Assembly: GCA_025353015.1 (NCBI GenBank)
Contig: JANXRM010000482.1
Span: 1-36,046, forward strand
Length of the DNA stretch: 36,046 nucleotides
Direction of reading: 5' to 3'
Source: Hyphomicrobiales bacterium
GTDB lineage: Bacteria > Pseudomonadota > Alphaproteobacteria > Rhizobiales > Hyphomicrobiaceae
Shown here in pieces: positions 1 through 36,046 of this stretch. The notes beneath the pieces are model-generated. The model saw only the letters and a program-made list of their open reading frames with translations. It searched no databases and had not been told where the DNA came from. Every line of letters begins with the position of its first letter. Position 1 is the first letter of the stretch. Position numbers and translations under genes: made by a program.

Positions 1-302
1 TCGATGCGATGCGTTTGCAGCAACGCACCGAGTGCGTCGGCAACGGGGTGGCCGGTTTTTTCCTGACGACTTACGGCGTCCACGGCATCGCGCCACCACT
101 GCAACCGAATTTCGCCGATCAACGGCTCGCTGACAGTCGCCGGGATGCGGGCAAGCTCGCCGGCAAAAGCCGCCAGAGTAAGCAGCGAACCGGACGCTGC
201 GGCCGGCGCCAACAGAGCCGCGAGGTAGCGATCCGGCTCGTGGCTTCGGGCGAGGTCGCGAACCGTCGACTGAGCGGTTTGGATGGAAGGACGGTCGGCC
301 AC
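1..302 (-). CDS. Squalene/phytoene synthase family protein (N-terminal part, cut by window edge)
   Basis: About 100 codons of the N-terminus are inside the window; the gene continues past base 1. The translated stretch contains EPLIGEIRLQWWRDAVDAV, which matches the conserved early helix of the squalene/phytoene synthase (trans-isoprenyl diphosphate synthase) family. A preceding DRYLAALLAP-like segment also fits that family. The frame is closed upstream by a TAA at 315-317, so the first usable start is a GTG at 300-302. These enzymes condense prenyl diphosphates, but the aspartate-rich motifs lie outside the window, so substrate and activity cannot be judged. It follows the PuuD-like gene by 25 bases on the same strand. 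A family member downstream of secDF and the Mth938-like gene is the usual order in Hyphomicrobiales. Confidence 0.75.
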   Translation of the reverse strand, partial: MADRPSIQTAQSTVRDLARSHEPDRYLAALLAPAAASGSLLTLAAFAGELARIPATVSEPLIGEIRLQWWRDAVDAVSRQEKTGHPVADALGALLQTHRI

Positions 303-327
303 GTGATCATTCAGTTAAAGGCATCAT

Positions 328-930
328 TCAGTAAAGATGCGCCGCCCCGACCATGACGAACGTCACAACGATCGCCAGCACGAGATTGACCCGCGCGAAG
401 GTCCGCACACGCGCGCGCGCCGCGGCCATTTCGGCCGGCCCGGACGGGTTGTCACTGATCAGCGTGCGCAACGCCGGCCAGATCACCATGTGCACGACGA
501 CCCACATGGCGGTTGCCGCGATCACACCGGTCCAAAGCAACGCTGCCTTCCATGTTGGAATGTAGACAGCCGAGAGAAACACCCACCTGTCGAACAGATA
601 GCCCGTGGTCAGCAGCAGCCCGAAGCCGGACAGAACTGTTGCGTGCGAGGCGCGCCGGAAAGTCAGCGCCACACGCGGCACAATCAGTTTCATCAGCGTG
701 GCACGGGCTGCGTCATCGGCCTCGGCCAATGCGGCCAATTGTATGAAGTTGATGAACCAGATCATACCGACCCAGACGATACCAGCCAAGACGTGCAGCC
801 ATCGAACCAGAAACGAGGCAAGCCCAAGCACATCGACGGTCGAACCAGCAAGCCAAAGAGCCAGAATGACCGCGCACAGAACGAGACCGAGCAAGAACGC
901 GCTTTTGCCACTCGACAGTAGTTTCGCCAT
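328..930 (-). CDS. PuuD-like (urate oxidase N-terminal-type) multi-pass membrane protein
   Basis: A 200-residue integral membrane protein with about five hydrophobic segments (roughly residues 10-32, 37-65, 97-113, 130-153 and 180-199). The second carries WLHVLAGIVWVGMIWFINF, which resembles the membrane domain of PuuD, the bacterial membrane-bound urate hydroxylase (Urate_ox_N family). Full PuuD proteins carry a C-terminal cytochrome c domain. This one ends after the last helix and has no CxxCH motif, so it cannot transfer electrons in the same way and may not act on urate. The start follows the Mth938-like stop by 14 bases with a GGAG upstream. No purine-catabolism genes are nearby. The family call comes from motif resemblance, so another haem- or copper-type membrane family is possible. 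Confidence 0.55.
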   Translation of the reverse strand: MAKLLSSGKSAFLLGLVLCAVILALWLAGSTVDVLGLASFLVRWLHVLAGIVWVGMIWFINFIQLAALAEADDAARATLMKLIVPRVALTFRRASHATVLSGFGLLLTTGYLFDRWVFLSAVYIPTWKAALLWTGVIAATAMWVVVHMVIWPALRTLISDNPSGPAEMAAARARVRTFARVNLVLAIVVTFVMVGAAHLY

Positions 931-944
931 CCGAAAGGCTCCAC

Positions 945-1331
945 TTAAGCAACGGCAAGAAGGGCGGCGGCAACAGGCCGTCCCTCGGCCAGGAGGACGT
1001 TATAGGTGCGGCACGCAGCACCGGTATCCATGATATCGAGGCCGATGTGGGCCTCGGCGAAGGCGCGCCGAACCTCTGGCGAGGGCAGCTGATGCGCCCG
1101 GCCGGTCCCGAGCAACACGAAACCGATTTGGCTGCCTTCAGCGAAGACCCGGCAAAAGCTCTCTGGATCCAGCATATCGATTGCCGTCTCGGTCCAAGCG
1201 ACAATCGCTGACGGCAGACACAGCAGCGAGCCTTTATGGCTCATACCAGCAAAGCGAAATCCACCGTTGCCATAGGCATCGATCGGTGCACGTCCCGGAA
1301 ACACGCCGGTTCGGGCGTCCTGGTCAACCAT
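945..1331 (-). CDS. Mth938-like domain-containing protein
   Basis: A 128-residue soluble protein of the Mth938-like (DUF498) family, recognised by IDAYGNGGFRFAGMSHKGS near the N-terminus and SFCRVFAEGSQIGFVLLGTG in the middle. The family has a small alpha/beta fold. Its exact biochemical role is unsettled; a mitochondrial relative (NDUFAF3) helps assemble complex I. I chose the ATG at 1331 because GGAGG (1337-1341 on the minus strand) lies five bases upstream. A longer start at 1388 would begin one base after the secF stop but lacks that signal. It is co-oriented with secF and probably co-transcribed with the export operon, an arrangement common in alphaproteobacteria. Confidence 0.8.
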   Translation of the reverse strand: MVDQDARTGVFPGRAPIDAYGNGGFRFAGMSHKGSLLCLPSAIVAWTETAIDMLDPESFCRVFAEGSQIGFVLLGTGRAHQLPSPEVRRAFAEAHIGLDIMDTGAACRTYNVLLAEGRPVAAALLAVA

Positions 1332-1389
1332 ATGTCCCTCCAGGATTTCGGCCCTGCACTCCCCCGAGAGCAGAATCCAAGCACCCATT

Positions 1390-2349
1390 TCAAGCCTTGG
1401 CGCTGGTGACCTTGCGCTCCGCCGCATCGCCCGAATCGCGGCGCAGTCCAAGATAGCCGAGGATCGGCGCAGCGATGAAGATCGACGAATAGGTGCCGAC
1501 GACAATGCCAAACAGCATCGCAAAATTGAAGTTGCGGATGACTTCACCGCCGAAGATGTAGAGGGCCAGCAAAACGACGATCGCAGTGCAGGCGGTCAGT
1601 ATCGTCCGCGACAGCGTTTCGTTGATGGAAAGATCCAGCAGCTGATCGAGGTCCATGCGCTTGTAGCGGCGCAAGTTCTCGCGAATCCGGTCCGACACGA
1701 CGACCGTGTCGTTAACCGAGTAACCGAGAATGGTCAGCAAGGCCGCGATGATCGACAAGTCGAACTCGAACTGGAAGAGTGAGAACACGCCGACCGTCAG
1801 CAGCACGTCGTGCAACAACGCGACGATCGCACCGACAGCGAACTGCCATTCGAAACGGAACCAGACGTAGGTGACGATCGCAAACAGCGAAGCGAAGACG
1901 GCGATGACGCCGGAGCGCCGCAATTCCCCAGAAACTGCCGGGCCAACCACCTCGACGCGGCGTTGAATGTACCCCGATCCCAACGCTTCGATTGTTTTCT
2001 TCAGAGCGATCTGCTGCTCGGCCTCGCCGCCGGGTTGCTGCTCGATCCGGATCAGCACGTCGGTCGGCGCGCCGAACTGCTGGATCTGGACGCCACCAAG
2101 CCCCAGCTTGTGCAGCTTGTCGCGCATCGCAGTGATGTCGGCGGCAAGTCCGTCCTTCGACTGGACCTCGATCATCGAGCCGCCCTTGAAGTCGACGCCG
2201 TAATTGAGGCCCTTGACGAAGAACAGCGTCAACGAAATAGCCATGGCGACGATTGACATGCCGACGGCGATATCGCGATATTTCATGAAGGGCAGCCGCA
2301 GATCGTGCGGGAAGAAATCGAAGCCCTTGAAGTTCGGCACAAGCCGCAT
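1390..2349 (-). CDS. secF: Protein translocase subunit SecF
   Basis: A 319-residue inner-membrane protein, normal for SecF. With SecD it uses the proton gradient to complete export of proteins through SecYEG. The N-terminal helix (about residues 27-46) is followed by GVDFKGG at 51-57, the signature after TM1 of SecF. A periplasmic loop and five C-terminal helices follow, with the conserved polar stretch GYSVNDTVVVSDRIREN in TM4-TM5. The start ATG at 2349 has AAGG about 11 bases upstream. It lies 43 bases after secD on the same strand, as expected for the secDF operon. Confidence 0.97.
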   Translation of the reverse strand: MRLVPNFKGFDFFPHDLRLPFMKYRDIAVGMSIVAMAISLTLFFVKGLNYGVDFKGGSMIEVQSKDGLAADITAMRDKLHKLGLGGVQIQQFGAPTDVLIRIEQQPGGEAEQQIALKKTIEALGSGYIQRRVEVVGPAVSGELRRSGVIAVFASLFAIVTYVWFRFEWQFAVGAIVALLHDVLLTVGVFSLFQFEFDLSIIAALLTILGYSVNDTVVVSDRIRENLRRYKRMDLDQLLDLSINETLSRTILTACTAIVVLLALYIFGGEVIRNFNFAMLFGIVVGTYSSIFIAAPILGYLGLRRDSGDAAERKVTSAKA

Positions 2350-2392
2350 GAGTGCAACTACCTTCCGTAAGACTGGCCGTTGAAACGAGCCG

Positions 2393-4018
2393 TTAGACGG
2401 GAATTTCGAAGCCGCGGCGCTGGCCGGCGCCCGTCTGATTCTTGAGCCAGATCGACACCAACAGGCGCACGACCGTGACCGACGCGAAGATCGACGTGAG
2501 AATACCGAACGTCAGCGTGATCGCGAAACCGCGGATCGGACCGGAGCCGAGCCAGAACATGACGGCGGCGCAGGCAAGCGTCGTCAACTGCGAGTCGGCG
2601 ATGGTCACGAAAGCGCGCGTGAACCCTGCGTCGATGGCAGCAATCGGTGTCTTGCCGGCGCGCACTTCTTCGCGGATACGCTCGTAGATCAGCACGTTGG
2701 CATCGACGGCCATGGCAACGCCGAGCACGAGGCCCGCGATACCAGGCAGCGTCAGCGTCGAGCCGAAAACGGTCATCAGCGCCACGGTCAGGATCAAGTG
2801 CACCAAGAGCCCGACGCACGCAAACATCCCGAACGTGCCGTAGGCAAAGACCGCGAGGATCAAGGTCGCGACGCCGCCGATGATACCCGCGAGCTTGCCA
2901 GCGTTGATGGAATCAGCACCAAGAGACGGCCCGATGGTACGCTCTTCGACGATCGTGAGTTCTGTTGGCAGTGCGCCGGAGCGCAATTGCAGCGCCAGAG
3001 CGGTGGCACTTTCAGCCGTGAACCGGCCCGAGATCTGGCCAGAGCCACCGAGGATCGCGCTTTGGATGACCGGCGCCGAAATCACCGTCTTATCGATCAG
3101 GATGGCAAAGGGTTTGCCTATATTGACTTGCGTAAAGGCCCCGAAGCTGCGGGCGCCGGTCTGGTTGAACCGAAACGAGAGGATCCACTGACCGTCGCGC
3201 GAGTCCTGGCCCGGCTGCGCGTCGACGAGATCATCGCCCTGTACGATCGGATCGTCGCGGAGGAGATAGCGCTCCACATAGCCATCTGCCGATGGAAAGA
3301 CCTGGAAACCGGCCGGTGCGCGGCCCTGATCGGCATCCTCAGGCGTCATGCTTGGATGCACTTCGTGGAACGTCAGCTTGGCAGTTTTCCCAATGATCTC
3401 TTTGAGCTCGGTGGTGTCCTGCAATCCTGGGAATTGCACCAAGATACGGTCCCGTCCCTGGCGCACGACCGTTGCTTCCGCGTTCCCCAAGCCGTTGATG
3501 CGGCGGTTGATCGTCTCCATCGCCGCGCCGATCGCATTGCTTTGCCGCTGCACGAAGCCCGGCTCGGTCGGGGTGATGATGATGACGCCGCCATCGGCCT
3601 TGGTCACCTCGATGTCATTGCCTGATGACCCGGTGATCGCATTGCCGACCAGCTGCACGACCTTCGCGCGCAACTCCTTGATCGCCGCGTCTGTTTGCTC
3701 CGGCTTGGTCATCCGGATCTGCACCGAATTACCGACGATGGCGACGGATGCCTGCATCTTGCCGTCGGCGACCACGACTTTCCGGGCATCGAGGCGCAAC
3801 TTTTTCAGCCAATCCTTTTTCAGCTCTTCGCTGTTGGCGGCGAGCAGAATATGCGCCCCGCCCTGCAGGTCGAGCCCGAACGGCATCTGCAGATGCGGGA
3901 CGTAGCTTGGCCAGCTCTTGACCGTTTCCTTCGAAAACAGATTTGGCATGGCAAGCAGCATCCCGAGCAGGCACGTGCCCAAGATCGACAGGACTTTCCC
4001 GCGCGAAAAATGCAGCAT
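2393..4018 (-). CDS. secD: Protein translocase subunit SecD
   Basis: A 541-residue inner-membrane protein. SecD and SecF form the RND-related complex that helps pull preproteins out of the SecYEG channel on the periplasmic side. Visible are the N-terminal helix (about residues 8-25), the signature GLDLQGGAHILL at 48-59, a large periplasmic P1 region, and a C-terminal block of hydrophobic helices. The C-terminal block contains VDANVLIYERIREE, the conserved TM4 motif. The start at 4018 has AAGG eight bases upstream. The gene follows yajC by 93 bases and precedes secF. Confidence 0.97.
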   Translation of the reverse strand: MLHFSRGKVLSILGTCLLGMLLAMPNLFSKETVKSWPSYVPHLQMPFGLDLQGGAHILLAANSEELKKDWLKKLRLDARKVVVADGKMQASVAIVGNSVQIRMTKPEQTDAAIKELRAKVVQLVGNAITGSSGNDIEVTKADGGVIIITPTEPGFVQRQSNAIGAAMETINRRINGLGNAEATVVRQGRDRILVQFPGLQDTTELKEIIGKTAKLTFHEVHPSMTPEDADQGRAPAGFQVFPSADGYVERYLLRDDPIVQGDDLVDAQPGQDSRDGQWILSFRFNQTGARSFGAFTQVNIGKPFAILIDKTVISAPVIQSAILGGSGQISGRFTAESATALALQLRSGALPTELTIVEERTIGPSLGADSINAGKLAGIIGGVATLILAVFAYGTFGMFACVGLLVHLILTVALMTVFGSTLTLPGIAGLVLGVAMAVDANVLIYERIREEVRAGKTPIAAIDAGFTRAFVTIADSQLTTLACAAVMFWLGSGPIRGFAITLTFGILTSIFASVTVVRLLVSIWLKNQTGAGQRRGFEIPV

Positions 4019-4111
4019 GGGTCATGCCTTTTTCATAGAGTAACGAAGGGCAGAGAAACCAAAAGCTTGCCAAACGAAGGACGGGACCCGCCAAGCCCCT
4101 GATGCGACGTC

Positions 4112-4444
4112 TTACACGCTTTCCTTGACCGGCTCGCCCTTGCCGCGAACATCGGCCACCGAGCCGCGCGTCACGCGAATGCGCATCTGCTCGTTCAACT
4201 CGACCTCGATCTCGTTTTCGCCCTCTTTGACCTTGATGACCTTGCCGATGAAGCCATTGCCGAGAACGACGGTATCGCCGCGGCGGACTTTCTCGACCAT
4301 TTCCTTGTGCGACTTGGCGCGCTGCTGTTGCGGCCGGATGACCAGGAAATAGAAAATCGGCAACATCAGCGCCAATGGCACCAGCAGGCTCGACAAGGGA
4401 TCGCCGCCGGGCGCCTGGGCAAAGGCCGGAGTAATGAACAGCAT
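4112..4444 (-). CDS. yajC: Sec translocon accessory subunit YajC
   Basis: A 110-residue single-pass membrane protein of the SecDF-YajC complex. One hydrophobic helix (about residues 18-36) is followed directly by FLVIRPQQQR, the YajC hallmark. A basic cytoplasmic domain with RRGDTVVLGNGFIGKV comes next. An open frame continues upstream to 5578 on this strand, but that part is antisense to the DUF815 gene. The true start is the ATG at 4442-4444, with GAGGA about nine bases upstream. It is the first gene of the minus-strand export operon and is divergent from the DUF815 gene. The promoter should therefore lie in 4445-4735, although I cannot pick out convincing -35/-10 boxes. Confidence 0.95.
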   Translation of the reverse strand: MLFITPAFAQAPGGDPLSSLLVPLALMLPIFYFLVIRPQQQRAKSHKEMVEKVRRGDTVVLGNGFIGKVIKVKEGENEIEVELNEQMRIRVTRGSVADVRGKGEPVKESV

Positions 4445-4608
4445 GGGCTTCGGTCCTCGAGGTAGGGAAGCGAGAATTGGAAAAGCGTATGAGGCCGCCG
4501 GTCCGATGACCAAGCCCTGAAGGCTCGACCAAGACCGCGGCACCGGATCGTCGGGATTCCGCGCCGGACTATAGTAGGCCGCGCTCCGATTGCAACCGAA
4601 AGCCTGCT

Positions 4609-4641
4609 CCTCTCCCCGTGACGTGCAACCACGGGGAGAGG
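4609..4641. repeat. Perfect 12-bp inverted repeat (REP-like palindrome)
   Basis: CCTCTCCCCGTG at 4609-4620 is exactly mirrored by CACGGGGAGAGG at 4630-4641 across a nine-base spacer. It sits between the divergent starts of yajC and the DUF815 gene, so it is upstream of both and is not a transcription terminator for either. Palindromes with a CCTCTCCCCG core are, from my general knowledge, widely scattered in intergenic regions of Hyphomicrobiales genomes. A dispersed REP-like element is therefore the simplest reading; a structured 5' leader is the alternative. Confidence 0.7.
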
Positions 4642-4735
4642 GGACGTGACGCAACGACAGGGGTCGTCTATAGAGGCCCGCCACAATCACAGCATCGCAA
4701 TCGCCGAATTTTCTTGCCGGAGCCCGTCCTCGCCC

Positions 4736-5620
4736 ATGGCCACCCAAAAGTCTGCCGACGCATCCCTGATCGACCGGCTGGAGCGGCTGGCCGCAGCACT
4801 CGAACGCATGGCGCCGCCCGCCGCGCCGCCGATCGATTTCGAGGCGGCGGAGGCCTTCGTCTGGCAGTCGGCGCCCGAAGCCTTCATTCCCGTCCCCTCG
4901 GTCAATCGCCAGCCTCTGGCCTTGCTGAAAGGCATCGAGCGCGCGTCGGACCAGTTGCTGGAAAACACCCGGCGCTTTGCCGATGGGCTGTCGGCCAACA
5001 ACGCGCTGCTCTGGGGCGCCCGGGGCATGGGCAAGTCGAGCCTCGTCAAGGCGGCGCATGCCGAGGTTCGCCGCGGCTTGGCCAAGGCGAAAGCCAAGCA
5101 TGACCTGAAGCTCGTCGAGATCCATCGCGAGGACATCGCGACCATGCCGCGCTGCCTCGCCCACATGCGTCAGAGCCCGCACCGCTTCATCGTGTTCTGC
5201 GACGACCTCTCGTTCGACAAGGACGACACGTCCTACAAGTCGCTGAAGGCTGTACTCGAGGGCGGCATCGAAGGCCGGCCCGAGAACGTGATTTTCTATG
5301 CCACCTCCAATCGTCGCCACCTGATGCCGCGCGACATGATGGACAACGAGCGCGCAACCGCGATCAATCCCGGCGAGGCGATCGAGGAAAAGGTATCCCT
5401 GTCCGACCGTTTCGGGCTCTGGCTCGGCTTCCACAACGGCAATCAGGACCAGTATCTCGACATGGTGCGCGGCTATGCGGCGCATCACAAGATCAAGATC
5501 AAGGATGACGAGCTGGTCCGCGAAGCTTTGGAATGGAGCGTTACGCGCGGTGGCCGCTCCGGCCGTGTGGCGTGGCAATACATCCAGGACCTCGCGGGCC
5601 GGTTGGGCGTCCGGCTTTAG
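4736..5620 (+). CDS. DUF815 family AAA-type ATPase
   Basis: A 294-residue cytoplasmic P-loop ATPase of the DUF815 family. Walker A is GARGMGKS at residues 94-101 and Walker B is FIVFCDDLSF at 151-160. A sensor-like ATSNRRHLMPRDM follows, then a C-terminal helical lid. Its role is not established; the family resembles AAA+ loaders. The start is taken at the second in-frame ATG (4736), where the conserved N-terminal sequence begins. An earlier in-frame start at 4646 would run through the palindrome-containing leader. The gene is divergent from yajC, which is its common partner in alphaproteobacteria. Confidence 0.9.
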   Translation: MATQKSADASLIDRLERLAAALERMAPPAAPPIDFEAAEAFVWQSAPEAFIPVPSVNRQPLALLKGIERASDQLLENTRRFADGLSANNALLWGARGMGKSSLVKAAHAEVRRGLAKAKAKHDLKLVEIHREDIATMPRCLAHMRQSPHRFIVFCDDLSFDKDDTSYKSLKAVLEGGIEGRPENVIFYATSNRRHLMPRDMMDNERATAINPGEAIEEKVSLSDRFGLWLGFHNGNQDQYLDMVRGYAAHHKIKIKDDELVREALEWSVTRGGRSGRVAWQYIQDLAGRLGVRL

Positions 5621-5701
5621 GAGCCTGTTCGCGGAGTGCTTGGCAAATCGCTTATGTGCAGCCTAGGGTTGGCTCGATAATATTTCTACCTGAGGATGGC
5701 C

Positions 5702-6892
5702 ATGGACCGGGCGACACAGATCACGCTCCTCAAGCGATTACTCACCTTCGTCGAGACCAAGACCACAGCCATGGCCGATGCGCCCTGGCGCAACGAAGTG
5801 GCATCCTACCATTGCCCGGACCGCCTTGCCGCCGAGCAAGCGCAGCTGTTCCGCCAGCGGCCGGTCTTCATGGGGCTCTCGTGCGACTGGGTGAAGCCCG
5901 GTGCCTTCAGGACGGACGACTACGCAGGCGTGCCGGTTTTGGTCACGCGCGGCCGCGACGGCACGCTCCGCGCCTTCCTGAACGTGTGCCGGCACCGCGG
6001 CGCCAAGGTCGCTCAGGGTTGCGGCACAGCCTCCGTGTTCACGTGCCCCTATCACGCCTGGACCTACGACGTGCAGGGTGGTCTGCGCGGCATCCCCGAT
6101 GAAGCTTCGTTCCCCGGCATTCGCGCCGAACGCGGCGGGCTGACACCGCTGCCGCTCGCCGAAAAGCACGGCATGGTCTGGGTCATTCCAACGGTTGCCG
6201 AGGATCGCGCAGCCACGTTCGATATCGATCCCTGGCTCGGTGGTCTCGGCCACGAACTCGAAAGCTACGGCATCGGCAAATATCATTTCTACGACCGCCG
6301 CGTCGTGCGCGAGGAGATGAATTGGAAGATCCTCGTCGACACGTTCTTCGAGAGCTATCACATCCAATTCCTGCACAAGGACTCCTTGACCAGCATCCTG
6401 CACTCGAACATGGCGGACTTCGAAGCCTTCGGCCCGAACTTCCGCCTGACCTTCCCGCGCACCAAGCTCGAGCGCCTCCGCCAGCAACCCGAAGCGTCGT
6501 GGGATGCCGTCTGGAACACGGCGATGGTCTACTCGCTGTTTGCCAACACCGTGTTCGTGATGCAGGGCGACCACATCGAGATTTTCCGCATCTTTCCGGC
6601 CGACGGCCGCGTCGACCGCGCGGTTATGGAAACGGCGCTCTACGTGCCGGTAATGCCGTCGACCGCCGAAGACAAGCGCCACTGGGACGCCAACATGGAT
6701 CTCGTCATGAAGGTCGTGACCACAGAGGATTTCCCCGCCGGGCGCACGATGCAGATCGGCTTTGATTCCGGCGCCCAGAGCCACATCGTCTATGGTCGCA
6801 ACGAACCGGGGCTGATCCATTTCCACCAGTCGATCCAGACGGCGATCGGCATGGGCTTCGGTGCGCCGACAAAAGCGCAGGCGGCCGAATAA
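5702..6892 (+). CDS. Rieske-type ring-hydroxylating oxygenase alpha subunit
   Basis: A 396-residue protein with an N-terminal Rieske [2Fe-2S] domain: C96 and H98 in NVCRHRG and C115 and H118 in FTCPYHAW. A catalytic domain follows with the non-haem iron motif DTFFESYHIQFLH, where H220 and H225 would bind iron. Such proteins insert oxygen into aromatic or other organic substrates using electrons from a separate reductase. No reductase, ferredoxin or beta subunit is adjacent, so the partner must be elsewhere and the substrate is unknown. Of two close ATGs (5696 and 5702) I prefer 5702, because GAGG at 5692-5695 gives six-base spacing. It lies upstream of mcd on the same strand, about 77 bases from the favoured mcd start. 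Confidence 0.85.
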   Translation: MDRATQITLLKRLLTFVETKTTAMADAPWRNEVASYHCPDRLAAEQAQLFRQRPVFMGLSCDWVKPGAFRTDDYAGVPVLVTRGRDGTLRAFLNVCRHRGAKVAQGCGTASVFTCPYHAWTYDVQGGLRGIPDEASFPGIRAERGGLTPLPLAEKHGMVWVIPTVAEDRAATFDIDPWLGGLGHELESYGIGKYHFYDRRVVREEMNWKILVDTFFESYHIQFLHKDSLTSILHSNMADFEAFGPNFRLTFPRTKLERLRQQPEASWDAVWNTAMVYSLFANTVFVMQGDHIEIFRIFPADGRVDRAVMETALYVPVMPSTAEDKRHWDANMDLVMKVVTTEDFPAGRTMQIGFDSGAQSHIVYGRNEPGLIHFHQSIQTAIGMGFGAPTKAQAAE

Positions 6893-6969
6893 CGCCAACA
6901 CTGGACACGCGGTAGCCTCGGGTGAAATCGGAACGCCCCGAGGATCGCACGGCTAAAGGATTGGAACGC

Positions 6970-8643
6970 GTGAGCGAACAGCGAAACACACGACGAGCGG
7001 CGTCAGCGGTGAACGCCACCTTCGACAAACATGCAGCGGCTTTAGGTGCTGCCGAGCGAGTGCTGGCGCTCGCAAAATCCGGGGTCAGGGCGAAGCAAGC
7101 AGCCGCCGCGACACCGGACGCCGGACAGCATGCGCTTCATGGATTTGCGTGGCTCGCGACGACGGTGGAAGCACTCCGTCAGATGCTGAACTGGGCGCGC
7201 CGCCTCGACGCCGAAGGCCGCTGCGGCGAGATCGACCGTCTGCTGCTCGACGGTGGATTCTCTGAGTATCTGGCGCAGATCGCCGGCGGCATTCCCATGA
7301 GCCAGGGCGAGATGGTGCGGCTCCACCAGATGGGCGTGCCCACGGCCGAAGCGCAGCGCTTCAATTCGGGTGCCGTGAGCGAGCTCATTGAAACCGGCTT
7401 CGACGACACGCAGAAAGCCCGCCTCGCCGAACTCATCGCCGAGCACGCCACCGCAACCACGTTCGGCGAAACCGGCTTGGATGAAACTCACTCTGCTATG
7501 CGCGAAGAAATGCGCAAGTTTGCGGTCGAGCAGGTGCTGCCCCACGCCCACGACTGGCATCTCGAGAACACCTACATCCCGCTCGACGTCATCGCGCAAA
7601 TGAGCGCCATGGGCGTGTTCGGCCTGACGATCCCCGAAGCCTACGGCGGCATGGGGCTCGGCAAGGAAGCCATGTGTGTCGTCTCCGAGGAATTGTCGCG
7701 CGGCTATATCGGCGTCGGCTCGCTCGGCACACGCTCCGAGATTGCCGGCGAGTTGATCCTGCAGAACGGAACCGAGGCACAAAAGCAGAAATACCTCGGC
7801 AAAATCGCATCTGGCGAGATTTTGCCGACGGCGGTTTTCACCGAACCGAACACAGGCTCCGATCTGGCGTCCTTGAAAACGCGGGCCGAAAAGAACGGCG
7901 ACACCTATCGCGTGACAGGCCAGAAAACCTGGATCACGCATCCCGTGCGCGCCGATATGATGACGCTGCTGGTGCGCACCAACCCGAACGAAAAGGGCTA
8001 CAAGGGACTCTCCATGTTTCTCGCGGAAAAGCCGCGCGGCACGGACGAGAATCCATTCCCGGCGAAAGGCATGTCCGGCGGCGAGATCGAGGTGCTCGGT
8101 TATCGCGGTATGAAGGAGTTCGATATTTCCTTCGACGGCTTCGAGGTGCAGGCATCGCAGCTCCTCGGCGAGGCCGAGGGCCAGGGTTTCAAGCAGCTGA
8201 TGGCGACGTTCGAGAGCGCCCGCATCCAGACCGCTGCACGCGCCGTCGGTGTCGCCCAGTCGGCGCTGGATCTCGCGCTCAAGTACGCGCTCGATCGCCA
8301 GCAGTTTGGCAAAGCCATCTACGCCTTCCCGCGCGTCGCCAACAAGATCGCCATGATGGCCGTCGAAACCATGATCGCGCGCCAGATCACTTATTTCGCC
8401 GCCCGCGAGAAGGATCAGGGCCGCCGCTGCGATCTCGAAGCCGGCATGGCCAAGCTGTTGGCGGCCCGCATCGCCTGGGCCAACTCCGACAACGCCGTCC
8501 AAATCCACGGCGGCAATGGTTTTGCGCTCGAGTATCCAATCAGCCGTGTTCTTTGCGATGCGCGCATTCTCAATATCTTCGAAGGCGCCGCCGAGATTCA
8601 AGCGCAAGTAATCGCACGACGCCTTCTGGAAGGCGCCAATTGA
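6970..8643 (+). CDS. mcd: (2S)-methylsuccinyl-CoA dehydrogenase (acyl-CoA dehydrogenase family)
   Basis: A flavoprotein expected to oxidise (2S)-methylsuccinyl-CoA to mesaconyl-CoA in the ethylmalonyl-CoA pathway, which assimilates acetyl-CoA without isocitrate lyase. A helical N-terminal extension of about 150 residues, absent from ordinary acyl-CoA dehydrogenases, precedes the core and is a hallmark of Mcd. The core shows EELSRGYIGVGSLGTRSEIA, FTEPNTGSDLAS, KTWITHPVRADMM, RQQFGKA and NIFEGAAEIQAQVI. The last contains the glutamate (about residue 538) at the usual catalytic-base position. The GTG at 6970 is preferred because AAGGA ends nine bases upstream; a longer GTG start at 6922 is possible. 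No ccr, ecm or mch gene lies in the window. Isovaleryl-CoA dehydrogenase is the main alternative, but length and motifs favour Mcd. Confidence 0.85.
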   Translation: MSEQRNTRRAASAVNATFDKHAAALGAAERVLALAKSGVRAKQAAAATPDAGQHALHGFAWLATTVEALRQMLNWARRLDAEGRCGEIDRLLLDGGFSEYLAQIAGGIPMSQGEMVRLHQMGVPTAEAQRFNSGAVSELIETGFDDTQKARLAELIAEHATATTFGETGLDETHSAMREEMRKFAVEQVLPHAHDWHLENTYIPLDVIAQMSAMGVFGLTIPEAYGGMGLGKEAMCVVSEELSRGYIGVGSLGTRSEIAGELILQNGTEAQKQKYLGKIASGEILPTAVFTEPNTGSDLASLKTRAEKNGDTYRVTGQKTWITHPVRADMMTLLVRTNPNEKGYKGLSMFLAEKPRGTDENPFPAKGMSGGEIEVLGYRGMKEFDISFDGFEVQASQLLGEAEGQGFKQLMATFESARIQTAARAVGVAQSALDLALKYALDRQQFGKAIYAFPRVANKIAMMAVETMIARQITYFAAREKDQGRRCDLEAGMAKLLAARIAWANSDNAVQIHGGNGFALEYPISRVLCDARILNIFEGAAEIQAQVIARRLLEGAN

Positions 8644-8707
8644 GGGTTAACTGACACGCTGATGCTTCAAGTCGTGACTTGAGCGCAGTGCCCTGATAAG
8701 TTGAATT

Positions 8708-9169
8708 ATGACCGATAAACATCAAGCTAACGCGTTGCAACAGTTGGGCCCGGAGTCCTCATTGGAAGCCCAGTCCGATGCGATCGACGCAGGCTTGCAG
8801 GACGCAGACAGCATCGTTGAACAGCTTTCGCAAATTTATGCGCAGCGCCTGCGGGCGGGGCAAGGTCTCACTTGGCGCCCCGATCCCATGTTCCCGCAAG
8901 CAGCGCGTCCGCTGCTGGACGGATTGCGCGGTGACAACAGCATTGTCGATCGTGCCACCGACAGTTGGCTCATCATCCACAAGGCCAGGCTTGATACGTT
9001 GCCGAAGGGCATGGTTGTCGCGATTAATTTGCTCACAGGCGACTTTGTCCCGGCATCGACACGTGTGGCTGCAATCGATGCCTTCGAGACAAAGTTCGGA
9101 ACGAACAAGACGATCGGCCGGCTGCATGAAGTGGGCGGCGGCATTGTGCTTGGGGGTGGCATTGCCTAG
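8708..9169 (+). CDS. Hypothetical protein paired with a retropepsin-like protease
   Basis: A 153-residue soluble protein that I do not recognise with confidence. There is no signal peptide or membrane segment. The N-terminal third is acidic and Gln-rich. The C-terminal half, around VVAINLLTGDFVPASTR and FGTNKTIGRLHEVGGG, looks like a folded domain of the short proteins often encoded before clan AA aspartic proteases. No strong Shine-Dalgarno sequence precedes the ATG at 8708. Its stop overlaps the start region of the protease gene, suggesting translational coupling. The function is unknown; a regulator, partner or substrate of the protease is possible but unsupported. Confidence 0.65.
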   Translation: MTDKHQANALQQLGPESSLEAQSDAIDAGLQDADSIVEQLSQIYAQRLRAGQGLTWRPDPMFPQAARPLLDGLRGDNSIVDRATDSWLIIHKARLDTLPKGMVVAINLLTGDFVPASTRVAAIDAFETKFGTNKTIGRLHEVGGGIVLGGGIA

Positions 9170-9557
9170 TCTAATTGGGAATGTGAACGATCGCGGCCGG
9201 CCGGTGGTACGCATCGAACTTCCAGGACGTGACACTGGCTTCCTTGCGGTTGTCGATACCGGTTTCAATGGTCAGTTGTTCCTCGCTGCGGACGATGCTG
9301 GCGCCCTTGGAATGCCGTCGACTGGATTGCGCTCATCTGCCGAAGTTGCGGGTGGTGTGCGCCAGCAGGTCGATGAGGCGATTGCCGTCATCATGTGGAT
9401 GGGCCGCGAGCGGCGCGTCGAAGTTCTTCTCGATCTCGATCGACAACAGCCGAAACGGGCGGACGATCCCATCGCGCTCGTCGGCACGCGCCTGCTGTCG
9501 TCGCCCATGCTACTGATCGATTTTACGGCCGGAACCGTCGAGATCGAGGGACGATGA
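9156..9557 (+). CDS. Retropepsin-like (clan AA) aspartic protease
   Basis: A roughly 133-residue protein with the single-lobe aspartic protease pattern. VNDRGRPVVRIELPGR is followed by FLAVVDTGFNGQLFLA, containing the catalytic D-T-G, and later by VGTRLLSSPMLLIDF, a typical second half-motif. Such proteins dimerise to form one active site. The start is uncertain: an ATG at 9126, a GTG at 9156 or a TTG at 9162 all keep the first beta strand (LIGNVNDRG). Every one of these overlaps the upstream gene, whose stop is at 9167-9169, so coupling is likely whichever is used. The target is unknown. A patatin gene follows 45 bases downstream on the same strand. Confidence 0.75.
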   Translation: MALPSLIGNVNDRGRPVVRIELPGRDTGFLAVVDTGFNGQLFLAADDAGALGMPSTGLRSSAEVAGGVRQQVDEAIAVIMWMGRERRVEVLLDLDRQQPKRADDPIALVGTRLLSSPMLLIDFTAGTVEIEGR

Positions 9558-9602
9558 TCATGAATTCGCCGCCCACCAAAACTATTGCGGCAAGGAATTG
9601 AC

Positions 9603-10769
9603 ATGCCCCGCTCACCAAAGTCATCAGCTCCCAAACCGCATCGTTCGGAGAAAATCACGCTGGTCTTGCAAGGCGGCGGCGCGCTCGGGTCTTACCAGGG
9701 GGGTGTCTACGAAGCCCTCGACAAATCGGGCTTCAGACCGGCCTGGATTGCGGGCATTTCGATCGGCGCCATCAACGGCGCCCTGATCGCTGGCAATCCT
9801 CCTGAACGCGCGCTCGCCCGGCTGCGCGAATTCTGGGATCTCGTATCGACGAGTTCGTCACCGTTTCCCTTGTTCGGTAACATGCTCGAGCAGGCTTTCA
9901 GCCAGACGGCGTTGGCCAATACACTGATGTTCGGAGCGCCCGGTTTTTTCAAGCCGCGCGTAGTCAATCCGTTCGCACCGGCTCCTGGCGGTGCTGACGC
10001 GGTCAGTTTCTACGACACGGCCGAACTCAAATCGACGCTCGAGCGGCTGGTTGATTTCGATCGCATCAACGACCGGACGGACGAAACGATCCGCCTCAGC
10101 GTCGGTGCCGTCAACATTCGCACCGGTAACTTCGCCTATTTCGACAGCATGCACGACACCATCCGGCCCGAGCACATCATGGCGAGCGGTGCCTTGCCGC
10201 CTGGATTACCGCCGATCGACATCGACGGTGAAGACTATTGGGACGGCGGCCTCGTTTCGAATACGCCGCTGCAGTACGTCATCGACGAAGACGGGCACGA
10301 CAATCTGCTGGCGTTCCAGGTCGATCTCTTCAGCGCCCGTGGGCCGATGCCGACCACCTTGTTGGAAGCAGCCGAACGCGAGAAGGACATTCGTTATTCG
10401 AGCCGGACGCGTCTCAATACCGATATCATGAAACGCCAGCAGGAAATCGGAGCCGCCGCGCAACGGTTGGCGAAAGCGTTGCCGGCGCAATGGCGCGATC
10501 ATCCCGATTTGGCGTTTCTACGCGAACAAGAGTGCGCCCACGCGTTGACGATCGTGCATCTGATTTACAAATCGAAAAACTCGGCATTCAATTCCAAGGA
10601 TTATGATTTTTCGCACCCGATGGTTGCCTCGCACTGGGCCGCGGGACTGGCCGACGCCGAAGCAACACTTGCAAACCCAGATTGGCAATCCCGCGGCGCG
10701 CCGAAGCCTGGAACAGTCGAGATTTTCGATCACGCGGCACGGCCGAAGCCCAAGGATAAAAAATCATGA
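9603..10769 (+). CDS. Patatin-like phospholipase family protein (DUF3734-type C-terminus)
   Basis: A 388-residue patatin-fold acyl hydrolase. The oxyanion-hole glycine run [12 protein letters not shown] is at residues 23-34. The nucleophile elbow is GISIG with Ser53, and the catalytic aspartate is Asp214 in [12 protein letters not shown], so the Ser-Asp dyad is complete. A C-terminal region of about 120 residues fits the DUF3734 extension found in many proteobacterial patatins. The start at 9603 has AAGGA six bases upstream. The stop overlaps the adc start by four bases (ATGA), so the two are almost surely one operon. Relatives often sit beside acetoacetate decarboxylase and hydroxybutyrate dehydrogenase genes, hinting at lipid or polyhydroxybutyrate turnover. 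The substrate is not shown by the sequence. Confidence 0.88.
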
Positions 10770-11551
10770 AAGCCGCCGACGTTCGCAAGAGCGCGTTCGC
10801 GATGCCGCTGACAAGCCCGTCCTACCCGCCGGGTCCCTACCGGTTCGTCGATCGTGAATACATGATCATCACCTACCGGACAGACCCGGACGCGATCAGA
10901 GCCTTGCTGCCGGAGCCTCTGGAAGCACCCGAACCCATCGTCAAATATGAGTTCATCCGCATGCCGGACTCGACCGGCTTTGGCAACTACACGGAATCCG
11001 GCCAGGTGATACCGGTCACGCACGAAGGCAAGAGCGGCGGCTTCGTGCATTCGATGTATCTCGACGACGACGCGCCGATTGCAGGTGGCCGCGAGATATG
11101 GGGTTTCCCGAAAAAGCTCGCGCAGCCTTCGCTGACCGCAGCCAAGGACGTATTGCTCGGCACGCTCGACTATGGCGCCGTGCGTGTCGCGACCGGCACG
11201 ATGGGCTTCAAACATCGCGCCCTCGATCTGGCGAAGGTCAAGGCGTCGATGCTTCAGCCCAATTATCTTCTCAAAATCATTCCGCACGTGGACTGCAGCC
11301 CGCGCATCTGTGAGCTGGTGCGCTATTATCTGGAAGATGTCACCGTAAAAGGGGCGTGGGAAGCTCCGGCCGCGCTGGAGCTGTTTGAACACGCACTGGC
11401 GCCGGTCGCGCGGTTACCCGTTCGGGACGTGCTGTCAGGCGTGCACATCCTGGCGGATCTGACGCTGGGTCTCGGTGAAGTCGTGCACGACTATCTGAAC
11501 GAAACGCCCGCAAAATCCGCTCAAGGCAACAAGCCGGCCTCGCGAAAATAG
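10766..11551 (+). CDS. adc: Acetoacetate decarboxylase
   Basis: A 261-residue cytoplasmic enzyme of the acetoacetate decarboxylase family, which converts acetoacetate to acetone and CO2 through a Schiff base. The active-site block [15 protein letters not shown] is intact. Lys116 corresponds to the Schiff-base lysine and Lys117 to the neighbour that lowers its pKa in the Clostridium enzyme. Length is close to the family norm. The start overlaps the patatin stop by four bases. Its 3' end overlaps the convergent TAXI gene by 31 bases. Family members can also act on related beta-keto acids, so the exact substrate is inferred. Confidence 0.92.
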
Positions 11552-12477
11552 CTGGCGACACCCGGATGCAACAAGTCGGGACGCGGCAGCGCTGCAATCG
11601 TATTGCGCGCTGTCGTCTCGGCGGCTTGCGGCAACAGCCGCGCAATCTCCGGTTCCGCCTTGTGCAGCGCTTTGGCGAGGCGCGCCGCCACCGCGACGTC
11701 CAAATCAGGCCGCATCATGACGAAGCTCCAGGAGCCGACCGACGTCATCGGTTCCGTTTGGCCCGGATAGATGTTCGCTGGCACGACCAGTGTTTTCAGA
11801 AATGCATGCTTGGCTTGTATGCGTTTGATTTCATCGGCTGACGGCACGATGAAACGTGCGCCGCCGGGCGCCTTGGCGACCGCTGTAAACCCAGGCCAGC
11901 CGACGCCGCCGCCCCAAAGTGCTGCCACCCGGCCATCGGCGACCATCGCTGGACCGTCGCCCGCACGTTCGAGAAAAATGGCGCCGAAGTCTTTCGATTG
12001 ATCCAACCCGAGACCGTCGAGAACATAACGCGCGAGGATCACGAGACCGGAGCCCGCGGCGCCGAACGCGACCGGCTGGCCTTTCAAATCGGCAATGTTG
12101 CGATAGCGGGCACCGGCTTTCACCACAAACATGCCGGGCGCGGAGTACATAGCCGTAAAGACGCGCAGATTGGCCGGCGCACGGCCGATGCCGTTCAGCA
12201 CCTCATAGGCACTCTCGCCCTGCACGAGCGCGATGTCCAGCTTGCCGGCCTCGAGCAGCGGCACGTTTTCCGCGCTACCCTTCGTGTTCTGCGGCAGGAT
12301 TTCGATGCCGGAATCGGCGGTCTTGATCGCCGCGATCAGGGCGTCGCCATAAATCGGAAATCCGCCGCCGGGCGTTGCGGTTCCCAAGCGGATCACGACG
12401 GGCGGCTCGGCGTGGGCGGTTGTCGCCATGGCCCATCCTGCAGCAGACACAACTTGTAAAAATCGCCTTCGGTACAT
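11521..12477 (-). CDS. TAXI family TRAP-type solute-binding protein
   Basis: A 318-residue periplasmic binding protein of the TRAP-associated extracytoplasmic immunogenic (TAXI) family. The N-terminus [15 protein letters not shown] is a signal peptide with a twin-arginine look, ending at AHA before residue E24. The mature part begins [20 protein letters not shown], the typical TAXI opening, and continues with [20 protein letters not shown] and [13 protein letters not shown] lies six bases before the ATG. TAXI proteins normally deliver ligands to a fused DctQM permease. No permease gene is in the window, so this is an orphan receptor here. A 16-bp tandem repeat array sits just upstream. The ligand is unknown. 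Confidence 0.85.
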
Positions 12478-12514
12478 GCGCGGCTCCCCGGCAGTGTGGC
12501 GGCATCACCACTCG

Positions 12515-12578
12515 AACGTATCGCCACGCTAACGTACTGCCGCTGAAACGTATCGCCACTGAAACGTCACGGCGCGAC
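12515..12578. repeat. 16-bp tandem repeat array, four units
   Basis: Units begin at 12515, 12531, 12547 and 12563, exactly 16 bases apart. The first is AACGTATCGCCACGCT, the second AACGTACTGCCGCTGA, the third AACGTATCGCCACTGA and the fourth a decayed AACGTCACGGCGCGAC. All share AACGT at the same phase. The array lies 38 bases upstream of the TAXI gene start and about 180 bases upstream of the CMD-like gene, in the divergent promoter region. It could be a set of operator sites on nearly the same DNA face or a small tandem duplication. There are no unique spacers, so it is not a CRISPR. Confidence 0.7.
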
Positions 12579-12761
12579 CAAACCAAATTGATCCCGACGA
12601 TTTGATCCCCTGGTCAGACCCTGCCGCCTGAGACTAGTCTGCGCCTGCGGAAATGCCATCGAAAGATTGAGCCCAAGCCGGGTCGAACCGCCGGGCTGAT
12701 CGCTGGAGTGATGTTTCCGAGCGAGCCAATCAATATCAAATCAACATCAGGAGCAAACGCC

Positions 12762-13094
12762 ATGGCCAAGACCCCGCCCTCTGCCAATCGTGACAAAGTC
12801 CGCGCCACCGTACCGAAGCTGATCGATCTCACCGAGAAGGTGCTGTTTGGCGACGTCTGGGAGCGGCCTGGGTTGTCCAAGCGCGACCGCAGCCTGATCA
12901 CATGCGCGGCGCTCGTCGCAATGAACCGCACAGAACAGTTCGTCGGCCATTCGCAGCGCGCACTTGACAACGGCGTCACCAAGGAGGAGCTGTCCGAACT
13001 CGTCACCCACCTCGCCTTCTATGGCGGCTGGCCGGTCGCGATGTCGGCATCGCTCGTGCTCAAAGACACCTTCGAAAAAAACGAGAAAAAGTAA
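12762..13094 (+). CDS. Carboxymuconolactone decarboxylase (CMD) family protein
   Basis: A 110-residue all-helical protein of the CMD/AhpD superfamily. The core is RDRSLITCAALVAMNRTEQF, then GHSQRALDNGVTKEELSEL with His63, then THLAFYGGWPVAMSA. The CxxC of AhpD-type peroxidases is absent, so it belongs to the decarboxylase-like branch, whose members act in protocatechuate breakdown or have unknown roles. AGGAG at 12749-12753 lies eight bases before the ATG at 12762, which fixes the start. It precedes the beta-hydroxyacid dehydrogenase gene by 74 bases. No other beta-ketoadipate pathway gene is present, so a true 4-carboxymuconolactone substrate is not supported. Confidence 0.85.
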   Translation: MAKTPPSANRDKVRATVPKLIDLTEKVLFGDVWERPGLSKRDRSLITCAALVAMNRTEQFVGHSQRALDNGVTKEELSELVTHLAFYGGWPVAMSASLVLKDTFEKNEKK

Positions 13095-13104
13095 GTTAGC
13101 CCGT

Positions 13105-13136
13105 AGGGTGCAATTGGGCGTTGCCACTTGCACCCT
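13105..13136. repeat. 9-bp perfect inverted repeat between two genes
   Basis: AGGGTGCAA at 13105-13113 is exactly mirrored by TTGCACCCT at 13128-13136, with a 14-base loop. It lies between the CMD stop and the dehydrogenase start. The tract after it is pyrimidine-rich (TCCTTCC) rather than a T-run, so it is not a clear intrinsic terminator. It may be a dispersed intergenic palindrome or an attenuating hairpin between the two genes. Confidence 0.5.
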
Positions 13137-13168
13137 TCCTTCCGCGGCTAAACTCCGGAGCATCGACT

Positions 13169-14137
13169 ATGAAAGTTGGATTTATCGGGCTCGGCACCAT
13201 GGGTGCGAGCATGGCTGCGAATTTGCAGACCTACCTGTTGAAATCGAACCACGGCCTCGTCGTCTACGACGTCAACCGCCAGGCTGGCGATGCCCACGTT
13301 GCGAAGGGCGCAACCTTCGCCGAGAGCCCAAAAGCGCTTGCCGAACAGTGCGACGTGATTTTCGCCTCGCTGCCAGGGCCGCCTGAAGTGGAGGCTGTGG
13401 CGCTCGACAAGGACGGCTTGCTCGCGGGCATGAAAAAGGGCGCGGCCTTCTTCGATCTGTCCACCAACTCGCCGACGCTCGTGCGCAAGATCCACGCGCT
13501 TTTCGCCGAGAAGGGCCTGCATATGTTGGATGCACCCGTCAGCGGCGGCCCGAACGGCGCGCGTTCGGGCAAGCTCGCGCTTTGGATCGGCGGCGAGGAA
13601 CGCGTCTACAATGAGCACAAAGCTTTCCTCGATGCGATCGGCGATCAGGCCCGTTACGTCGGCCCGATCGGAGCGGGCTCCGTCGCCAAGCTCGTGCACA
13701 ACTGCGCTGGCTATTGCATCAACACCGCACTCGCCGAAGTCTTCTCCATGGGCATCAAGGGCGGCGTCGAACCGCTGGCGCTCTGGGAGGCGGTGCGGGG
13801 TGGCGCGCGCGGCCGTGGCCGCACGTTCGACGGCATGGTCGACCAGTTCCTGCCCGGCAAATACGAGCCGGCGCAGTTCGCCTTGAAGCTCGCGCACAAG
13901 GACATGCGCCTTGCCACCGAGCTTGGCCGCGAACTTGGTGTGCCGATGCGCGTCGCCAATATGGCCTATGCCGAGATGACCGAGGCCATGAACCGCGGCT
14001 GGGAAAAGAAGGACTCGCGCTCGCCGATGCAATTGCAGTTGGAGCGCGTGGGCCTGGAGCTGAAGGTCGACCCGCAGCGCATCAAGGAGGCGCTCGAACG
14101 CGACCCACCCGCCAAGGGTGACCCAAAGCGCAGCTGA
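13169..14137 (+). CDS. NAD(P)-dependent beta-hydroxyacid dehydrogenase (3-hydroxyisobutyrate dehydrogenase type)
   Basis: A 322-residue cytoplasmic oxidoreductase. The N-terminal Rossmann motif is GFIGLGTMGASMAANL at residues 4-19. The substrate-binding motif DAPVSGGPNGARSGKL spans 121-135. The catalytic lysine is Lys174 in GAGSVAKLVHN, and an all-helical C-terminal domain follows. The family includes 3-hydroxyisobutyrate, tartronate semialdehyde and related dehydrogenases; the sequence alone does not choose between them. The ATG at 13169 follows a CGGAG. Its stop overlaps the next gene's ATG as TGATG, so the methyltransferase is translationally coupled to it. Confidence 0.88.
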   Translation: MKVGFIGLGTMGASMAANLQTYLLKSNHGLVVYDVNRQAGDAHVAKGATFAESPKALAEQCDVIFASLPGPPEVEAVALDKDGLLAGMKKGAAFFDLSTNSPTLVRKIHALFAEKGLHMLDAPVSGGPNGARSGKLALWIGGEERVYNEHKAFLDAIGDQARYVGPIGAGSVAKLVHNCAGYCINTALAEVFSMGIKGGVEPLALWEAVRGGARGRGRTFDGMVDQFLPGKYEPAQFALKLAHKDMRLATELGRELGVPMRVANMAYAEMTEAMNRGWEKKDSRSPMQLQLERVGLELKVDPQRIKEALERDPPAKGDPKRS

Positions 14138-14994
14138 TGGAGTTGATCGGTATGGACCAGGACACTGAAAGTCAACACATCGAGCGGCACTATGCGACCG
14201 GCGGCATCGCCGACCGCGTACTCTCGGCGGTGCGAGCGACGCTCAAGCCGGGCGAGGCTTTGACACCAGATGCTCTAGCGCCTGCTGATCACTTCCACGG
14301 GCGCGGGCTCGTGGCCACGCGCGAGATGGTGGCGTTGCTGGCGCCCAAATCGAGCGACCGGATTCTCGATATCGGCTCGGGCGTCGGCGGCCCGGCCCGC
14401 TGGATCGCGAGCAAATATGGCTGTCACGTCACCGGCATCGATTTGACCGCCGATTTCTGTCGCGCAGCGGAATCGCTGAATGCGGCGACCGGCATGAGTA
14501 CGCAGGTCACCATCGTGCATGGCAGCGCGCTGGCGCTGCCGTTTCCCGATGCGAGCTTCGACCGCGCCTATTCGCAGAACGTCGTCATGAACATCGCCGG
14601 CAAGGTGACGTTCTATCGCGAGGCGTGCCGGGTCCTGAAGCCCGGTGGCATTCTGGTGATGTCGAATCTGGCCCGCGGCTCCGGCTCCGAACCTGACTAT
14701 CCGACGCCGTGGGCTGCAACCGCTACCACCAGTTTTCTTTCAACGATCGACGAAACGAAAGCTGAGATCGCCGCGGCAGGCCTCGAAATCGTGGCGTTTA
14801 AGGATACGTCGGCGGATGCCATGAAGGCCCAAGTAGCAACGCTCAATCGCCTGCAAACGGCAGGCCTGCCGCCGCTGAGCGCCCATCTCATCGTCGGCCC
14901 GCGACTACGGGAATACCAGATCAATTCGAACCGCAATTTCGTCGAGGGACGGATCATCTCGCTCGAAGTCGTCGCCCAGCGCCCTGTTACCTGA
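14137..14994 (+). CDS. SAM-dependent class I methyltransferase
   Basis: A 285-residue cytoplasmic methyltransferase. Motif I is RILDIGSGVGGPARWIA with the acidic ribose-binding residue in VTGIDLTADF. Later motifs are GSALALPFPDASFDRAYSQN and RVLKPGGILVMSN. This arrangement resembles the UbiE/sarcosine-dimethylglycine methyltransferase group, but the acceptor is not evident. The start at 14137 overlaps the preceding stop; a second in-frame ATG lies at 14152. The last 90 bases overlap, on the opposite strand, the 3' end of the broken small membrane-protein gene. Confidence 0.85.
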   Translation: MELIGMDQDTESQHIERHYATGGIADRVLSAVRATLKPGEALTPDALAPADHFHGRGLVATREMVALLAPKSSDRILDIGSGVGGPARWIASKYGCHVTGIDLTADFCRAAESLNAATGMSTQVTIVHGSALALPFPDASFDRAYSQNVVMNIAGKVTFYREACRVLKPGGILVMSNLARGSGSEPDYPTPWAATATTSFLSTIDETKAEIAAAGLEIVAFKDTSADAMKAQVATLNRLQTAGLPPLSAHLIVGPRLREYQINSNRNFVEGRIISLEVVAQRPVT

Positions 14995-15300
14995 CGCAAT
15001 GACCGGTTCGCTGACACGTTTCATGCCCAACAACCGCTGAAAAACCGTGCCACCGTTACGGCCGAGAAAAATTAAGTAGCCGATGATGGCCGCGACCAGG
15101 ATGAGCGCCGCCCAGCCTTCGAGGCGGAATAGACCCGACTTCAAGACCAGACCATTGACCGGACCAGCGATAAATGCCGGGGCATTCTGCTTGAAGACGC
15201 GTGCGATCACGAGGCCGCCTGCGAAAAAGATGAGAAGAAAGTCCAAGATGCCCGCAATCGGGCGCTTTCAGAACGGTTGCGTGGGGACGTATTTCGCCAT
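14905..15300 (-). pseudogene. Small RDD-like membrane protein gene interrupted by an in-frame TGA
   Basis: Starting at the ATG at 15298-15300 the frame reads MAKYVPTQPF, then TGA at 15268-15270. It continues in the same frame as KRPIAGILDFLLIFFAGG, a second helix LEGWAALILVAAIIGYLIFLG, and GGTVFQRLLG. Relatives I recall have a tryptophan at this position (QPFWKR), so TGG to TGA is the likely change. The start has a near-perfect AGGAG. The gene may be dead, may be rescued by re-initiation at the TTG at 15246, or the base may be a sequencing error. The C-terminal 30 or so residues after the last recognisable motif overlap the methyltransferase gene and look like run-on. No function is known. 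Confidence 0.6.
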
Positions 15301-15306
15301 GTGATG

Positions 15307-15311
15307 CTCCT
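15307..15311 (-). promoter_or_regulatory. Ribosome-binding site for the TGA-interrupted gene
   Basis: AGGAG on the minus strand, six bases before the ATG at 15300. It is one of the best ribosome-binding sites in the window. It shows that translation should begin before the in-frame TGA, which makes the TTG at 15246 an unlikely original start. Confidence 0.65.
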
Positions 15312-15437
15312 GGTCGACGGCTCGATGGACGAAAACGCTGCACATTGAGTGCTCGGTTTATCTCGCGCATTTTCGGTCAACCGTCTGTGATCTGCGTCAC
15401 AGGCGAAGCGGTCCGGGAAAATCGCAGGCGCATAGCC

Positions 15438-17660
15438 TCAGATGAGCTTGATGTTTTTCAATGGCAGCGTTCGCACACGTTTCCCCGTCGCAGCGCAGAT
15501 GGCATTGAGCACGGCTGGCGCCACGACGCCGATCGCCGCCTCGCCGACGCCGCCCCAAAAATCGCCCGAAGGCACCAGCACGCATTCGACAACGGGCATT
15601 TCGGCGAGCCGCAAGACGTCATAGCTGTCGAAATTCGCCTCGACCACACGACCGTCCTTGATCGTGATTTCCTGATGGAGCAGGGCACTGAGCGCGAAGG
15701 CCACCGACCCCTCCAGTTGCGCCTCGACCAGGTCCGGGTTGACGATCTGACCGGCGTCGATGGCCATGACAACGCGATGCACTTTCGGTTTCCCGTCGGC
15801 CGATACCGAAACTTCGGCGACAGCGGCACAATAGCTGCCATAGGCCATGGCTTGCGCCAGGCCGCGGAAGATACCGGGCGGATCGGGTTGGCTCCAGCGA
15901 GCCTTTTCGGCCGCCGCCGTCAGCACGGCCAGGTGGTTCGGGTGCGCTTTCATCATCGAGCGCCGGAATTCATAGGGGTCACGCCCCGCAGACTTCGCCA
16001 ACTCATCAACGAAGCATTCGAGATAGATAGCGTTTTGCGTCGAATGCACGCCGCGCCACGAGCCGACCGGCACCGGCGTCCTACGCATGGCATGATCAAT
16101 ATAAAGATTGGGGATCGAATAGCCGATCTGCGCTTCGCCAGCCTCTGCAAAAAAGCCTTGGAACATGCGCGGATCTTTACTGCTCTGTGTGGCCTTCGGC
16201 GTCTGCGACGCGATGATCGACTGGCCCGAAACGCGCATGATGAGGCCTGCGATCTCGCCTTTATCATCCACGCCACCGGATAGCCGGCACTGCGTCGCCG
16301 GGCGGTAGAAGCCGTGCGCGGTATCCTCCTCGCGCGACCATAAAAGCTTGACTGGAACGCCCGGAATTTGCCGGGCAATCTCGACTGCCTGACGAATGTA
16401 ATCGTGGCGTGTCCGCCGGCCGAAGCCGCCGCCGATGTGCGTGCGGTAGATTTCGGCTTGCGCCACCGGCAGGCCCGCCGCTTGGGCGGCAACCTTGAGC
16501 GCGCCGTCTGCATTCTGCGTCGGAGCCCAGACCTCCACCCGCTCCGGCGTCCACAAAGCTGTGGCATTCATCGGTTCCAGCGTCGCATGGTGCAGGAACG
16601 GCATGCTGTAGATCGCATCGCTGCGCCTGGACGACGCGATGGCTTTAAGAGCATCGCCGTGCGCCGTTCCAATGAAGGCGTCCCGCGTTTCCAGGCCTTC
16701 CTTCAGGCTCTCGGCAATGCTCTCGCTACTGAACAGGGCATCCGGCGGATTTTGCCAAGTAATGGGCAGCGCACTGAGCGCCTGATGCGCTTGCCACCAG
16801 GTATCAGCCACAACGGCAACAGCCGTCTCGCCAGCTTTGAGAACGTAGCGGACGCCGGGCTTGGTGGCGATGGCTGCGGCATCGAACGATCCGATCGTGC
16901 CGCCAAAAACCGGGCAATCCTTGATTGCAGCCGAGAGCATGCCAGGCAATTTGACGTCAATGCCGAAAACGGCGCGGCCGTTCAGCTTGTCGGCCGTATC
17001 GAGGCGCTTCACGCGTTTGCCGGCAATTCGCCATTTTGACGGTTCGCTGAGGCGAAGCTGTTGGGGTTCGGGAACGGCGAGCTTGGCCGCAAAGGGAGCC
17101 AACCGGCCATAAGTCGCGACACGGCCGCTACGGCGATGCAAGACGAGACCGTTGCCGGACGTGAGTTCGGCGGCGGGAACTTTCCAGATGGCTGCGGCAG
17201 CCCCGAGAAGCATGTGTCGCGCAGCAGCGCCAGCCGTTCGCATGTACTCCTGTGACGTACGGATGCCACGGCTGCCCGACGTCACGAAATCGCGCCAGAT
17301 GCCCTGCCGCGCCAAATTTTGCCCCGGCGTTGGAAAGTCGATTTTGACCTTCGACCAGTCGCAACCGAGTTCCTCCGCGACCAGTTGGGCAAGCCCTGTG
17401 GCGGTGCCTTGGCCCATCTCGGAGCGCGCCACGCGCACCGTGATCAGATCGTCCGCTCCGATCTGCAGCCAGGCCGTGACCTCGGGCTCCGCCATCTGCG
17501 CCAACGCCCGCTTGGCGTGCGTTTGCTGCACACCGCCGGGAATTGCTACGCCCAAGGCGAAGCCGCCGCCAGTGGCAGCAACGCCTTGCAACAAAAGCCG
17601 GCGGGTCGAGCCTTTGCGCGGCATGGGGCGCGGAACAGCCTTTCGTGTCTGCCAGGGCAT
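15438..17660 (-). CDS. Xanthine dehydrogenase family molybdopterin-binding subunit (isoquinoline 1-oxidoreductase beta type)
   Basis: A 740-residue molybdopterin-cytosine-dinucleotide-binding large subunit. An N-terminal Tat signal with STRRLLLQGVAATGG predicts export to the periplasm, as in the IorB group. Cofactor-region motifs include ARSEMGQGTATGLAQLVAEE, THIGGGFGRRTRHDY, GSWRGVHSTQNA and WGGVGEAAIG, the last with the catalytic glutamate. Such enzymes hydroxylate N-heterocycles or oxidise aldehydes and normally pair with a small two-[2Fe-2S] subunit. No such gene adjoins it. The start is uncertain: ATG at 17660, or ATG at 17624, which sits closer to the Tat motif; neither has a clear ribosome-binding site. 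The substrate is unknown. Confidence 0.88.
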   Translation of the reverse strand: MPWQTRKAVPRPMPRKGSTRRLLLQGVAATGGGFALGVAIPGGVQQTHAKRALAQMAEPEVTAWLQIGADDLITVRVARSEMGQGTATGLAQLVAEELGCDWSKVKIDFPTPGQNLARQGIWRDFVTSGSRGIRTSQEYMRTAGAAARHMLLGAAAAIWKVPAAELTSGNGLVLHRRSGRVATYGRLAPFAAKLAVPEPQQLRLSEPSKWRIAGKRVKRLDTADKLNGRAVFGIDVKLPGMLSAAIKDCPVFGGTIGSFDAAAIATKPGVRYVLKAGETAVAVVADTWWQAHQALSALPITWQNPPDALFSSESIAESLKEGLETRDAFIGTAHGDALKAIASSRRSDAIYSMPFLHHATLEPMNATALWTPERVEVWAPTQNADGALKVAAQAAGLPVAQAEIYRTHIGGGFGRRTRHDYIRQAVEIARQIPGVPVKLLWSREEDTAHGFYRPATQCRLSGGVDDKGEIAGLIMRVSGQSIIASQTPKATQSSKDPRMFQGFFAEAGEAQIGYSIPNLYIDHAMRRTPVPVGSWRGVHSTQNAIYLECFVDELAKSAGRDPYEFRRSMMKAHPNHLAVLTAAAEKARWSQPDPPGIFRGLAQAMAYGSYCAAVAEVSVSADGKPKVHRVVMAIDAGQIVNPDLVEAQLEGSVAFALSALLHQEITIKDGRVVEANFDSYDVLRLAEMPVVECVLVPSGDFWGGVGEAAIGVVAPAVLNAICAATGKRVRTLPLKNIKLI

Positions 17661-18018
17661 CGCCGGACGGCGAACGTTGCCCTTGGGACTTGCGGAACGT
17701 CAACATCTACCACTTAAATTATCTTGCCGCCTCTTCATGACAACGGCAAGCGCGGGCACCCATTGGCGGGTGCGATGTCTTGACTGGAGCACTGAGACGG
17801 GCGTCGGCGCGCGGCGTTCGACGTCGGGACACGATCTCGGCTGGCAGCAGACGAACCGCCATTATCAAGTCTCTTCAAGTGGTCGTGATCGCACCTGGAA
17901 GAAAGGCCAGCCCGGTCCATATCTTAGCTCAGCAGTCGATAGCAGCTGCCGCTTTTGACGGCCACGCAGCTATCGGTACCGAAAAACACAACCGTTTGGA
18001 ACAACAGTGAGAGATGCC
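17661..18018. other. Intergenic region between divergent genes
   Basis: No convincing gene is seen in these 358 bases. It should hold the promoter of the molybdopterin subunit gene (minus strand) and of the 42-residue exported peptide (plus strand). An AT-richer patch around 17710-17725 is the best candidate for the minus-strand promoter, but I cannot assign boxes with confidence. Confidence 0.4.
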
Positions 18019-18147
18019 ATGAAACCCGCCCTGACTGCCTTTGTCCTCGGCCTGACGCTGATAATCGCAGCTGTGAGCACCGTTCAAGCCAAGTCGGCAG
18101 ACCACCGTGGCAACACGGTCACGCCAACAACACTCGTAGGCGAGTAA
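18019..18147 (+). CDS. Small exported peptide, 42 residues
   Basis: A short open frame beginning MKPALTAFVLGLTLIIAAV and ending TPTTLVGE. The first 25 residues form a classic Sec signal peptide: one lysine, a hydrophobic core, and VQA as a likely cleavage site. That leaves a mature peptide of about 18 polar residues. A GAGAG-type sequence lies a few bases upstream of the ATG. I do not recognise the family. Its stop is just ahead of the terminator used by the convergent cysteine-repeat gene. The case rests on the signal peptide alone, so expression is unproven. Confidence 0.5.
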   Translation: MKPALTAFVLGLTLIIAAVSTVQAKSADHRGNTVTPTTLVGE

Positions 18148-18153
18148 GGACTG

Positions 18154-18191
18154 AAAAAAGAGATCGGCGGCCTTCGCTGGGAACGCCGCCG
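18154..18191 (-). terminator. Rho-independent terminator of the cysteine-repeat gene
   Basis: Read on the minus strand, CGGCGGC (18191-18185) pairs with GCCGCCG (18171-18165) around a 13-base loop. It is followed within six bases by six T residues (plus-strand A-run 18154-18159). It lies 33 bases beyond the stop of the cysteine-repeat gene, in the right orientation to end its transcript. The structure could also affect the convergent small-peptide transcript. Confidence 0.6.
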
Positions 18192-18224
18192 CCATAGATC
18201 AGACCTTGCGTTCCGGAGCCGTGT

Positions 18225-18968
18225 TCAGCGCTGCGGCTGGGCATCGGCGCGTCGGCCTTTTCCGCCCTTTTCGGGAACCGACGACAGGGCTTCACCGCAA
18301 GCTGGTGACAATTTGTCCCGGTTGCTCTTGAGGCACTGAACGATGCCACCGCTGCCCTTCTGGACATTCGAGCACAGCGCCTCGCGGTCGGCTTTGCAGG
18401 CCTGCCGGAAATTGCGCATTTGGGAACCGACTTGCGCAATCGCTGCCTGACAGTCCGGAGCAAGCTTGCTCTGGTTCTCCTTGAGGCATTTAAGACGCTC
18501 GCCGCCACCCTTGGCAGCGTTTGCGCAGAACGTTGCGGCATCTGTCCGGCAGGCTGCCATGCGGCCACCGCGTCGGTTTTCAGCATTGGCAGCAAGCGGC
18601 GGTGAACCTTGAGCCGGTGTAACCTGAGCCGGTGTAACCTGAGCCGGTCTAGGCTGAATTGGTGTACCTTGTGTTGGGATCGCTGTGCCCTCGACGGCCG
18701 CAGCGCCAGACTTGCTACCGTTCTGGCCGCGAGCATCGAGTGCTGTCGCGCAATCTGGTGACAGCTTGTCCTTGTTTTCAACCAGACACGCCAAGCGCCG
18801 TCCGCGCCCCGCTTCCACGTTCTGGCAGAACGTCCGGGCGTCTGTACGGCACGCCGCCAGCCGGCCACGGCCGCCACCTTGCGGCGCCGCGTCCTGCGCG
18901 TTCAGCACGCCGGGTGCGGCGCAAAGCGTAAGGAGTATGGCAATCGGCGCAAATCTACGGAACGGCAT
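18225..18968 (-). CDS. Exported protein with three cysteine-rich (GLG1-like) repeats
   Basis: A 247-residue protein with a Sec signal peptide (about residues 1-24, ending LNA). Three repeats have cysteines at 40/48/61/73, 140/148/161/173 and 191/199/212/224. In each the spacing is exactly C-x7-C-x12-C-x11-C, giving six likely disulfides. The pattern, including NKDKLSPDC and relatives, matches the cysteine-rich repeat family related to Golgi protein GLG1. Between repeats 1 and 2 is a Pro/Gln/Thr linker with PAQVT tandem units. The C-terminus is basic. It is probably periplasmic or secreted. It is a single-gene unit with its own terminator. Function is unknown. Confidence 0.8.
   Translation of the reverse strand: MPFRRFAPIAILLTLCAAPGVLNAQDAAPQGGGRGRLAACRTDARTFCQNVEAGRGRRLACLVENKDKLSPDCATALDARGQNGSKSGAAAVEGTAIPTQGTPIQPRPAQVTPAQVTPAQGSPPLAANAENRRGGRMAACRTDAATFCANAAKGGGERLKCLKENQSKLAPDCQAAIAQVGSQMRNFRQACKADREALCSNVQKGSGGIVQCLKSNRDKLSPACGEALSSVPEKGGKGRRADAQPQR
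18611..18655. repeat. Three 15-bp tandem units inside the cysteine-repeat gene
   Basis: GAGCCGGTGTAACCT occurs exactly at 18611-18625 and 18626-18640, with a diverged third copy at 18641-18655. On the coding strand it adds PAQVT-type pentapeptides to the linker between cysteine repeats 1 and 2. The unit is a multiple of three, so copy-number change keeps the frame. Confidence 0.8.
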
Positions 18969-19172
18969 GGAACCTCACTTGGCGTGACGCAGGACGCCCC
19001 TCAGCACTTTGGCCAATGTGCGTTCGTCGATGGGAGGACAGCCCCTCGTTCGGGCATGCACGAATCAACGAAATTGCGCCGGATTTCCGTCGCACACCCA
19101 CAATGCACGTCCAGTGCACCCCGATTTCGACTTTGGCCCAATTTCGACTATGGGAGAAAGGTTAAGCCGGCG

Positions 19173-20345
19173 TTAACGCGACACGTTCGCTGCCGCATCG
19201 ACCGGAAAGACGACGACCTCACCACGGCGGATTGCCAGCGCCAGCTCGCCGCGCTTCAGTTTCAAGGCGTCGTCGCCAAACAATTGCCGGCGCCAACCCT
19301 TGAGCGCTGGAACATCGGGCTCCGCCTCGGATGCGATGCGCTCGAGATCCTCGGCATCGGCAATCAGGCGCGGTGCGACACCGTTTTTGCCCGCTGCAGC
19401 CTTCAACAACACCCGCAGCAGCTCGACCATCGCCGTGGCTTCCGACGTCAACGCCACGCTGGTATTGAGCGGCGGCACGGACTTGGGGTCCCGCGCGAGG
19501 CCCTTCCGGACGGCGTCGATAATTTCTTTAGCGCGTGCGGAGCGGGCAAACCCGTCGCTCAGCGTGCGCAACTCGGCGAGCTGGGACGTTTCCGTCGGTT
19601 GCTGGTTGGCGATATCGTAGATGGCCTCATCGCGCAGGACGCGATTGCGGGGAACATCCTGCGTCTGGGCTTGCCGCTCACGCCAGGCGGCAAGCTCCAT
19701 CAAGACGCCGAGGCTCCGCCGGTTACGAACCTTGAGTTTCAACCGCTTCCAAGAGGTCTCCGGGTCGACCTCGTAGGTCTTTGGATCCGTCAAACCAGCC
19801 ATTTCCTGGTCGAGCCAGCTGGCACGGCCAGTCTTTTCCAGATTGTCGCGCAGGTGCAGGTAGACATCGCGCAAATGGGTGACATCGCCGATAGCATACA
19901 CGAGCTGCTTTTCGGACAGCGGCCGGCGGGCCCAATCGGTAAACCGCGACGACTTGTCGAGGTCCATATTGTTGATTCGCTTGACGAGATTGACGTAGCT
20001 GATCGAGTCTCCGTAGCCGCAGACCATGGCGGCAACCTGCGTGTCGAACACGGGCTTCGGCACGATTCCGGCCTTGTAGTACACGATTTCGATGTCCTGC
20101 CGGGCGGCATGGAAAACCTTCATCACCCGGGTATTCGCCATCAGCTCGTAAAACGGTGCAAAGTCGATGCCGGGTGCCATGGGATCGACGATCATCTCGA
20201 GCCCCGGAGCCGCCAGCTGGACGAGGCACAGCTTCGGCCAGAACGTTTGCTCGCGCATGAACTCCGTGTCGACCGCCACAAACTCGTGTTTGGCGAGACG
20301 TGCACAGGCATCAGCGAGGGGCTGGGTGGACGTGATGACAAGCAT
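19173..20345 (-). CDS. rnd: Ribonuclease D
   Basis: A 390-residue 3'-5' exoribonuclease that trims tRNA and other stable RNA precursors. DEDDy-type catalytic residues are visible: Asp26 and Glu28 in AVDTEFMRE, Asp84 in HAARQDIEIV, and Tyr150 with Asp154 in LVYAIGDVTHL. An HRDC-type helical region follows the exonuclease domain. Length is typical of alphaproteobacterial RNase D. The start at 20345 has AGG five bases upstream. It is a single-gene transcript on the minus strand, divergent from the GT4 gene. Confidence 0.95.
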   Translation of the reverse strand: MLVITSTQPLADACARLAKHEFVAVDTEFMREQTFWPKLCLVQLAAPGLEMIVDPMAPGIDFAPFYELMANTRVMKVFHAARQDIEIVYYKAGIVPKPVFDTQVAAMVCGYGDSISYVNLVKRINNMDLDKSSRFTDWARRPLSEKQLVYAIGDVTHLRDVYLHLRDNLEKTGRASWLDQEMAGLTDPKTYEVDPETSWKRLKLKVRNRRSLGVLMELAAWRERQAQTQDVPRNRVLRDEAIYDIANQQPTETSQLAELRTLSDGFARSARAKEIIDAVRKGLARDPKSVPPLNTSVALTSEATAMVELLRVLLKAAAGKNGVAPRLIADAEDLERIASEAEPDVPALKGWRRQLFGDDALKLKRGELALAIRRGEVVVFPVDAAANVSR

Positions 20346-20623
20346 GCGGCCTGACTTTAACTAAAGGAGCGACGATATCTGACGGGAAGCCTTGCGGCGA
20401 AGGGAAGGTGTGCACGCAAGCGCATTAACTTGCCGCATGCATCGCCGGATGGATGACGGCAGCCCTATGCGGGTTAGGACGGTCGAGAGATGGCGTCAAG
20501 CATTGCTTAGATTCGGGCAGGCTTTCCCGACCTCGCATTTGACGCACTATGCAACGCAGCAGCGGTCTCTATCCTCGCAACGCGCCAGATTCGAGCTGGT
20601 CCACACAGTCGGCCGGAAAACCT

Positions 20624-21829
20624 ATGCCTGGGGCTCAAAAACCTGAAAATCGAGATGATGCGCCGCCCATTTTCGGCCCAATCCTCGGTAAAGTCCTGGT
20701 CTGCGTCACCGAGGATTGGTTCGCACTGTCGCATTTCCAGCCGTTGATCCGGCGGCTGTCCCGGCTTGCGACGGAGGTCATCGTTGTCACGCGGTCATCG
20801 GGCAGGTTCGCCGAAATCGAACGCCTGGGCACAAGTACGATCGACTTCGACTACAACAGGTCTTCGATGAACCCTGTTCGGGAGCTGCGAACCGCCGGCC
20901 GTCTGGCGGCCATCATTCGCAACGAAAACCCCGATGCGATCCATCTGATCGCCATGAAGCCGATCGTTCTGGGGGGGCTGGCGGTGTCGATGGCGCCGGT
21001 TCGGCACGCGGTCGTTCACATGACGGGCCTGGGATTTCTGGCCATCTCGGATACGACGAAGGCGCGATTGGCGCGAAAAGCGGCACTTTCGATCATTCGC
21101 CGCGTCATCGCGCAACCGCAAAGCTGGCTACTGGTTGAAAATCCGGAGGATCTGGCCTTTCTCGAGCAGGGTGGCGTCGCCCCTGGGCATCACGTGACGA
21201 TGTTGGGTGGTGCCGGGATCGATCCGGCGGCCTACCCGTCAGTACCTCCGGCGGCGAACGCGGTGCCGGTCGCGGCGTTCGTCGGCCGCATGATCCGCTC
21301 GAAAGGCGTGGCCGTCCTCATGGAAGCCGCTCGATTGCTGCAAGAGCGGAAGGTTCCACTAGCCATTGAGCTTTACGGCGAAAGCGACGACGGCAATCCC
21401 GAGGCCATCCCCAATGGCACGCTGCGCTCTTGGAGCGACGGGGAGCGGACGCGCTATATGGGTTTCACACGCGACGTCGCGGCTATCTGGCGCCGGGCCG
21501 ATATTTTCGTTTTGCCGGCACTGAGCCGCGAAGGCATGCCCCGCGCCCTTCTGGAGGCCGCAGCCTCAGGCCGCCCGATCGTCGTTACGGACGTACCGGG
21601 TTGCCGGCACTTCGTGCGCGACGGGGTCGAAGGTTTCATTGTGCCCCCAGGCGATGCCGCGGCACTCGCTGAAGTTCTGGAGCGTCTCGCGCGGGATCCG
21701 GAGCTCCGTGTGCAACTCGGTGCTGCTGCCCGCGCAAAAGTGCTGGCAGCCTTCACGGAGACACATGTGGAAAACGGCATCGAAGCCGCCTACCGGGCCA
21801 TGACGGCTGCAGCCGGCAAGCGCAACTGA
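20624..21829 (+). CDS. GT4-family glycosyltransferase
   Basis: A 401-residue GT-B fold glycosyltransferase. The C-terminal domain carries VAAFVGRMIRSKGVAVLMEA and ADIFVLPALSREGMPRALLE. The latter is the EX7E donor-binding region of family GT4, and SGRPIVVTDVPGCRHFV follows. The N-terminal domain has no signal or membrane segment, so it likely acts at the cytoplasmic face of the membrane on a lipid-linked sugar. The ATG at 20624 is chosen; an in-frame start at 20549 adds residues unlike the family. It is the first polysaccharide-type gene of the region. Donor and acceptor cannot be read from sequence. Confidence 0.88.
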   Translation: MPGAQKPENRDDAPPIFGPILGKVLVCVTEDWFALSHFQPLIRRLSRLATEVIVVTRSSGRFAEIERLGTSTIDFDYNRSSMNPVRELRTAGRLAAIIRNENPDAIHLIAMKPIVLGGLAVSMAPVRHAVVHMTGLGFLAISDTTKARLARKAALSIIRRVIAQPQSWLLVENPEDLAFLEQGGVAPGHHVTMLGGAGIDPAAYPSVPPAANAVPVAAFVGRMIRSKGVAVLMEAARLLQERKVPLAIELYGESDDGNPEAIPNGTLRSWSDGERTRYMGFTRDVAAIWRRADIFVLPALSREGMPRALLEAAASGRPIVVTDVPGCRHFVRDGVEGFIVPPGDAAALAEVLERLARDPELRVQLGAAARAKVLAAFTETHVENGIEAAYRAMTAAAGKRN

Positions 21830-21872
21830 TGGGAGAATCCAGCCATCGTTAGGCGGTCAAGCAGTCGCCGAT

Positions 21873-23018
21873 CTAAGGTGCGGACGAGCCAAGCCGTGAG
21901 AAGACCTGGCCGCGTGAGCCACCGCCGCCCGTGTTGCCACCGCCACCGCTGTTCCCGCCGCCACTGTTTTGACGCTGAGGGCTGGCTGCCGTGCGAACCG
22001 GCTCAGCACGGGGTGCTGCGCGGTTGGGTTGCGGCGCTCGCGCGGGAGGCGCTGGTGGCACGATAGCGACCGGTTGAGGGGTGCCGCTGGGTTTCTCAGC
22101 CCGCACTGCAGGCGTGTCGTCTGGCCTCGTGGGTACGCCCACAGCCATACGGCCTGGCAACGGCGATGCCGGCGCCATATAGGGCGAGACGAACTGCGGC
22201 ACGGGCTCCGCCGCCGGCAATTGCGCGCTGGTTACCCGAACTTCTGTAGGTTGCCGGGCTTGCCGGTTGGCGTTCGGCATCGGAGCTGGCGTCACGGCCG
22301 TCCTGAATTGTTGCGTCGGCAGCGCCGGTGCCGGAGAGGCCGCATCGGCCTCCAGCCTGGTCGCTTTCCCCTGCCCGGATTTCGCCTGCCCTGACGTCAC
22401 GGCGGCCAGGCCTGCCTGGACTGGGACACCTGCTTGCAGCGACCGCGCCGTCGCGACAACGGACGTACCGTTTGCTGTATCAGAGCCGCAGGCATTGCGC
22501 GAATGCCCCTGCAGCATCGTTAGCAAAATGTAGTCTGGCGACGTCAGCGGCAACCTGACTTTCAGCCGTTCAGTGAAGGCGCCCATGGCGCTGCGCGTCC
22601 CATCAGACCACTGGCCGTCGATCGCGCCTGCGTAACAACCGACCCGGGCAAGTTCCTGTTGAATGCTTTGCACCAGAATGCGGTTGGCTTGCACGTCGGC
22701 TTGGCGTTTCGCCACGCGCGTTTGGGCTTCGCGAAGCGCTGTTTCGTCCAATTGCGAGGGTCTTGCGTCGTCCACAAGCGGTGCCATCGACCCAACGGGT
22801 TGATTGGCAGCAGTCGCTGGCGATGCAAGTGGAAACTGTGCCCAGCGGGCCACGCCCGGAACAAGCTCCGCAATCGCCATTTTGATGTGATCGGACGCAG
22901 TCGTATCGGCTGGTGGAGCAAAGTAGGCGTGCATGCCGAACGCGCCGAGCGTGCCCGCCCCGGCCCATAGCATTCCTGCACCAAATGCCTTCAACAATGA
23001 ATGTTTGGAACGCCGCAT
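21873..23018 (-). CDS. Membrane-anchored protein with a peptidoglycan-binding-like domain
   Basis: A 381-residue protein. An N-terminal hydrophobic segment (about residues 9-31) should anchor it in the inner membrane with the rest in the periplasm. Residues from about 110 to 160 contain QQELARVGCYAGAIDGQW and RSAMGAFTERL, a variant of the PG_binding_1 fold. The rest is low-complexity Ala/Pro/Gln, ending in Gly-rich NSGGGNSGGGGNTGGGG. The ATG at 23018 is preferred because GGAG lies eight bases upstream; a GTG at 23027 would overlap that site. It is convergent with the GT4 gene, with 43 bases between their stops. Function is unknown. Confidence 0.75.
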   Translation of the reverse strand: MRRSKHSLLKAFGAGMLWAGAGTLGAFGMHAYFAPPADTTASDHIKMAIAELVPGVARWAQFPLASPATAANQPVGSMAPLVDDARPSQLDETALREAQTRVAKRQADVQANRILVQSIQQELARVGCYAGAIDGQWSDGTRSAMGAFTERLKVRLPLTSPDYILLTMLQGHSRNACGSDTANGTSVVATARSLQAGVPVQAGLAAVTSGQAKSGQGKATRLEADAASPAPALPTQQFRTAVTPAPMPNANRQARQPTEVRVTSAQLPAAEPVPQFVSPYMAPASPLPGRMAVGVPTRPDDTPAVRAEKPSGTPQPVAIVPPAPPARAPQPNRAAPRAEPVRTAASPQRQNSGGGNSGGGGNTGGGGSRGQVFSRLGSSAP

Positions 23019-23161
23019 ACGACACACTCCGCCGCCAGATCTACAACTAACGCGCCTCGCGCCGTCTTCAACCTCGACTGCACCACGAGTTGCATTGTTA
23101 CATAATGAAACTGTCGGTGCAAGTCGGTATGATGTTGGCGCAATTGCATATTTGCCCCGGT

Positions 23162-23674
23162 TCAGCTTGCCACCGGGTGGCCCTTCATCATGCGGAGCGG
23201 ATTGTAGACCATAACCACCTCTCCCTTTTGATTTGTGACAGTATTCCTGGTCCGGACGATTGCTCTGCCACCCTTGGATGTCGGTCGCACTTCGGTGATA
23301 TCGATGTCAACGCGGATTGTATCGTCGGCGAGCGTTGGACCTTTGATTTCAAGATCCATGCCGAGAAAGGCCAGTCCTGTGCCTTGAATGGTTCCCATGA
23401 TGGTCAAGCCTTCCGCAATCGAGAAGACCAATGCGCCCGGGACCAGACGCCCTTTGATTTGGCTTTCCGTTTGCCTGTAGACCTCACTGGTGAACAGGAC
23501 TTCCAGCATGCCGGTGCAGGAAATGAAGTTGACGATGTCGGTTTCCGTAATCGTCCGGCCGAAGGTATGGAAGTGGTCGCCAACCTTGATGTCCTGCCAA
23601 TAAAGGCCGTGGCCCAATGGTTTTGTGTGTGGCGTCGCGTGTGGCTTTGCGCGCGGTTTCTTGTCTGGTTTCAT
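23162..23674 (-). CDS. MaoC-like dehydratase domain protein
   Basis: A 170-residue single hot-dog fold protein of the MaoC family. A basic, Pro/His-rich N-terminus of about 20 residues precedes the domain. The domain has FGRTITETDIVNFISCTGM, then GRLVPGALVFSIAEGL, then VRVDIDITEVRPTSKGGRAI. Members hydrate or dehydrate acyl-CoA thioesters. The (R)-hydratase motif places Asp and His near the TETDI region; here the aspartate is present but the classical histidine is not obvious, so activity is uncertain. GAGG nine bases upstream supports the ATG at 23674. It has no metabolic neighbour and lies between polysaccharide-region genes. Confidence 0.82.
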   Translation of the reverse strand: MKPDKKPRAKPHATPHTKPLGHGLYWQDIKVGDHFHTFGRTITETDIVNFISCTGMLEVLFTSEVYRQTESQIKGRLVPGALVFSIAEGLTIMGTIQGTGLAFLGMDLEIKGPTLADDTIRVDIDITEVRPTSKGGRAIVRTRNTVTNQKGEVVMVYNPLRMMKGHPVAS

Positions 23675-23893
23675 GGGGGTATGCCTCGCCTGTTGCGTCT
23701 TCACGTTCCGGGCTTGCTGCAATCGCGGCACGCCAGTCTCGTTGGTTTTTCCGGTCCGCCGATCTAGCGTGCCAATCTAGAAGTGTGACGGTTGTTCGTG
23801 CAAACACCCAGCCAGTCCGTTAGCTGTTCAGCGAGCGGTCCAGTGACCGGGGTTCGGCTCTCAAGTTAGCGCCGTCGATGGGAGATCACCAGA

Positions 23894-25342
23894 GTGACCA
23901 CACGTCCGAACGAGACCGCTGACGGTGCAGCGGGTGACGGTGCAGCGGGTGACGGCGCAGCGGGTGACGGCGCAGCACGGGGTCCAACCGTCTCGGCATC
24001 GAAGCCCGCATTGGCTGGTTGGGTCTTGTTCGACTGGGCAGCGCAACCCTTCTACACGTTGATCCTGACGTTCCTGTTCGCACCCTACTTTGCCAATGTG
24101 GTCGTCGGGAATGCCGCCCAGGGCCAGGAACTCTGGGGCTATGCGGCAGCCGTCGCCGGCATCTTGGTCGGCATCGGGAGCCCGATTTTCGGGGCCGTTG
24201 CCGATGGCGGCCGCCGTCGCAAGCCCTGGGTCGCCCTCTTTGCCGTCATCCTCATTGTCGCCACGTCCGGCCTTTGGTGGGCCAAACCTGCGTCAACAGG
24301 CGCGGACCTGTGGCTGGTCGTTCTTTGCTTCGTGGCGGCGACAGTTGCAGCCGAATGCGCCTCGGTCTTCGTGAACGCCATCATGCCGACGCTGGTGCCA
24401 CCGTCCCAGATCGGGCGCCTGTCGGGCCTCGGCTGGGGGATCGGCTACGCTGGCGGGCTGGTCGGCCTCTTGCTGGTCGCGGGACTCTTGGTGGCTGATC
24501 CGGGAACGGGTAAAACCTTGCTCGGATTGCAGCCGCTGTTAAAGCTCGATGCTGCAAGCCGAGAGGGCGACCGTCTGGTTGGTCCCTTTTGTGCCGCCTG
24601 GTTCGGGCTTTTCGTGATCCCATTTTTTCTGTTCGTGCCAGACGTTGTTCGCAAAAGTACCAGCACGGACGTCTCACCGGTTCGCGCGTTGTGGGCCACC
24701 TTGAAGGAGTTGCCGAGCCATCGCGACATGCTGCTGTTCCTGGTTGGCCGCGCCATCTACTCGGATGGGCTGTCGGCGATTTTTACCTTTGGCGGCATCT
24801 ACGGTGCGACGGTCTTCGATTGGCAGACCGGCGACCGGGGTCTCTTTGGCATCATCCTCGTCTTAACGGGCGTGATCGGCGCCATATGCGGCGGGTTTCT
24901 GGACGACCGGATCGGTTCCAAGCGCGTCATCCTGGGCGCCCTGGTGATCCTTCTGGTCGGGGCGATCGGTATTCTGTCCGTGACGCGATCGTCGGTCCTG
25001 TTCTCATTCGATGTAGCGCCGAAAGCCACTGGCGGCGCCGTCTTTTCCTCGACCGGGGAGCGCGTATTCCTGGCATTTGCAATGCTGGTGGGCCTCGTGG
25101 CGGCGCCAGTCCAGGCGGCGAGCCGCTCACTCCTCACCCATCTCGCGCCACCCGATCGCATGACACAATTTTTCGGCCTCTTTGCTTTTTCCGGCAAGGT
25201 GACAGCCTTCCTGGCGCCGTTTCTGATTGCGCTGGTCACCCGTATCAGCGGCAGCCAGCGCATTGGCATGGCCGTTATTGCCGCGTTTTTGGTTACCGGT
25301 TTCTTCCTGCTCCTGCCGGTACGCAGCCGGCCGCTGAAATGA
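23894..25342 (+). CDS. UMF1-type MFS transporter
   Basis: A 482-residue inner-membrane protein with about 12 hydrophobic helices. WVLFDWAAQPFYTLILTFLF in the first helix is the hallmark of the UMF1 (Atg22-like) branch of the major facilitator superfamily. Other family segments are SPIFGAVADGGRRRKPW between TM2 and TM3 and GGFLDDRIGSKRVILGA in the second half. The substrate is unknown. The GTG at 23894 is preceded by GGAG (23881-23884) with nine-base spacing. Residues about 10-29 are a GDGAA tandem repeat absent from typical relatives. It precedes the OPX gene on the same strand. Confidence 0.88.
   Translation: MTTRPNETADGAAGDGAAGDGAAGDGAARGPTVSASKPALAGWVLFDWAAQPFYTLILTFLFAPYFANVVVGNAAQGQELWGYAAAVAGILVGIGSPIFGAVADGGRRRKPWVALFAVILIVATSGLWWAKPASTGADLWLVVLCFVAATVAAECASVFVNAIMPTLVPPSQIGRLSGLGWGIGYAGGLVGLLLVAGLLVADPGTGKTLLGLQPLLKLDAASREGDRLVGPFCAAWFGLFVIPFFLFVPDVVRKSTSTDVSPVRALWATLKELPSHRDMLLFLVGRAIYSDGLSAIFTFGGIYGATVFDWQTGDRGLFGIILVLTGVIGAICGGFLDDRIGSKRVILGALVILLVGAIGILSVTRSSVLFSFDVAPKATGGAVFSSTGERVFLAFAMLVGLVAAPVQAASRSLLTHLAPPDRMTQFFGLFAFSGKVTAFLAPFLIALVTRISGSQRIGMAVIAAFLVTGFFLLLPVRSRPLK
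23921..23980. repeat. Four 15-bp tandem units at the 5' end of the UMF1 gene
   Basis: GACGGTGCAGCGGGT at 23921-23935 and 23936-23950 is identical. The third copy (23951-23965) differs at one base and the fourth (23966-23980) is diverged at its end. The array encodes GDGAA-type pentapeptides in the cytoplasmic N-terminus, and unit changes keep the frame. Confidence 0.85.
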
Positions 25343-25509
25343 CCTCGTAACGCTATTTTAGGTTTGCACGCGTAATCCTCAGCTTGAAGCCCGCGCCGTG
25401 CTCACGCTCGCCACAAGCATCTGTGACCACCCAGGCACGATCGGCGGCTGAGTTTTGGCATGCGTTGGTGTCCACCGGTCAGGCACCTGTGTCGAGTGAG
25501 GCGGTTCAG

Positions 25510-26787
25510 TTGTCGCAGCGAGTCGAAAACGGCGTTCCAACGGCCCGGGCGCGATCAGTCCCGACGGCCCGGCGGATGGTTGCGTCGGCGATCTGTGCAA
25601 CGATGTTAGGCCTCGGCGGCTGCTCGGCGCTCAATCCGCCTGCCAATTCCAACAAGGCGCTCTACGACCCCGAAAAATCGGCGGTCCGCAGCCGGCTCGG
25701 TGGCCTCTCCTATAGCAGCAAGACCTGCGCCGTCCCCGGCAATGCGACGTTCATCGCGCCCGCCTCGGGCCTGAAGTCCTCCAAGGCCGCACTCCAGCAT
25801 TTGACGATGCGGTATTCACCCGGCGATCGCTTCAACGTCTTCGTATTCGGCGCGCCTGAGTTCGCTGGCGACTATGCGATCAATGCCGATGGCACGGTCG
25901 TCTTGCCGTTCACCGGTCCAGTCGAGGCTCTCGGCCTGACGAACAGCGAATTGTCGAAGCGGATCGAGACGAAGCTCATCGAGGGTGGCATCTTTACGCG
26001 CGAAGCGATCAGGTTGAGCCTTCGCCCCGTGCAGTATGCGCCGATCAACGTGTCGGTCGCCGGCGCAGTGTTCGTGCCCGGCCGGCATTCGATCAACACG
26101 ATCCGTGACGCCGACAAGCAAGACCGGGCCTTGAACAAGTTCGGCGACAGTCCGATGGAGCGTTTTCTCGGAGCGGCGCTGCGTGCGGCCGGCGGCGTCC
26201 GTCCGGATGCCGATCTTTCGAATATCAAAGTCACACGCAATGGCCGCACGTTCACGCTCGACTGGCGCGGCGCCATTACAGGCGCAGCCGTCGACGACAT
26301 GCCGTTGATCGAAGGTGATCACGTCGAAGTCGGAGAAAGCGGTTGCTTCCAATCGGCGCTTGTCCGTCCCTCGCAAATCACCGTTGGCGGCATCCGCATT
26401 TTCAATTCGAATCTAACCTCACCAGCGCTGTCGGCCGCGCCCACGAACCCCCAGTTCAACAATAGCGTACCTTACGGCACCCGCTTTCTTCAGGGGCTGG
26501 TGCAGGCCAATTGCGTCGGTGGAACGGCCGGGACGAATGCGTCGCGCTATGCTGTCTTGATCAGCCGCAATCCCAAGACCCGAGAGACCGAGGTCGTACA
26601 ACGCTCCATCGAAGATCTTGTCCGCAGTCCCGACCGCGACGCGTTGAACCCGTATCTCATGCCGGACGATGCGATTGCCTGCTACGATAGCACGGTGACC
26701 GAATTCCGCGACGTCCTGAGCATTTTCCAATCGGTCCTGGTTCCTGCGACGCAGCTAAAGGGCCTCGGCGCACCTGGCACAAAATAG
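25510..26787 (+). CDS. Polysaccharide export lipoprotein, OPX (Wza/ExoF-like)
   Basis: An outer-membrane polysaccharide export protein of about 425 residues. A lipoprotein signal ends in the lipobox LGLGGC (Cys38). The Poly_export domain is seen as YSPGDRFNVFVFGAPEFAG and ADGTVVLPFTGPVEALGL. An SLBB-type segment follows as INVSVAGAVFVPGRHSI. Members form the exit channel for capsule or exopolysaccharide. The start is uncertain. The TTG at 25510 has GAGG eight bases upstream and gives a positively charged signal peptide. The ATG at 25576 would leave the signal without basic residues, and a TTG at 25384 gives a long atypical leader. It is convergent with the Wzy-like operon. Confidence 0.85.
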   Translation: MSQRVENGVPTARARSVPTARRMVASAICATMLGLGGCSALNPPANSNKALYDPEKSAVRSRLGGLSYSSKTCAVPGNATFIAPASGLKSSKAALQHLTMRYSPGDRFNVFVFGAPEFAGDYAINADGTVVLPFTGPVEALGLTNSELSKRIETKLIEGGIFTREAIRLSLRPVQYAPINVSVAGAVFVPGRHSINTIRDADKQDRALNKFGDSPMERFLGAALRAAGGVRPDADLSNIKVTRNGRTFTLDWRGAITGAAVDDMPLIEGDHVEVGESGCFQSALVRPSQITVGGIRIFNSNLTSPALSAAPTNPQFNNSVPYGTRFLQGLVQANCVGGTAGTNASRYAVLISRNPKTRETEVVQRSIEDLVRSPDRDALNPYLMPDDAIACYDSTVTEFRDVLSIFQSVLVPATQLKGLGAPGTK

Positions 26788-26814
26788 CATCAGTATGTTG
26801 CCAGCCGTTCAGGC

Positions 26815-26832
26815 GCGGCTGCATCCAGCCGC
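26815..26832. terminator. Possible hairpin between convergent OPX and Wzy genes
   Basis: GCGGCTG (26815-26821) and CAGCCGC (26826-26832) form a perfect 7-bp stem with a CATC loop, 28 bases after the OPX stop. No T-run follows directly on either strand, so termination is plausible from position but weakly supported. The rest of 26788-27057 shows no gene I can support. Confidence 0.35.
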
Positions 26833-27057
26833 AGCAGTCGTCGTCCATGCTTAAAATTTGATATCGGCTGCAAAGGGCGGGCGTTTCGTGACCCCGCAAA
26901 AGTTGGGCACGGCCGGCCGCGAATACGACAAAACAACAAAACGACAGTGTTTGCGATCGAGCCAAGCGCACGAGCCGCCGATCGGCGTTCGATCGTCTGA
27001 TGAGTACCGTCGCTGTGACGACTATTTGACGGCTATTTCACGTCGTCCATCAATCCG

Positions 27058-28359
27058 TCAGCGCGCTCCCAGCAGAGCCGTTGTCGGCAATATCAGCCGT
27101 CGGCGGAAGGCTGCACCGAGAAACAACAAGCTCGGCCAAACCAGATAGGCGATGATCTCGATGTTGTCGCCAAGCGAGAAGAGCAAGATGGAAAGCACGA
27201 TACCCACGCCGACACGCGCAACTCGATCGCGCTGAGATTTGGCCGTGAGTTCCGTGATGCTCCAGGCGAGGGGCACAGCGAGCCCGATGAAACCCACAGC
27301 GCCTTTGACGAAAAGCAGTCCCCACCAGGTATGGTGCGAGCCGATCAGCATGCGTTGCACGGCTTGGCCGCCGGGATCGAGAATGCCGTGACCGAAAATG
27401 GGTGCCTCCGACCACCAACGATGCACCGCGATGTTTCCAAGCGTCGCCCGCACCCGGCTCGAATCGGCGCGCGCCGCATTGAAGGCATCGTTGGCGTCGT
27501 GATAGGCATGAACAAGGTCGTCGGAAAACAAAAACGTCAAGGTTGCAGCGAACGCGAGTGCCAGCCAGATCGCGGGTCGCGACAGGTTTGCAAGCACAAG
27601 CGACATGATCAATACGGCCGGTAGCGCGATAATCGACAGGCGCGAGCCGGCCATCCAGCAAACCAGGATCGTGGCAACGATGCCGGCGATGCGGAACCGC
27701 AGGTCGCGCTCATAAAAAGCCAAAACCAGTCCGAGACCGGCAACGAAAGCGGCAGCTGTGGGCCAGGGCGAGTAGAATCGGAAGCGGCTGCGGCCCGTGG
27801 ACTCCTCAGGCACGTAAAGGGTGACCGCGAAGAACTCATCGCCGGTACCGATGACGTAGCTCAAGGGTGAAATGTAAAGATCTTTCGGCAGACCAATGAT
27901 CGGGGACACCATAAATATCGGGATCAGCACCAGCGTCTGCACAGCCAGGATCCCAGTCGCGCGAGTGATCACGGTGGGCCGGATCGACAGCATCGAGCCA
28001 AGCAGCGGAAAAATCGCGAACAACGCCCAGCCCTTCGCCCAACCGAAAAGGGATTTGATCAGTGTCGGTGTGCCGAACTCGTAGTCGAGATGCGCCATGA
28101 CGAGGGCAGCGGCCAACGCCGCCATTCCAGCGATCCACACGATCGTGGCCGTAGGGGGAAGCCGAAGCTCGAACGACTGTTCCGACAGGTCGAGAACGCG
28201 CGCCACCAGCATCACGAGCAATGCGAACCCGACGGCCACGGCAACGATATAGATTAGCCCCGCGACATAGAAACCCCAGGTGCCGATGATGGCCCAGTAG
28301 ACGAGCCACTCTTCGCTGTTTTGCGGGCGGACTTCTTTCCGAATGTCCTGCGAATCCAT
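27058..28359 (-). CDS. Wzy-like polysaccharide polymerase / O-antigen ligase family membrane protein
   Basis: A protein of about 433 residues with 10 or more hydrophobic helices. The large periplasmic loop contains SSRVRATLGNIAVHRW, APIFGHGILDPGG and GSHHTWWGLLFVKG. These match the Wzy/WaaL superfamily, where an arginine and an HHTW-like motif lie near the active site. The probable role is polymerising lipid-linked repeat units in the periplasm. The start is the ATG at 28359 (or 28371). Both lie inside the 3' end of the PCP gene, giving an overlap of about 106 bases, and later starts would remove the first helix. It is the last gene of the minus-strand operon. Confidence 0.8.
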   Translation of the reverse strand: MDSQDIRKEVRPQNSEEWLVYWAIIGTWGFYVAGLIYIVAVAVGFALLVMLVARVLDLSEQSFELRLPPTATIVWIAGMAALAAALVMAHLDYEFGTPTLIKSLFGWAKGWALFAIFPLLGSMLSIRPTVITRATGILAVQTLVLIPIFMVSPIIGLPKDLYISPLSYVIGTGDEFFAVTLYVPEESTGRSRFRFYSPWPTAAAFVAGLGLVLAFYERDLRFRIAGIVATILVCWMAGSRLSIIALPAVLIMSLVLANLSRPAIWLALAFAATLTFLFSDDLVHAYHDANDAFNAARADSSRVRATLGNIAVHRWWSEAPIFGHGILDPGGQAVQRMLIGSHHTWWGLLFVKGAVGFIGLAVPLAWSITELTAKSQRDRVARVGVGIVLSILLFSLGDNIEIIAYLVWPSLLFLGAAFRRRLILPTTALLGAR

Positions 28360-29747
28360 GCAGCACCCCATGCGAGGAGAACGAAGAATGAGCCAACGAA
28401 GCCGCCACCCAACGCCAATATCAGCTGCGGCTGATTGCGTTCGGTCGGCAGGTCCGGCACCGCCAGCGTCTGCACCAGCGGATACGAAGAATACAAGTCG
28501 CTGCGGTTGATATCGAGCCGCGCGGCCGCCGACGTAAACACCGCCTCGGCGACGAGGTGATCTTTTTTCAGATATTCCAGCCGCGCCGCATCCTGGCTCA
28601 TGCGCGCGATTTCCTGCTCGAGGCGAAGTATCTCCGCTTCGAGTGACGCGATCTCCTTGCGACGCCCTTCGAGCAACGATTCGTTGGAGATAATCGAATG
28701 CAACAGATCGGCCTGATGCGACCCGTTCACGGAGAGGATCAGCCGCTTTAGGTCGACCGAGGAGTCGACGCGCGACCGCCGGGCGATAGCTTGGATTTCC
28801 GCCATCGCACCGTTCATCTTCAATTGCGCCATCGCCCGTGCAGGATGATTAGGCCCATAGATCTGGTTGTTCTCGTGCGATGAGCCATTGGCCTCGGCAA
28901 AACTCGAGGCGAGCTTGGTGAAGGCTGGATCGGATGCAAGCTTGATGACAGCCGCCGCTTCCATGGGATCAAGGCCGATCCGGCTCATCAAACTGGCTTG
29001 CTGGCTCGACAGCTTTTGATGCTCGGCCCGCGCGTCGCTCAGCTTGCGCCGCAACAATTCGGCGGACGACACCGCCTCGTTGAACTGGCTCAGCGACAAC
29101 ATGCCGGTCGTGCGTTGAAATTCAAGGATGCGCTCGCGCGCCGCGTCCAGGGTCGCCTGATAAAGCTTGAGGCTCTCGCGTGTCGTCTGGCCACGTCGCT
29201 CGACCTCGTCGCGACGCAGCGCATCGAGCTGCATTCCGAAGGCCATCTGCATGGCTTGCGCTTTGCGCTGCGCTTCTTCGGGGCTCCGGCCTTGGATTTG
29301 GAACAGCATCAACGCAGTTTCGTCGATCAAGCGCAGGCGTGCGCGGCCGAACTCGCCGGGGGACACGCGCAAAATTTGCGCCGCAGCCGTCCGGACCTGA
29401 TCGCTATCGGCGATTTCACGATAGATCACCTTCGGCGACATGTTGATGCTGCCGAACGTCTGGCTCTGTAAGGTCGATGTCTGGCCGATCGAATCGAGCG
29501 AGACGCTCGATCCACCGTTGGAGACCGGCAGGATGAGCGTCCATTTGCTGACGTAGCTCGCAGGCGTAAATATGTAGTAGGCGGCAGCCAGCCCCCAAAC
29601 GAGCAGGATAGATGGCAGAACCCACGATGTGCGTTTGCGGCGTGGAAAGGCCTTCTGCAGTGTCGCCTGCGCCTCACGCGGGCTCAATCCAGCAAAGGGG
29701 GGATCCTTTGCACGGACGGGCGAGCGGAGATTTCGGCGCACAAGCAT
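28254..29747 (-). CDS. Polysaccharide co-polymerase / chain-length determinant (Wzz/GumC-like)
   Basis: A 497-residue PCP protein. A cytoplasmic N-terminus precedes helix one (about residues 42-61). A long periplasmic coiled-coil region follows, with RRKEIASLEAEILRLEQEIA. The final part has PTERNQPQLILALGGGFVG, the proline-rich lead-in and second helix typical of Wzz proteins. The C-terminus is short and basic, with no Walker A motif, so the tyrosine autokinase domain of ExoP/Wzc is absent (PCP1/GumC-like). It controls chain length and links Wzy to OPX. It follows the flippase gene by 38 bases and overlaps the Wzy gene. Confidence 0.85.
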   Translation of the reverse strand: MLVRRNLRSPVRAKDPPFAGLSPREAQATLQKAFPRRKRTSWVLPSILLVWGLAAAYYIFTPASYVSKWTLILPVSNGGSSVSLDSIGQTSTLQSQTFGSINMSPKVIYREIADSDQVRTAAAQILRVSPGEFGRARLRLIDETALMLFQIQGRSPEEAQRKAQAMQMAFGMQLDALRRDEVERRGQTTRESLKLYQATLDAARERILEFQRTTGMLSLSQFNEAVSSAELLRRKLSDARAEHQKLSSQQASLMSRIGLDPMEAAAVIKLASDPAFTKLASSFAEANGSSHENNQIYGPNHPARAMAQLKMNGAMAEIQAIARRSRVDSSVDLKRLILSVNGSHQADLLHSIISNESLLEGRRKEIASLEAEILRLEQEIARMSQDAARLEYLKKDHLVAEAVFTSAAARLDINRSDLYSSYPLVQTLAVPDLPTERNQPQLILALGGGFVGSFFVLLAWGAAWIRRTFGKKSARKTAKSGSSTGPSSAPGVSMSRG

Positions 29748-29785
29748 TCAGACAATTCAGTTCGAGCGAGGGTGAACGATAGTGA

Positions 29786-31168
29786 TCAGACAGACGCTTC
29801 GAGACTTACGGAACGCGGCGGATCATCGATCACGCCTGCCACCCGAAACAACGCCGTCACCTGGATCAACGCTGTCACCTGCGCCAGAGCTTTCACCTTT
29901 GCACGCGCCCAGAACGCAAAGGCCGCTTGCAACGTAATGGAAACGACAGCGATGACGATAACGCCGATCATCAGGCCGAACGGAAGTGCTACGGCGAATG
30001 CGCCCAACAGCACGGCCGTGAAGATGATCGAGGCGCGAAGTTCCATGCCGGGCATACCGGCCGCGCGGAGAAGTTGCGCCGCCAGATCCGAACACGATTT
30101 TGTTGCAGCCGACATGCAGAGCACGGCAACCACGGGTGCATAGGGCAACCATTTTTCGCCAAACAGCAGCGGCACGTAGAAGAAGATCGCCAAGGACTGC
30201 AGCAGGATGAGGCCTGAAATAGGCAAGGCCAGTCGTCGCAGCGCGCGATCGAACCTCTCCAGCAGCTCCGCGGGCGAGCGGGTTGCGGCAAGATGCGGGA
30301 AGCTCGCAGCCGTCAGCGCGCCTGTGAGGCCGATGCTCAAACCGTAGCCGGCACTGTAGGCAAAGTAGTAAACGCCGAGCGCTTCAAGCCCGAGCATGGC
30401 CGCAACCAGCATCTTGTCGGCATTGCTGCGCACAGCGACCAGGATTTCGCTGGCCAAAATTGGCGCCGAATAGGTCCACATCGCACGCGGTGGTAACTGT
30501 CCGGCAGCATCGTTGCGATGCCAAGGGCGGGCGAGGCGGACGCCGAGCAGCCAGACCGGTGCCGTCAGGAGTTTCGGCAGCACGATCGCCCACGCGCCAA
30601 ATCCTGTGACGGCAAGAAGGATCGCGAGAAAATTGTCGGCCACGACCTGACTGGCATAGATCCCTGAAATCATGCCCATGCGCTGCTCGCGCTGCAGCAG
30701 CCAGCCTTGCACCATTCCCGGCGGCATCGTCAGATAGACGGCGGCGAGGCACGCGATCATCGGCATAAGCTCGGCGCGCCCGGTCATGTGCGTAATGATC
30801 AAGCCGGCTGCCAGTTGCAGCGCCGTCATACCGAAGCAGATTTTCCAGATGAGGGACCAGGCCGTGTTGCAGATGGCGTCCAACTGCTCCGGTTCGGCCC
30901 GGATCACCATCTGTCCAAGACCATTGTTAGCCAAAATGCGCACGAGTTCGAAACATGTGATGGCCGTTGCAGCAATGCCGAGATCAACCGGCCCAAGCGC
31001 ACGCGCAAGCACGATCGCCGTCACAACGCGCGTGCTGCGCACCATGAACTCGCCGATCCCCAGCAAGCCGAAGCCGCGCAGCAGCCGGTCGCTGGACCAT
31101 AGCTCCTTGCATCGGGTGACGAATATTCGACCCAGAGTTCGACGCACAGCTTTCACCACTCGAGGCAC
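29786..31168 (-). CDS. Wzx-like oligosaccharide flippase
   Basis: A 460-residue membrane protein with about 12-14 hydrophobic helices, of the polysaccharide-biosynthesis (MOP/Wzx) family. Visible family features are GIGEFMVRSTRVVTAIVLAR near the N-terminus, ALGPVDLGIAATAIT, and LFGEKWLPYAPVVAVL in the C-terminal half. It should move undecaprenyl-linked repeats across the inner membrane. The start is probably a GTG at 31168; nearby GTG codons are alternatives and none has a strong ribosome-binding site. It lies 146 bases after the GT2 gene and 38 before the PCP gene. Confidence 0.85.
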   Translation of the reverse strand: MPRVVKAVRRTLGRIFVTRCKELWSSDRLLRGFGLLGIGEFMVRSTRVVTAIVLARALGPVDLGIAATAITCFELVRILANNGLGQMVIRAEPEQLDAICNTAWSLIWKICFGMTALQLAAGLIITHMTGRAELMPMIACLAAVYLTMPPGMVQGWLLQREQRMGMISGIYASQVVADNFLAILLAVTGFGAWAIVLPKLLTAPVWLLGVRLARPWHRNDAAGQLPPRAMWTYSAPILASEILVAVRSNADKMLVAAMLGLEALGVYYFAYSAGYGLSIGLTGALTAASFPHLAATRSPAELLERFDRALRRLALPISGLILLQSLAIFFYVPLLFGEKWLPYAPVVAVLCMSAATKSCSDLAAQLLRAAGMPGMELRASIIFTAVLLGAFAVALPFGLMIGVIVIAVVSITLQAAFAFWARAKVKALAQVTALIQVTALFRVAGVIDDPPRSVSLEASV

Positions 31169-31314
31169 GAGGCAGTTGCTAGAATTGTTTTAGGGCGACA
31201 CGGTTAACGCCGTGTTCACAAAATCCCCAAAAATGCCGGAGCGGCGCAAGGCTGGTCCTCGCGTGCGTACGCAAGCGTCGGCAAGCGGCCCGTCATTGCT
31301 CCAAGGCGTCTACG

Positions 31315-32313
31315 TCAGAGCCTTAGACCAGGGTTCGCCGCTGCAACCTTAAGCGCCCGGCGTTCCAGCTGGCCGAACACATCTGGGGGGAAGCAGACCT
31401 TGGCGAGGGCAGCTGCAAGGGTACCCGCTGTCCGGCTGGGTTCTTCGGTCACGATCCTGGGGAACCGCCGGATCGACTGCAGCATCAGGCGCAGTCCGGC
31501 CGAACGGTTGTCCGAGCGTACGGCGCGGCGCGCGAGATAGCGCAATTGGTAGGCTTCCGCCCGGGCACCTTCCGCCTCGACGACCTCGGGCGCATAGCTT
31601 TGGACCTTGTCGCGAAACCGGCGCCAGGTCGCAAGCTGCGCATCGATATTCGCCGAAAGACCGCCGCTGTTGACACGATAGAGCGTCAGCGGCGCGTCGA
31701 TGTAGCCGAAGCGGCAATGCCCCAGAACCTTGAGCCGCATCCAGCACTCGATATCTTCGGATTGACGGAAGCTTTCGTCGAACCAGCATTGCCGTCCAAG
31801 CGTGTCGTCGTTGAATGCGATGCGCTCCAGCGCGCAACGTCGGAGCACCGGCGCCGAGCCATTGCCGACGGGGTTACGGCAAAAAAAATCGGCCGTCTTG
31901 AAGTCCGTCGAAATCGGCCGCTGCACGAGACCGATGTCGTGGCCATCACCGTCGATCAGCCGCGAGGCTGAAAAGCTGACGTCGAGCGTCGGCTCCTGCT
32001 CGAAGTGCGCGACGTGCCGCGCGAGCTTTTCCGAAGCCCACAGGTCATCGGCATCGAGCAAAGCTACCAGGTCGCCCTTGGCATTCCGGATCCCGGTGTT
32101 GCGGGCACCCGCAAGGCCACGGTTTTCCTGAGTAATCACGCGAACCCGAGAATCGCCGGTTGCACGCGCAAGGTTTGGACCGTCATCACGCGAGCCATCG
32201 TCGACCACAATGACTTCGAAATCCGTGAAGGTCTGCGCCAACACGGAGTCGAGCGCCGCCCGGATATAGACCTCCGTTTGATAAAGAGGAATGACGACAC
32301 TGACTTGAACCAT
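31315..32313 (-). CDS. GT2-family glycosyltransferase
   Basis: A 332-residue cytoplasmic GT-A fold enzyme. The N-terminal motif is VSVVIPLYQTEVYIRAALDS, then FEVIVVDDGSRDDG for nucleotide-sugar binding, then LVALLDADDLWASE with the metal-binding DxD. The acceptor-side region around QSEDIECWMRL matches the ED motif. It transfers a sugar to a growing lipid-linked repeat or to a surface glycan. It is the first gene of the minus-strand run GT2-Wzx-PCP-Wzy and is divergent from the WecG-type gene, with 278 bases between them. Sugar specificity is not readable. Confidence 0.88.
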   Translation of the reverse strand: MVQVSVVIPLYQTEVYIRAALDSVLAQTFTDFEVIVVDDGSRDDGPNLARATGDSRVRVITQENRGLAGARNTGIRNAKGDLVALLDADDLWASEKLARHVAHFEQEPTLDVSFSASRLIDGDGHDIGLVQRPISTDFKTADFFCRNPVGNGSAPVLRRCALERIAFNDDTLGRQCWFDESFRQSEDIECWMRLKVLGHCRFGYIDAPLTLYRVNSGGLSANIDAQLATWRRFRDKVQSYAPEVVEAEGARAEAYQLRYLARRAVRSDNRSAGLRLMLQSIRRFPRIVTEEPSRTAGTLAAALAKVCFPPDVFGQLERRALKVAAANPGLRL

Positions 32314-32591
32314 GTGTGTTTCCGCGTGCCTTAGAGCTGACGCAGTAATATCGCTGGTACGCGTTAAGCATCGGTTGGTACGGCATCGAACCTCACGCCC
32401 GTTTGCGGAATTGCCATTTGTTCTGCGAATTGCGACCCCACGTGGCTACGACCCAACCGAATTGAAACAATTGTCTCGATGCTGGTAAATCGTTTTTGAC
32501 CTCATTCCAAGGCGAGCCGCGACGTGCGCCGCGATCTCGCGTATTCATGATCCGGGAGTTCCGCGACAGGCGTTCGGTCGAGGGGGGGGAC

Positions 32592-33473
32592 ATGAGTAAT
32601 CCGGTATCACGTGCGCGATCCGCGGCCACGGCTCGCATCGCGCCGCCTGCACCCAGGTCGTCGTTGCTCTGGCGCCCCAGGGCTGCCGCAGACGCTGTCG
32701 GGTCGAAACATTTAGAATTGCTCGGCCTCGACATCGACAACGTCGATCTCGACCGCGCCGCGGCTGATCTGGCCGAGGCTGGACGACTCGCACGCGAAAG
32801 CCGTGTCGTGTTCGTCAATGCTCATGTCATGAACTGCGCCTGGGCCGATCGCGCCTACTGGGATACGGTCGCATCCGCCGACATCCGCTACGCCGACGGC
32901 AGCGGCCTGGCGGTTGCTGCGCGCCTGGCGGGCGACGCGCTGATCGACAACGTCAATGGAACGGATTTGTTGCCGCTGCTCGCGGCCCAAGCCGTCGATA
33001 AAGGCGTGACGATCTTCCTGCTCGGCGGCGCGCCGGGGGCAGCGGCGGGGTCTGCAGCGACGATTGCCGCGCAAGGTCTGCCGCATGCGATTGCCGGAAC
33101 CCATCACGGCTTTTTCGACAAAGGCAGCGCTGAGGAAGCAGCCGTCATCGAACGCATCAACACCAGTGGCGCGTCGATCCTGCTGGTCGGCATGGGTGTG
33201 CCTTTGCAGGATTGCTGGATCGAGCGCAATGCCCATCGCGTCAAAGTTCCAGTGCAGGTTGGTGTTGGCGGCCTGTTCGATTTTTATTCGGGCCGCGTGT
33301 CGCGTGCTCCGTCCATATTGCGCACGCTCGGCCTTGAATGGACGTGGCGGCTCGCCCAGGAGCCCGGCCGGATGTGGCGCCGGTATATCATCGGCAATGT
33401 CACGTTTATGGCGCGGGCCGCGGTTCTCGGTTTGAAGTCGCGGTGGCGCAACGAGACCGCTGTCGCCGCCTGA
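32592..33473 (+). CDS. WecG/TagA/CpsF family glycosyltransferase (GT26)
   Basis: A 293-residue GT26-type enzyme. A basic N-terminus of about 35 residues precedes the domain. Motifs are VFVNAHVMNCAWADR, ADGSGLAVAARLAG, NGTDLLPLLA, TIFLLGGAPGAA, and GVGGLFDFYSGRVSRAP with RLAQEPGRMWRRY. These enzymes add an N-acetylmannosamine-type sugar or similar residue to a lipid-linked primer, often as the second step in exopolysaccharide synthesis. A purine-rich GGGGGGGA just upstream supports the ATG at 32592. No priming transferase (WbaP/ExoY type) is next to it in the window. Confidence 0.88.
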   Translation: MSNPVSRARSAATARIAPPAPRSSLLWRPRAAADAVGSKHLELLGLDIDNVDLDRAAADLAEAGRLARESRVVFVNAHVMNCAWADRAYWDTVASADIRYADGSGLAVAARLAGDALIDNVNGTDLLPLLAAQAVDKGVTIFLLGGAPGAAAGSAATIAAQGLPHAIAGTHHGFFDKGSAEEAAVIERINTSGASILLVGMGVPLQDCWIERNAHRVKVPVQVGVGGLFDFYSGRVSRAPSILRTLGLEWTWRLAQEPGRMWRRYIIGNVTFMARAAVLGLKSRWRNETAVAA

Positions 33474-33631
33474 CCGCCGCCGAAGATCAGAGATCTCCGG
33501 CCATGTCCGATCGACAGCATCGCCGCGTAGACAGGCTTAACCTGCCCTTAATGCCCGCCCACGTATGAACATCTGTGGGATGTGGGGCCCGTCCGGGCTC
33601 TGCATGGGAAGTTGCCTTGTGGTGTGGCGGC

Positions 33632-36007
33632 ATGGGCGTTTGGGATGATTGGGGCTCGACCGCCTCCGGGCAGCCTCAGGGCGTCGGGGCTGCATCGCCT
33701 GTCGTTTCGCCCAAGCGCCGCCCCCCGCGCCGGCGCATGCCGCGTTTTGTCCGCCGTGCCCTTGCCGCTGCCGCCGTGCTGACGCTCCTTGCCGGCGCCG
33801 CGCTGTCGATGTTGCTGATCAACTATACGATCCGCTTTCCCGATCCGATGTCCCTGCGCAAGAACGACGCGACGCCGATAGTGCGGGTGCTGGCGCGCGA
33901 CGGCAGCGTTCTTGCTGAACGCGGGCAGAATTATCAGTTCCTGCCGCTCGATCTCTTGCCGCATCACGTTATCGAAGCCGTGGTCGCCACCGAGGATCGC
34001 CGCTTCTTCGATCATCGCGGTCTTGACCCCATCGGCCTGTTTCGCGCGATGTTCGCGAACCTTCGCGCCGGGCGTTACGTCCAGGGTGGATCGACGCTGT
34101 CGCAGCAACTCGCAAAAAACCTGTTCCTGTCGTCCGAACGGACCATGGGACGCAAGTTCGAGGAGCTGATGCTAGCCATCTGGCTCGAGGTGCGGCTGCC
34201 GAAGCAGGATATTCTCGAGCTCTATCTCAACCGCGTTTACTTTGGCGGCGGTGCCTATGGCATCGAAGCTGCGGCACGCCGGTATTTTGCCAAATCGGCG
34301 CGGTCTTTGACACTGGCGGAGGCTGCGGTGTTAGCGGGCCTCCTGAAGGCGCCTTCCAAGTATTCGCCGAACAGCAGCCCGGGGCTGGCGCGTGCGCGCT
34401 CCCGCGTCGTCCTGAAAAAGATGCTGGCTGCCGGTTACATCGAGGAAGCGGCCGAGAGCGCGGCGTCAGCCCAATCCGTGAAGTTCGCCGACCCGACCGG
34501 TGGCCGCGAGCTGACCGGCCTCGAGTATGCCGTGGAGTTCGTGCTCGAACGATTGCCGCCGCTGATCGGCACCGGACACAAGGAAATCATCATCGAAACC
34601 ACGTTCGATGCGGCCCTGCAAAAGCAGGCGCAATCGACGGTGCAGTCGATCCTTGCGGCAGAAGGTTCGGCCGTTGGCGCGGGCCAGGCCGCGATGGTTA
34701 TCTTGGATACCGACGGTGGCATCCGCGCGATGATTGGCGGGCGCTCGTGGGCCGAAAGCCAGTTCAATCGCGCCATCAAAGCGCATCGGCAGCCGGGCTC
34801 GGCGTTCAAACCGCTTGTCTATCTCGCCGCCGTCGAACAAGGCGCAACGCCCGACACGATGGTTCTCGATATGCCACTGAACATCAACGGCTGGACGCCG
34901 CGCAATGAGAACGGCCAGAATCGCGGCGCCATGACCATGCGACAGGCGCTGGCGCATTCGGTCAACACGGTTGCCGCGCGCCTGCAGCAGGATGTCGGCA
35001 CCAAAAAGGTCATCGCGACCGCGCGGCGCCTCGGCATCAAGTCGGAATTGCGCCCGAGCCCATCGCTTTCGCTCGGGGCATCCGAGGTATCCCTGATCGA
35101 GCTGACCGGCGCTTATGGCGTGTTTGCCAGCGGTGGCGTGGCCGTGGAGCCGCATGCCGTGACGCGCGTGCGAACGAACTCGAAAACGATCCTTTATGAA
35201 CGGTCGAAGGTGCAACCGAGGATCATCGTGGCGCCTGATCACATCGGCATCATGAGCAGCATGTTGAACACCGCCATGGTTTCTGGCACGGGGCGGCGCG
35301 CGGTGCTGACAGGCCATATGGCGGCGGGCAAGACCGGCACGACCCAGGATTTTCGCGACGCCTGGTTCGTCGGCTACACGGCACACCTCGCCGGCGGCGT
35401 CTGGGTTGGCAACGATACCGGCGAGACCATGAGCAAAGTCATGGGTGGCGGCCTGCCGGCAACAATCTGGCGGGCCGTCATGCAAGGGGCGCACGAGAAA
35501 CTACCACCAGCACCGCTGCCGGGCATGCAGAAACCCTGGACTGGGGACACCCTGCGTGACACCGATCGACACGTCAGACCAATCGATCGAATCTCGGATC
35601 TGCTTGCGCACGATACTGTGGCTGGGGCCGTGACGTCGCGCGCTACGGGGCGTACCACGCGTCCGGAAAAGGCAGCAGTTGCGGCCGCACCGGCCAAAGC
35701 TGGCCAACGCGTGGCCTCGGCACACACACGACTGAAGCCGCGCGCCAAAGTGCCAAAAACGCCAGACCGTTCCATCAATCCGGAGCTAGCAACAAAGACG
35801 CCGAGTGAGCCATCGGTCGTGAAACAAGCCAAATCGACTTCACCACCGGACCCGTCGGATCCCGCAGCCGTGACGGGCAATGACCTAGGCGGCGGAACCC
35901 CGACTGCAACATCCCAGGCATCCGCCGCGTCGGAGCTGGATCGGCTGGTGAAATCAATCGGCGAGCCGCCGCAGAAGGGGTTCATGGGGCTCGGCGCACA
36001 GAGATAG
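33632..36007 (+). CDS. Class A penicillin-binding protein (PBP1A-like)
   Basis: A 791-residue bifunctional peptidoglycan synthase. A short cytoplasmic basic N-terminus leads to one membrane helix (about residues 38-58). The GT51 transglycosylase domain has Glu121 in ATEDRRFFDHRG, then GGSTLSQQLAKN. The transpeptidase domain has Ser390 and Lys393 in QPGSAFKP, Ser443 in SVN and Lys567 in GKTGTT, so all three penicillin-binding motifs are intact. About 170 C-terminal residues form a Pro/Ala/Thr/Lys-rich tail. I chose the ATG at 33632; a start at 33575 is possible, and neither has a strong ribosome-binding site. It builds the cell wall on the outer face of the inner membrane. It is downstream of the WecG-type gene but probably independent. 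Confidence 0.95.
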   Translation: MGVWDDWGSTASGQPQGVGAASPVVSPKRRPPRRRMPRFVRRALAAAAVLTLLAGAALSMLLINYTIRFPDPMSLRKNDATPIVRVLARDGSVLAERGQNYQFLPLDLLPHHVIEAVVATEDRRFFDHRGLDPIGLFRAMFANLRAGRYVQGGSTLSQQLAKNLFLSSERTMGRKFEELMLAIWLEVRLPKQDILELYLNRVYFGGGAYGIEAAARRYFAKSARSLTLAEAAVLAGLLKAPSKYSPNSSPGLARARSRVVLKKMLAAGYIEEAAESAASAQSVKFADPTGGRELTGLEYAVEFVLERLPPLIGTGHKEIIIETTFDAALQKQAQSTVQSILAAEGSAVGAGQAAMVILDTDGGIRAMIGGRSWAESQFNRAIKAHRQPGSAFKPLVYLAAVEQGATPDTMVLDMPLNINGWTPRNENGQNRGAMTMRQALAHSVNTVAARLQQDVGTKKVIATARRLGIKSELRPSPSLSLGASEVSLIELTGAYGVFASGGVAVEPHAVTRVRTNSKTILYERSKVQPRIIVAPDHIGIMSSMLNTAMVSGTGRRAVLTGHMAAGKTGTTQDFRDAWFVGYTAHLAGGVWVGNDTGETMSKVMGGGLPATIWRAVMQGAHEKLPPAPLPGMQKPWTGDTLRDTDRHVRPIDRISDLLAHDTVAGAVTSRATGRTTRPEKAAVAAAPAKAGQRVASAHTRLKPRAKVPKTPDRSINPELATKTPSEPSVVKQAKSTSPPDPSDPAAVTGNDLGGGTPTATSQASAASELDRLVKSIGEPPQKGFMGLGAQR

Positions 36008-36046
36008 TCTGCGTCCCTCACACAGTCCCGATGCCTGAAACAGTCA

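Follow-up and report, generated by a model that had tools for sequence, protein, structure and literature searches.

In the excerpt of PMC7568657 that bears on the RDD family, three conserved residues are described, Arg, Asp and Asp. The locus studied here lies within a window of 36,046 nucleotides (the whole stretch of DNA that was analysed) from a Hyphomicrobiales bacterium. It shares with the RDD family (PF06271) basic residues before helix 1, two membrane helices, the motif GGT-x-x-x-R after helix 2, and the helix 1 residues Ala16 and Asp20, both invariant in 22 relatives. Arg13 and Asp20 are present in the window copy; position 13 varies among the relatives, and the second family Asp was not found in the window copy. 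It differs from the family in that it matches only positions 3-83 of the 137 of the profile, and in that it has an in-frame TGA where the relatives have Trp. The locus is the genome's third copy of a two-helix relative of the RDD family, 78-91 residues in length. The features of the locus are as follows.

15307..15311, minus strand: Shine-Dalgarno-like AGGAG, six bases before the ATG
15271..15300, minus strand: ATG (15300-15298) and nine further sense codons, MAKYVPTQPF, read from the sequence
15268..15270, minus strand: in-frame TGA; at the aligned position 21 of 22 relatives have Trp and one has Leu
14992..15267, minus strand: rest of the frame of the RDD-like two-helix membrane protein, including GGTVFQRLLG, assigned from profile matches, alignment and model
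14905..14991, minus strand: open continuation of the frame to a TAG at 14907-14905, past the usual end of the relatives and opposite the 3′ end of the methyltransferase gene
14137..14994, plus strand: convergent methyltransferase gene (Methyltransf_11, from Pfam), stop codon 14992-14994
15438..17660, minus strand: molybdopterin-binding subunit like those of xanthine/aldehyde dehydrogenases, for which no NCBIfam cut-off was reached; ends in TGA

The arrangement that the original prediction had read, namely AGGAG, six bases, ATG, ten codons ending in QPF and then TGA, is found in the sequence, and the frame contains no second stop or frameshift up to 14907, as was also claimed. After the TGA (15270-15268), 120 sense codons follow on the minus strand before the TAG at 14907-14905. 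Scored against an assumed anti-Shine-Dalgarno tail, the match upstream of the ATG at 15300 (–8.1 kcal/mol) is the best of twelve ORF starts scored in the window; the other eleven, which were placed mechanically and may not be the true starts, range from –0.3 to –7.8 kcal/mol. No sigma-70-type promoter was found at 14850-15700, the single terminator-like match obtained in a scan of the same region lies inside the gene and equals the shuffle mean of 1.0, and an Rfam scan of 14900-15460 returned nothing up to an E-value of 1.

Over the stretch that starts one codon past the TGA and runs to residue 103, codon usage scores 0.52 bits per codon. This exceeds the score of 80 of 89 equally long pieces of genes (92 codons; mean 0.34, sd 0.14), which were drawn from the same 20 window ORFs on which the score was trained. 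Both remaining frames of the minus strand are negative (–0.30 and –0.36), and on the opposite strand one frame has a weakly positive value (0.24). Codon usage past the TGA is thus gene-like and best in its own frame, so that the frame is more than a chance opening and the stop looks recent. The two hydrophobic helices proposed earlier also appear in an AlphaFold model of moderate confidence (mean pLDDT 73.7), at 12-35 and 63-81, together with a short third helix at 86-90. Searching the PDB for similar folds with Foldseek returned nothing at E ≤ 0.001 for this model.

The suggested resemblance to RDD proteins proved real. When the N-terminal codons were included and the TGA was read as Trp (residues 1-103), Pfam RDD (PF06271) matched with 29.8 bits (cut-off 24.1), while the part after the TGA alone scored 23.0 bits, just below the cut-off. 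Pfam RDD matches at E ≤ 0.01 were obtained for 6 of the 11 members of an alignment of the group (A3), and an NCBIfam scan of three RDD-like proteins gave nothing at E ≤ 0.01. Two uninterrupted copies lie in tandem elsewhere in the genome (G000:C275:1418-1675 and 1746-1994), after a frame that we take to be panB-like and before one that we take to be GntR-like. In a further genome (G042) a single copy lies in comparable surroundings, where the presumed panB-like frame is a piece of only 126 codons; these names come from the look of the sequences. The two C275 copies and the G042 copy, which are 40, 33 and 42% identical to the window copy, share its motifs, and in them nine or ten residues precede the Trp column; unlike the window copy, they are uninterrupted and end at about G-I-x-RPQ.

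With a profile built from eleven sequences, matches were found in 17 of 397 genomes of the order, some of them being longer proteins or fragments, and in 6 of 103 genomes of the family. A search of the class at E ≤ 1e-8 found only the window's own genome (1 of 385) and no close relative of the window copy (the order, family and class groups overlap). At E ≤ 0.001 the profile had no match in any of three genomes of the same genus, two of which are only 85% and 88% complete. Scanning contigs with the single protein as query found no relative, while a two-row alignment found eight loci, and a tblastn search of plasmids found nothing. A single-sequence search with the TGA as X recovered 3 of the 103 family genomes, compared with 6 by the profile; since it is the less sensitive method, absence from its results means little.

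Alignment of the conceptual translation to these homologues, the check proposed with the original prediction, placed the TGA in a column that holds Trp in 21 of 22 relatives, Leu in one and a stop in none. The TGA therefore stands at a conserved Trp, just before helix 1. The Leu belongs to the second of the genome's own paralogues on C275 (L013, within 1418-1994), a copy that is itself strongly diverged. The relatives have 8-16 residues ahead of the Trp column (from starts chosen by script), although the letters MAKYVPTQPF themselves are poorly conserved. Before the count of 22, fragments and doubtful loci (L005, L011, L032, L034, L035-L038 and L045) were dropped, among them L032 with an unknown base in the codon, as were duplicates (L016 and other loci at the same places) and the two parts of one relative in G375 (L033 and L040), the first of which has the Trp. 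For the constancy count and the tree, the near-duplicates L015, L025 and L026 were further removed, leaving 20 rows. Two profile rows that had appeared to contain an internal TGA (G253 and G132) were rejected, their stops lying at the end of the match.

The window copy is markedly diverged. Its mean identity (0.35) is the lowest among the 20 rows, its end branch (1.97; median 0.36) is the longest, it is changed at 4 of 16 near-invariant columns, and about 14 residues are inserted between its helices, as in no other row. Some stop-free relatives are nearly as divergent: of the near-invariant columns, 4 of 18 are changed in one of the genome's own C275 copies (C275b) and 3 of 17 in the G019 copy, and the end branches of G040, C275b and G019 measure 1.84, 1.68 and 1.67, that of G040 without any such change (0 of 15). 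Given how close these stop-free relatives come to the window copy, divergence alone is no proof of decay. The view that any decay must be very young is compatible with the stop itself but is not supported for the copy, given its end branch, insertion and altered near-invariant positions. Decay may also be under way elsewhere in the family, since the relative in G375 (C11:256510-256739) is split over two frames by either a frameshift or a sequence error.

The relatives end no more than about ten residues past the motif after helix 2, and the window frame continues for some 30 codons beyond their usual end, running antisense to the methyltransferase gene; the end at 14905, given earlier as the end of the gene, is therefore probably not the natural end of the family. 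The C-terminal end of the methyltransferase aligns with the ends of its counterparts in two genomes of the same genus (G002 and G003), where identity is 57-58% and the alignment reaches residue 284 of 285. In both of these the gene faces a frame that we take to be acetyltransferase-like, and the site of the window copy is thus not shared with them; 16 further window genes were tested, and none of these has a match in the 5.5 and 10 kb around the methyltransferase gene in G002 and G003. This facing frame was considered as a match to the 3′ part of the RDD-like frame (tblastn E 0.004 in G003, 0.033 in G002) and set aside as chance, because by eye the frames end differently relative to the methyltransferase. 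Together, the divergence, the 3′ end and the unshared site suggest that the window copy was a loosely constrained extra copy even before it acquired the stop. Elsewhere around the locus, the frame at 15438..17660 lies upstream of the RDD-like gene on the same strand; on the plus strand, across 13121-14994, a gene with the 3-hydroxyisobutyrate dehydrogenase NAD-binding domains overlaps the methyltransferase gene by one base at 14137 (TGA into ATG); and at 18225-18968 on the minus strand lies a frame in which the cysteine-rich repeat PF00839 (Cys_rich_FGFR; E 2.6e-18) occurs in three stretches.

The explanation that we favour, with a probability of about 0.68, is a nonsense mutation at the conserved Trp codon of a third, dispensable copy of the RDD-like two-helix gene. 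Translation would most probably begin at the ATG at 15300 and end after a peptide of ten residues, and the membrane protein would be made at most in traces, through ordinary near-cognate misreading. The two paralogues on C275 would make the loss of the window copy tolerable. This account supposes a genuine base at the stop, a relaxed constraint as the source of the divergence, and an effective loss of the protein. With bacterial pseudogenes that carry a single nonsense mutation, the locus shares one in-frame stop, an otherwise open frame and membership of a multi-copy gene, with nothing distinctive about it. Against a nonsense mutation stand the single lesion and the good order of the ribosome-binding site, start and codon usage, which would also fit an error in the consensus or a functional recoding.

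An error of sequencing, assembly or strain mixture, with a sense codon at this place in the true genome or in the greater part of the population, is the next most likely explanation after a nonsense mutation, though an unlikely one. Such an error would leave what is seen here, a single stop where Trp is conserved, while the frame is otherwise intact and its start strong, in an assembly of 530 contigs; but the copy is also divergent with a changed 3′ end, and consensus substitution errors are rare compared with real pseudogenes. If the base is real, decoding by tRNA-Trp could yield a small, useful amount of full-length protein, with the stop as a throttle. Insertion of Trp would restore the family residue exactly, and the frame past the stop still looks coding; in the excerpt of PMC13092985, background readthrough of UGA is shown for E. 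coli and a type of tRNA-Trp with a 4-pair anticodon stem is tied to UGA decoding. However, a search with an assumed tRNA-Trp pattern (up to 3 mismatches; the genome is 91.83% complete and genes far from the pattern could escape) found one gene, whose anticodon is CCA and whose anticodon stem has all 5 pairs, and neither a UCA anticodon nor a 4-pair stem. Moreover, none of the 22 relatives shares the TGA, and TGA is a normal stop here, ending 12 of the 20 listed window ORFs, all of which makes such readthrough improbable. A wider form of this idea, in which the UGA is kept as a throttle whose leaky decoding by the Trp or selenocysteine machinery would supply a trace of a third RDD-like protein, diverged for a low-protein role, we consider quite improbable. 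Re-initiation, giving an N-terminally shortened membrane protein, appears very improbable. The TTG at 15246 is in frame 21 bases past the TGA, but its Shine-Dalgarno match is weak (–3.4 kcal/mol, against –8.1 at the ATG) and a start there would lose the conserved Trp, the basic residues, the invariant Ala16 and the beginning of helix 1; the match at the GTG at 15210, –5.8 kcal/mol when computed at an offset of one base from the codon, falls among those of the eleven other starts, but a start there, at residue 31, would lose most of helix 1 with the invariant Asp20.

Selenocysteine was worth testing as the product of the UGA, because selB (427.9 bits against a cut-off of 242.25, which 2 of 14 control genomes exceed) and two tRNA-Sec genes above the cut-off (exceeded in 5 of 14 controls), both with a UCA anticodon, are present in the genome, which in all likelihood decodes selenocysteine. 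One contig (C209, L082) carries part of a formate dehydrogenase, selB and a tRNA-Sec together; the second tRNA-Sec is on C524 (L084), and C25 (L083) has another selB, truncated at the end of the contig, so that the genome has two Sec sets or the bin is mixed. The formate dehydrogenase, used as a positive control for a Sec codon, scored 689.5 bits, below its cut-off of 814.2, and matches from profile position 488, being cut by the contig end, presumably before the Sec site, whose position we assume. Downstream of the TGA in the window there is a short hairpin (GCCCG-AUUG-CGGGC). As set out in the excerpt of PMC13188914, most bacterial SECIS elements have 16-37 nt from the UGA to the apical loop and a G at loop position 1 or 2, with a subset falling outside this model. 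The hairpin here breaks both rules, its loop starting after 9 nt and beginning with AU. Under a strict model no unbulged hairpin passes at this TGA, while 2 of 40 random TGAs of the window have one, and the 71-nt stretch that was folded does no better than shuffles (z 0.45); a bulge-tolerant test, which the window TGA fails (–7.1 kcal/mol), was uninformative, since 35 of 40 random TGAs pass. The relatives have Trp or Leu at the site and none of the 22 has Cys, and we regard a selenocysteine codon as extremely improbable. For the programmed readthrough or re-initiation raised by the original prediction, and equally for selenocysteine, no positive evidence emerged beyond the presence of the Sec machinery in the genome.

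If a nonsense mutation is indeed the explanation, the finding is an ordinary one of little significance, one more recently interrupted paralogue, and automatic annotation would miss the RDD-like gene or begin it at the TTG. If instead the stop is decoded in the cell, the locus would be an example of how reading through a UGA can restore a conserved Trp, in a bacterium equipped with selenocysteine machinery as well.
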